A DNA stretch of 64,000 nucleotides from Artemia franciscana (lineage: Eukaryota; Arthropoda; Branchiopoda; Anostraca; Artemiidae): assembly GCF_032884065.1 (NCBI RefSeq), contig NC_088866.1, positions 52,150,068 through 52,214,067 on the forward strand, given 5' to 3'. The notes under the pieces are model-generated. The model worked only from the letters and a program-made list of their open reading frames with translations, was not told where the DNA came from and did not search any database. Positions 1 through 64,000 of the stretch are shown here, in pieces. The position numbers and the translations under genes are program-made. Every line of letters begins with the position of its first letter. Position 1 is the first letter of the stretch.

Positions 1-922
1 ACCGGCTGAATAGCTATTTTACGCTTGGGAGATTATTTGACTTTATTTTAGGTTTAATGGAGTTCTTTTCTTCTTCTTTTTTGAGAAACTGATTTTGCAG
101 AAAAAGTTTCTTGAATAAACAACGAAAAATAACAATACATTTTACCACGGACGAAACAAGTCGCAGATCATATCGTATCAAGATTTGAGTATTACGAACC
201 ACGGACGTCAAATCAAAAATTACCATTTGTAGCAGCATTTTCTGGCGATTTGGGGTAAATATTCTAAAGAAAAGGTGAAAACGATATTTTCAATAGGATT
301 ACGCTCTTACCGTAAATTCTGTGACTGCGCTTTTCAATCTGTAGCGCAGACACAATTATTTCAGTTGGAGGTATGTAGTAAAGTGGCCATATTGAGTGCA
401 ATTGCGCCACTTCGACACTTTTTGAGGAGGTAACGTTTTAATTTTTAGAATCAGCACATTATCAGCAAAATCCGCCGAATAAACAAGAAATCTTTCATTT
501 GGAGCATTTTCACAAGAAAAATAAAGCCATTGACGCATTTTCACTTTTATGGCGTTGCATCTTTAAATCAGACCTCGGATTCCGTCGATCCGTACAAGTG
601 GAAACACTGGAATTGCTATCCATTGGGTTGCATTATTGCAAAGGGGTTAGGAAATTACTTACCTACAAGCCTGAAACAAATTACGCCATAAATAGTATAT
701 TGTTTGACAACGTTCTTTTTCAGGACAACTGAATCTCAAACTATAATTCGAGAAATACAGAAGCTATTTCTTATGCAATCAATTCCATTTCATGTACCCA
801 CAAAATACCTATGAATCATAAGACAAAACTATGCAAGGGTTCTTTCTGGTCTGTCATCAAGATAATCTGAGGAAGATAACGTGATAGTACATTAAAAGTA
901 GTTGAAATAAATACAAGCAAAG
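1..922. other. Duplicated DNA without a recognised gene
   Basis: This stretch is repeated at 37,658-38,575. Short frames on both strands (for example 499-732 on plus) are open in copy A. I recognise no domain in them, and the plus frame is broken in copy B by a stop at the base corresponding to A 560. I see no promoter or splice signal I would defend. Confidence 0.4.
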
Positions 923-1367
923 ATGACCACACAATTGTCTAAATACGAGAGGATAAGTCTTGATGACATTGAATTCACTATTACCATAATGAAAATCACG
1001 TGTCTATCAATGCTATTAAGCTATACAGTGATATTACAAAAGATAATCTCTCCTTTAGAATGGATACTTCCGCCCCTTTTCGGTCTAATTTGTTTAAATT
1101 GTATCTTCTTCTTCTTTAGTTTCAATAGATTTCATCAAATAGATTTGACTAACAGTTCAATAGATTCGCTCAAGTTCAAGCTCTATTTGTTTTCATAACG
1201 CTTTTAATATTCTATATTCTTTATAAAAAAAATCCATATACCAAGATTATGATGTTTTAACAATTGTTTTAGCTGGCTATGGATTGGCTATGGCTATGTT
1301 AGAATTTATTGCTGGCATTATTTACGTGATGTTGATTATCCAACTGGAAGACGTAAATCCTGTTTAA
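923..1367 (+). pseudogene. Frameshifted four-membrane-span protein relic (copy A)
   Basis: A 91-codon frame from ATG 923 to stop 1198 has two strongly hydrophobic stretches, near residues 21-40 and 47-68. In another frame 1,245-1,367 encodes a further run with two hydrophobic spans, ending in LEDVNPV and a stop. Read together through a frameshift near 1,190-1,230, the product would be a four-span membrane protein of about 150 residues without introns. In A a TAA at 1,224 interrupts the second frame; copy B lacks that stop. A and B differ by five replacement and five silent changes over the first frame. That is fewer replacements than neutral drift would usually give, but the numbers are small. 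I do not recognise the family. It could be a decayed retrocopy or a chance frame. Confidence 0.35.
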
Positions 1368-1423
1368 ATAATAAATTATTATATTAGTCACGGTTACCTA
1401 GAAAATCTAATAGTAGTAAACAT

Positions 1424-1570
1424 TAAGAACTCATAAGTCTCGTTAAGACTAAGAACTCATAAGTCTCGTAAGACTAAGAACTCTTAAGTCCCGTTAAGAC
1501 TAAGAACTCATAAGTCTCGTAAGACTAAGAACTCGTGAGTCTCGTTATGACTAAGAACTCATAAGTCTCA
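1424..1570. repeat. About 26-bp minisatellite (copy A)
   Basis: About six tandem units of the form TAAGAACTCATAAGTCTCGT plus a short GAC-ending tail alternate between a TTAAGAC and a TAAGAC spacer. Each unit is an imperfect dyad, since GACTAAGAAC is roughly the reverse complement of the adjoining AAGTCTC part. Confidence 0.85.
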
Positions 1571-2170
1571 GGAACAGCTACAGGCTTTAAGAGGAAACTT
1601 TCTTCAAGACAAAAGACAAGCCGGGGCAAAAATAGACGTTCAACATTTTATAAGAGCTTCAAGCAATGAAATACTATAAATAACGACATTCGAGTCTATA
1701 AGGACGATAGCCAAGAGCCTAATACTGCATTAGCCTCTGTTAAAAAAAACAAACAAGGATTCGGTGTTATGTTTTTCTTAATGCCAAAAGACAAGCTATT
1801 TCCAATTTAAGTTCTTTCAAAATGATTAAGGGGTTAATTGATGAAGATAAAGAAGAGATAATTGTGATTAGAAAACTAATGAAAGTGAGGAATTGCAACA
1901 GCTAAAAGAAGGCATGGAACAAACGATAGTGAGAATCCCATTGAATTATAAACAAAATTTTGAACAGTGACATTTGGTCAATTGGGAAAAACGTAATTGT
2001 TAGTTATAAAACCTTAAGAAATTAAATGAGATGATGCGTGAATCTAAACTGCTAAAGCAAAAGGACTGGAAAAAACTTTCTGAGGTAAAGATGAACGAAA
2101 ACCGACAATTAAATCTACAGTAGGAAAACAAGGAACAACAATGACTGGCCATAAAAACGATCTGAATAGG
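1561..2170 (+). pseudogene. Possible decayed coiled-coil coding relic (copy A)
   Basis: From about 1,563 one frame stays open for about 37 codons, rich in Q, E, K and R (it begins KSQEQLQALRGNFLQDKRQ). Further Glu/Lys-rich open pieces follow to about 2,160 (for example ELQQLKEGMEQ and MMRESKLLKQKDWKKLSEV) with stops and frameshifts between them. Composition resembles a coiled coil. I recognise no family. The paralogous stretch is 39,211-39,835. This could be a transposon ORF1 remnant or chance. Confidence 0.25.
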
Positions 2171-2449
2171 TCAGGACTTTAAGAAAGATTTTTTTTTTCA
2201 CAGGGTGGCTGTATCGAACCTGTGGTGACGCCATGACATCAAGAAAAGACTCACATTTTGTGCGGCTAAAAGGCAATCGACAATGAAAATCCGTATATAT
2301 AGAAGCCGGGCATCATTTAATTCTCAAATATACTTGATTATTCAAGGAAGTCTGGTTTCTAATAACGATTTCTACTAAGCTTCATATTTCGGTTTTCTTT
2401 TTCAAAGTTTTGGAATTGTTATAGTCCCTGGTTAAAATATATACAAATA

Positions 2450-3520
2450 CTAGCTGTTGGTGTGGCGCTTTGTTCCACACCAACACCTAGTTGGTGGGGG
2501 CACTTCGCAACCCCCCCAAGCCCCCCCCCCCCCGCGCACGTAAGTCGTTAGGTGCCGTATTAGTTACGCGCCATTGTAGTTGTATCCCTGTGTTTCATCT
2601 GTGAATATAGATAGATATATATATGTTTTAACTACGTTAAACTTGCGAATATACAACATTCTTCGCTGTCCCATTGTCTGTGCATAGAAAAAGATTGTCA
2701 GGTTTACCGACTCTTGAACATGCAACATATAATTGTCCATGGGAAAAACAATCCGTATTCAGATCTATACTGAATTTTTCTAATGATTGCCCTTGAGCTT
2801 TGTTGATGTTGATTGCTAATCGAATATTGCCAGTGTCCCCGTTGTCATTTAGATATCCCCCTGTGCCCCCCCGGCGTACCCGTTGTAGTTGTGTCCCTGT
2901 GTCTCGGTCGTTATTTATATTCCCTGTGTCCCAGTGTCCCGGTCGCCGCAAGCCTGTTTTCACGTTGTTCTTATGATTCCTCGGCACGCTTTCTTTTGGC
3001 ATTATCTCTTTGAGCCGCAAGCCTGTTTTCACGTTGCTCTTGTGATTCCTCAGCACGCTTTCTTTTGGCATTATCTCTTTGAGCTGCAAGCCTGTTTTCA
3101 CGTTGCTCTTGTGATTCCTCGGCACGATTTTTTTTGGTAATTTCTCTTTGAGCTGCAAGCCTGTTTTTACGTTGCTCTTGTGATTCCTCGGCACGATTTT
3201 TTGTAATTTCTCCTTGAGCCGCAAGCCTGTTTTCACATTGTTCTTGTGATTTCTCAGCACGCTTTCTTTTGGCATTATCTCTTTGAGCTGCAAGCCTGTT
3301 TTCACGTTGCTCCTGTGATTCCTCGGCACGCTTTCTTTTCTTACTTTCTCTTTTAGCCGCAACCCTGCTTTTACGTTGCTCTTGTAATGGCAACTTATAA
3401 TGACGTCATATACAAACATACAAATACGTACATGGTATCATAATGCTCAATCCTTATAATGACGTCAGTAGACAAACATGACGCCTTATAATGACGTCAG
3501 TCGACAAACATGACGTCAGT
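2450..3520 (-). mobile_element. Helitron deletion derivative (copy A)
   Basis: The left edge is the 3' end of a minus-strand Helitron. On the minus strand the DNA ends in a 10-bp stem (GTTGGTGTGG at 2,457-2,466 with CCACACCAAC at 2,475-2,484 on plus), then AACAG and CTAG, followed by T. The same ending occurs in the plus-strand Helitron that ends at 63,514. Inside are a coding remnant (2,637-3,419) and, upstream of it, four TGACGTCA palindromes (3,401, 3,460, 3,492 and 3,511), matching the palindrome-rich 5' region of the 61.6-kb Helitron. I could not find the TCTTCTATATA-type 5' terminus, so the right boundary is approximate. Confidence 0.85.
2637..3419 (-). pseudogene. Helitron Rep/helicase remnant: N-terminal repeats fused to helicase C-terminus
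   Basis: This 260-codon open frame contains two separated parts of a Helitron replicase. The N-terminal part has seven tandem 69-bp (23-residue) units with a core like QEQRENRLAAQ and a basic RKRAEES segment. After a short Gly/Asp/Arg-rich stretch encoded by a GC-rich minisatellite, the last 60 or so residues are the end of a PIF1-type helicase (NKAQGQSLEK, then SHGQLYVACSRV), which is the helicase motif V/VI region. The Rep HUH nuclease and most of the helicase are missing. It therefore cannot transpose itself, but the frame has stayed open across the join. Copy B has five repeat units and is broken. Confidence 0.85.
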
Positions 3521-4207
3521 CAACAAATAAATTTTATTTGAAACCTAATTCCTTCATGAGTATACATAACCTCTCTTCGACCCGATCTTGTTTCCAAGTA
3601 TATTTTGAATAGGTTTATGTGCGGTTCCTATACTTGTTTACACCATCTGTCTGTTCAGCAGCAATTGGTCCGCTGTCGTGAATTATCACGTTAATGTGTG
3701 ATTCGAGGTATAAATTCTAGAACGTCCAATTCATGGCTTGTCAAATACTCCTACATGGCCACTTTTAAACTGTTCTAAAAAGGATAACCTTTTTTTATTG
3801 TTTTTATTATTTAACCTATTTATTATAAAACCCGTTTTTCATTATGTTGTTTTTTGTCTACTCTCTGTAAACTAGAAATCTAATTAGTGCAATGATTGAG
3901 AGAACTTACCGTTGTTAGTTGAATATATTTGGGGCAATATCGGCATGGGCCGTTTTTTATATTTATTTATAGAACGGGAGACCAGTGGCTTTGCTGTCGG
4001 TCCCTGGTACGGTCGTGTTGCAGACCTGTAAATATTGATTGCCATTGTCGCTGGTCTCCTAACCGCAGACAATTTTAATTTATTCTTGATGTCATGGCGT
4101 CACTTTAGGCTTGATACCACCCTTGGAAAAATACTACTTCTTCCTTGGAGTTGCAAACTATTTAATTCGTTCTTGTAACCAGAAGTGTCAATATGCCTCC
4201 TACAGCG
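3521..4207. other. Duplicated DNA, no gene recognised (copy A)
   Basis: AT-rich sequence repeated at about 41,031-41,715. A few minus-strand stretches look faintly coding (for example near 3,560-3,700) but contain stops, and I cannot assign them. Confidence 0.3.
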
Positions 4208-4350
4208 TGTCTTGTGGTGGCGCAGTAGATTTGACCTTTGCTTGGTAATACGGGACCCAGAGATCGAATCACGCTGCAGGAATGCACTGCAGGGCCGACG
4301 CAGGGACCATAGTAGTCAAGAAGCGTCGTTAATTCTTAAATAAAAATAAT
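4208..4350 (+). mobile_element. tRNA-derived SINE-like element (copy A)
   Basis: The head GGTGGCGCAGTAGATTTGAC resembles a tRNA A box (TGGCGCAGTGG in copy B). About 50 bases later AGATCGAATCACGC resembles a B box. Downstream is a non-tRNA body with a short hairpin (GCTGCAGGAATGCACTGCAG) and an A-rich end at about 4,330-4,350. This is the standard layout of a tRNA-derived SINE. The exact ends are uncertain. Confidence 0.65.
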
Positions 4351-4560
4351 GTCAATATGCCAGTTTTAAGAAAAAATATATTACTCAAACCAAGGAAAAA
4401 TTATAAACATATATATGCACAATTATTGCTCATTTAATTAATATTAAAAGAGGTATATATTTCTGACATTAAGATGTTTGTTGACAGTTGTCAATGCATC
4501 TTTCCACGCACCATAATACGTTTGCCGTTCATTTTTAGGTGGTTGCAGAACTTTTAAGCT

Positions 4561-4911
4561 ACGTTGTCTCTAAATACGGAAAAATGTCACATACAACATA
4601 CCATGATTAAAAATAGGATCCCGGAGGTTGACACCAACATATTCAAATGTTTGACCTGGTGACTTGTGTATAGTCATGGCAAATCCGAGTCGGAGATTAG
4701 GTTGATGTCGTTGAACTGTACATCCAAGATGACCATCACAATAATCAAGAAATGTGACCTTCGTTTACTGATTTTTCCCCAGTAATGATATTGGCCTTAA
4801 TTATGTTGTTGCATATTTCAGGATCAAAAAGGCAGGTTCCATCACACATCCCTTCAGAAATATCTAAGTTACTCCAAAGCATAACTGTTGTGTTTTCTTT
4901 TATTTTAAGTC
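4561..4911 (-). pseudogene. PIF1/Helitron-type helicase relic (copy A)
   Basis: The minus strand from 4,911 down to about 4,570 reads as the C-terminal part of a PIF1-like helicase. It has a segment like TTVMLWSNLDISEGMCDGT, then DYCDGHLGCTVQRHQPN, and then [19 protein letters not shown] followed by [10 protein letters not shown]. The order matches the end of Helitron and PIF1 helicases. It has a frameshift near 4,755 and a stop after the last motif. It is clearly diverged from the helicase end at 2,637-2,830, so it comes from a different, older element. Confidence 0.75.
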
Positions 4912-5307
4912 ATGGGGTGATAAAAATGTGCAGCATCGTTTCCTGATATATTTTACATGCCTGATTCTCGCTGTTGTTTGTTCCATTCCTTTTGCTTAGG
5001 CTGTTGTGATTCTTATTTTCGCTTGTTTTCTAATCACATTTATATATGCTTCATTCTCGTAAAGCATCCCCTTAAACATGTTTTTCTATTCTGCTCGTAT
5101 TAGCTTTTTGGATATGTCTTATCATGTTGCATTGTATGGCCCGGGCTGTGCGACAAAATTATTTAATACCCCTTTCTTTAGCAGCTTATATATGTCTAGT
5201 CTCATTGAATGGTCCATGCTGTTCATTTTCACCAATTGTGGATTTACGTTGCTCGGGTTGCGCTTTTGGTCTTTAATTGTTTAATTGTTCAGGTGCTTGT
5301 AAAATTC

Positions 5308-5993
5308 TTGGAATGTCCACTTAACAACCAGTTACCCATATATTTTAGAATTTATTGATCAATTTTCTTCTTCTTTTGATATCATAAGATTATGTGAAGC
5401 ATTTCTTAGCTCAAACCAGTCGATCTCTCTGTATTCATTTCCAGGTTATGATCTTCGTATCAAGAACCGAGTATTGATGGGTCGTGGTGGTGTTGGTTTC
5501 CTTGTAAAATTGGGTTGAATTATCAAGAAAGGGATGATCTTAGTATATGGATGGAAGGTAAGATTGAAGTTTTTTCAATTGAAATTGAATTTGGTGGGAA
5601 AAAGAAGTATAATTAGTATGGTGTATAAGCCGCCCAGTGCTCACTTAGATGATTTCGTGAGAGGAATGAGTCAGTTGATATCGAAAGTACCGTCTGGAGC
5701 AAGTCATATCGTTATGGGTGATTTTAACTTTAGCCTGCTGGATTTATATTGTCATAATGTTGATTTTTTTTTATTTTATGATATCGAATGATCTATACCC
5801 GCTTGTGAGTGTACCTACGAGAATAACTGGACAGAGTTCAACCTTAATAGATAACATTGTCGTTCGTTCTTCTGATTTGAAGCTTTGTTATGCTGATGTT
5901 GTGACTTTTCCAGGTTCTGACCATCTTCCTTTGGTTGGTGTTTTGAAGTGTCAGTTAAGTAGACCCAATAAAAAGAAAATAAAGGTAGGTTGA
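5308..5993 (+). pseudogene. Non-LTR retrotransposon endonuclease domain (copy A)
   Basis: This encodes the apurinic-type (EEP) endonuclease of a LINE in pieces. Near 5,310-5,430 it reads EFIDQFSSSFDIIRLCEAFL, then GYDLRIKNRVLMGRGGVGFL at 5,445-5,510. MVYKPPSAHLDDFV follows with the conserved GDFN at about 5,716-5,727, and the SDHLPL signature lies near 5,918-5,935. One-base shifts near 5,510 and 5,765 and a stop break the frame. The domain is followed directly by the RT region. Copy B is better preserved around 43,140. Confidence 0.85.
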
Positions 5994-8182
5994 TGAAAAA
6001 AGAGAATCTTCAGAAGTTTGTGGAGGAAGTTATTGTCATCGTTTGGACACCTGTATTTTTTGAAGAAGAATTTCCTACGGGAGCGCTTGATAATCTAATG
6101 ACTATTATGTTACCTATTTATGATACTGCATGTCCCAATAAAGTAATGAAAGTGAAGAAACAGGAAACCCGTAAGCCATGGATAACAAGTGAAATACCGG
6201 AAGAGAGGAAGCGAAGGATTGAGCTTTATCAAGGATATCTAGATGATAAAAGTGATGCTTCGTTTCAATTGCTTAAAAAGCAACGCAATTTAGTGAACAA
6301 ATTACGTCGCAAATCTATGGCTGAATATTATGATTTAAAGTTTTTAAATAGTAGAGGAAATATGAAAGAAACCTGGAAACTGAATAAAGAAGTGACTGGT
6401 GGAAATGCTGATACTGGGGGGGGGGGGGATGAAGTACATGAGGGCTTCGCCCGTGAAGATAAGATTGGAATTGTAAATAAATTTGGTAGTTTTTCCTCGA
6501 ATATTGGTTGTGAAGTTCAAAACAGTGTAAAAAATAGATGTCAACAGGTTCAAGAACATATCATATGTGACAATAGAGGTGAGAGTTTTGAATTAGCGTT
6601 TGATCTGTGTACACGTGATGAACTACTTAAAATAGTTAAATCTCTTAAATCAAATTCTGCTGGAGTAGACGGTTTATCTCTTCGAGCGTTTAAATCAATA
6701 ATACATTATATACAACCGTGCCTGCTCTTCATCATTAATCTGTCACTTGAAAAGGACAGTTTTCCTGATCAGCTAAAAGTTGCGAAAGTAATACCACTTC
6801 ATAAAGGTGGCCCTAAAAAGGAAATTGAGAATTGGACACCAATTTCTACTCTTCCATCGTTTTCTAAACTACTGTAAAACGTGGTTCATAATCGTCTATA
6901 TGGCTTCCTACAGGCTAAGAGTTTACTAAATGAGACCCAATTTGGATTTCGCAAAGGGCATTCGACGACGAATGCTCTGTAACATCTCGTGGAATCAGTG
7001 AATAGTGGTATAGATAGAGGTGAAACACCATTGTCTATATTTACTGATATTCGTAAAGCATTCGATACAGATGATTTTCAAACGTTAATAAATCGGTTGG
7101 AGTCGTTAGGTGTCCAAGGAAAGTGCCTGAAATGGTTTGAAAGCTATCTCACAGGAAGATCTCTTAAAGTAGTCTTGAGTGATGTAAACTCAGCAGAATT
7201 TCCAGTGATTTGTGGAGTACCACAAGGTTCAGTGTTGGGTCCACTTCTTTATCTTATCTATTTTGATCTCATGTTGATGTCGATGATCCCCTTATCTATG
7301 TTGATCTCGCATTATGTTTTTACCTGAAAGATGTATGTCTTACCTCGTTTGCTGATGATACCGTTTTAACTGTGTTTGCCTCATCTAGGGAGGAGCTGGT
7401 GAGAAAAGTGAATCTTGCCCTAGAAAGGCTAAAGGTCTTTACCTCATTAAGTCTACTGTGCGTAAATGTCCGCAAGACATTTTTAATGACGTTCTGCAGA
7501 GTTGGTGCACCGCTAGATGTGTATGGACTCGTAACTTTACGTGGTAAACCAATTCAGCAAGTTGATCATCTCCGCTATCTTGGTTTTTATCTGGATTACC
7601 ACCTGTCATGGAGATGTCACAGTGACGCTATTTCATCAAAAATTGTCTGTGGGGTTGGCATACATCGGCGTCTGCAGCAATATCTCCCACAGAGGATGCT
7701 TCTAACTATATATTATTCGTTGGTTTATCCATATATCTCTTGCGGCTGCCTCCTATGGAGCAGCAACTTCTTATCCAACTATAGAAGAGTGCAAATTCTG
7801 CAAAATAAAGCTGTTAGAACTATAGGTAGATATCTCCAGGATTTGCATGACACCTGTGCTTGCTTTACGTCCCTGAAGCTCCTTAATGTCGGTCAGATAA
7901 GAGATTACCAGGCTGCTGTATTTGTGTTTCAGTGTATGAATGATCCTAGCCCCGGATGTCTTAAAGAGTTTTTACCAAACAAATAGTGATCTGCATAATT
8001 ATGGAACAAGGCATAGTAGTGATATCGTTGTGGATTTACGTCATGGTACCCGGTCTTCATTCTCAATTAAACATTTGGGTCCAAGTGTATGGAATGAACT
8101 ACCAGTGAGCATTAGGACGGTGGAACACTTACTTCAGTTTAAAAAGAAATTAAAAGATTATTTTTTGGGGGATACATGTTGA
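5990..8182 (+). pseudogene. Non-LTR retrotransposon reverse transcriptase (copy A)
   Basis: This continues the LINE ORF2. A linker contains LRRKSMAEYYDLKFLNS. RT motifs follow in order: SAGVDGLSLRAFK near 6,660, then VAKVIPLHKGG, the FGFRKGHST segment near 6,940, FTDIRKAFDTDD (motif A) near 7,045, GVPQGSVLGPLL near 7,215 and FADDT (motif C) near 7,349. The C-terminal part ends WNELPVSIRT and KKKLKDYFL. In-frame stops near 6,875 and 6,981 and frameshifts near 7,260 and 7,960 make it dead. A G-run at 6,417-6,428 marks another lesion. The C-terminal signature fits the CR1/Jockey group. Copy B keeps only the part up to 6,393. Confidence 0.9.
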
Positions 8183-8204
8183 ATTTTGCTATGGGTGGTA
8201 GGGT

Positions 8205-8345
8205 GATTAAGTGAAGAAGGGTGGGCTCGGGAGGTAAGGGTTTTGCTAGGGAGGTAAGGGTGGGCTAGGGAATTACGGGTGGGCTAGGGAGGTAAGGGTG
8301 GGCAGGAGGGTAAGGTGGAGTCGGGAGGAATGAAAGGGGGGAGGG
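8205..8345. repeat. GGGCTAGGGAGGTAAGGGT minisatellite
   Basis: Five to six degenerate units of about 19-20 bp lie just 3' of the LINE coding end. They are followed at 8,385-8,420 by two TTATAGGTAAGT units. The position suggests it is part of, or grew from, the LINE 3' tail. Confidence 0.75.
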
Positions 8346-8512
8346 AGAGTTGTGTATTAATGAGTAAGAGAGATTTTATTTGTTATTATAGGTAAGTAGG
8401 TAATTATAGGTAAGTCAGACCGAAGAACTCGCACTGACAACGTTTCTGTTAATTTGATGTATGAGTGAGCCTATTGTCTTTACGCTGAGGCGATTAAGCA
8501 GATACAGGAAAG

Positions 8513-9073
8513 ATTCATATTTTACGACGAAAAGTTCGTATACGCTAATCTCTTAGACCATATGATGGCTACCGACTCGGCTGCTCCATTAAAACTATCA
8601 AAATTTCTTTGCAAATACAAGCTTCCAAACTGGAGTGCTAAAAGAACTCATGACGAGTGGCGGGAAATGCTGGTCTCAGACCTCCCCAAGAGTACTGAAA
8701 CTTGGGACTTCTAAAAAAGATTTCCGAGATGAATACTGGAAGTCCGAGGTTTGCAAATTTCATGGTTGTGATTAGGCATTTGCTTTCGCTATCATTCTCA
8801 ACCGCCGTCGTTGAACGTTTCTTTAGTGTCCTAGAAAACATCAAAACTGATTCTTGGAATCGTATCTCATCCATCTCGCTAAAGACTGCAATGCAAACGA
8901 AGGTAGGGATGAGAAGGATAAACGTTGAATCCAAATCGATTACCTTGGACAAAAAGTGGACCAAAAGAATTATATCAGTCAAGGCAAACGCGACTGTTGA
9001 AGAGTGTCAAACACTAGTTAATATACATCGTGAAGCTATTGTTTCCGGAGCTGATGTCATCGCTGACATGTAG
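8513..9073 (+). pseudogene. hAT-family transposase C-terminal fragment
   Basis: One frame (about 8,530-8,710) reads KLVYANLLDHMMATDSAAPL, then WSAKRTHDEWREML. After a one-base shift near 8,710 the next frame reads to 9,073 and contains LSFSTAVVERFFSVLENIKT followed by RISSISLKTAMQTK. The VERFFSVL...IKTD...NRIS pattern is the dimerisation region at the end of hAT transposases. The catalytic N-terminal half is absent, so this is a decayed 3' fragment. No terminal inverted repeat was identified. The block is absent from copy B because of the deletion there. Confidence 0.8.
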
Positions 9074-10820
9074 TGGTAGCTGATTTCTTTTGTATCTCAG
9101 TACCCCCGAAAATGGTTGTTTGTTTTTTTTTATACAGCATTATATATTATAGTTAATTGATTTCCGTATCCGTTCTAGTCACTAAGCGTGTATTTTCTCA
9201 AAATTTAGAGGCTTTCAAAGGAGCTAGCTTCCAAGTTATTGGCCTTCATGAGTTTTAACAGATCTACAGTAAAAAATCAAATTTTTAGAGCTCTTTTAGC
9301 CCAAAGTAACTGCAGATCGAGGTCTATCACGATAAAAGGACAATCTTTACTGAGTTAGCTTATTTGCCTAATTATTCAGACAACAGGCTAATTCGTATAC
9401 CACTTTACAGAATATTGTATGTTTGAGCTGTACGATCAGATAGAAAGTCTAGTCTATAAACTGAAAAATCAACGTCCCGAGATATACTCTAGTCCAACTC
9501 AAACAGAAGCGTCACTGACACACTTAGTTTCATGTGGTTGTGTTCTTTTTCACAATGAGAAGTTGTGGAGGTGATTTAGCAATTCACAGGCAATAAGAAA
9601 CTCGGCGATATTCTGGACTATATGAAAAGTATCCGTGAACTTGTAAACATCAGTCTTACAACCCTTTTGGTATCTTCGTGAGGGGGGGGATCATTAGTTA
9701 CGTTAAAAATACAAAAAGGGAGAAACGAGATGCGAACTCGGAAGAAAACTTTGGGTAAGAACGCACTTACTAATTCGCAATTCGGCTTGGCGATATTTCA
9801 GGTTAAATCCAAATAGCCAGTGCAGTATTTGTCAAACCCTTTTATCTATCCCCGTTCACACCACCTTTTTCAAGGGATAAATAAATTTAATTTTTAGCTC
9901 CTTTTTTCTTGTTTGACTGCCCACTGAGCTGGTGGAATCTTCTTTGAAGGCAGTATTGAACTCCAGGAAGTATTTCAACAGAGCATACTGTTCTACTTGT
10001 AACAACTGCTTATCACAAGAGTTCTATTTGAACAGTTTTTGTTATGGATTTTTTGTTCTTAGTCGTCAGAATTTTGTTCAACCAAAACGGAGAACTTGCC
10101 GTCATGAAGGGGAAACACTGACCAGAATGTACTTTAGAGGAGAAATGTACCAAAATGGTACAGTTATACCACTCAACCACTGTTGGTTGCCCTTGCATAT
10201 ATTGGCAATTACAGAGCATAGTTATCAAACTTGACAGTCCAGTTGAAGCTTCATTCAAAGAGGCGGGAGATATCCACCTCTTTATCAAAGAAGCTATTCA
10301 AATATTTAATACGTTTTAAAGAAGAGAAATTGACTTGTTAAAGAAACTCGCAAATATTTATATGTATTAACAAGAAAAGTAAGGCAAAAACAAAAGAAAC
10401 GTCATACAAAAAGATTTGTATTTATTATTTTGAATATAATTCATTTTTTTTTGTTTTTTATGTCCGAAATCTTTTTCCACAGCCATAAATATACTTTCTT
10501 ATTTAGTTAGGGTTTTTTTGCTTGCAGAAAAGATTGTTGTCAAAGTTTCGACCACGAAAAAAGGTGCATGTAACTTGTTCCGCATGTCTTTTCTGGTATA
10601 TTCACGAAGAATTTCATAATCTATGCATGAATGTTAACCTAGCACTGATTGATTACTTTAATGTATACGCCCTCCTCCTGTCAGATCCAGGCCGAATATA
10701 ATAGAAGATGGGAGAGTGGATAAGCATTGTCAGTCTTTCTGCTATAAGCCCATAACTTCACAATTTGTTTTATATTTTTGAAAAGATTGGATTTTTGTTC
10801 ATATATGACTCCAATTATCC
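9074..10820. other. Region without a recognised gene
   Basis: AT-rich DNA found only in copy A. Short frames on both strands (for example 9,932-10,234 plus, 10,013-10,288 minus) overlap each other and show no domain. A G-run lies at 9,682-9,689. I see nothing I can name. Confidence 0.4.
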
Positions 10821-10950
10821 TGCTCTTTCAGGGGCTACTTGTCTGACAACCCTAAGCAAGAAACTAGACCTACGTTGCCCGGGAAACGTGAAGTGTTGCG
10901 GCAGCCTTTGTCCGGCTTCGTCGACTAAAGTGTTGCGAGAGCAACACTTT
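10820..10950. repeat. GC-richer palindrome cluster
   Basis: A local GC-rich island contains an imperfect palindrome around ACGTTGCCCGGGAAACGT. It ends in a perfect 10-bp stem, AAAGTGTTGC with GCAACACTTT around a GAGA loop (10,927-10,950). A related palindrome with loop TCTC lies at 44,981-44,998. Such hairpins are common in small non-autonomous elements, but I cannot define this one's ends. Confidence 0.6.
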
Positions 10951-10973
10951 GGTATTGTTTCTTTGCGATCGAT

Positions 10974-11885
10974 GAGTAATCATATGATCAAAGGCTATTC
11001 CTCAGCGTTAAAAAAGCAACAGCAAAATAGTATAAAAAGAAGGGACTAAATTGACTTTGCAGCCAGTTGAACTTTATTCTTTTCAATCGTAGACATGGTG
11101 ACGGATGAAAACTCGGAACAATGTCTTATATAATCTAGTTGGTATCATAAAGCTACCCCTAACTTTTAAGGATCAAAATACTACAGATGACATTCTATTA
11201 ATTATTACGAAACTATCTCATTGTTTTACATTTTCGTTTGTGCTTGTTTCTTCTTTATCGGTTAAATGATGAAGTTGTCAGCCTATCGAAGTTTTTAAAA
11301 CGGTATATTTCAACAAGAATGCAATCAGTTATCACATGACCAAAGGCTATTCCTCAGCGTTGAAGAAACAACTACTACAAAATAATATCGAAAGAAAGGA
11401 TTAAATTGACTTTGCAGCCAGTTGAACTTTAACCTTTTTAATCGTAGACATAGTGACGGATGAAAGTTTAGAACAATATCTTATATAATCCAGTTGGTAT
11501 TATAAAGCTATCTTTATCTTTTCAGGATAAAAATACCTTAAATGACACTATTAATTATGAAGAAACTACTATGACATATTTTTATCCGCTCCGAGCTATG
11601 CTCAAAGAAGAACGCGATCAGTAATCACATGATCAAAGGCTATTCCTCAGCGTTGAAAAACAACAATAACAAAAGAATATCGAAAGAAGGGCCAATTGAC
11701 TTTGCAGCCAGTTGAACTTTATCCTTTTCAATCATAGACATCGTGACGGATCAAGACTTGGAACAATATATTATATAATCTAGTTGGTATTATAAAGCTA
11801 TCTGTAACTTTTCAGGATTAAAATACCATAGGTGACACTAATTATTACGAAACTACCTCATTGTTTCACGTTATCGTTTTTACCC
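10974..11885. repeat. Three tandem units of about 265-350 bp
   Basis: Units begin near 10,974, 11,324 and 11,616 with a motif like CACATGATCAAAGGCTATTC. Each contains TTGACTTTGCAGCCAGTTGA and later TATAATCTAGTTGGTAT. Units differ by small indels and point changes, so this is a short diverged tandem array. No coding potential is seen. Confidence 0.85.
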
Positions 11886-11954
11886 CTTGCGTAAACACTT
11901 AATTCTGTTAGACTTAAAGAAATCAAATACAATAGGCACCTATTTGCGCAAATT

Positions 11955-12720
11955 TCTAGCCCAAAGTGAACAGATTCTTACCTACAAGTCCCTCTCTCGT
12001 GATAGACATCAAGTTCACCGGAAACAAATAAATGGGTACACCAACTAGCAAAAGTGGCAAACCCTTTATTGCCGAAAATGCTTATGAGCTAATAGCTGTT
12101 TCTCGCCAACAGTGAACCGATTCTTACTTATAAGTCCCTCTCCCGTGATAGGCACCAAGTTCACCGGAAACAAATAAATGGGTACACCAAATAGCAAAAG
12201 TTGCAAACCCCTCATCGCTGAAGATGATTATAGCCCAACAGCCGATTATTACTTACAAGTCCCCTACATGTCTTACCACTGGAATCAAATTGGTTTAACC
12301 ATCAAATACACCAGAAACAAATAATAGGTACATCAACTAGCAAAAGTGGCAAACCCCTTATTACCGAAAATGCTTATGAGCTAACAGCTGTTTCTTACCA
12401 ACAGTGAACCAATTCTTACTTATAAGTCCCTCTCCCGTGATAGGCATCAAGTTCACCGGAAACAAATAAATTGGTACACCAACTAGCATAGTTGCAAACT
12501 CCTCATCACTGAAATTGACTGTAGCCTAACGGCATATTATTACTTACAAGTCCCCTATATGTCTTATCACCGGAACCAAATTGGTTTTACCATCAAATAC
12601 ACTGGAAACAAATAATAGATACACCAACTAGCAAAAGTTGCCAACCCCTCATTGCCGAAAGTGATTATTACCTTACAGCCGACTGTTGCTCACAAGTTCT
12701 CTATATGTCTCACAATTTGT
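11955..12720. repeat. Satellite-like array with two alternating monomer types
   Basis: Monomers of about 125-165 bp share ACTTACAAGTCCC, GGAAACAAATAA and ACACCAACTAGCAAAAG. One type carries CTCTCCCGTGATAGGCA; the other carries CCTACATGTCTTACCAC and an extra ATTGGTTTAACCATC segment. They alternate (12,119 first type, 12,245 second, 12,411 first, 12,535 second), giving a higher-order period of about 290 bp. Copy B retains only the last few bases (from 44,030). Confidence 0.85.
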
Positions 12721-12940
12721 ATCGGCCTAGATTTCGTTTCAGTGTGTACCTTACTACTGAAGTTGTCAACCCCTTGAAACTTTCAAACTGGTATACCTCA
12801 TGAAGAAATTTTTGTACCAAATAATGGATGTCATATACTTTGATCAGGTCATTAAGAGTTATCGATTGCCGTCAAAAAATTTTAATATCTGTCTTAGTTC
12901 AAAAGTTGATTTTTTTTTTCCGTAGGCCAACTTTCTAAAG

Positions 12941-13345
12941 TCACCACTTAGAAAGGAGTAAACGATAAGCTCCAATTTCTTTAGCAATGAGAGAACCTTT
13001 AAAGTTTATTAGGCACATCTGATACCATTTCTCTACCGTAATCCCAAGTCTGAAAAACCAAATGATAAACTCAGCTGAAATCACGAACAGAAATGGGTAG
13101 AAATAATAGATGGCAGCACTTTCGGACCCGTGGGAAAATGCCAAATTTTTGCTTCTGTAAATTTTTCTATTTATCACTCAAAGAAGATATATTGGCTGTG
13201 GGGCCGGGTAACTGCTGCATATAGTCAACCTTTATAGAGTTTAGTCTATCTTCATTTTGAAAGTGGTGCCTGCCTGCTAGAATGGAGCTTTCTACTCGAA
13301 AGCCGAAACATGGTTTGATGAAACGAAAGCTCGGCTGCACAACTT
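12941..13345 (-). pseudogene. Exon-like frames of unknown protein, truncated (copy A)
   Basis: The minus strand carries a frame ending LPGPTANISSLSDK at 13,167-13,345 and an overlapping one at 12,941-13,177. The N-terminal half present in copy B (44,736-44,887) is missing here and replaced at 13,358 by unrelated sequence. Five nucleotide differences from B over the shared 145 bases all change amino acids (I/T, R/Q, N/I, R/K, D/N). I recognise no family. It is probably not under protein-level constraint in at least one copy. Confidence 0.35.
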
Positions 13346-13399
13346 CAGATAGTCCTCTCAAACATTCAACAGTATAGGCTAGTTTGCCTGTCGGCATTC

Positions 13400-14878
13400 A
13401 AAAATGTTTTAAGACTCATCAAGTACCCCTCCCCACGGTAATCTTTAGTAAAAGGTGAAAGATTAATTCGATTTGAGGAGAGGCCAGAGATATGACAATT
13501 GCCAAGTTGACTTAGGTATATAAAAACAAATCCTAGTAAATCCTCATGGTTTTTTTTAACAAGGTTTAAAAGCAATAAAAAAATTCAATGTTCAATCAAT
13601 TAAATACGGGCCAAAAAATCATATGATGAGAAAACATATTCAATGAGCAGCAATTCATGGGCAACTTTAATGAAATGGTACGAAAACTACATCCACAGAA
13701 AATAACATAAATATTTAGGAAAGAGGCCCAAAAATTAATTATAAAGTAACTGAGAAGTTGATCAATTGTTGTAGCCAAAGGTCCCCCTACTTAAATATTC
13801 CAAGAAGCTTAGCGGTAGCGACGGAATTCTTAGTTTGATACGTTACCAATGCAATTGACTTGATGAAATTTGTTGTGAACAAGGGCATTTCACTTTTTAA
13901 GACTAGACTTTGTGACTTAATCTAAATTTCAGCAATTTAATTTGATTCCTAGTTCAATTTGAAAATTGGTATATGATAATTACAGAGTTTTTTCAAAAAC
14001 AAAATGGATCAGGCATTCAATCAGTTTCGGCAATTTAATTTAATTATGGCAATTGGTCATTGATACCATCATTTGCCTTAACGCAAGACTAAGAAAAACA
14101 AAATATGTTTATTAAGAGACGTTCAGGAGAAAATTCCAGAACCATTTTCTATAGAGTATACGCTAAACTCTCTCCGTAATATTTCAAATATTTCAGCTTA
14201 TTAATTAATAGGTTTAATAGGGCTCTAATCTTCAGCATTAATGGCATTTGATAGATGTAATTTTAATACTTGTCCTGTAAAGCAACGGCGAAAACCCTGT
14301 TCACTTTGATTTCCATGTGACAACAATAAGAAAAATTTGATACTGTAACATACCATTAATGGAAGAAGCAAATTTTTTTTAAATATACAGTTTTTTAATA
14401 TTATTCTTTGAATACAGAATAAATAATTTTATTACGGATTTGTTAAGATTTTGGCAAAAGAATCGCAGAATATACGATTTAAAGAAAACAAAATCTGGTT
14501 TGATAACTTATCGTTACTCCGTTATAATGTTATGCCTTGGTTTTCCGATTTGGTTACAAAGTAAAAATAAAATTTTGTTTGGCAATGGATTGGGAAAGTG
14601 GCGTTGAATATTTGAATATTTGAAACCAATTCCAATGAAAGCAATTGAAGCAAAAGTAGAAGAGTTAGAAGAAGAAATTCCAAGGTGCCAATCTCTAATC
14701 AAGGTAATCTTTTCAATTAGTAGGCTAGCATGTTTGGATCTTCTAAGGTAGTTTGAGCTATAGTAACAAAACAGCAAAAAAAAATTAATGGGGGAGAAAA
14801 TCAGGCTATCATCGATTTATTTTGAATGAAGATCTTCGAATATTAATAATATATGAGTGTTAAACTAGTTTTTAAAGA
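13400..14878. other. Duplicated DNA, no gene recognised (copy A)
   Basis: AT-rich, repeated at about 45,030-46,540. A short plus-strand stretch at 14,636-14,703 is Glu-rich (MKAIEAKVEELEEEIPRCQ) and runs into a possible splice donor AAGGTAATC. It is preceded by a TGA and I saw no acceptor, so I do not call an exon. Confidence 0.35.
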
Positions 14879-14879
14879 G

Positions 14880-15040
14880 ATAGCCGATTTGTTAGCGCGC
14901 TAGATTTGATGTTGCTGCTTGTTATTTGGACTAAATGGGGGGTCAGTGGCGTGACTCTGTAAGCTGAGCCAGAGTCGACCCAGCTCTAAATTGGTACCTG
15001 GAGAAATCTGGGGAAGGTAAACAAGAAGGGTGCGTGGAAG
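14880..15040 (+). mobile_element. tRNA-derived SINE-like element (copy A)
   Basis: It begins with TAGCCGATTTGTTAGCGCGC, an A-box-like sequence resembling the start of Leu/Ser tRNAs (TAGCCGAGTTGTTAG in copy B). It continues into a GC-richer body with GGTACCTGGAGAAATCTGGG and GAAGGTAAAC, typical of a SINE body. The B box is degenerate. Ends are approximate. Confidence 0.5.
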
Positions 15041-15929
15041 CAAAGGATGGCTAGACCCCAACCCTATTGAACGTCCTTGCTATAAGGCCATGAAACATTC
15101 GTTTTTAATATTTAGATGCAAATAAAAATCTGATCAAGCACAGTAATATAACTTGATATTATATTGTTCTAAAAACCTAAATTGTATCGTTCCTAAGAGC
15201 ACTTCACGGTACTTCAATCTCTCTTCTTATCCTATTTTGCAAATACAAAACCCCCATTATAAACGCTCCATGTGTTTCGTCAGGCGTCACTCTTTTGTTC
15301 AAATAGATTTAATAGCAAAGAAGCCATGTTAACGAAATCAAGAGACAGTAAAATGGATGGGAAACAAAGTGTATATATATATATTTGAACATTAGCGGGA
15401 GGGGGGTGGTAAAGTGAAGTGAAGAATTTTTAAAAATGACTTGAGGATATCTTTAGGATTTTTTAAAGTTGTTTTCGGAATTAAGAAAACGAAATTGAGC
15501 ATACATAACTGCTGACTAGTACCTATTGTTTAATGAAGCGAATTCATCTAAGGGGGATGTAAGGACAGTTATGTTGAGTCGTCTTCAGACTAGTGAATTT
15601 GAAATATTTTTACTTTGCACTGATTCAAACGACACGCTTTGTCAATTTTGCACCGCTAAAACTTGAAAAGCACGTTTTATTTTTTTTTTGTTTAGGATTT
15701 TACATTTTAATGTAGATAAAAGAAATTCAGATTTTAATGTGTCAAGGTCAGTGAAGTTTGACAAAAATCTGACGCACTATTGTACCGCACTCTACCTAAA
15801 TTTATAAAACCGTTTGTGGTAACTTACTTTAAGTATAATAGTGTCCAAAACTCAATTAAACAGGGTTTTGAGATTAATAGGCACATCGAAAGAATCGGCT
15901 TTTTATGCTAATTCGAAAATGGTACTTAT

Positions 15930-17405
15930 CTGTTATAGCAACATCACTCAAGAAGTGAAGGTAGGTTAATCCTAATGAAAAATACCAAAACAAGTGGAAA
16001 ATATGGTACCTCAGAAACAAATTTGGGCTTTAAATTTCCACATTACAGGGGATGGGGATTAAGTATAGCGGATCTCCATGCAAAATTTGTCAGCTACAAT
16101 TATTCTACATGTTATGAAATAATAATTGTTTTCCAACTTCATGCTGTCCAAATACTTTACCCCCCCTCCTAATGAACAAATATACACCCCAAATTATGTA
16201 AGTCTAATGTATTCTGTCACCTACCGCTTGTTTTTCACTCAGCGTAAGCTAATTGTCTCTTAATACAGGATGATGAAAAACCGGTTATTAGTTTGTTCTC
16301 GAATTTTATACAGTGTAATTTTGTTTTTGAGTGGGGTGTCTATAACAGAAAAGTATCTAAAAGTGTTGCCCATCAAAAGATACGAAGCTGAGAAAAATTG
16401 CCCAATTTTAGAAAAGGGGGGTAAACACCCTAAAAACTCAAGAAATCTTAATGAAAATTGCACCATCAGATTCAGCGTATCAGAGAACCCTAATGTTAGA
16501 AGTTTCAAGCTCTCATTAGCAAAAATGTGGATTTTTTTTTTGACATAATAATGAATGCATGCTCATTTTATTTATTTTTTTTTCTTCATTTTTTTTCCCG
16601 GGGTGATGGTATCGAATCGATAATCCTAGGTAATTATGAGTGGGTCCAATCGAACGGAAACCTAACATTATAGAGCCCCTTTTTAGTAACAAGACAGACT
16701 GAAGGACAACCCCCCCCCCCTACCGCCCTTCTTCTTCTCCAAAAGTCGTCCGATCAAAGTTTTTTTAACAGATATTTTGTTCAGTATAGATCCAACGACT
16801 ATACCTTTACGGATGAAATCCTCTCCCCACAGTCCTTGGGAAAAGACCAGGAATTATGATATTAACTCATTGTTTACGTATAGTATTTGTTATTGGGAAG
16901 TATACATAGTTGTACACAAAATTCTTTTATTTATCTTATATTTCTCTATATTGACTCAATTTCCCATGTGGAGATATTCCAGGAGAACGATCCACGGAAA
17001 TTTAAGCGGAGCTGGAATTGTCTGAAGGATTTTTCTGCGGGAGAAATTCTCCGTGGGCAAATTTCCAAAGGAGTAATTTCTAACCAGGGGGAAAGGGGTT
17101 TCTGAGAAAAATTTTCCAAAGAATGAGGATTTCCAGGATAATTTAAAACATGACTATAAGTTCAGCATATTTTTGAATGAAAGTATGCTTGGCAGAATTT
17201 TTCTGGCGGAATCATCTGCAATGAATTGTGCGGGGAGAATTTTTAGCAGGGATGAAACTGTCTGGAAGGAATTTTCCGAGGGGGATATTTTACGTGGGAC
17301 GCAATTTATAAGAAAGATTTTCCCATGAGGTAAGGTATTTTCTTACTTGTGCCAGATTTCCCTTCAATATCTGGAAAATGATCAGAAATACTAGGCAGTG
17401 CAATA
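15930..17405 (+). repeat. Old diverged R1-superfamily repeat (copy A)
   Basis: Landmarks in R1 order are CCATCAAAAGATACGAAGC, GATTCAGCGTATCAGAGAA, a CCCGGGGTGATGGTATCGA segment, CCCCACAGTCC and then GTATAGTATTTGTTATTGGG. Matches to the younger copies are patchy, so this is an older relative. It ends in an imperfect palindrome near 17,390-17,407 (GCAGTGCAATAGCGCTGC). There is no coding capacity. Confidence 0.75.
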
Positions 17406-17748
17406 GCGCTGCTTAAGTAAAAAAAAAATGTAGGTATAATGTATTACTCATTGTTATGGTTGTTTTTTTATTGTAGAAGGAGTTATCGTAAAAACTATGA
17501 AAGGGCTCATTAGCTTGCAAATTGAAAGGTTTAGTGCCCTTTTTGATAGTCAAAAGTAATTCAAGGGCAACCAGTTCCCCCTCCCTCTCCTGCAGCGCCG
17601 ATCATTTCCTTAATCACATCCAATTAAAATCTTGAGATAGCTATAATGTTCGGGATAGTTGAAAGGTCCAGTAACTATATCTTTGAGGATGACATTCATC
17701 CCCAAAGCCTTCATAGTAAGGGCTATTAGTTACACTAGCTGTCCGTTA

Positions 17749-19280
17749 TCAAACAGTTCGTAGTAACGAACTGTAGTAAGGAGCGACCCGGCTCAATAGT
17801 AACCAAAAGTCTAAAAAATGGAATTTTGGTACCAATAGCAACACTAAAAGAATCGCATTTTGATGCTGATTTTAAATATATAAGTTTCATCAAGTTTAGT
17901 CTTACCCATCAAAAGTTACGAGCCTGAGAAAATTTGCGTTATTTTAGAAAATAGGGGGAAACCCCCCCCCTAAAAGTCATAGAATCTTAACGAAAATCAC
18001 ACCATCAGATTCAGCGTATCAGAGACCCCCACTGTAGAAGTTTCAAGCTCCTATCTACAAAAATGTGGAATTTTATATTGTTTGCCAGAAGGCAGATCAC
18101 GGATGCGTGTTTATTTGTTTTTTTTTCCCAGGGGTGATCGTATCGACCCAGTTGTCCTAGAATGTTGCGAGAGGGCTCATTCTAACGGAAATGAAAAGTT
18201 CTAGTGCCATTTTTGAGTGACCAAAACAATTGGAGGGCACCTAGGCCCCCTCCCACGCTAATTATTTTCCCAAGTCAACGGATCAAAATTCTGAGATAGC
18301 CATTCTATTCAGCGTAGTCGAAAAACATAATAACTATGTCTATGGGGACGACTTACTCCCCCACAGTCCCCGTGGGAGGGGTTACAAGTTCAAAACTTTG
18401 ACCAGTGCTTACATATAGTAATGGTTATTGGGAAGTGTACAGACGTTTTCAGGAGGATTTTTGGTTGGAGGCAGGGGTTGAGAAGAGGAGGATATGCTGG
18501 GGAAATTTCCATCGAGGAATTTGTCATGGGGGAAGAAAATTTCCATGAAGGGAGCGCAGGATTTACTAGCATTACTTAAAAAAAAAATGAAAAAGTTTTT
18601 TTTTCAGCTGGAAGTAAGCAGCAGCATTAAAACTTAAAACGAACCGAAATTATTACCCATATGAGGGGCGAACCCCCTCATATATGTAATAAAAACATAA
18701 GAATACAAAAGTTCTTTACGTAAGCTAATTTATAAGTTACGTAATCTTTTACTTATAAAAAGATTCGTAAAAAATTAAAAGCTTTAGTTGCCTTTTTAAT
18801 TAACCGAAAATCGGAGGGCAACTAGGCTTCCTCCCCCGCTCTTTTTTTCTCAAAATCATTCGATCAAAATTATGAGAAATACATTTAGCCAAAAAAAAAT
18901 AAATATACAAATTTCGTTTTAATTATTCCTCTGCGGAGAGCCAAAATCAAAACATGCATTGATTCAAAAACGTTCAGAAATTAAATAAAAAAAACAAGTT
19001 TTTTAAATGAAAGTAAGGAGCGACATTAAAACTTAATAACGAACAGAAATTACTCGGTATATGAAAGGGGATTTTACTTCTCAACGCCCCACTCTTTACG
19101 CTAAAGTTTTTTACTGTTTTAAAATGTAGAGTTAAGGGAAAGAGTCAAACTTTAGCGTAAAGAGCGGGGCATTGAGAAGGAAAAGCCCCTTTCATATACG
19201 GAGTAATTTCTGTTCGTTTCAAGTTTTAATGTCGCTCCTTACTTTCATTTAAAAAACTTGTTTTTTTATTTAATTAACAT
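17749..19280 (+). repeat. R1 copy a (hairpin-headed composite repeat)
   Basis: It begins TCAAA followed by the R1 head hairpin (here CAGTTCGTAGTAACGAACTG), then GTAAGGAGCGACCCGGCTCA. In order it carries the TAGGGGG/CCCCCTA mini-hairpin near 17,952, GATTCAGCGTATCAGAG, a C-tract module (GCCATTTTTGAGTGACC...CCCCCTCCCACG), the CCCCCACAGTCCCCGTGGGA hairpin near 18,358, and a second C-tract module. It ends in foldback FB1. It sits inside a ~2-kb block absent from copy B. Confidence 0.85.
18991..19267. repeat. Foldback palindrome FB1
   Basis: Two inverted arms of about 115 bp flank a loop of roughly 45 bp. Arm 1 runs from AAACAAGTTTTTTAAATGAA to CTTTACGCTAAAGTTT; arm 2 is its reverse complement ending TTTAAAAAACTTG. 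Both arms share TTCTCAA where most other copies read CCTCAA. Mismatches between arms are few. Confidence 0.9.
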
Positions 19281-20170
19281 ATAAGATTGAATGAAATAGG
19301 CAGTTTTATAGACTTCAGAGTGTGCTCATTGGCTTGAATATAAGGAGTTATAACGTACCCTTTAAGAATTAGAAGTAACTGAAGGGCAATGACCTCCCCC
19401 TTGCGTTCCCTTTTCCCCAAATGTATCCTATAGAATTTTGTCGGCAGCCATTCTGTTCAATTAATTTTAAAATACTTTGTAAACAAAAAAAGTTTTCAGA
19501 GAAAAGAAAAGAGCTTCATAAGCCAAAAATGAGCAGACATAAAAGTAAAATAATGTATCTAGCGTAAAACGCAGCATAAAAAGCATATACCAAACACACC
19601 TCAAAACAAAAATTTCTAACTCGACCCATAGTCGTCCGTCCCATAATAATAAAAATAATAATGTTAATGATAAATGTAAATCAAATGACTAATACATATA
19701 GGTCATCAAGACATTGAAATCTTTTTTAAGATTCTTTTGAAAGTACCAGACATGTGATGCATCCTAAATGAACAGTTTTCATTGAAAAGATACCGAGAAA
19801 TAGGACGTATGTATTCTTTGGTATACTAAGAGAACCCCTTGACAACCGGTTATCAGTTAACTGAGGGCAAGCCTGAGAAATACGGAAAAAAAATGAAAAA
19901 ACTTGATTTGTTAACTTTTTGGGAAGCCAAAGGGATAACTTTTTGGGATAACTATTGGGGTCACTCCGTTCCTACTTCAATAGCAAGGGTACTGTCATCA
20001 GCGAAAGCAACGAGTGCTTCCTGAGCCAATGAGCATTGAAAGATTCAGGATGAATCGTTTGCTAAATTTTCGGTCCAGTTATTATTAATAATTTTATAAT
20101 TCCTTTATTTATCAGAGGCAACGCTATAGCGTTGGCTATAGCAAAGGCCAAATTTGACTTGCCTTGACTT

Positions 20171-21640
20171 TCAAACAGTTCGTGGTAACGGCTCAATAGT
20201 AACCAAAACTCTAAAAGACGGAATTGTGATACCAATAGTTACATCAAAAGAATTGTATTTTAATGTTGATTTTAAATATATAAGTTTCATCAAGTTTAGT
20301 TTTACCCATTAAAGGTTATGAACCTGAGAAAATTTGCCGTATCTTATTTTATCGAATCTTAATTTATCGAATTTATCTAATCTTAATGAAAATAACACCA
20401 TCAGATTCAGCGTATCAGAGAACCCTACTATAGAAGTTTAAAGCTCCTATCTACAAAAATGTGGAATTTTATATATTTTGCCAGAAGACAGATCACGTTT
20501 ATTTTATTTTTTTTCTTCCCAGGGGTGATTGTATCGACCGAGTGGTCCTATAGTGTCTCGAGAGGGCTCATTTGAACGGAAATTAAAAATTCTAGTGCCC
20601 TTTTTAGTGACCAAAAAAATTGGTGGGTGCCTAGGCCCCCTCCCACGCATATTTTTCCCCAGAGTCACCGGATCAAAATTTTGAGATAGCCATTCTGTTC
20701 AACTTAGTCAAAAACCTAATTTGGCTTTGGAGACAACTTACTCCCCCACATTCCCAGTGGGAGGGGCTGCAAGTTACAAACTTTGACTATTGTTTACATA
20801 TAGTAATGGTTATTATGAATTGTACAGACGTTTTCAGTGGGAAATTTTTCGCGTTGGGGTGGAGGTTGGTAGGGGGAAGGAGGATACGTGGAAGGATCTT
20901 TCCATGGGGGAATTTATCATGAGGGAAGAGAATTTCCATGAAGGGGGTGTTTTATTTGCAGAATTTTCTAGCATTATTTAAAAAACAATGTAAAAATAAA
21001 TACATTTTTTCAACTGGAAGTAATCAACAGCCTTAAAACTTAAAGCGAACATAAAATATTACCCAAATAAGGGGGTTCGTCTCCTCCACAATACCCTGCT
21101 CTTTACGCTAAAGTATTTTTAGTATTTTCAACTATCTATTCTACGGCCTTTGTGATTCGGGGGTCATTCTTAAAGATTTGGGACAAAATTCAAGCTTTAG
21201 TGTGAAGAGTGAGGAATTGACGAAATCTAAAGTTCGTTTTATTTATTCATATGCGGTGAGCCAAAATCAAAACATGTATTAGTTCAAAAACGTTCAGAAA
21301 TTAAATAAAAAAACAAGTTTTTTTAAATGCAAGTAAGGAGCGATATTAAAACTTAATACGAACAGAAATTATTCCGTATATGAAAGGGGTGGTTCCCTCC
21401 TCAACGCCTCACTCTTTAGGGTGGTTCCCTCCTCAACGCCTCACTCTTTACGCTAAAGTGGTTTTATTGTTTTAAAAAGTAGAGTTGTAACGAATAGTCC
21501 ATCTTTAGCGTGAAGAGTGAAGCGTTGCGGAGGGGACAACCCCTTTCATATACGAAATAATTTATGTTCGATTTAGGTTTTAATGTCGCTCCGTAATTGC
21601 AGTTAAAAAAAAAACCGTTTTTTTTCATTTAATATTAAAC
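20171..21640 (+). repeat. R1 copy b
   Basis: The head hairpin is interrupted: CAGTTCGTGGTAAC is joined directly to GGCTCAATAG, a small internal deletion. The remainder follows the R1 order and ends in foldback FB2 (about 21,309-21,620). From 20,230 it closely matches the repeat at 55,388 onward, which shares the unusual tract TTACCCATTAAAGGTTA. It is therefore part of a second duplicated block. Confidence 0.85.
21309..21620. repeat. Foldback palindrome FB2 with a 33-bp arm duplication
   Basis: Inverted arms are as in FB1, but arm 1 contains a tandem 33-bp duplication around GGGTGGTTCCCTCCTCAACG (about 21,386-21,450). Arm 2 lacks the duplication, so the arms no longer pair over it. Confidence 0.85.
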
Positions 21641-21699
21641 AAAAAAACAACATACGTAAATCTTATACAAAGGAGACAGGGATGCGACTTATTTTGTCT

Positions 21700-21805
21700 C
21701 CTTTTTAAATAGAGAGAGAGAAAAAAAAGGGAATTCAACCTCACTAACTCACGTGGAGCATATGGAGAAAGAGAAAGAGAGAGAGAAAGAAAGAGAGAGA
21801 GAAGT
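21700..21805. repeat. GA-rich simple repeat
   Basis: Two GA-rich runs at 21,707-21,728 and 21,766-21,803. The paralogous block has one longer run at 56,489-56,540. Confidence 0.9.
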
Positions 21806-21844
21806 GAAAAAAATACGGCTCCAATGTTTATATATTATTTTTCT

Positions 21845-22740
21845 CTAGAGGTATTTCATTTTGAAGGGACTGCTTTATAAGCTTCAGAATGGACTCATTG
21901 GATTGGAAATTAGAAGTTCTACTGCCCTTTCTATGGGTCAAAAGTGATCTGAGGGCAACTACCCCTCACGCCTTTTCCCCCCAAATACATTCAATAAAAT
22001 TTTTAAATAGCAATTTTATTGAAAATAGTTCAAAGATCAAACATAAAAAAAATCAGAGTCGACACAACCCCCAAGGCCCTAGGACAGGCACAGTAAGTTA
22101 TGCCTTGGGGCTTAAATGGTTCTAATAGAAGGGATACTCAATTTAATTTCAGAGAGGGCTCATTTGATTGAAGATTAAAATTTTTAGTTCACTTTTAAAG
22201 ACAACAAGTTCCCCCTCATCCCACACCCTTTTTACCCCAAACGCATCTGATAAAATTTCGACATATCAGTTTTATTAAAAATAGTTCAAACGTCAGATAA
22301 TAAAAGCTTTGGGGCCGACACTAGCCCCCAGAACCCTCGGGCAAGTGTTTTAAGTTGTGTCCTTGGGACATATGTGGTTTTTATGACAGGGACGTCCTAT
22401 AAACTTTGGAGATGGTTTATTTGATTGTAAATTGAAAGTTATAGATGCATTTTTATGATTCAAAGCGATCGGAGTGCATCTATCCCCCCTTCCCTTCCCC
22501 TACCCACAAACACGCTCTTTTCCCAAAACACATCCGATCAAAATTTTGAGATTCCCAGCATGTTTAAAATAGTCCATTTATCCGATAGCAAAAATTTTGG
22601 AGTCAATAAACCCCCCAAGAGGCCGAGGAAACGGCTGTACCTTATGCAGTTCTTACGGAAGAAGTGGTCGTCTAAACCTAGGAGGGGACTTAAATGATTA
22701 GGGTTGAACCTGAAGACTGATGAAAATATTGTCAAGAAAT
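21845..22740 (+). repeat. C-tract module array (paralogous to 56,590-57,517)
   Basis: Three to four diverged modules follow one scheme: a CTCATTGGATTGGAAATTAG type start, a CCCTTT segment, GAGGGCAAC, a C-run, CCAAA with CAT, TGATAAAATTT and then CATTTTATT. The same scheme occurs twice inside each R1 copy, which suggests the R1 superfamily was built by repeated duplication of one ancestral module. Confidence 0.7.
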
Positions 22741-23139
22741 ATGCTTCTTTTTGGTAGAAAGCCAAAAATGTGTCCCTTTTGCCATGTTCTTATGACTAGC
22801 ATTTCTATGGTATACTTCCACTCAAATGAAACAGAAAAATCGAATTTCTCTTCGAATGAACCCCTAGGTGTGGCATTAAAGCTGAACAAGTAATAAATAA
22901 AATATCATGTTTTATAAAAAGAAAGCAAAGAGCAATATTAAAATAAAGAAACGTATATAGTGTTCGGGGAATGGGCTTAGGGTAAAAGTCTAGAATAATA
23001 GAAACATAATTCAGCGGAGCAAGATTAAAATACTGGAAGCCACAGCAATGAGGTATGGGCACTCCAAAAGACGGAGAATGATTTTGTGGATTTTTCAGAG
23101 ATCACCCCCACATTATTTTCCGTACCCGACTGACTGACC
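22741..23139. other. AT-rich spacer, no gene recognised
   Basis: Overlapping short minus-strand frames without domains. Nothing assigned. Confidence 0.4.
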
Positions 23140-24200
23140 CATAAACTCTACGAAAAATGTGGTTCAATTCAGCTTTCTGAAATAGCAATTCCGTTCAGTA
23201 TAGTTGAAAGACCAAATAATTATGTCTATAGTAATAAAATGACTCCCCACAGTCCGTGGGGAGAGGCCTGTATGTTATGGATTTTGCTCATTATTTACGT
23301 ATAGTATTTGCCATTGGGAAGTATACAGACATTTTTTTAGAAGGGGGGATTTTGTGCTTGGGGTGGATATCCATAGGGAAAAAGTTTGAGGTAAATTTCT
23401 ATTGGGAGAATGGGGAGGGACGTTTCTGGGGGGTGAGTTTTCTGGGGGGAATTTTACTCTGAGGAAATTTGACAGAATTCCTTTATGAATTGGTTTTTAA
23501 TTACCCTTGCCAACTCAATTTTACATGTGGAGTTGTTCCAAGGGTATTATATGGAGGCTATTTATTGCGAATTTTGGATTTTTGGAAAAAAATTTTCCTA
23601 GAACGGGCATTTCCTGAGTGATCGTGAAACCAATTAGAAATTACAGTCTTTTTTCAAATGAAATCAAAGAGAATTTTTCAGGCTGAATCGTCTGGAAGAA
23701 ATTTTAGAGGATTGGTGGGTTCCTCGGGGACGAACTGTCTGGAGACAATTTGACAGGTGGGGGGCGCACTTTACATTGGATGAAATTTCCAGGAAGGAAT
23801 TTTTCTTGAGAGGAGGGGTTATATTTTATGAAGGTGAGCCAGAGTTACCTGCATTATTTGAAAAAAGATCATAAATTAAATCAAAACAACTTTTTTTTAC
23901 CTGAAAGTAAGGAGCAACATTAAAACTCAAAACTAACAGAAATTATTCCGTATATGAAGGGTTGTCCCCTCTTCAATACCTTGCTCTTTACGCTAAAGTT
24001 TGACTGTTTGTCACATTTTATTAAGAATGATTATTGAAACACAGGGACCATTTAATTAAAATAGGAATACTTTCAAAAAGTGTTAACATCTTTAGCGTCA
24101 AGGAAGAGGCAAACCTTCGTATGCGGAATAATTTCTGTTTGTTTTTGTTTTTATGTTGTTCCTTACTTTTAGTTAAAAAAAATGTGTTTTCTTTTATTTA
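23140..24200 (+). repeat. R1-superfamily fragment with foldback FB3
   Basis: It starts within the R1 body (TATAGTTGAAAGACCAAATA, CCCCACAGTCCGTGGGGAG). Its order resembles the old copies at 15.9 and 47.6 kb. It ends in a foldback (arms about 23,900-24,005 and 24,087-24,190). Both arms carry CAAC in the GGAGC(G)AC segment instead of CGAC. Confidence 0.7.
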
Positions 24201-24417
24201 ATTTCTAAATTAAGTTGACATTCCACCTGTTGAAAACTAGTTTAAATATTCCCGAATTACGGAATCGTAGTAGTCTTTTCGTCACTCAGGATTTTCTCCG
24301 TCTTACAAGACACAATTTCGGAGGCCATCACTAACTTTTTAGGGTCAGTATTGGTATTAAAAACTAAGGAAGTCGGTTAAGACCTATTTGAGAAAAATCC
24401 CACTGAATAACTACAGT

Positions 24418-24590
24418 CAATACTCTTAATACGGTATACTCTTAATACGGTAATATTCTTAATATGGTAATACGGTAATACTCTTAATGCGGTAATACTC
24501 TTAATGTGGTAATACTTAATAACTACGGTTAATAAATACGGTTAATACGGTAAATGCGGGTAATAACAATGGTTAATACTCTTGAAGAGT
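24418..24590. repeat. TAATACTCTTAATACGG-type minisatellite
   Basis: Irregular tandem copies of a 17-19-bp unit (ACTCTTAATACGGTAAT) degenerate towards the right into CGGTTAATA pieces. Confidence 0.85.
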
Positions 24591-25698
24591 AGTAAACTTC
24601 TAAATCATTAGCATCTTTTGCCATCATTACAGCATCGTTTCACATGATTATAACACCTTTTACCTTTATCGTGGCGTAGTTGTCAAGCGGTGACTAAGTA
24701 ACAAATATAATGTATTTGGAATTTGAATTAAGAAATTGATACGTTACAAAAATAAGAAAATTGGGTTGGTTTTACTCCATTATGATCTAAACACGTTTAG
24801 TAGAGAAGGGGATGGGATAAGGAATCGAAAAAGAACATTAAACCCTTAAAAGGGCCATGAGTAGGAAAAGTTGCAAAAGACCTCCCATATCACGGAGAGT
24901 CCTGCAGCACAGAAAAAGACTTACCTTCTTTCTTTGCAGATAAAGGAGGAGTTGTAACACAGCTAACTACAGAAACCATTATCAATTTTTTATTATTCAT
25001 AGAGCTTCCAGGAAAAAATAACTCAACTGCACACTCTTCTTTCTTTGTGAAGTAGCGAAATCGGAAACATCGATACAATAAGAAGCCTTATATATTAATA
25101 GAATCTCAGAGATAGGACGACATGTAAATACGTTATTATGTCAAGAAGTCAGAACTATGCATCAATTAAGGAAGGGATAAAATAAGGATTCCTATGATAC
25201 TTCTTGGGGCAACCCACCTTGGCCTTTTTCCAAAAAGAAGCTTTGAAGTATCTTGGTAATTTGCTTATTGTTTTCTGTTAGTGTATTGCATAGCCACACG
25301 ACTAACATTCCAAGAAAGGGGATTTTCCTACCAGGGAGAAGGACTGCAAGAGACTTATAATCTTCTTTTCTGCGTCTCTTCAGAGATGTGTAATGTATCT
25401 TATTGCGGTCCCGTCCCCTTCTTGAAGAACCATGTCTTTTAGAACGTTGCTTTTGTATTCTACAGTTTACTAACAGTAAAAAAGGCCAAAGAGCTGATCT
25501 CTCTGATTCAGGTCAAAACTTGTATCCTCAAATCCTTGGTCTAAGGGGATCACAATGAAGATGAGAAAAATTGCACTGTGTTCCTTAGGGAGTGGAGACC
25601 CCACTCCAGGGCAATCATGATCACAGCTATTTTTATCACAGAACTCTAATGCTTTGTTTGCGATAAATGTGGATAGATGGTCTCCAAGCTTAGTTCAA
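24591..25698. other. Region without a recognised gene
   Basis: A minus-strand stretch at about 24,918-25,078 is open and ends at a good splice donor (GAAGGTAAGTC on minus). It could be a single exon of about 55 codons, but I see no domain and no clear acceptor. The rest shows nothing. Confidence 0.3.
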
Positions 25699-27265
25699 TC
25701 AAACAGTTCGTGGTAACGAACTGTAATAAGGAGTGACCCGGCTCAATTGTAACCAAAACTCTAAAAAATGGAACTTTGATATCCATAGCTACATCAACAG
25801 AATTGAGTTTTAATGCTGATTTTAAATATATAAGTTCAATCATGTTTAGTCTTACCCATCAAAAGATACGAGCCTGAGAAAATTTGCCTCATTTTAGAAA
25901 ATAGGGGAAACAACCCCTAAAAGTCATAGAATCTTAACAAAAATCACAGCATCAGATTCAGCGTATCAGAGAACAGTTTTGTAGAATTTTCAAGCTTCTA
26001 TCTACAAAAATGTGGAATTTTGTATTGTTTGCCAGAAGGCAGATCACGGATGCGTGTTTATTTGTTTTTTTTTTTTGTTGTTTTTGTTTTTCCCAGGGGT
26101 GATCGTATCGACCCAGTGGTCCTAGAATCTTGCAAGAGGGCTCATTCTAACGGAAAAGAAAAGTTCTAGTGCCCTTTTTAAGGGACCAAAAAAATTGGAG
26201 GGCATCTAGGCCCCCTCCCACGCTAATTATTTTCCCAAAGTCACCAAATCAAAATTCTGAGATAGCCATTTAGCTCAGCGTAGTCAAAATACCTTATAAC
26301 TATGTCTTTCAGGACGACTTACTCCCCCACAGTCCCCGTGGGAGGGGCCACAGGTTACAAACTTTGACCAGTGCTTACATATAGTAATGGTTATTTGGAA
26401 GTGTACAGATGTTTTCAGGAGGATTTTTAGGTTGTGGGGGGGGGGGGGGTTGATAAAAGGAGGATTTGTTAGGAGAACTTCCCTTGGAGGAATTTATCAT
26501 GGGGGAAGAAAATTTTCATGAAGGGAGAGTAGGATTTTCTAGCATTATTTAAAAAAAAATGAAAAAATAAATATGAAAAAGTTTTTTCAACTGAAAATAA
26601 GTAGAAGCATTAAATTTAAAACGAACAGAAATTATTACGCATATGATTGGCTCACCTTCTTCTAATATCTCGCTCTTTACGGTAAATTATTTTTAGTAAT
26701 TTCAACTATTTATTTTACAGCTTTTGTGATTCAGGGGTCATTCTTAAGAAATTGGGAAAAATTTAAGCTTTAGTGTAAAGAGCGAGGTACTGACGAGGGG
26801 GTGAACCCCTTCATATACGTAATAAAAACATGAAAATAGAGAAGTTCGTTACGTAAGCTAATTTGTAAGTTACGTATATCTTTTACTAATAAAAACATTC
26901 GTAAAAAATTAAAAGTTCTAGTTGCCTTTTTAAGTAATCAAAAAATCGGAGGGCAACCAGGCCTCCTCCCCCGCTGCTTTTTTCTCCAAATCATTCGATT
27001 AAAACAATGAAAAAGCCATTTAGCCAAAAAAATAAATATACAAATTTTTGTTTTAATTATTCATCTGCGGGGAGCCAAAATCAAAACATGCATTAATTCA
27101 AAACTTTCAGAAATTAAATAAAAAAACAAGATTTTTTGACAAAAAGTAAGGAGCAACATAAACACGTAAAACGAACAGAAATTACTTCGTATATGAAAGG
27201 GGCTGCTTCCTCATCAACGCCCCGCTCTTTACGCTAAAGTTTCTGACTGTTTTAAAAAAGTAGAG
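25699..27265 (+). repeat. R1 copy c
   Basis: Complete head (CAGTTCGTGGTAACGAACTG), the TAGGGG/CCCCTA mini-hairpin near 25,902 with both arms one base shorter, both C-tract modules and the first arm of a foldback (27,129-27,242). The expected loop and second arm are cut off at 27,265 by the head of R1 copy d, so copy d lies in the loop of this copy's foldback. Confidence 0.85.
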
Positions 27266-28142
27266 TCAAACAGTTCGTGGTAACGAACTGTAGTAAGGAG
27301 CGACCCGGCTCAATAGTAACCAAAACTCTAAAAACGAAATGTTGATACCAATAGTTACATCAAAAGAATCGCATTTTTATGCCGATTTTAAATATATTCA
27401 TCAAGTTTAAACTTACCCATCAAAAGTTACGAGCCTGGAAAATTTGCCGTGTTCTATAAAATAGGGGGAAACTTCCCCTTAAAAGTCAAAGAATCTTAAC
27501 GAAAATCAAATCATCAGATTCAGCGTATCAGAAAGCCCTACTGTACAGTTCCAAGCTCCTATCTACAAAAATGTGGAATGTTGTATTTTTTGCCAGAAGA
27601 CAAATCGCGGATGTGTGTTTATTTATTTGTTGTTTTTTTTTCTTCTTTTTTCCAGGGGTGATCATATCGACCCAGTGGTCCTAGAATTTGGCAAGAGGGC
27701 TCATTCGAATGGAAATAAAAAGTTCTAGTGCCCTTTTTAAGTGACCAAAAAAATTAGAGGGCACCTAGGCCCCCTCCCACGCTCATTTTTTTCCCAAAGT
27801 CGTCGGATCAAAATTCTGAGATAGCAATTTTATTCATCGTAATCAAAAAACCTTGTAGATATGTCTTTGGGGACGACTTACTCCCTCACAGTCCCCGTGG
27901 GAGCGGCTGCAAGTTACAAACTTTGACCACCTTTTTTGCATATAGTAATGGTTATTGGGAAGTGTACAGACATTTTCAGGGGGATTTTTTGGATGGGAGG
28001 AGGGATCTAGAAGAGGGTTTATGCGTGGGAGTCTTCCCTTGGAGGTATTTGCCATGGGCGAAGAAGATTTCCACGAAGGGGGCGCAGCATTTTCTAACAT
28101 TATTTAAAAAAACAATGAAAAAATAAAATTGAAAAAGCTGTT
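27266..28142 (+). repeat. R1 copy d (nested)
   Basis: Full head starting inside the foldback loop of copy c at AGAG/TCAAAC. The R1 body runs to a GAAAAAGCTGTTTCAA segment, where it is cut by the head of copy e. The join shares TTTCAA with the normal R1 continuation, which is TTTCAACTGAAAG. Confidence 0.8.
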
Positions 28143-28856
28143 TCAAACAGTTCGTGGTAACGTCTTACCCATCAAAAGTTACGAGCCTGAGAAAATTTGC
28201 CTTATTTAGGAAAATAGAGGGAAACACCCCCTAAAAGTCGTAGGATCTTAACGAAAATAACACCATGAGATTCAGCGTATCAGAGAACCCTACTGTAGAA
28301 GTTTCAAGCTCCTATCAACAGAAATGTGGAGTTTTATATTTTTTGCCAGAAGACAAATCACGGGTGCGTGTTTATTTGTTTGTTTGTTTTTTTTTCTTTT
28401 CCCCAGGGGTCATCGTATCGACCAAGTGGTCCTAGAATATCGCAAGATGGATCATTCTAACAAAAATGAAAAGTTCTTGTGCCCTTTTTAAGTGACCAAA
28501 AAAATTGGAGGGCATCTAGGCCCCCTCCCACGCCCATTTTTTCCCAAAGTCAACGGATTAAAATTTTGAGATAGCCATTTTGTTCAGCATAGTCGAAAAG
28601 CATTATAACTATGTCTTTGGGGATGACTTACTCCCCGACAGTCCCTGGGGGAGGGACTGCAAGTTACAAACTTCGACCAGTGTTTACATATAATAATGGT
28701 TATTGGGAAGTGTACAGACATTTTCAGGGGGATTTTTTTTTGGTTTTGGGGGTAGGGTTGAGGGGAGGGGGCTATGTGGGAGGATCTTTCCTTTTAGAAA
28801 TATGTCATGGGGGAAGAAAAGTTCAATGAAAAGGGCGCAGGGCGCAGGACGAATCT
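28143..28856 (+). repeat. R1 copy e (internally deleted)
   Basis: The head CAGTTCGTGGTAACG is joined directly to TCTTACCCATCAAAAG, removing about 130 bp of the normal R1 head region. The mini-hairpin is TAGAGGG with CCCCCTA, one mismatch. It ends near 28,856, followed by a minus-strand LINE remnant. Confidence 0.8.
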
Positions 28857-28859
28857 GGT

Positions 28860-29840
28860 CACGTTAGAAAAAAACGTCAAATTCAGAGCTTAATATACAA
28901 TGCTGGGTGTTCGGAGCCTCTCTATTATGGAGTATAATTTGAAAATAACACAACTATACGAGCGATAAAACATATATACCACAACCATAACTCAATTAAC
29001 GAAAGAACTGCTAAGAAATAACGTAACTATAAAGCGAAAACAGGTGAAAACTAACGGGAAAAAAAACGAACTAAGAGGTGGAAGGGGCCCAGAGAAAAAA
29101 TATAATCCTTTTCCAATTTTGAGCCTAAGTTCCGCAAAGGAGTAATAATGTCAGAAGCCCCGAAATACCGAATTATTTTCTTTTTCCTATAAGACCGGGG
29201 TACATGAAATAGAAACTTACAATAGCGGAAATATAATATACACAATTCAGCCAGATCTTGTCTTTTTTTCAGGATAGGTGAAATACCAGATAGGAAAAGT
29301 ATTGAATGGTCGCAAAAACTAATGTATAGCAATGCAAGCGCTTTTCGATAATAATGACCACGATTAGCTACTATTTTACCATAACCCGCTTTAAGTTTTC
29401 TTTAATATGTAGTACAATATTGATCCTAAAAGCTAGTAGATTCCAATAAATATGAATGCTTGACCGCCGCAAATCAGAGACACAATGGATGGAGAAGTTA
29501 GAACGCGGATTTCAAATGGGCATAGACTTTGCATTAAAGACAAGGTACTCACACTTATCAATATTCAATGACAGACCAACAGTTTTGAAATGTTTTGAAA
29601 TAGATGATACGGAATTCGAGAGGCTAGATCTAGAACGGCTATATCTAGAAGTATATCATCCGCATATGCAGTACAAGAGACAATTACCAAATTACAAAAA
29701 AGAAAGGGCATAATTTTGTATAACACACTGCGGATCAAAATACTGAAAAGATACGGTGAAAGAACACCACCTTGACGCACTTCCAAGCGGGTTGGAATAT
29801 TCCCATAACAATTAGAGTGAAACTTAACCGAATATGGGAA
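28860..29840 (-). pseudogene. LINE reverse transcriptase remnant (minus strand)
   Basis: On the minus strand from 29,840 downward it reads LEVRQGGVLSPYLFSILI, then CTAYADDILLD (RT motif C, YADD). Further on it reads LAELCILYFRYCKFLFHVPR, then YFGASDIITPLRNLG. The QGGVLSPYLF...YADD order is diagnostic of a non-LTR RT, and the trailing region fits a LINE C-terminus. The upstream RT motifs are missing because the match stops exactly where R1 copy f begins (29,841). Stops lie between the segments. The exact clade is not assigned. Confidence 0.8.
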
Positions 29841-31590
29841 TCAAACAGTTCGTGGTAACGAACTGTAGTAAGGAGCGACCCGGCTCAATAGTAAAGGAAA
29901 CTCTAAAAAACGGAATTTCGATGCTAAAAGATATATCAAAAGAATCGGATTTTTATGCTGATTTTAAATATATACGTTTCATCAAATTCAGTCTTTGTCA
30001 TCAAAATGTACGAGCCTGAGAAGATTTGCCTTATTTTGGAAAATAGAGGCTAGCACCCTCTAAAAGTCATAGGATCTTAACGAAAATCGCACCATCGCAT
30101 TCGCGTATCAGAGAACCCTATAGAAAAAATTTCAAGGTCCAAAATACAAAAATGTGGAATTTCGTATTTTTTGCCAGAAGACAAATCACGGGTGCGTGTT
30201 TATTTGTGTTTTTTTTTTCCCAGGGGTCATCGTATCGTCCAAGTGGTCCTAGAGTGTTGCAAGAGGGCTCATTCTAACGGAAATAAAAAGTTCTAGTGCC
30301 CTTTTTAAGTGACCAAAAAAATTAGAGGGCACCTAGGCCCCCTCCCACGCTCATTTTTTCCCAAATTCAACGGATCAAAACTTTCAGATAGCCATTTTGT
30401 TCCGCATAGTCGAAAACCATAATACCTATGTCTTTGGGGATGACTTACCCCCCACAGTCCCTGGGGGAGGGGCTGCAAGTTACAAACTTCGACCAATGTT
30501 TACATATAGTAATAGTTACTGGGAAGTGTACCGACGTTATCAAAGGAATTTTTTTGGTTTGGGTGTGGGGTTCAGGGGAGGGGGCTATATGGGAGGATCT
30601 TTCTTTGGAGGAATATTTTATGGGGGAAGAGAAATTCAATGAAAAGGGCGCAGGACTTTCTAGCGTTACTATAAAAAAAAAACAATGAAAATATAAACAT
30701 GAAAAAGTTTTTTCAATTGAAAGTAAGGAGAGGCATTAAAACTTAAAATAAACAAGAGATTATTACGCATATGAGGGGTTCTAGAAATACTTTAGCATAA
30801 AGAGCGAGGTATTTAGGAGGAGATAAATACTTCGCTGTTTATGCTAAAAAATTTTTAAGTAATTTCAACTATTTATTCTACGGCCTTTCTGATTCAGGGG
30901 TCATTCTTAAAGAATTGGGACAAAACAAGATTTAGTGTGAAGAGCAAGGTATTAACGAGGGGACCAACCCTCTCATATATATAATCAAAAATATAAGAAT
31001 ATAAAAGTTTGTTACGTAAGTTAATTCTTAAGTTACGTATTTTGTTTACTAATAAAAACGTTCGTTAAAAATTAAAAGATCTAGTTGCCTTTTTAAGTAA
31101 CCGGAGGGTACTTTTTAAAAATTGGAGGGCAACTAGGCCTCCTTCCCCACACCTTATTTCTCAAAATCGTCTGATCAAAACTAAGAGAAAGCCATTTAGC
31201 CAAAAAAAGAATTAAAATGCAAATTTCATTTTAATAATTTATGTACGGAGAGCCAAAATCAGACATGCATTAATTCAAAAACTTTCAGAAATTAAATAAA
31301 AAAAACAAGTTTTTTGAAATGAAAGTAAGGAGCGACATTAAAACTTAAAACGAACACAAATTACTCCGTATATGAAAGGGGCTTTTCCTCCTCGACTCCC
31401 CGCTCCTTGCGCTAAAGTTTGATTCTTTCTCGCAACTCTACTTTTTAAAATAATAAAAAACTTTAGCGTAAGGAGCGGGTTGTCGAGGAGGAAAAGCCCC
31501 TTTCATATACGGAGTAATTTGTGTTCGTTTTAAGTTTTAATGTCGCTCCTTACTTTCATTTCAAAAAACTTGTTTTTTTTATTTAATCAA
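29841..31590 (+). repeat. R1 copy f, ending in foldback FB5
   Basis: Complete head abutting the minus-strand LINE RT. The mini-hairpin near 30,044 is a perfect TAGAGG/CCTCTA instead of TAGGGG/CCCCTA. Both C-tract modules are present, then FB5. It is the longest R1 copy here. Confidence 0.85.
31306..31578. repeat. Foldback palindrome FB5
   Basis: Two nearly perfect inverted arms of about 118 bp surround a loop of about 40 bp. Both arms share changes not seen in the other foldbacks: GAACAC for GAACAG, CTCGAC for CTCAAC or CTCAAT, and CTCCTT for CTCTTT. Confidence 0.92.
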
Positions 31591-32290
31591 CTTAAAGTAA
31601 GGAGTAGCATTAAAACTTAAAACGAATAGAAAATATTACGCACATAAGGGGCTCACCTCCTCCTAATGCCTCACTCTTTACGCTAAAGTATTTTTAGTAA
31701 TTTCAACTATTTATTCTACGGCCTTTGTGATTCAGGGGACAAAATTTAAGCTTTAGTGTAAAGAGCGAGGCATTGACGAGTGGGCGAACCCTCTCATATA
31801 CGTAATAAAAACATACGAATATAGAAGCTTGTTATGTAAGCTAATTCTTAAGTTACGTAGATCTTTTACTAATGAAAACGTTCGTAAAAAACTAAAAGTT
31901 CTATTTGTTTTTTTAAGTACCCAAAAGATTGGAGGGCAACTGGGCCTCCTCCCCCCTCCTACTTTTTTCTCATAATCATTCGATCAAAACTATGGGAAAG
32001 CCATTTAGCCAAATAAATAAATATTCAAATTTCACTTTAATTATTCATCTGCGGAGAGCCGAAATCAAAACATGGATTAACTATGAAACGTTCAGAAATT
32101 TAATAAAAAACAAGTTTTTTATCTGAAAGTAAGGAGCGACATTAAAACTTAAAACGAAAAGAAATTACCTCATATATGAAAGGGGCTGTTCCCTCTTCAA
32201 CGCCTTGCTCTTTACGCTAAGGTTTATACGGTTTTGAAAAGTAGGGTTGAGAGAAAGAGTCTAACTTTAGCCCAAAGAGCAGGGCCCACC
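31590..32290 (+). repeat. R1 3'-half fragment with partial foldback FB6
   Basis: It starts at the GTAAGGAGTAGCATTAAAAC module without an R1 head, carries one C-tract module and reaches a foldback whose second arm breaks off near 32,285 (AGAGCAGGGCCCACCAAG). It is probably a second R1 copy or an internal duplication of copy f. Confidence 0.7.
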
Positions 32291-32449
32291 AAGTCAAGAT
32301 TCAAAACTCAGTTTTCGGAAAGTAAGTTTGAAATCTTTGTAATAGTTTTTTTTTTTTTATTCTAACATGGTGTCAAGAGTATCCGTTGTTTAGCAGGTTG
32401 ATTAAGGATTAGTTAGATACTCATGGGTTTATCTAGGTGTAAAAAGAAA

Positions 32450-34000
32450 AGAAAAGCAATTTCAGCTTTACTATATTACTCTATTTGCTCCATCTTTTCG
32501 ACTGCCTTAAATCACATCTGTCAGTCACAGTCAATTTTAGATTTGAAGCTAATGATGGTAGGGGCTTTTACTGTTTAATCAGCCAGTGAATTCCAGTAGG
32601 AGACGATTATATTAAAGAAGAAGAGGTTGGCTGTAAGTCTCAGGGCTTTCTTCCATAACAGCTTCAGTGAGTGGCCTGTCGTCTTCCACTGAGAGTCTAG
32701 TTGAACATAGAATGGAGGGTAGTCAGTGGTTAATAGCCTCTTAGCCATGATCCGTCTTCCGTTCGCCTTCTATAAACTGGTGATGGTAGCTTAAGTTTTC
32801 TTAATCTTGCAGGATAGTCAAGGTTTTTGCAGACGTCTATGCATGCTGTGGCATGTTTTTTAAATGGACTCAAGGTCAGCTTAATCCTCCTTATAGATAG
32901 AAGTGACAACTGTCATTCCTAAATCTATGAATAGCCAAACTAGGGCTTTGGAATAGTCTGTGGACTTCTGCAGTTTCACAAAAGGAAATTTGGCCTCTGT
33001 CACCATAAGTACTGACCACTTCCTTCCTATTTGTCAAGAAGGCCGTTTTCCAGTCGGTTACGACTGAATCAATACCAATAGTATGTGATTTTATTTCCAG
33101 TTTTCTGGACAGACTTTATCAAAAGCCTTAGCAAAGTCAAGAAGGACAATACCTTCATCCACCTATAAAGTAATATTTTCAATTACATCGTCGTTAGCAT
33201 CTAAAAGGTTCGTTTCAGTCAGTTTCTTTTGTCAAAAGCCATACTGATTTGGGTTGAGCAGGTCATTAGAATTAAGGTGCTTAATTGTAGCCGAATTTAC
33301 AAGACTTTTTAGACTTTTTTTTGGTCTATAGCTCTAAGCTGCATTTTAACTAAGTCTTTGGGAATAGGTGTAATATATGCCAGTCTCCAGACTTCTGGTA
33401 CCACTAAAGGTGTCTAGTTAACTTTGAAATAGTTGAGTTAGTAGATCAGCTAAAAGTGTACATGTTTCATTTGAAACGCTAGAAAGATGGCTTTAGGACT
33501 AGATGACTTGTTATAGTCTACCATTCATTTTCAGCCATTCATTCACTAGCTTAGAATCAAGACCGAAGGGTTGTATCAATTCGATTAGGCTCTTCTGGCA
33601 GAGTTGTATTGTTCACTTAAACTGTTAACTTCACAAGTTTTCTATATCCTCAGGGGCTAGTAATCGACTGACCTTGTGATTCTAAATGGGTCACTGTATC
33701 TTTACTCGTTTTTTTTTGTGACACCCATTTCCAGATTTTTTTTTTTTTGATTATTTTTCGTCTCTATTGCAACTTCATCCTCTTCAGTCATTTTTCTCGT
33801 CAAATTTCTTGGGTGCTTCCTAGCTTGTTTGAACTTTTTTAGTTCATCTGAAGATAATGAGTTTTTATAAGAAGTTCATGTTATTTTTTTTTAATAGCTT
33901 TGTGTACCTCTTGGGAAATAAATGGAAGTGTTCTGGGTCTTTTCGCAAAATGTAATGTCTTACATTTTTCAAATATTTCTTGAAACAAAATTTTATTTTA
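32450..34000 (-). pseudogene. CR1-like LINE reverse transcriptase relic (minus strand)
   Basis: Minus-strand reading gives, in 5' to 3' order, VPEVWRLAYITPIPKD near 33,370-33,420 and SNDLLNPNQYGF near 33,250. LLDFAKAFDKV (RT motif A) lies near 33,125-33,155, and the typical C-terminal end with RLLTTDYPPFY and SYWNSLAD near 32,560-32,740. Many stops and shifts make this an old relic. The DLLNPNQYGF and WNSL...FK signatures fit the CR1/L2 group and differ from the LINE at 5.3-8.2 kb. T-runs at 33,711 and 33,735 add to the decay. Confidence 0.8.
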
Positions 34001-35657
34001 CTCAGTGCACTTTAAGATTTTGTTATCCAACAGAAAGTCAATTAGGTTTTTTATTTTGTTTTAATCAAAACAAATATAATAAATAAAACAAAATTTTATT
34101 TTAATCAGCGCACTTTAAGATTTTGTTATCCAATAAAAAGTTAATTATATTATGTTAATTCCTTAGTTACTTCACCACAATCTACGAGGCCATGTCTCAC
34201 AAACTTATTTGTTCTCCGTGGAAACGATGTGTACTTAGGATGCACATGTGATGGCTATAGATTTTGGTCTGCTCGGTGTCTTGGATTGAAATTAATTACC
34301 TGATAAAAACTACTACCATGTAAACACCTCAGGAGAGAATTTTCACTACAACTTTCCGTCTCAGATTTCCCACCATTCAATCACTTAATATTCAGTAAAA
34401 TGTAGTTTCCTATCGCTCTTGTATGCTTTGAAGAGTCAATTAGTTGAAGGACCTTGAATGACCTTGTAATGGCAAGTAAGAAGTCATCTTTACTAGTTGA
34501 ATTGGTGCTCCAATGAACAAATTCAAAAGTCACAGAGCCACATATGGGCGTGGGCAGCACCTTTTCAGGAAGAGGGAAGCAGCCAATTCTGTGATGGAGA
34601 AGGAATTATAAATGCTTCTCGAGGTCCTTTGAATTTAGTTCTTTAGAAACTTGTCATTCTATTTTTCACTAAAATTCGGCCAGCAATACTTTTCGACTTA
34701 CTTTTCCAGCAATACAATAATATAATAAACCCACTATCCTAGTTCCAATTTCCAGAAAACACAAGTACCATAAAAGCGATTTGATACCAATAACATAACG
34801 GTTAGATAGCATCTTCTTGTTTCAAGAATTCAATTCGAAATATTAAAGACAGGCAATATTAAATATCAAAATCGGTATAGGGGACACCGGCCCATGATCG
34901 ACACAGCCCACGTTCAGCCAAAGCAAATGATTTCAATATAAAAACCTAAGGAGATTTCTGGTAGATTATGAAAGTTCTGACAGATGGCAGTGTATATTTG
35001 TTAAAATTTCCGGCCTTGATTAATACTTTTACCAGAAATATCAGCCTCAATCACTTTTTATGGTGATTAAATCTTGAATTTTGTTCAATTTTAGCCACCA
35101 TAAACTCACGCTGTATTCTCTTTTTATTTGCCGGTCTTTTGACAGCTTCCGAGACGCACCAGCATTAGCATTATTCATCCAACGGGATGGCGAATTCCCA
35201 TATTCGGCCACAATACCTGGGGTAGGTTCGGCATACCATACAAAGGTGTCCAAAAGTGAGCTATTCTTGTAAAATCTGTGTAAACAGCATATTTTAAGGT
35301 TGAAGGTTGAACCCTGTCAGTTGAGTCGGTGAACTGAAATTATATTTTTTCTAGTTAAATTTCCTTCAAGATTAAATGTTTAAAAGTTAAACACAGGAGA
35401 AAAGTAAGATAGGCACCTGGGACCCAGAATCAAGAAAAACAACAATTTTTCTGTCTTAGTGAAAAAAAGAGTCAATATTCCTTTCGTCATCTGTCTCCGA
35501 CAGAATGCCTATCATATATAGTGAAGCACTTACCAGGTAAGTTTCTATGCTCAGTAAAAGTCCTGTGTGACATTTAGAATCCCTATTTAATATAGATCCC
35601 GAAAAAAAATGTAGCACAGGCTCTGTCTCTAAATTGGAAACAAAGATCAGCATATGA
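34001..35657. other. Mostly unique region with a small GC-richer islet
   Basis: No transposon signature from about 34,000 to 35,657. At about 35,145-35,220 the plus strand has a good acceptor (polypyrimidine run ending CTTTTGACAG), a 76-bp GC-richer segment readable as FRDAPALALFIQRDGEFPYS, and a donor-like GGGGTAGGT. The minus strand of the same segment is open too. A host exon is possible but unproven. Confidence 0.35.
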
Positions 35658-36772
35658 TCAAACAGTTCATGGCAACGAACTGTAGTAAGGAGCGACCCGG
35701 CTCAATAATAACTGAAACTCTAAAATACAGAATTTTGATACCAATAGATACATCAAAGAATCAAATTTTAATGCTGATTTTAAATATATAAGTTTCATCA
35801 AGCTTAGTCTTACCCATCAAAAGTTACGTGCCTGAGTTTTTTTGCCTTCTTTAATAAAATAAGGAGAAAACCCCCATGAAGGTCATAAAATCTTAATGAA
35901 AATCACACCATCAGATTCAGCGCATCAGAGAGCCCTACCGTAAAAGTTTCAAGCTTCTATCTAGAAAAATGTGGAATTTTGTATATTTTGCCAGAACACA
36001 GATCACGGATGCGTGTTTATTTGTACTTCGTTTTATTTGTTTGTTTTTTTTTTCATGGATGATTGTATCAACCCAGTAGTCCTAGAATGTCGCAAGAGGG
36101 CTCATTCTAACGAAAATTAAAAGTGCTAGTGGCCTTTTTAAGTGACCAAAAATTTGGAGGGCAGCTAAAACCCCTCCAACGCACATTTTCCTCCAAAATC
36201 ACCAGATCAAAATTGTGAGATAGCTCTTCTGTTCAACTTAGTCGAAAACGTAATAACTATGTCTTTGGGGAATACCTAATCTCCCACAGTTCCCGGGGGA
36301 GGGGCTACAAGTTATAACCTTTGACCATTGTTTACATATAGTAATGGTTATTATGAAGTGTACAGATGTTTTCAGGGGGACTTTTTGGCGTTGGGGTAGG
36401 GGTGGGATGGGGGGAGTGGGCTATGTGGGAGGATTTTTCCATGGAGGAATTTATCATAAGAGAAGAAAATTTCTATGAAGGGGATGCAGGATTTTCCAGC
36501 CTTATTTAAAAAAAAATGAGAAAATAAATAAGAAATTTTTTCACCTGGAAGTAATGAGTAGCATTAAAACTTAAAACGAACATAAAATATTACGTATTTA
36601 TGGGGGTTCTTCTCTTCCACACTACCTTGCTCTTTATGCTAAAGTATTCTTAGTAATTTCAATACGGCCTTTGCGATTCAGGGGTCAATCTCAAACATTT
36701 GGGATAAAATTCAAGCTTTAGTGTAAAGAGCGAGGTATTGACGAGGGGGCAAACCGTCTCATATCTATCTAT
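35658..36772 (+). repeat. R1 copy g
   Basis: The head hairpin is CAGTTCATGGCAACGAACTG. The R1 body is intact through the C-tract module, the CCCACAGTTCCCGGGGGAGG region and the first inner inverted pair (near 36,570-36,770). It ends at about 36,772 in a TATC microsatellite. Confidence 0.85.
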
Positions 36773-37657
36773 CTATATAAAATTATACTGTTGGCACCTC
36801 TGTTAATCTCTTGCACTTCTTTACTTCTGTTTTCTAAAAAAATCTACTGTGGTTTTTGTTTAAGCGATCAACAATTGCAATTTAGACTGCAAAATTGAAA
36901 TAAGTGATCATTGAAGTCCCATTAAAAATCTTAAAAAAGAAAACCAAAAGTTTGAAGCTTAGTAGAAATTGTTGTTAGAAATTGGACTTTGTTGTTAGAA
37001 ATTGGACTTGATTCAACAATAAAACATTTTGAAAAGTTTCAAGAATGTTAAAAGTTAAGAATTTGTTTGGACGGGATAGCAGAGAAAAAGTGAGTTCCAT
37101 GTCGAACGGCTTTATAAGACAATTAGACAATAAGACGATTATGATTAGGGTTCCATATAAACAGAAAGGATATCGAAGCACTTGACAAGTTTCTATTTGA
37201 ATTAACTGGATATTTTGATTTACATCCACCAGTATTATAAAAGTCTAATGAAGATAAAAAATACCAAAATGAATTAATAGCGGAAAAAATGTCACAGCCT
37301 CGACCTAGGAATGGAATTGACATCGAGAAACAACCTGAGATCAGAATGCAATACTTTAACTGTGAATTTTTGCCCATGGATTTTTCCATTTGGAAATTGA
37401 ACAACTGCAACTGACCAATGAAACTAGCGTGTAGAAACTTTAAAGACGTCAAAAGAGGCCTTGCAATTCATGGACGACTTTGGCTCCCACTTTTCTACTG
37501 GGACTCACCATTATGGTGGAATGAATATTAATTGTTCGGCAAAAACCCATGAATTCCAGCAAAAAGGAGTATATTGGGATTTTGACGAAAAAAACATAAA
37601 AGAATAACAGATAAAAAAAAACTAAAAATCCAGAAAAAGCGAAAATCATTAATCGGG
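36773..37657. other. Region between R1 copy g and duplication B
   Basis: It begins TCTATCTATCTATATAAAAT, which resembles a Helitron 5' terminus, but I find no matching 3' end. A 19-bp direct repeat (TTGTTGTTAGAAATTGGAC) occurs at about 36,970-37,008. A plus-strand stretch at about 37,170-37,480 is open for long pieces (DKFLFELTGYFDLHPPVL; MSQPRPRNGIDIEKQPEIRM) with few stops. It is unidentified and may be a decayed exon. Confidence 0.3.
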
Positions 37658-38575
37658 GACCGGCTGAACAGCTATTTTACGCCTGGGAGATTATTTGGCT
37701 TTATTTTAGGTTTAATGGAGTTCTTTTCTTTTTTTGAGAAACTGATTTTGCAGAAATATTTTCTTGAATAAAAAACGAAAGATAACAATACATTTTACCA
37801 CGGACGAAACAAGTCGCAGATCACATCGTATCAAGATTTGAGTATGACGAACCACGGACGTCAAACCAAGAATTACCATTTGTAGCAGCATTTTCTGGTG
37901 ATTTGGGGTAAATATTATAAAGAAAAGGTGAAAATGATATTTTCAATATGATTACGCTCTTACCGTAAATTCTGCTACTGCGCTTTTCAATCTGTAGCGC
38001 AGACAAAATTATTTCAATTGGAGGTATGTAGTAAAGTGGCCATATTGAGTGCTATTGCGCCACTTCGACACTTTTTGAGGAGGTAACGTTTTAATTTTTA
38101 GAATCAGCACATTATCGGCAAAATCTGCCGAATAAACGGGAAATCTTTCATTTGGAGCATTTTCACAAGAAAAATAAAGCCATTGACGCATTTTCACTTT
38201 AATGGCGTTGCATCTTTAAATATGACCTCGGATTCCGTCGATCTGTAGAAGTGGAAACACTGGAATTGCTATCCATTGGGTTGCATTATTGCAAAGGGGT
38301 TAGGAAATTACTTACCTACAAGCCTGAAACAAATTACGCCATAAATAGTATATTGTTTGACAACGTTCTTTTTCAGGACAACTGAATCTCAAACTATAAT
38401 TCGAGAAATACAGAAGCTATTTCTTATGCAATCAATTCTATTTCATGTACCCACAAAATACCTATGAATCATAAGACAAAACTATATAAGGGTTCTTTCT
38501 GGTCTATCATTAAGATAATCTGAGGAAGATAACGTGATAGTACATTAAAAGTAGTTTAAATAAATACAAGCAAAG

Positions 38576-39018
38576 ATGACCACACAATTCTCTAAATACG
38601 AGAGGATAAGTCTTGATGGCATTGAATTCACTATTACCATAATGAAAATCACGTGTCTATCAATGCTATTAAGCTATACTGTGATATTACAAAATATAAT
38701 ATCTCCGTTAGAATGGATACTTCCGCCCCTTTTCGGTCTAATTTTTTTAAATTGCATCTTCTTCTTCTTTAGCTTCAATAGATTTCATCAAATAGATTTG
38801 ACTAACAGTTCAATAGATTCGCTCAAGTTCAAGTTCTATTTGTTTTCATAACGCTTTTAATATTCTATATTCTTTGTAAAAAATCCATATCCCAAGATTA
38901 TGATGTTTTAACAATTGTTTTAGCTGGCTATGGATTGGCTATGGCTATGTTAGAATTTAGTGCTGGCATTATTTACGTGATGTTGATTATCCAACCGGAA
39001 GACGTAAATCCTGTTTAA
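38576..39018 (+). pseudogene. Frameshifted four-membrane-span protein relic (copy B)
   Basis: This is the paralogue of 923-1,367. The first frame runs from ATG 38,576 to stop 38,851. The second frame is open without a stop from about 38,845 through 39,018, so a single one-base shift would join two pairs of predicted spans. Differences from A are L/F, D/G, K/N, C/F and L/F in the first part and I/S and L/P in the second. No recognised domain. I saw no clear upstream splice acceptor, which fits an intronless copy. Confidence 0.35.
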
Positions 39019-39074
39019 ATAATAAATTATTATATTAGTCACGGTTACCTAGAAAATCTAATAGTAGTAAACAT

Positions 39075-39222
39075 TAAGAACTCATAAGTCTCGTTAAGAA
39101 TAAGAACTCATAAGTCTCGTTGAGACTAAGAACTCTTAAGTCCCGTTAAGACTAAGAACTCATAAATCTCGTAAGACTAAGAACTCGTGAGTCTCGTTAT
39201 GACTAAGAACTCGTAAGTCTCA
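39075..39222. repeat. About 26-bp minisatellite (copy B)
   Basis: This has the same array and unit number as 1,424-1,570 with scattered substitutions. The array therefore predates the segmental duplication and has not changed copy number since. Confidence 0.85.
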
Positions 39223-39835
39223 GGAACAGCTACAGGCTTTAAGAGGAAACTTTCTTCAAGACAAAAGACAAGCCGGGGCAAAAATAGACGTTCAACATTT
39301 TATAAGAGCTTCAAGCAATGAAATACTATAAATAACGACATTCGAGTCTATAAGGACGTTAGCCAAGAGCCTAATACTGCATTAGCATCTGTTAAAAAAA
39401 AAAACAAACAAAGATTCGGTGTTATGTTTTTCTTAATGCCAAAAGACAAGCTAATTCCAATTTAAGTTCTTTCAAAATGATTAAGGGGTTAATCGATGAA
39501 GATGAAGAAGAAATAATTGTGATTAGAAAACTAATGAAAGTGAGGAATTGCAACAGCTAAAAGAAGGCATGGAACAAACGACAGTGAGAATCCCATTGAA
39601 TTATAAACAAAATTTTGAACAGTGACATTTGGTCGATTGGGAAAAACGTAATTGTTAGTTATAAAACCTTAAGAAATTAAATGAGATGATGCGTGAATCT
39701 AAACTGCTAAAGCAAAAGGACTGGAAAAAACTTTCTGAGGTAAAGATGAACGAAAACCGACAATTAAATCTACAGTAGGAAAACAAGGAACAACAATGAC
39801 TGGCCATAAAAACGATCTGAATAGGTCAGGACTTT
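39211..39835 (+). pseudogene. Possible decayed coiled-coil coding relic (copy B)
   Basis: This is the paralogue of 1,561-2,170 with the same stops and only scattered substitutions. The decay therefore predates the duplication. No recognised domain. Confidence 0.25.
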
Positions 39836-40103
39836 AAGAAAGATTTTTTTTCTCAGGGTGGCTGTATCGAACCTTTGGTGACGTCATGACATCAAGAAAA
39901 GACTCACATTTTGTGCGGCTAAAAGGCAACCGACAATGAGAATCCATATATATAGAAGCCTGGCATCATTTTAATTCTCAAATATGTTTGATTATTCAAG
40001 GAAGTCTGATTTCTAACATCGATTTCTACTAAGCTTCATATTTCGGTTTTCTTTTTTAAAGTTTTGGAATTGTTATAGTCCCTGGTTAAAATATATACAA
40101 ATA

Positions 40104-41030
40104 CTAGCTGTTGGTGCGGCGCTTCGTGCCACACCAACACCTAGTTGGCCCCCCCCGTGCGCGTAAGTCGTTAGGCGCCGTATTAGTTACGCGCCATTGT
40201 AGTTGTGTCCCTGTGTCTCATCTGTAAATATAGATAGATATATACATATATATATATATGTTTTAACTACGTTAAACTTGCGAATATACAACATTCTTCG
40301 CTGTCCCATTGTCTGTGCATAGAAATAGATTGTCAGGTTTACCGACTCTTGAACATGCAACATATAATTGTCCATGGGAAAAACAATCCGTATTCAGATC
40401 TATACCGCATTTTTCTAATGATTGCCCTTGAGCTTTGTTGATGGTGATTGCTAATCGAATATTGCCTGTGTCCCCGTTGTCATTTAGATATCCCCCCTGT
40501 GCCCCCCCCCCCGGCGTACCCGTTGTAGTTGTGTCCCTGTGTCTCGGTCGTTATTTATATTCCCCGTGTCCCAGTGTCCCGGTCGCCGCAAGCCTGTTTT
40601 CACGTTGTTCTTATGATTCTTCGGAACATTTAGTTTTGGCATTATTTCTTTGAGCCGTAAGCCTGTTTTCACGTTGCTCTTGTGATTCCTCGGCACGATG
40701 TTTTTTGGTAATTTCTCTTTGAAGCCGCAAGCCTGTTTTCACGTTGCTCATGTGATTCCTTGGCACCCTTTCTTTTAACATTATCTCTTTGAGCTGTAAG
40801 CCTGTTTTCACGTTGCTCTTGTGATTCCTCGGCACGCTTTCTTTTCTTACTTTCTCTTTTAGCTGCAACCCTGCTTTTACGTTGCTTTTGTAATGGCAAC
40901 TTATAATGACGTCATATACAAATATACAAAATACGTACATGGTATCATAATGCTCAATCCTTATAATGACGTCAGTCGACAAACATGACGCCTTATAATG
41001 ACGTCAGTCGACAAACATGACGTAATTCAA
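40104..41030 (-). mobile_element. Helitron deletion derivative (copy B)
   Basis: This is the paralogue of 2,450-3,520. It has the same minus-strand terminus (CTAG at 40,104-40,107 on plus) and a hairpin of GTTGGTG paired with CACCAAC. The poly-C tract next to the hairpin is shorter than in A. Two TGACGTCA-rich segments remain at 40,905-41,020. The 5' terminus is not identified. Confidence 0.85.
40265..40907 (-). pseudogene. Helitron helicase/N-terminal repeat remnant (copy B)
   Basis: The helicase end (INKAQGQSLEKCGIDLN, then HGQLYVACSRVGKPDN) is readable on the minus strand at about 40,270-40,475. Five 69-bp N-terminal units follow up to about 40,880. One unit carries an extra base that shifts the frame, so the 260-codon fusion of copy A is split into overlapping short frames here. 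The difference of five versus seven units shows the coding minisatellite changed after duplication. Confidence 0.8.
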
Positions 41031-41715
41031 CAAAAAATTTTTATTTGAAACCTAATTTCTTCATGAGTATACATAACCTCTCTTCGACCCGATCTTGTTT
41101 CCAAGTATATTTTGAATAGCTTTATGTGCGGTTCCTATACATGTTTACACCATCTGTCTGTTCAACAGCAATTGGTCCGCTGTCGTGAATTATCACATTA
41201 ATGTGTGATTCGAGGGATAAATTTTAGAACTTCCAATTCATTGCTTGTTAAAGACTCTTACATGGCCACTTTTAAACTGTTCTAAAAACGATAACCTTTT
41301 TTTATTGTTTTTGTTATTTAACCCATTTATTATAAAACCCGTTTTTCATTATGTTGTTTTTTGTCTACTCTCTGTAAACTAGAAATCTAATTAGTGCAAT
41401 GATTGAGAGAACTTACCGTTTTTAGTTGAATATATTTGGGGCAATATTGGCATGGGCCGTTTTTTGAATTTATTTATAGAACGGGAGACCAGTGGCTTTG
41501 CTGTCGGTCCCTGGCACGGTCGTGTTGCAGACCTGTCAATATTGATTGCTATTGTCGCTGGTCTCCTAACCGCAGACAATTTTAAGTTTTTCTTGATGTC
41601 ATGGCGTCACTTTAGGCTTGATACCACCCTTGGAAAAATATTACTTCTTCCTTGGAGTTGCAAACTATTTAATTCGTTCTTACAACCAGAAGTGTCAATA
41701 TGCCTCCTACAGTGT

Positions 41716-41857
41716 GTCTTGTGGTGGCGCAGTGGATTTGACCTTAGCTTGGTAATACGGGACCCAGAGATCAAATCACGCTGCAGGAATGCACTGCAGG
41801 GCCGACGCAGGGACCATAGTAATCAAGAAGCGTCATTAATTTTTAAATAAAAATAAT
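41716..41857 (+). mobile_element. tRNA-derived SINE-like element (copy B)
   Basis: This is the paralogue of 4,208-4,350. The A-box-like segment here reads TGGCGCAGTGG, closer to the tRNA consensus than in A. The B-box-like AGATCAAATCACGC and the A-rich tail are retained. Confidence 0.65.
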
Positions 41858-42069
41858 GTCAATATGCCAGTTTTAAGAAGAAAATATATTACTGAAACCA
41901 AGGAAAAATTATAAACATATATATGCACAATTATTGCTCATTTAATTAATATTAAAAGAGGTATATATTTCTGACAATAAGATGTTTTGTTGACAGTTGT
42001 CAATGCATCTTTCCACGCACCATAATACGTTTGCCGTTCATTTTTAGGTGGGTGCAGAACTTTTAAGCT

Positions 42070-42420
42070 ACGTTGTCTTTAAATACAGGAAAATGTCACA
42101 TACAACATACCATGATTAAAAATAGGAGCCCGGAGGTTGACACCAACATATTCAAATGTTTGACCTGGTGACTTGTTTATAGTCATGGCAAATCCGAGTC
42201 GGAGTTTAGGTTAATGTCGTTGAACTGTACATCCAAGATGACCATCACAATAATCGAGAAATGTGACCTTCGTTTACTGATTTTTCCCCAGTAATGATAT
42301 TGGCCTTAATTATGTTGTTGCATATTTCAGGATCAATAAGGCAGGTTCCATCACACATCCCTTCTGAAATATCTAAGTTACTCCAAAGCATAACTGTTGT
42401 GTTTTCTTTTATTTTAAGTC
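42070..42420 (-). pseudogene. PIF1/Helitron-type helicase relic (copy B)
   Basis: This is the paralogue of 4,561-4,911 with the same motifs and frameshift. Immediately to its right, B retains 125 bp (42,471-42,595) that A has lost near 4,961. Confidence 0.75.
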
Positions 42421-42954
42421 ATGGGGTGATAAAAATGTGCAGCATCGTTTCCTGATATTTTTTACATGCCTTTTGCTTTACTAATTTGGATTAATGTATC
42501 ATCTTGTATTATTCTTAAGACGTCATAGATACCAAAAACATCTTCTAGTTTCTAATTGTACATCGCTGTTCAGAAATTTCGTTTGCAATTCAATGTGATT
42601 CTCGCTATCGTTTGTTCCATTCCTTTTGCTTAGGCTGTTGTGATTCTTATTTTTGCTTGTTTTCTAATCACATTTATATATGCTTCATTCTCGTAAAGCA
42701 TCCCCTTAAATATTTTTTTCTATTCTGCTCGTATTAGCTTTTTGGATATGTCTTATCATGTTGCATTGTATGGCCCGGGCTGTGCGACAAAATTATTTAA
42801 TACCCCTTTCTTTAGCAGCTTATATATGTCTAGTCTCATTGAATGGTCCATGCTGTTCATTTTCACCAATTGTGGATTTACGTTGCTCGGGTTGCGCTTT
42901 TGGTCTTTAATTGTTTAATTGTTCAGGTGCTTGTAAAATTCTTGGAATGTCCAC

Positions 42955-44029
42955 TTAACCACCAGTTACCCATATATTTTAGAATTTATTGATCAATTTT
43001 CTTCTTCTTTTGATATCATAGGATTATGTGAAGCATTTCTTAGCTCAAACCAGTCGATCTCTCTGTATTCATTTCCAGGTTATGATCTTCGTATCAAGAA
43101 CCGAGTATTGATGGGTCGTGGTGGTGTTGGTTTCCTTGTAAAGATTGGGTTGAATTATCAGGAAAGGGATGATCTTAGTATATGGATGGAAGGTAAGATT
43201 GAAGTTTTTTCAATTGAAATTGAATTTGATGGGAAAAAGAAGTATAATTAGTATGGTGTATAAGCCGCCCAGTGCTCACTTAGATGATTTCGTGAGAGGA
43301 ATGAGTCAGTTGATATCGAAAGTACCGTCTGGAGCAAGTCATATCGTTATGGGTGATTTTAACTTTAGCCTGTTGGATTTATATTGTCATAATGTTGATT
43401 TTTTTTTAATTCTATGATATCGAATGATCTATACCCGCTTGTGAGTGTACCTACGAGAATAACTGGACAGAGTTCAACCTTAATAGATAACATTTTCGTT
43501 CGTTCTTCTGATTTGAAGCTTTGTTATGCTGATGTTGTGACTTTTCCTGGTTCTGATCATCTTCCTTTGGTTGGTGTTTTGAAGTGTCAGTTAAGTAGAC
43601 CCAATAAAAAGAAAATAAAGACAAGGTTGATGATAAAGGAGAATCTTCAGAAGTTTGTGGAGGAAGTTAGTGTCATCGTTTGGACACCTGTATTTTTTGA
43701 AGAAGAATTTCCTACGGGAGCGCTTGATAATCTAATGACTATTATTTTACCTATTTATGATACTGCATGTCCCAATAAAGTAATGAAAGTGAAGAACAGG
43801 AAACCCGTAAGCCATGGATAACAAGTGAAATACCGGAAGAGAGGAAGCGAAGGATTGAGCTTTATCAAGGATATCTAGATGATAAAAGTGATGCTTCGTT
43901 TCAATTGCTTAAAAATCAACGCAATTTAGTGAACAAATTACGTCGCAAATCTATGGCTGAATATTATGATTTAAAGTTTTTAAATAGTAAAGGAAATATG
44001 AAAGAAACCTGGAAACTGATTAAAGAAGT
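42955..44029 (+). pseudogene. Non-LTR retrotransposon endonuclease and linker, truncated (copy B)
   Basis: Same LINE as 5,308-8,182. The endonuclease is more continuous here, with GYDLRIKNRVLMGRGGVGFL running on into LNYQERDDLSIWMEGKIEVF; MGDFN and SDHLPL are present. The reading stops abruptly at 44,029 inside the linker, where the sequence jumps to satellite-derived DNA that lies at 12,650 in copy A. The missing RT reflects a deletion rather than normal LINE 5' truncation. Confidence 0.88.
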
Positions 44030-44316
44030 CATTGCCGAAGGTGATTATTACCTTACAGCCGACTGTTGCTTACAAGTTCTCTATATGACTCACAATTTGT
44101 ATCGGCCTAGATTTCGTTTCAGTGTGTACCTAACTACTGAAGTTGTCAACCCCTTGAAACTTTCAAACTGGTATACCTCATGAAGGAATTTTTGTACCAA
44201 ATAATGGATGTCATATACTTTGATCAGCTCATTAAGAGTTATCGATTGCCGTCAAAAAATTTTTTTATCTGTCTTAGTTCAAAAGTTGATTTTTTCCGTA
44301 GGCCAACTTTCTAAAG

Positions 44317-44887
44317 TCACCACTTAGAAAGGAGTAAAGGATAAGCTCCAATTTCTTTAGCAATGAGAGAACTTTTAAAGTTTATTAGGCACATCTGATA
44401 CCATTTCTCTACCGTAATCCCAAGTCTGAAAAACCAAATGATAAACTCAGCTGAAATCACGAACAGAAATGTGTAGAAATAATAGATGGCAGCACGTTCG
44501 GACCCGTGGGAAAATGCCAAATTTTTGCTTCTGTAAATTTTTCTATTTATCACTCAAAGAAGATATATTGGCTGTGGGGCCGGGTAACTGCTGCATATAG
44601 TTAACCTTTATAGAGTTTAGTTTATCTTCAATTTGAAAGTGGTGCCTGCCTGCTAGAATGGAGCTTTCTACTTGAAAGCCGAAACATGGTTTGGTGAAAC
44701 GAAAGCTCGGCTGCACAACTTCAGATAGTCCTCTCTGACATAATCTATATAACTCCACTTCACTTCGCACACCATAAACTATTTCTTGTGGACAAGCAAA
44801 AACCATCCTGTTTGGCCCAAGGTAAGAGTTTTGCGGAGGTTTCCAAAATGTAATTTCATATTCATCAATCCTGCCTAACGTCCACAC
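44317..44887 (-). pseudogene. Exon-like frames of unknown protein (copy B)
   Basis: A 114-codon minus frame (44,543-44,887) starts after a possible splice acceptor (GTTAGGCAG then GATTGATGAA). It reads IDEYEITFWKPPQNSYLGPN, then YGVRSEVELYRLCQRG and LAGRHHFQIEDKLNSIK. Composition looks like real protein (Cys, aromatics and Pro well spread) rather than random AT-rich translation. A second frame (44,317-44,553) overlaps its end by 11 bases and has one hydrophobic span. No family recognised. It may be a host-gene exon carried in the duplication. Confidence 0.4.
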
Positions 44888-45024
44888 TTTCCGTAAAAAC
44901 CGAACAGGTTAGACCCTTACCAATTTCCAGGAATAAGCTGAGATCGGCGGCATGGAAAAAAAAAACAGGACAAAATTACAGTGTTGCTCTCGCAACACAA
45001 ATAATTAATCTTAAATTATTAAAA

Positions 45025-46540
45025 CATTCAACAGTATAGGCTAGTTTGCCTGTCGGCATTCAAAAATGTTTTAAGACTCATCAAGTACCCCTCCCCACGG
45101 TAATCTTTAGTAAAAGGTGAAAGATTAATTGGATTTGAGGAGAGGCCAGAGATATGACAATTGCCAAGTTGACTTAGGTATATAAAACCAAATCCTAGTA
45201 AATCCTCATGGTTTTTTTTTTTAACAAGGTTTAAAAGCAATAAAAAAATTCAATGTTCAATCAATTAAATACGGACCAAAAAATCATATGATGAGAAAAC
45301 ATATTCATTGAGCAGCAATTCATGGGCAACTTTAATGAAATGGTACTAAAACTAAATCCACAGAAAATAACATAAATATTTAGGAAAGAGGCCCAAAAAT
45401 TAATTATAAAGTAACTGAGAAGTTGATCAATTGTTGTAGCCAAAGGTCACCCTACTTAAATATTCCAAGAGGCTTAGCGGTAGCGACGGAATTCTTAGTT
45501 TGATACGTTACCAATGCAATTGACTTGATAAAATGTGTTGTGAACAAGGGCATTTCACTTTTTAAGACTAGACTTTGTGACTTAATCTAAATTTCAGCAA
45601 TTTAATTTGATTCCTAGTTCAATTTGAAAATTGGTATATGATAATTACAGAGTTTTTTCAAAAACAAAATGCATCAGGCATTCAATCAGTTTCGGCAATT
45701 TAATTTAATTATGGCAATTGGTCATTGATACCATCATTTGCCTTAACGCAAGACTAAGAAAAACAAAATATGTTTATTAAGAGACGTTCAGGAGAAAATT
45801 CCAGAACAATTTTCTATAGAGTATACGCTAAACTCTCTCCGTAATATTTCAAATATTTCAGCTTATTAATTAATAGGTTTAATAGGGCTCTAATCTTCAG
45901 CATTAATGGCAATTGATAGATGTAATTTCAATACTTGTCCTGTAAAGCAACGGCGAAAACCCTGTTCACTTTGATTTCCATGTGACAACAATAAGAAAAA
46001 TTTGATACTGTAACATACCATTAATGGAAGAAGCAAATTTTTTTAAATATACAGGTCTTTAATATTATTCTTTGAATACAGGATAAATAATTTTATTACG
46101 GATTTGTTAAGATTTTGGCAAAAGAATCGCAGAATTTACGATTTAAAGAAAACAAAATCTGGTTTGATAACTTATCGTTACTCCGTTATAATGTTATGCC
46201 TTGGTTTTCTGATTTGGTTACAAAGTAAAAATAAAATTTTGTTTGGCAATGGATTGGGAAAGTGGCGTTGAATATTTGAATATTTGAAACCAATTCCAAT
46301 GAAAGCAATTGAAGCAAAAGTAGAAGAGTTAGAACAAGAAATTCCAAGGTGCCAATCCCTAATCAAGGTAATCTTTTCAATTAGTAGGCTAGCATGTTTG
46401 GATATTCTAAGGTAGTTTGAGCTATAGTAACAAAAAGGCAAAAAAAATTAATGGGGGAGAAAATTAGGCTATCATCGATTTATTTTTAATGAAGATCTAC
46501 GAATATTTATAATATATGAGTGTTAAACTAGTTTTTAAAG
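45025..46540. other. Duplicated DNA, no gene recognised (copy B)
   Basis: Paralogous to 13,356-14,878. Short minus-strand frames (45,028-45,240; 46,178-46,441) are kept in both copies only because divergence is low. Confidence 0.4.
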
Positions 46541-46542
46541 AG

Positions 46543-46705
46543 ATAGCCGAGTTGTTAGCGCGCTAGATTTGATGTTGCTGCTTGTTATTTGGACTAAATG
46601 GGGGGGTCAGTGGCGTGACTCTGTAAGCTGAGCCAGAGTTAACCCAGCTCTAAATTGGTACCTGGAGAGATCTGGGGAAGGTAAACAAGAACGGTGCGTG
46701 GAAGC
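46543..46705 (+). mobile_element. tRNA-derived SINE-like element (copy B)
   Basis: This is the paralogue of 14,880-15,040 with a better A-box match (TAGCCGAGTTGTTAGCGCG). About 25-30 bp just downstream (A 15,046-15,090) is missing here between short GGATG/GCT matches. Confidence 0.5.
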
Positions 46706-47569
46706 AAAGGATGCTGTAAGGCCAAGAAACATTCGTTTTTAATATTTAGATGCAAATAAAAATCTGATCAAACACAGTAATATAACTTGATATTATATTG
46801 CTCTAAAAACCTAAATTGTATCGTTCCTAAGAGCCCTTCACGGTACTTTAATCTCTCTTCTTATCCTATTTTGTAAATACACAACCCCTATTGTAAACGC
46901 TCCATGTGTTTCGTCAGGCGTCACTCTTTTGTTCAAATAGATTTCATAGCAAAGAAGCCATGTTAGCGAAATCAAGAGACAGTAAAATGGATGGAAAACA
47001 AAGTATATATATATAATTGAACATTTGCGGGGGGGGGGGGGGGGGTGGTAAAGTGAAGTGAAGAATTTTTAAAAATGACTTGAGGATATCTTTTAGGATT
47101 TTTTAAAGTTGTTTTCGGAATTAAGGAAACGAAATTGAGCATACATAACTGCTGACTTGTACCTATTGCTTAATGAAGCAAATTCATCTAAGGGGGATGT
47201 AAGGACAGTTATTTTGAGCCGTCTTCAGACTAGTGAATTTGAAACATTTTTACTCTGCAGTGATTCAAACGACACGCTTTGTCAATTTTGCACCGCTTAA
47301 ACTTGAAAAGTACGTTTTATTTTTTTTTGTTTAGGATTTTACATTTTAATGTAGATAAAAGAAATTCAGATTTTAATGTCTCAAGTTCAGTAACGTTTGA
47401 CAAAATCTGCCTCGCTATTATACCGCACTGTACATAAATTTATAAAACCGTTTGTGGTAACTTACTTTAAGTATAATAGTGTCCAAAACACAATTAAACA
47501 GGGTTTTGAGATTAATAGGCACATCGAAAGAATCGGCTTTTTATGCTAATTCGAAAACGGTACTTATCT

Positions 47570-49066
47570 GTTATAGCAACATCACTCAAGAAGTGAAGGT
47601 AGGTTAATCCTAATGAAAAATACCAAAACAAGTGGAAAATATGGTACCTCAGAAACAAATTTGGACTTTAAATTTCCACATTATAGGGGATGGGGATTAA
47701 GTATAGCGGGTCTCCATGCAAAATTTGTCAGCTGTAATTATTCTACATATTATGAAATAATAATTGTTTTCCAACTTGCTGCTGTCCAAATACTTGAAAA
47801 ACCACCCCCCCCCCTAATGTGCAAATATATATTCCAAATTATATAAGTCTAATGTTTTCTGTCACCTACCGCTTGTTTTTCACTCAGCGTAAGCTAATCG
47901 TCTCTTAATACAGAAAGGTGAAAAACCGGTTATTAGTTTGTTCTCTAATTTTACACAGCTTAATTCTTGAGTGGGGTCGCTATAACAGAAAAGTATCCAA
48001 AAGTGTTGCCAATCAAAAGATACGAAGCTGAGAAAATTGTCTGATTTTCGAAAAAGCGGGTAAACACCCTAAAAACTCAAGAAATCTTAACGAAAATTGC
48101 ACCTTCAGATTCAGCGTATCAGAGAACCCTTAATGTCTGAAGTTTCAAGCTCTCATCAGCAAAACTGTGGATTTTTTCTGCCAGAAGAATGAATGCGATC
48201 TGTTTTGTTTTTTGTTTTTTCTTTTTTTCGTTTTTCTTTTGTTTTTTTTTCTTCAGGGGTGATGGTATCGAATCGATGATCCTAGATAATCATGAGTGGG
48301 TTAAATCAAACAGAAATATAGTGTTATATAGCCCCTTTTTAGTAACAAGATGGACTGAAGGAAAACTCGCCCCCCTCCCGCCCTTTTTCTTCTCCAAAAG
48401 TCGTCCGATCAAAGTTTTTTAATAGATATTTTGTTCATTATAGATCCAACGACTAGACCCTTAAGAATGAAATCCCCTCCCCACAGTCCCTGGAACAAAC
48501 CATGAATTATGAAATTTACTAATTGTTTGCGTATAGTATTTGTTATTGGGAAGTGTACATAATTGTGCACAAAATTCTTTTATTTATCTTATATTTCTCT
48601 TTATTGACTCAATTTTCCATGTGGAGATATTCCAGGAGAATCATCCAGGGTAAATTAAGCGTAGCTGGCATTGTCTGAAGGATTTTTCTGCGGGAGAAAT
48701 TCTCAGTGGGGAAATTTTCGAAGGAGTAATTTCAAACTAGGGGGAAAGGGGTTTCTGAGAAAAATTTTTCAAAGAAGGGGAATTTCCAAGATGATTTGAA
48801 ACATGACTATAAATTAAAGATTTTTTTGAATAAAAGTATGCTTAGCAAATTTTTTTTGGCAGAATCATCCGCAATGAATTGTACGGGGTGAATTTTTAGC
48901 AGGGAGGAAACTGTCTGGAAGGAATTTCCGAGGTGGATATTTTACGTGGGAGGCAATTTAAAAGGAAGAGTTTCCCATGAGGTAAGGCATTTTCTTATTG
49001 GTGCCAGATTTCCCTTCAATATCTGGAAAATGATCAGAAATACTAGGCAGCGCAATAGCGCTGCCT
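47570..49066 (+). repeat. Old diverged R1-superfamily repeat (copy B)
   Basis: This is the paralogue of 15,930-17,405. The small hairpin at 48,057-48,074 (GGGTAAACACCC) is kept. The terminal palindrome reads GCAGCGCAATAGCGCTGC here (49,048-49,065), a better match between arms than in A. In A the next 2 kb is an R1 copy absent from B. Confidence 0.75.
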
Positions 49067-49699
49067 AGTTGTCCACCACCTACGTTCTCTTTTCCCCAAA
49101 TGAATCCTATAGAAATTTTTTGGTAGCCATTTTTTTTCAATTAATTTAAAATAATTTTTAACAAAAAAAGTTTTTCGGAGAAAAGTAAAGAGCTTCATTA
49201 AGCCAAAAATGAGCAGACACTCACGTAAAATAATCTTTCTAGCGTAAAACGCAGCATAAAAAGCATATACCAAACACACCTAAAAGCAAAAATCTCTAAC
49301 TCGACCCAGAGTCGTCCGTACCATAATAATAAAAATAATAATAATAATAATAAAGGTAAATCAAATAATTAATAAATATAGGTCATCAAGGCATTTAAAT
49401 CTTTTTTTTAAGATTCTTTTGAAAGTACCAAACATGAGATGCATCCTAAATGCAAGGTTTTCATTAAAAAGATACCAAGAAATAGGACGTCTTATTCTTT
49501 GGTATAAAAAGAGAACCCCTTGAAAACTGGTTATCAGATAACTGGCAAGCCTGAGAAATACGGAAAAAACAAGAGCTAAGAGCTCATATGGCACTTGTGA
49601 TGAGGCGAGAAGAGCTAAGAGCCAAGAGATCATATGGTATGAGCTCTAACAAAATTCTATAAATCAATAGATTGATTTAAAAAGGAAAATAAGAGGCTT

Positions 49700-51045
49700 A
49701 ATGCCGATCAGGATTTAAAACCAGAGCTCTGAATCACGATGTCCTTCTAAATATCAAAATTCATTAAGATCTGATCACCCACTCGTAAGTTATAAATACC
49801 TAATTTTTTCTAATTTTTCCTCTCCCTTTAGCCCCCCAGATGGTCGAATCTGGGAAAACGACTTTATCAAGTCAAATTTTGCAGCTTACTGACACGCCTA
49901 TCAATTTTCATCGTCCTAGCACGTCCAGAAGCACCAAACTCGCCAAATCACTGAACCCCTCCGCCCAACTCCCCCAAAGAGAGCGAATCCAGTACGATTC
50001 TGTCAATCACGTATAAAGGACATTTGTTTATTCTATCCACCAAGCTTCATCGCGATTCCTACACTCCAAGTATTTTTTCCAAGATTTCCCCCTCCAACTC
50101 CCCAATGCCAAACGATCTGGTCGGGATTTGAAATAAGAGCTCTGAGACATGAATTCTTTCTAAAAATCAAATTTCATTAAGATCCGATCATCTATTCGTA
50201 AGATGAAAATACCCCAATTTTCACGTTTTCCAAGAATTCCGGTTTCCCCCTCCAACTCCCCCCAACGTCACAGGATCTGGTCGGAATTTAAATATGAACT
50301 TTAAAGCACAAGATCCTTCTAAATATCAAATTTCATTAAGATCTGGTCACCCTTTCGTAAGTTACAAATAACTCAATTTTCAAAATTATCCCCCGTCCAA
50401 TTCCACCAAAGAGAGCAGATCCGGTCCGGTTATGTCAGTCACGTATCTTAGACAAGTTTTTATTCTTCCCATCCAGTTTCATCTTGATCTCACCGATTTA
50501 AGTATTTTCTAAGATTCCCCCCCCAACTGCCCCTCCCCCCAATTACACTTTATCCGGTTGAGATTTTGTAAGTTAAAAATACGTCATTTTTTCTTATTTT
50601 TCAGAATTAACCCCCCCCCCCAATAGATTGGATCCGTTCAAATTATGTAAATCACGTATGTAAGACTTCTGCTTATTTTTCCCACCAAGTTTCATCCCGA
50701 TCCCTCCAATCTAAGCGTTTCCATGATTTTAGGTTCCCCCACCCCAAACTTCCCCCAACGTCCCCAGATCCAGTCAGCATTTAAAATAAGAGCTTTGAGA
50801 CACGATATCTTTCTAAATATCAAATTTCATTGAGATCCGATAACCGTTCGTAAGTTAAAATACCTCATTTTTTCTAATTTTCAGAATTAACCCCTTCCCA
50901 ACTACCCCAAAGAGAGCGGATCCGTTCCGGTTATGTCAATCATGTATCTAGAACTCGTGATTATGATTTCCACCAAGTTTCATCCGATCCCTCCATTCTA
51001 AGTGTTTTTTAAGTTTTAGGTTTTTTTTCAAGTTTAGGCCCATCG
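49700..51045 (+). repeat. R4 tandem repeat, first block (forward)
   Basis: Diverged units contain CCCCCAACTCCCC, AAAGAGAGCGGATCCG, GGTTATGTCAATCACGTAT, CCACCAAGTTTCATCCCGAT, GATCTGGTCGGGATTT and TAAGATCCGATCACCCGTTC. Orientation is uniform to about 51,040. No coding capacity is credible. Confidence 0.85.
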
Positions 51046-51047
51046 CC

Positions 51048-51175
51048 TAAAGTTCTTTAAAGTTGTGCTTTAAAGTTCTAATTTTGAATTCCGACCAGAT
51101 CCTGTGACATTGGGGGGGAGTTGGAGGGGGAAACCGGAAATTTTTGAAAGACGTGAAATTGGGGTATTATAGGCA
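51048..51175 (-). repeat. R4 fragment, inverted
   Basis: It reads AATTCCGACCAGATCCTGTG, then GGGGGAGTTGGAGGGGGAAA, the reverse complement of the R4 segment at about 50,180-50,310. It forms a long-range inverted repeat with the preceding block. Confidence 0.8.
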
Positions 51176-52365
51176 GGGGGTGGGGTAAGGTTAGGTTTTT
51201 AACCCATTTCTGAGATATATTCTCTCCCCCTCCCTAATTTGCAAATATATAGCCCCAATTATACTATTGTATAAACTAAAGTATTAAATTTACATCATGT
51301 TTTGGTGTATTTCATTATGATTAACGTAACTACACTTCTTGAGTGTGTTAGGTATAATACATATGTACCAGTAATTTCTTTCAAAAGGCCACAGACTAAT
51401 AGAACCAATTTTCGTTGTTTTTTAAGTTAATCACCCCCCCCCCTGAAAAACGAACCAAGAGCCTGTGTATGTACCTGACAGTCCTTTGAGTCTGCAAGGC
51501 TATCGAAATATTCAACACCCGACTTTAGAATAATATCAAAAATGATTACCTTGCCCTTTTGAATTATCGATACCGTTCTTTATAGGTAGGAATTTTTTCA
51601 TACATTTCAGTTACAATTTTATCCTTATCTTTTGACATAGATTCTTTGAATGACCTGCTCATTAAATTCATTGAAAACGTTTTAAATACGTATTTTAATT
51701 GCGCATTTGAAAAGGTGGCCTTTGAAACAGGTGAGCAATAACTGGGGTCCGCGTTGTCTGTGCCCAAAGGACATGGGAAGTAATTAAAAGTCAATAGCTA
51801 AGTTCATGAATGTAAAATCATCATTGATGACTGTCACAGTGTAAAAATATTTTCCCTTTACTGTGCTGACTGCATAGATGACTGGAACAGTTACATCCGC
51901 AGGACTTTGCTTCTTAGGAGAATTCCAATTTCGTCAGCAATAGTTACAGCTTAGGGGTATAAGCCTAGAGAAGGAAACATGTTAAGAAAAACATTTCATA
52001 ATACGCAAATAGCTGTAGTTAACACCTTTTGCATGGATCCCCCCTATACTTTACCGCCAACCCACCTTCCCCTAAAAAGCAAATATATAGTCCAAATTAT
52101 ATAAAACCAATGCATTCTGTCACCATCACTTGTTTTCTGGTTCTTCTTTTAAACAGTTAATTCAATTAATAAGTACAAGGTATGAAACAAGAGAGACGCA
52201 TGGGAGAATAGATGGGGAAGTATATAATTTTGACTGTATATTTACACATTAAGGGGTGGGGGTAAAATATAGGGAGTTCCATGCAAAATCTGTTTGCTAC
52301 AATTGTTATGCATATTGTATTCTTATCATGCTTCCTTCTCAAACATGTTTTCCTTCTTAACTCGC
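51176..52365. repeat. Spacer with fragments shared with 15.9-16.2 kb and 47.6-47.9 kb
   Basis: Motifs such as CCCTAATTTGCAAATATATA and a GCAAATATATAGTCCAAATT stretch occur at 51,230-51,270 and 52,070-52,130. They also occur at 16,160-16,215 and 47,810-47,870, so pieces of the same old repeat are scattered here. No gene recognised. Confidence 0.55.
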
Positions 52366-53765
52366 AAGTTAAAAATACCTCATTTTTCTAATCTTTCAGA
52401 ATTAACCCTCGCCCCCACTCCCGCAAAGAGAACGGATCCGTTGCGGTTATGTCAATCACGTATCTAGGACATGTGCTAATTTTTCCCACCAAGTTTCATC
52501 CCGATCCCTCCACTCTAAGCGTTTTCCAAGATTTTAGGCCCCCCTCAATTCCCCCCAATGTCATCAGATCCAGTCGGGATTTAAAATAAGAGCTCTGAGA
52601 CACGATATTCTTCCAAATTTCATTGAGATCCGATCACTCCTTCGTAAGTTACAAATACCTCATTTTTTCTGTTTTTTCAGAATTAACCCTAGCCCCCCAA
52701 CTCCCCAAAACAGAGAAGATTCGTTCCGGTTATGTCAATTATGTATCTAGGACTTGTGCTTATTTTTCCCACCAAGTTTCATCCCGATCCCTCCACTCTA
52801 AGTGTTTTCCAAGTTTTAGGTTTCCCCCTCCCAATTCCCCGCCCCCGTCATCAGATCCGGTCGGGATTTAAAATAAGAGCTCTAAGACACGATATCCTTC
52901 TAAACATCAAATTTCATTGAGATCCGATTACCCGTTCGTAAGTTGAAAATACCTCATTTTTTATAATTTTTAAGAATTACTCCCCCCCCCAACTACCCCA
53001 AAGAGACCGAATCAGTTCCGATTATGTCAATCATGTATCTGGGACTTGCACTTATTTTTCCCATCAAGTTTCATCCCGATCCCTCCACTCTAAGTGTTTT
53101 CCAAGATTTTAGGTTTCCCCCCTCCAACTCCCCCCAATGTCATCAGATCCGGTCGGGATTCTAAATAAGAGCTACAACTCACAATATCATTCCAAACATC
53201 AATTTTCATTAACATCCAATCACCCGCTCATAAGTTGAAAATACTTCATCTTTTCTATTTTTTCAGAAAAAACCGGCCCCCACTCCCCCCAGATTGTCAA
53301 ATCGGGAAAACGAATATTTCTAATTTAATCTGGTTCTGTCCCTGATACGCTTGCCAGATTTCATCGTCCTAGCTTACCTAGAAGTGCCTAAAGTAGCAAA
53401 ACCGGGACTTTAGGTTTCCCCCCTCCAACTCCCCCCAATGTCATCAGATCCGGTCGGGATTTAAAATAAGAGCGCTGAGACACAATTTCATTCCAAACAT
53501 CAAATCTCATTAAGATCCAATAACCTGCTCATAAGTTAAAAATACTTCAATTCTTATATTTTTTGCGAATTAACCAGCCCCCCACTCCCCCCTCAGATGG
53601 TCAAATCGGGAAAACGACTAGTTCTAATTTAATCTGGTCTGGTCCCTGATACGCTTGCCAAATTTCATCGTCCTAGCTTACCTGGAAGTGCCTAAAGTAG
53701 CAAAACCGGGACCGACAGACCGACAGACAGACAGACCGACAGACAGACAGACAGACCGACAGAAT
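52366..53765 (+). repeat. R4 tandem repeat, second block, ending in a GACA microsatellite
   Basis: The landmark GATCCGGTCGGGATTT (first base G of GATC) recurs at 52,567, 52,854, 53,146 and 53,447, giving periods of 287, 292 and 301 bp. The last units switch to a variant with GGTCAAATCGGGAAAACGAC and end in CGGGACCGACAGACCGACAG microsatellite (53,707-53,762), followed by TTGGCGATTGCTATATG. The end looks like a real 3' terminus of the family. Confidence 0.88.
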
Positions 53766-53917
53766 TGGCGATTGCTATATGTTACTTGGTTAATAACAAG
53801 TGCCATAAAAATATAAGAAACTTGACTTAGCAGCACTTAGGCCAAAGCAATTAGCATCAAACCAACGGATGACTCTTTCAAAAAGGTCAACTTTTTGGGA
53901 TGCATCCTATTTGGGAT

Positions 53918-53978
53918 GAAACTATTCAAAGCAGACTGTTATATGGATTTCATAGAAGAGTCTGCTTTGAATAGTTTC
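53918..53978. repeat. Snap-back inverted repeat at Penelope-like element 5' break
   Basis: A perfect 19-bp inverted repeat: GAAACTATTCAAAGCAGAC at 53,918-53,936 and its reverse complement at 53,960-53,978. The right arm lies within RT coding sequence; the left arm is an inverted copy of it at the truncation point. Confidence 0.9.
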
Positions 53979-54420
53979 CCCTTAAAACACTCTCTCTGGT
54001 TTCGTTTCGTTGATGATATTCTTGCTGTTTGGGAACATGGTCAGGGCTCTCTAAAAGATTTTTTGGCACATTTGAATTCTTTTGATTCGAATTTTCAATT
54101 TACAATAGAACTAGAAGATTCAGGAAAGCTCCCTTTCTGGGATGTTTTGATTATAAGAAATATTCCTAGCCTTGAATTTTCTATATATAGAAAACCTACC
54201 CATAATGATCGGTATCTACATTTCTCGTCAAATTATCCTCCTTGTGTAATAAGAGGGGTAGTAATTTCTTTAGTCGACAGGGTTCTAAAAATAAGTTCAC
54301 GTAATCACGTAAAATCTGAGTTAGATTATGTTAAAGATATTTTATTCTGAAATGGCTACCCAATCAGTCTCATTGAAAACATAATAGATAGACGATTAAA
54401 AAAAAGTAAAACAGGAAAAT
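53940..54420 (+). pseudogene. Penelope-like element reverse transcriptase, C-terminal part
   Basis: It reads MDFIEESALNSFPLK, LWFRFVDDILAVWEHG (RT motif C, VDD), then LPFWDVLIIRNI, KPTHNDRYLHFSSNYPP and a RGVVISLVDRVLKI segment. This order is characteristic of Penelope-like RTs, which lack the usual YADD. The N-terminal RT motifs are missing. A TGA near 54,348 interrupts the frame before NGYPISLIENIIDRRLKK. The first dozen codons of the open frame come from the inverted arm and flank, not from the element. Confidence 0.9.
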
Positions 54421-54439
54421 TGGAAGCCCGTCCCCCTTG

Positions 54440-54933
54440 ATTCAGTTACACTGGCAATTGAGAAAAAAACTTTCACTACATTACCATGCGTCTCGAAACT
54501 CAGCGACAAACTTAGAAAAATTTAAGAAAAACATAATCTCTCTGTTTCTTTCAAAACTGAACAAAAAGTTGACCATTTTTTCAACTCGGGAAAGGATAAA
54601 ACGGACCCTATACTAGGTAGTGGTGTCTACAGAGTCCCGTGTTCATATGGAAAATTTTACATTGGCAGGAAACATCGACAACTAGGGGAACCATTGCATG
54701 AACACAAAATTTCAATAGATAAGTCGCTGAGATTGGAGAATAAAAATGACAACTTTGATTCAGCTCTGGCTCAGCATATATACGAAAATCCTGACCATTT
54801 AGTTCTTTTTGAAGAGGCAACTTTAATATCTACCGTAAATGGCCTACCACGATCTTTTAAAGAGGCAATTGAGATAAAAAAAAACCATATAAATAGATGT
54901 TTGGCTATAGTGACACGGGAGATATTTCCTTAA
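54440..54933 (+). pseudogene. Penelope-like element linker and GIY-YIG endonuclease
   Basis: The frame shifts relative to the RT. The linker has LPCVSKLSDKL and VSFKTEQKV. The GIY-YIG domain follows as GVYRVPCSYGKFYIGRKHRQ, HEHKISIDKS, DSALAQHIYENPDH and finally PRSFKEAIEIKKNHINR. The usual PCxCG is PCSYG here, so one cysteine is replaced. The domain order RT then GIY-YIG confirms a Penelope-like element. Frame breaks make it inactive. Confidence 0.88.
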
Positions 54934-55387
54934 GCCCAATTTGCAACAATTTAATAATAGAAGACTATGAATTATTTCGCCCAGTCTAATTTAAGACAAC
55001 CTGTCCGCATATCTAATGAAAACCGAAATTGTAGACAGGCGAAATCTGTTGCAAGGCAAAGGATACTTATTCAATCTAATTGGTAACTTCTCTTTCATTG
55101 ATTTCAAGTTGGTTTTTGTTTGGTTGATTCAGTGTCTTTTTTCCTCTCGTACAGTTCACTTAAGAAGGTTAGATTTTGTTGTTGTTTCCTCTTTGTTTCT
55201 TTTTTTTCTTTTTCCTCTTTCTTATTTTTGCCTTTTGCACTGAGTCCTTGTCGTAATATTTGCTTGTTTTTCATATTTTGCTACTGGCTGATAAAATTCT
55301 CGTATTTGACTTTTCTATTTTCATTTATTGTTTCCTTTCTTTGTTTTCACTCGTCATGCATAGCCAGTATGGTCTCAGAATGTATTT
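54934..55387 (+). other. Penelope-like element 3' flank, pyrimidine-rich
   Basis: No coding motifs. T/C-rich at 55,130-55,360. It ends where an R1 copy begins mid-body at about 55,388, so the 3' terminus of the element may lie at that junction. Confidence 0.45.
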
Positions 55388-56445
55388 ATACCAATAGTTA
55401 CATCAAAAGAATTGCATTTTAATGCTGATTTTAAATATATAAGTTTCATCAAGTTTAGTTTTACCCATTAAAGGTTACGACCCTGAGAAAATTTGCCGAA
55501 TCTCATCTTTTCGAATCTTAACGAAAATAACACCATCAGATTCAGCGTATCAGAGAACCTACTATAGAAGTTTAAAGCTCCTATCTACAAAAATGTGGAA
55601 TTTTGTATATTTTGCCAGATGACAGATCACGGATGTGGGTTTATTTGTTTGTTTTTTTTCCCAAGGGTGATTGTATCGACCCAGTGGTCCTATAGTGTTT
55701 CGAGAGGGCTAATTAAAACAGAAATTAAAAATTCTAGTTCCCTTGTTAAGTGACAAAAAAATTGGTGGGCATCTAGGCCCCCTCCCACGCACATTTTTCC
55801 CCAGAGTCACCGGATCAAAACTTTGGATAGCCATTCTGTTCAACTTAGTCAAAAACCTAACAAGGCTTTGGGGACAATTTACTCCCCTACAGTCCCCGTG
55901 GGAGGGGCTGCAAGTTGGAAACCTTGATTATTGTCTACATATAGTAATTGATATTATAAAATGTACAGACGTTTTCAGGGGGGAATTTTTCGCGTTGGGG
56001 TGGGGATGGGTTGAATGAAGGGGGTTACGTGGAAGGATTTTTCCATGGGGGACTTTATCACGAGAGAAGAAAATTTCCATGAAGGGGATGCAGGATTTTC
56101 CAGCATTATTTAAAAAAAAACAATGAGAAAATAAATGCATTTTTTTTCAACTGGAAGTAACGAGCAGGCTTAAAACTTGAAACAAACATAAAATAATACT
56201 TATATAAGGGGGTTTGTCTCCTCCACAATTCCCTGCTCTTTACGCTAAAGTTTTTTTGGTAATTTCAACGATTTATTCTATGGCCTTTGTGATTCGGGGG
56301 TCATTCTTAAAGATATGGGACAAAATTAAAGCTTTAGTGTAAAGAGTGAGGTATTGGCAAAATTTAAATTTCGTTTTATTTAGTCATGTGAGAGGGGACA
56401 ACCCCTTTTGTATACGAAATAATTTCTGTTCGTTTTATGTTTTAA
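55388..56445 (+). repeat. R1 copy h (5'-truncated)
   Basis: It begins inside the R1 head region at ACCAATAGTTACATCAAAAG, directly after the Penelope-like flank, so the head is lost. The body and C-tract module closely match R1 copy b (20,230 onward), including TTACCCATTAAAGGTTA. It ends in a single foldback arm near 56,390-56,445. Confidence 0.85.
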
Positions 56446-56488
56446 TAAAAAAGAAGGAATTCAACTTCAATAACTCTTATGGACCACA

Positions 56489-56495
56489 TGGAGAA

Positions 56496-56540
<45 letters not shown>
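56489..56540. repeat. GA microsatellite
   Basis: A GAGAGA run, paralogous to the shorter runs at 21,707-21,803. Confidence 0.92.
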
Positions 56541-56542
<2 letters not shown>

Positions 56543-56589
56543 AGAAGCGAAAAAAAATATGGCTCTAGTGTTTAGATTTTTTTTCTCTA

Positions 56590-57519
56590 GAGGCATTTCA
56601 TTTTGAAGGGACTGCTTTATAAGCTTTAAAAAATCATCATCATCATCAAGGGGACTCATTGCATTGGAAATCAGAAGTTCTACTGCCCTTTCCATGGATA
56701 AAAAGTGATCGGAGGGCAACTACCCCTAACGCCTTTCTCCCCCCCCCCCCAAATACATTCGAAAAAAATTTCATATAGCAATTGTATTGAAGATAGTTCA
56801 AAGATCAATTAAAAAAGAAAAGACTTTAAAGTCGACACAACCCCCAAGGACCTGGGGCAGGCATAATAAGTCATGCCTTGGGGCATATATGGTTCTAATA
56901 GAAGGGATGCTCAATTTAATTTTAGAGAGGGCTCATTTGATTGGAAATTCAAATTTTTAATTCACTTTTAAAGAGTCAAAAGAGATCGGAGGGCAACGAG
57001 CCCCCCCCCCATTCGACACCCTTTTTACCCCAAACGCATCTGATAAAATTTTGAGATAGCTATTTTATTAAAAATAGTTCAAATGTCTGATAATAAAAGG
57101 TTTGGGGTTGACACTAGACCCCAGAACCCTGGGGCAAGTGTTTTAAGTTATGCCCTGGGGACATATTCGGTTTTTATGACAGGGACGTCGCATAAACTTT
57201 GGAGGTGGTTCATTTGATTAGAAATCGAAAGTTATAGCTACATTTTTATTATTCAAAGCGATCAGAGTGCATCTATTCACCTTCCCTTCCCCCACCCACC
57301 CACACACACACTCTTTTCCCAAAACGCATCCGATCAAAATTTTGAGATGCCCAGCTAGTTCAAAATAGTCCAATGATCAGATAGCAAAAATGTTGGGGTC
57401 AAAATCCCCAAGAGGCCGGGGAAATGGTTGTAACTTATACAGTTCTTATGGCAGAAGTGGTTCTATAAATCTAGGAGAGGACTTAAATGATTAGGGTTGA
57501 ACCTGAAGACTGATGATAC
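56590..57519 (+). repeat. C-tract module array (paralogue of 21,845-22,740)
   Basis: Same module order as 21,845-22,740, ending at the same sequence (TTAGGGTTGAACCTGAAGAC) immediately before the assembly gap. An ATC trinucleotide run occurs at about 56,634-56,648. Confidence 0.85.
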
Positions 57520-57619
57520 NNNNNNNNNNNNNNNNNNNNNNNNNNNNNNNNNNNNNNNNNNNNNNNNNNNNNNNNNNNNNNNNNNNNNNNNNNNNNNNNN
57601 NNNNNNNNNNNNNNNNNNN
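57520..57619. other. Assembly gap (100 N)
   Basis: Exactly 100 N, the usual placeholder for a gap of unknown length. Confidence 0.99.
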
Positions 57620-58170
57620 TGAAACTGGATGGGAAGAATAGAAACCTGTCTTAGATACTTGACTGACAGAACTGGACCGGATCTGCTCTCTTTGGTGTAA
57701 TTGGGGGGGGGGGTAATTTTGAAAATTGAGGTATTTGTAATTTACGAAAGGGTGACCAGATCTTAATGAAATTTGATATTTAGAAGGATCTTGTGCTTTA
57801 AAGTTCTAATTTCGAATTCCGACCAGATCCTGTGACATTCGGGGGAGTTGGAGGGGGAAACCGGAATTCTTGGAAAACATGAAAATTGGGGTATTTATAT
57901 CTTACGAATAGATGATCGGATCGTAATAAAATTTGATTTTTAGAAGGAATTCATGTCAAAGAGCTCTTATTTCAAATCCCGACCAGATCTTTTGACATTG
58001 GGGGGAGTTGGAGGGGGAAATCTTGGAAAAACACTTGGAGTGGAGGAATCGGGATGAAGCTTGGTGGATAGAATAAGCAAATGTCCTTGATACGTGATTG
58101 ACGTAACCGTACTAGATTCGCTCTCTTTGGGGGAGTTGGGGGGAGGCGTTCAGTGATTTGGCGAGTGGAT
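57620..58170 (-). repeat. R4 block, inverted
   Basis: It starts with TGAAACTGGATGGGAAGAAT and continues as the reverse complement of about 49,930-50,490 (TTTGGTGTAATTGGGGGGGG, then AATTCCGACCAGATCCTGTG). Its orientation is opposite to the 49.7-kb block. Confidence 0.88.
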
Positions 58171-58179
58171 TCTAAGAAT

Positions 58180-58690
58180 GCCCTCCTCAACGCCCCGCTC
58201 TTTTCGCTAAAGTTTTTATTGTTTTAAAAAGTAGGATTGTGAGACAGAGTCAAACTTTAGCATAAAGAGCTAAGCATTGAGGAGGAGAAAGTCCCTTTCA
58301 TATACGGAATAATTTCTGTTCGTTTTAATGTCGCACCTGACTTTCAGTTAATTTTTTTATTTTATTTAATCTATATAAGGTTTTAGCAATGACAATTCAA
58401 TGACAATAAAAACAAGTTTTTTCAACTGAAAGTAAGGAACAACATTAAAACCTAAGACGAACAGAAATTATTCCGTATATGAAATGGTCTGTCCCCTCCA
58501 CAAAACCCCGCTCTTTACGTTAAAGTTCTTATTGTTTTAAAAAGTAGGATCGTGAGAGTCAAACTGGCGTAAAGAGTAAGGTGTTGAGGAGGAGACAGCC
58601 CCTTTCAAATACCGAATGATTTCTGTTCAATTTAATGTCGCTTCTTATTTTCAGTTAAAAAAAAAAATCATTTAATCTCTATAAAGTTTC
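58180..58690. repeat. Two foldback units in tandem (FB7 partial, FB8)
   Basis: FB7: short first arm (CCCTCCTCAACGCCCCGCTC), loop, full second arm to about 58,345. FB8: arms about 58,417-58,525 and 58,560-58,665. In FB8 the arms have diverged (arm 1 has GGAACAAC; arm 2 reads as GAAGCGAC), so it is older than FB5. Confidence 0.85.
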
Positions 58691-58699
58691 AACAATGAT

Positions 58700-61643
58700 A
58701 ATTCAAAATGTATACTTTTTTAGTTTGTTGCCACACCATTTTCAAGTCGCATGCAACTAAATGACGTAATGCACTGGGCTTTTCGAATAGCGCGTGTTTC
58801 AACTGTGAGATTTAGTTTTCTATGCTGGGCGTGAGAGCTGGGGTAAGTGGAACTCAGATAGGCACTTTAATATTAGCGTTGAAGCTAGAAAAAGAGTCGA
58901 GCTTATAAGAAATTCATCGATGACAATTTCTGTAAGAGCTTAGCACCAGTACTTAATTTTATGTTTGTTTGTTTGGCACACATGTTTGTGTGTCTATTGT
59001 TTATTATGTATTTTGTAATGTATAGAAATTAAGCGAGTGACGTATTTGCTAAATAGTAACTTTTTATCACTGCCACTTGAAGAAAATCCACTTGAAGCAA
59101 TAGCATCCATTACTTTTTTCCAATGGGTTTTCAGTGTCTATATTAAAATGATTTCTCAAAATAAGTTTTCAGACATATTGACAACACATTTATGCTTGTA
59201 TTTTTCACAAATGTTTAAACACTCCTTTCTCCTGAAGGATATCTTGTCCAGCTTGACTCACTGGATATGGACCCGATTCCACGCTACCCCCCAGTAAAAA
59301 TATTGGGCTTCGTCCACGATCATATTCTAAGGCTTAGGAAAGTACATAGACAAAATCTATAGCTGTTTAACATTCGGACAATAGATATTCTGCATAAATT
59401 AGGGCATTAAAAGTCGGTTTAAATACCAAAGTATACATCTACTGTTTCTTTTGTTTAAAAATTAGTGACCCTGTAGGAATAATTATGATATGAAAAGATC
59501 AATTCCTTAATCATATAATTTGAGTTTATTTTCCCATCACCTTTGGGTAATATAGGCCCTTAATTTTCAATTCTTGAGATGCGTTCAAATCAATAGTTAC
59601 ACTTTAGCGCAAAGCAATAAAAAATAGAAACTGATGACATTGCGCCAATAATCAAGCAATTCAAAAAACGCTATGTTAGAACACATAATTTTTACAGGAT
59701 CACGATAAACTTCTTTTCCTTTTTTTACTGTTATTAACGGCAGTTTTTTGCCATTTTTACATAGGGTAAAAATAATTTTGATATAAAAAGCTTCTTTTCA
59801 AATTATGGGACTTCAGGTCCTTTACACCTCACCCTTGGACAATATGGTCCCTTCGTTTTTCATTCTTACGTTACTTTTAAGAAGTGGGTCTTAGGGCATA
59901 TGAGACTAGAAATCAAACCTTAACCATTAGACTCTGTAAGTTTAAAACCCATACCCACTGAATTTTAGCTACTTGGAATAGTCAGAAGAAGAAATACAAC
60001 CCATCGTCTGTAATTGTTGTCCTACTCTAAAAAGAGTCAGTGTTGGCTTGAAACCAAATTATTTCGTCTGTTTATAATGCCATATTATTTTTTATAGTCC
60101 CATTATTTAGCAGCATATTTTTTTTTTATGTTTGTCTTTTTTTTATTCAGCTACGAGACATCGTTTTGCACCGTACAGTGGGGTGTAATGTCATTGTCTT
60201 ACTTTTTGTGACACCTTTCGTTGATGAATAAAAATCTTTATGGTTGGGTCCTTTCCAGAGCTGGCAGGATAACGGCTTTTTTTCCAATTTTGAGTTCAGA
60301 TGTTAATGGCAGCGTTTCTAACGCGCTACAATTGTATCGTTTTAGTTACAATTTAGAGATTCGGGTATAATGCGGTACATTTGGAAATTTTTGGTACAAT
60401 ACATATTTTCAAGCACATTTTAATTTTACTTGTGCCTTTCTGGCTTGGGTATCTGTTCAAGTTTTAGTTTATCGAAAATTTTCTCTTGGTTACCACAAAT
60501 TTTTAACGTGTTGTTCAGGAGGAACAAATTAATCTCTTTTGGTACAATTTCAGTTGCAAAACTGGTATGATTGATATTATAGCGTTGCGCTGATTGGCAG
60601 AGTAAGCTTTTTTCAAACGGTTTTTATGTTTTGAAATATTAAGATATTTCTAGAAGCATGAAAAAAAAACGAGTCTTTTCGAATTTTACTCTTTTTCGAC
60701 CTTAAGTTACTAAGTAAACTAAATAACTCAGTAAACAAATTAATACTTGTGTGGGGTAAAGATAAGACATTTTTATTTTTGTCCACATATAAATATATAA
60801 ATAGGAAACGGAAAAAATAAATGATAAAGACAAATTGCACTTCTATAACTAAAATACAGAAAGCAGAATATAAAACAAAAAATATATATTTCTCTTGGAA
60901 ACATGGCTCCCTTGTACAGCCACAACAACCAGCGGATCAGAAACTGAATATTTTTCTTAAATAAATATCTAAAAACATACCTGGCAACTTAACTGAATAA
61001 GTAAATATTATAAGTAAATACTGAATAAGTAAATAAGTAAATACTGGTAAGAACCTGAGCGAAACTTGAACTGCTCAGTCTTCGATAGAGGGTCACACAA
61101 AGGCGAAACTTCAAGCACAAAGGGCAGAGCCATGACACTATACGGTTTAGCCAATACACGCTCGCTAAAAATAAACTGTAGTGCAGAGAACTTAGCTCAG
61201 CTGGCATGGAAGTCAGCGGCTGCGTGCTCCAGCGAAAGTGTTCGTGGGCTGTGGTTATCTTAGTTTTTAAAAGCCACTTTTTCGGAAGGTCACGGCTTTA
61301 CGCCACCAGTGGTCCCTATTGATTGCGAGAAGCGTTTTCACCCTAGATTTTCGCATTTCTCCTAAGACTTTAAAAAACTTTATTTGGTATTTCGATTCAA
61401 CAAAGCCCTTTTTTGGTATTTGCATTTAAAAAAAAGAAAATTAATGCCCCCTTCCCTAAATGTTGAGAAGTATATTTTGCCTTCTCATTTTTCTGTATTT
61501 TGCTTGTCTTTAGTTATCCTTTTTTCCTTTTGTGTTATTCTGTACGTTTTGTTATTGTTTATCTATGTATGTTTATTATCATGTTTGTACATATACATGT
61601 ATTATACAAATATATAGTACAAATAGACGTATTACAATGCATA
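58700..61643. other. Comparatively unique region, no gene recognised
   Basis: No R1, R4 or transposon motifs seen. A plus frame at 59,037-59,297 (86 codons) is hydrophobic and unidentified. Donor-like GGGGTAAGTGG occurs near 58,850 and a GATGAATAAAAATC polyadenylation-like sequence near 60,221. None of these combine into a convincing gene model. A transcript map would be needed to say more. Confidence 0.35.
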
Positions 61644-61694
61644 TCTTCTATATATATAAAAATAAGTTGTCTGTCTGTGGATCTGTGGATCAGG

Positions 61695-62146
61695 TGACGT
61701 CATGTTTCTGTGTCGGCTGACGTCATGAAATTAGTGTTCAGGTGACGTCATGTTTCTGTGTTGGCTGACGTCATGAAATTAGTTGTCGTCATTTTTGCTT
61801 TGACGGTGACGTCATTCAAGTTATATAAGACATATGTTCACGTAGAAATCTATTAATGTTTAAGTTTACAATGACTGATGAAGATGCTCAAAGAGTCTAT
61901 GCCAAAAAACTTGCTGCTGATAGTTCCTCGGCACGCTTTCTTTTCTGACTTTCTCTATCAGCAGCAAGTTTTTTGGCATAGACTCTTTGAGCATCTTCAT
62001 CAGTCATTGTAAACTTAAACATTAATAGATTTCTACGTGAACATATGTCTTATATAACTTGAATGACGTCACCGTCAAAGCAAAAATGACGGCAACTAAT
62101 TTCATGACTTAATTTCAGAACTTAATTTCTGTGTTGACTGACGTCA
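61695..62146. promoter_or_regulatory. Seven TGACGTCA palindromes
   Basis: Exact TGACGTCA (the consensus cAMP-response/ATF site) occurs at 61,695, 61,718, 61,743, 61,766, 61,807, 62,064 and 62,139. Four more lie in the related region of copy A (3,401, 3,460, 3,492, 3,511). It may be an element-borne promoter array or simply a repeated palindrome. Function is not shown. Confidence 0.6.
61771..62107. repeat. 153-bp inverted duplication of the Helitron 5' end
   Basis: Arm 1 is 61,771-61,923 and arm 2 is 61,955-62,107, with a 31-bp loop and a single mismatch. The arms carry the start of the Helitron protein (MTDEDAQRVYAKKLAAD from ATG 61,871 on plus, and the same on minus). The minus strand continues through the loop as RESQKRKRAEE, the first N-terminal repeat unit. 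The arms are therefore head-to-head copies of the 5' end. Confidence 0.93.
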
Positions 62147-62247
62147 TGAAATTAGTTGTCGTCATTTTTGTTATGACGATGCTTAGTATATTGTAAAACA
62201 CATTAATTTGGTTAATAATATACCATTTAAAACACCAAAATGAACAT

Positions 62248-62324
62248 GCTGGAGTAGTCACTCGGTGAGAGAGGGTGTCAGAACGGAGAATGAAGGTCCC
62301 AGGTTCAAATCCTGGTTAGGCTAA
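62248..62324 (+). ncRNA. tRNA-like (SINE head-like) segment
   Basis: It contains an A-box-like TAGTCACTCGGTGAG and a B box GGTTCAAATCC within a perfect T-arm (CCAGG at 62,299-62,303, loop, CCTGG at 62,311-62,315). Overall spacing fits a tRNA, but the acceptor and anticodon stems are poor. The A-rich tract that follows makes a SINE-like origin more likely than a working tRNA. Confidence 0.5.
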
Positions 62325-62815
62325 AAAAGGTAAAATCTAAAAACTAAAAAAAAAACTGAAAAAACCAAAAAAGGCAAAAACTACAAAAAAAACTAAAAAC
62401 TAATAAAAAAAAAATTAAGAATAAAAATTAAAAAAATAAAAAAAATAAAAACTAAAAAAAAAGTAAAAAGAAAAAACGAAAAAAAAACTAAAAAAAGCTA
62501 AAAAAGGTAAAAACCAATAAAAAACTGAAAAGAAAAAAAGGAATAAAACTAAAAAAATTTTCATCTAAAAAACTAAAAAAAACTAAAAAGGTAAAAACTA
62601 AAAGAACTAAAAAGAAAAAAAACTAAAAAAAGGAAAAAAACTGAAAAATAAAGGAGAAAAAGAAAACTAAAAAAATATAAATAAAAATAAAAAAAACTAA
62701 AAAGATAAAAACTTCAAAAAAAACTAAAAAGAAAAAACTAAAAAACCTAAAAAAAAAGGTCAAAACCAATAAAAAAAAAACTAAAAGGAAAAAAAGGGGA
62801 AAAATTTAAAATTTA
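62321..62815. repeat. A-rich tract of about 490 bp
   Basis: The plus strand is nearly all A with scattered CT, GG and GT interruptions, in units like AAAAACTAAAAA. Very low C+G. It follows the tRNA-like segment directly, as a SINE tail would, but is far longer than usual. Confidence 0.9.
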
Positions 62816-62844
62816 TTTCATCATATACCAATTCAAAAACGAAT

Positions 62845-63130
62845 GTATACCGGGATGACGACCGGGACACAGGGAATATAAATGACACAACTACAACGGG
62901 GACGCCGGGGGGCACAGGGGGATATAAATGACGACTGGGACACCGGGACACAAGGAATATAAATGACGCCCGGGACACTCAAAGAGAAATCAGAGACTGG
63001 GACACCGGGACACAAATGACGACCGGGACACAGGGAATATAAATGACGACCGGGACACAGGGACATAACTACAAAGGGGACGCCGGGGTGCACAGGGGGA
63101 TATATAAATGACGATGGCGACTCAGGGAAT
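62845..63130. repeat. GC-rich minisatellite (GACCGGGACACAGGGAATAT)
   Basis: Irregular units with ATAAATGACGACCGGGACAC and GGGGACGCCGGGG. Fewer units of the same sequence lie in the coding frame of the copy A Helitron derivative (2,850-2,945, minus). The array is part of this Helitron family and has expanded here. Confidence 0.85.
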
Positions 63131-63326
63131 GGTCGATTAGCAATCGCCATCAACAAAGCTCAAGGGCAATCATTAGAATCATGAGGTATAGATCTGAATA
63201 CGGATTGTTTTCCCATTGACCATTATATGTTGCATTTTCAAGAGTCGGTAAACCTGACAATCTATTTATATGCACAGACAATGGGACAGCAAAGAATGTT
63301 GTATATTCGCAAGTTTTACGTAGTTA
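63131..63326 (+). pseudogene. Helitron helicase C-terminal remnant
   Basis: It reads GRLAIAINKAQGQSLES and then a stop. After shifts it gives GIDLNTDCFP and CTDNGTAKNVVYSQV, matching the helicase end at 2,637-2,830. Here the frame is broken by a stop and small indels. Confidence 0.8.
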
Positions 63327-63449
63327 AAAACATATATATATATATATATATATCTATCTATATTCACAGGTGGGACATAGGGACACAACTACAATGGCGC
63401 GTAACTAATATGGCGCGTAACGACTTACGCGCGCGGGGGGGCTTGGGGG

Positions 63450-63514
63450 GGGGGCGCAAAGCGCCCCCACCAACTAGGTGTTGGGGTGGCGCGAAGCGCC
63501 ACCCCAACAGCTAG
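63450..63514 (+). terminator. Helitron 3' terminal hairpins and CTAG end
   Basis: The inner hairpin is GGGGCGC-AAA-GCGCCCC. The terminal hairpin is GTTGGGGTGGCGC (63,480-63,492) with loop GAA and GCGCCACCCCAAC (63,496-63,508), a 13-bp perfect stem. AG and CTAG (63,511-63,514) follow. In Helitrons this hairpin acts as the transposition stop signal. Confidence 0.88.
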
Positions 63515-64000
63515 TATATATATATATATATATAACAGTAAATATATATGTATTTATTTTGTATAGTCGTTTTGCTAGGACAAAATGTTGAGTTGGACTA
63601 AATAACACTTCAACAATTAATTAAACTAAGTAGATACTCAAGGGAAGGCCGGATTCCAGATATCATTCTATAATTTTCATCCAATCCCCCTGTTTAGGGT
63701 TGTTGACAAAATTCCTCCCCCCTCTTGACTGAAGTCCCCTTAGATAATTCATCAGCTTAGCCATTTTTATTCGATAGTTATGTTTCGCAATATTATCTCG
63801 ATGCTGCTATTCACGTTTAATAAAAGTGAAGAAAAAAGTAACTATTTAAAAGACAATTGGTGTTTCCAACCGAATTAAAGAACAAAGAGCCAACCTGAAA
63901 ATGGAGCAGTAAGAGTTGACCGTCATAAGAAATGATGTCATAAAACTGATTTATGATGTCATAGAATTAAGAAATTATCTATGATGTCATAAAGTTGGCC
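63515..64000. other. Right flank of the Helitron
   Basis: It starts with a TA microsatellite (63,513-63,533). At the far end TGATGTCA occurs three times (63,933, 63,954, 63,982). No gene recognised. Confidence 0.4.

Follow-up and report, generated by a model that had tools for sequence, protein, structure and literature searches.

The window, a stretch of 64,000 nucleotides of the Artemia franciscana genome, contains a family of foldback sequences, among which we concentrated on the palindrome FB5 (31291..31587, plus strand). Its 130-nt arms (31291-31420 and 31458-31587) are 98% complementary and lie 37 nt apart (spacer 31421-31457), and folding as single-stranded DNA is predicted at -149 kcal/mol, as against a mean of -28.6 for shuffled versions (z -32). 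Related palindromes on the same strand are FB1 (18980..19274), whose loop is inverted relative to that of FB5; FB3 (23874..24202), whose loop measures about 106 nt and whose arms have decayed independently; FB8 (58398..58680), which has been duplicated as a passenger without matching of its arms; and a further old copy at 21299..21633. The numbering of FB3, assigned by the CAAC in each of its arms, and that of FB8 are inferred, the sequence-only reading that introduced these names having come to us without their coordinates. FB1 and FB3 each have one copy of 97-98% identity about 44.8 kb upstream (G000:C4:52124295 and 52129159), which suggests that the region around them has been tandemly duplicated; the right flank also matches in the upstream copy of FB1. 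A second near-perfect foldback, with 154-nt arms that are 99% complementary and 31 nt apart, occupies 61770-62108. An Rfam scan of the window returned nothing except two hits to U5 snRNA that exceed the gathering score, both on the minus strand (13376-13492 and 45038-45154). Several translated segments repeat inside the window at a spacing of about 32-38 kb, and the translations at 2637-3437, 40272-40550 and 63185-63514 contain fragments that presumably resemble a Helitron helicase at its C terminus. A scan with an exact 21-base pattern gave no match in viral contigs or plasmids.

To define the family we searched the genome assembly (1,270,528,402 bases in 6468 contigs) and sampled the best matches to each query, which makes the sample non-random. 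With FB5 as the query, 40 places were scored among 1333 first-look candidates, namely FB5 and 39 others at 96-99% identity; all 39 other scored places were taken for each of FB5, FB1 and a copy in L024, along with 20 of the 39 for FB3 and 20 of the listed places for FB8. The resulting subfamilies are A, that of FB5 (40 copies); F, that of FB1 (38 of 40, two duplicates being removed); B, that of the copy in L024 (40 copies); C, a mixed set (15 of 17); and D, the old subfamily of FB3 (16 of 21 extracted). The copies left out are L001, which lies within the window; L119, identical to the copy in L024; L041, L079, L129 and L135, which by their right flanks are the same insertion as another row; and, from subfamily D, L144 and L145 (the insertion of FB3), L149 (like L147), and L148 and L159 (incomplete arms). 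The columns of the A/T-run were excluded throughout (0-23 for A, F, B, C and the other copies, 0-15 for D).

FB5 forms the 3' terminus of a longer repeat, a putative non-autonomous element of 1.75 kb (29841..31586, plus strand) that starts with TCAAACAGTTCGTGGTAACG and ends with TTTATTTAA before a T. We compared the 28 copies of subfamily A for which 1.5 kb or more of upstream sequence was retrieved. In 22 of them the common left flank reaches as far as an A followed by TCAAACAGTTCGTGGTAACGAACTG or its variants (29841), and six (L013, L019, L020, L025, L026 and L027) end before the left boundary TCAAACAGTT. In FB5 itself this start lies inside a longer version of the element (28143..31586, plus strand), which has an upstream TCAAACAGTTCGTGGTAACG motif and to which L016 and L021 align from about 28162; eight of the 22 boundaries, including that of FB5, are internal to a longer version and have a shared flank, leaving 14 independent ones. 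The boundary TCAAACAGTT provides the 5' TC, and the base before it at the independent boundaries is A in 11, T in two and G in one; a TT insertion preference of the Helentron/HINE type is thus not seen at these 14. At the other end, the last two bases of the element, AA or GA, are followed in 39 of 40 cases by a T that may belong either to the target or to the element, so that insertion appears to be mostly between A and T, a preference with exceptions. The right flanks after TTTATTTAA and this T differ among the subfamily A copies, and we saw no target duplication in the flanks of this subfamily when they were judged by eye. A stand-alone MITE was rejected on the grounds that the left flank is conserved up to at least 1.45 kb in subfamily A and that the right flanks differ. 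The FB and Galileo foldback elements are transposons with long terminal inverted repeats and target duplications; the present element is like them in its long inverted repeats but unlike them in having its palindrome at one end only and in the lack of a visible duplication.

Helitrons begin with TC and end with CTRR. The CTRR was not found at the 3' ends examined here: subfamilies A and F end mostly in TTAA and subfamily B in GTAA. By eye, a short hairpin, AAAAAACTTGTTTTTT in A or AAAAAAACTAGTTTTTTT in B, lies about 6 nt from the end, within the large palindrome. This genome is rich in Helitrons with long open frames: at least 150 places pass the cut-off of the PF14214 profile (150 of 150 scored, from 7436 first-look candidates), and many of them fall within frames of 1500-1700 codons. 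In the part of the A. franciscana genome report available to us, Helitrons account for 8.81% of the genome (PMC11492255). We looked for an origin of the element from these abundant Helitrons in the flanks of two copies with 1688-codon frames and found no support, the flank pieces, which may miss the Helitron ends, being unlike the element (best E 0.16). Parts of the second foldback, 61770-62108, do match the piece upstream of two Helitron copies. We call the element Helitron-like, rather than a Helitron, because its 3' end is not CTRR and no partner was found with the two copies examined.

It had been noticed from the letters of the window that both arms of FB5 carry GAACAC, CTCGAC and CTCCTT, those of FB1 TTCTCAA, and those of FB3 CAAC. 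All of these are present as described, FB3 being taken as 23874-24202, but the accompanying claim that they are private to single copies does not survive comparison with the other loci. CTCGAC is found in both arms of 38 of the 40 copies of the FB5 subfamily (right arm only in the other two) and CTCCTT in both arms of 32 (left only in six, right only in one), and both are absent from subfamilies B and C (55 copies); GAACAC is in both arms of just three of the 40, in the left alone in two and in the right alone in one. Of the 38 copies in the subfamily of FB1, 36 likewise have TTCTCAA in both arms, and FB1 itself departs from its subfamily consensus at four left-arm and two right-arm columns, none of them mirrored. 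CAAC is the consensus of each arm in the FB3 subfamily, many old copies of which differ in one arm; when its neighbouring base is included (GCAAC), six of 19 copies have it in both arms and ten in a single arm. As the states of FB5, FB1 and FB3 belong to subfamilies, private conversion within each copy can be rejected. The shared states are common in the family in part, in that they are widespread within subfamilies, and to this extent the outcome that the sequence-only reading had named as its refutation has come about.

Between subfamilies the two arms change together. When the five subfamily consensi are compared over 90 aligned columns, 17 of the 19 variable columns have an identical pattern in both arms and two do not. 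The pairwise comparisons, made before duplicate removal on 31 copies of A, 40 of F, 40 of B and 17 of C, yield ratios of mirrored to unmirrored columns of 4:1 for A-F, 12:1 for A-B, 11:0 for F-B, 11:2 for A-C, 10:1 for F-C and 1:1 for B-C. Changes confined to single copies behave differently: in A, F and B, 51 are in the left arm only, 46 in the right arm only and six mirrored, about 0.09 mirrored being expected by chance (Fisher p 6e-14 for the consensus ratio of 17:2 against these variants). The corresponding counts in the mixed set C are 25, 24 and four (chance 0.25). A further 23 heterogeneous copies, from which the FB8 copies L120, L121 and L122 were left out, carry 49 mirrored derived states and 249 one-armed ones, random re-pairing of the arms giving a mean of 17.1 mirrored and a maximum of 34 in 2000 trials; we read this excess as the states of unsampled subfamilies. 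Chance alone is therefore not enough to account for the shared states, as the sequence-only reading had held, and independent arms are rejected both by the co-variation of the consensi (17 of 19) and by the excess on re-pairing (49 against 17.1). Overall, the arms are more alike than independent mutation allows, although this does not hold within the old subfamily D.

The sequence-only reading had also predicted that the arms would pair by locus, with clustering by arm type as the opposite outcome. In a FastTree phylogeny, without support values, which we built from 156 copies (the four sets A, F, B and C plus 23 others, again without L120, L121 and L122) and which has their 312 arms as tips, neither pattern prevails. 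The own right arm is the nearest or tied nearest tip for one of 40 left arms in A, five of 38 in F, 15 of 40 in B, three of 15 in C and five of 23 among the others; most arms of B are nearly identical, which bears on its 15 of 40. Grouping is far stronger by subfamily (26 label changes against a mean of 180 for shuffled labels) than by arm type (77 against 104). Palindromes are hard to assemble, and the few mirrored single-copy variants, together with an inverted loop in one copy described below, rest on one assembly; the arms might thus have been made alike by assembly or polishing. We consider such an artefact highly improbable, given that the mirrored states recur at dozens of loci whose flanks differ and that the same assembly retains 97 one-armed single-copy variants.

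If one arm were copied onto the other at any chromosomal site, by ordinary replication-linked template switching or gene conversion with no tie to transposition, matching should also be seen in copies that have long stayed in place. Switching of this kind is known for inverted repeats, as far as the parts of PMC8604942 and PMC8794818 available to us describe it, and the six mirrored single-copy variants against 0.09 by chance would fit it; these variants could have been inherited from unsampled sources or have arisen after insertion. The old stranded copies of subfamily D, however, show no excess above expectation. Their arms are 8-10% diverged from the consensus, their mirrored cells number 10 of 265 against a re-paired mean of 10.5, and the distance between the arms of a copy, 0.160, is close to the 0.177 obtained by adding the divergences of its left and right arms. 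Passenger duplicates also still keep their mismatches, with the reservation that they are older than the young copies: the four copies descended from the one FB8 insertion have 14 arm mismatches in common, 13 of them with identical states, and the three from the FB3 insertion have 15, with identical states at 14. Duplication of a locus by other means therefore leaves the arms unmatched. The arms of FB8 had been noted as an exception to the matching, which these 14 shared mismatches bear out, and their condition fits age and passenger copying. A constant conversion rate across all sites is rejected by the passenger duplicates and by subfamily D, and we regard site-independent switching in general as distinctly unlikely. 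Since the consensi co-vary, single-copy changes are mostly one-armed and passengers keep their mismatches, we conclude that the arms have been matched in the transposing lineage and not after insertion. The notion that one arm is copied onto the other is thus supported for the source lineages of the subfamilies and not for individual loci.

The loop of roughly 40 bases undergoes inversion as well, and the subfamilies are not alike in its orientation. Its orientation was read from the conserved left flank and scored relative to F in A, F, B, C and the other copies, subfamily D having been oriented by similarity. In F, 37 of the 38 copies have a clear flank and agree, the 38th, with an unclear flank, scoring as inverted. 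The loop is inverted relative to F in all 40 copies of A, in 39 of 40 of B (one with a weak flank) and in 11 of 15 of C, the remaining four of C being F-like; among the other 26 copies, 13 are inverted, five F-like and eight unscored owing to loop length. In one copy of subfamily B, L111, the loop is the exact reverse complement of the commonest B loop, and a G-to-A change is mirrored in both arms 15 nt from it. A second copy, L117, shows this change as well, there confined to the left arm; since the change falls on a CpG, independent mutation is possible. In the part of PMC8794818 at hand, a compensatory change combined with a loop inversion is described as the strongest support for template switching and as extremely rare.

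Several states are caught between one arm and two. In subfamily A, column 106 is changed in the right arm only in nine copies and in both in six, and column 98 in the left only in one and in both in two. Others have stayed one-armed or nearly so, such as columns 110 (left-only in 15), 90 (left-only in 12, right-only in one) and 104 (right-only in seven, in both arms in one) of F and columns 105 and 114 of A (five each), column 117 of A being a mismatch in the consensus itself. As some mismatches have spread unmatched through many copies, matching is not obligatory in each round of transposition, though it is frequent along the lineage. Alternatively, the founder of each subfamily might have been made once by complete snap-back regeneration of one arm from the other, with nothing piecemeal in between, and the consensi are of the kind this would produce: the arms are identical in F and B, differ at one mismatch each in A and C, and in D differ only in the A/T-run region. 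The patchwork within A, in which FB5, L002 and L003 are matched at columns 24 and 65 and unmatched at 105 and 106, is not what a single complete regeneration would leave, and we find this explanation doubtful.

The main rival is compensatory selection, by which only well-paired hairpins would transpose and an independent matching mutation would follow in the other arm; this would likewise limit pairing to source lineages. The outer stem does appear constrained. Of 13 fixed columns between A, F, B and C, the subfamilies covered by this comparison, 12 fall within the 32 loop-proximal columns (86-117), whereas 69 of the 97 unmirrored single-copy variants are outer and 28 inner (Fisher p 1.5e-5); subfamily D differs at outer columns too. 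Outer columns 24-85 are nearly frozen among A, F, B and C despite free variation in single copies, and the sequence of the outer arm is probably functional. Against selection as the cause of matching, A-C, A-G and C-T mismatches, typed by hand, have reached 15, 12 and 9 of the copies sampled. Mismatched copies having spread, imperfect stems seem to transpose, and selection on pairing would furthermore leave the loop inversion unexplained. We accordingly judge compensatory selection unlikely as the source of the matched arms.

What we observed directly is the co-variation of both arms between subfamilies, their later independent decay, the loop inversions and the position of the palindrome at the end of a longer repeat. 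Taken with the inverted loops, the fact that matching is confined to the moving lineage suggests that the arms of the folded palindrome serve as templates for each other while the element itself is being replicated. We think it probable that the arms are re-matched in a hairpin while the element replicates for transposition, and not at fixed sites. Under this proposal the palindrome would fold as the element replicates, and one arm would template the other, either by template switching during synthesis or by mismatch correction in the folded strand, both of which would match the arms. A mutation in one arm would then be copied to the other or erased, and switching between strands would sometimes turn the loop around. 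The source lineage would keep a near-perfect palindrome while its sequence changes, and an inserted copy that no longer moves would lose the matching, its arms diverging independently. We infer that this templating belongs to the transposition intermediate and that a Helitron-type Rep/helicase mobilizes the element. For Helraiser, the part of PMC5876387 available to us reports that one strand is used and presents a model with lagging-strand synthesis on a displaced strand. A palindrome of 297 nt exposed on such a strand would be expected to fold. More tentatively, transposition could include a proofreading of the element's own end, in which the hairpin would resolve mismatches and flip the loop, so that the palindrome would be kept only in active lineages and its mismatches would date the last transposition; this is a possibility we hold with less confidence. 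The flipping of the hairpin loop would be comparable to the flip and flop of the terminal palindromes of parvoviruses.

Arm matching and spacer inversion in inverted repeats through template switching are already established (PMC8604942, in the part available to us), and the correction of quasipalindromes by template switching is also described in the accessible part of PMC8794818; PMC7202029 appears to treat the same subject. As in those repeats, one arm appears to template the other, mismatches vanish and the spacer can invert; unlike in them, the arms here are about 115-130 nt long and part of a mobile element, with the matching found in source lineages and not in the stranded copies tested. 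The conserved 5' dinucleotide (here TC), the insertion between A and T, the lack of a visible target duplication and the palindrome near the 3' end are features in common with the Helitrons, as described for Helraiser in the available part of PMC5876387. The element differs from Helitrons in ending with TTAA or GTAA instead of CTRR and in having a palindrome of about 297 nt. Helentrons, HINEs and DINE-1, according to the portion of PMC4067079 at hand, are comparable in being non-autonomous with palindromes at or near both ends, and insert in TT or T-rich sites with subTIRs of 12-15 bp; here, by contrast, the base before the start is in most cases an A, and the palindrome at the 3' end greatly exceeds theirs in length. 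We found no report tying arm matching to the transposition of a Helitron-like element in the literature searched, mostly as titles and the beginnings of abstracts, and the coupling of the two is possibly a new point.

Long inverted repeats are unstable, as the available part of PMC8604942 notes, and it is in our view an open question by what means a mobile element can preserve a long palindrome in nearly perfect form. A family with many related copies allows events in the moving lineage to be separated from later ones, the stranded copies serving as the control. If the proposed re-matching is correct, the folded hairpin would be a real step in the replication cycle of the element, and the mismatch between the arms of a copy would measure the time since its last transposition.
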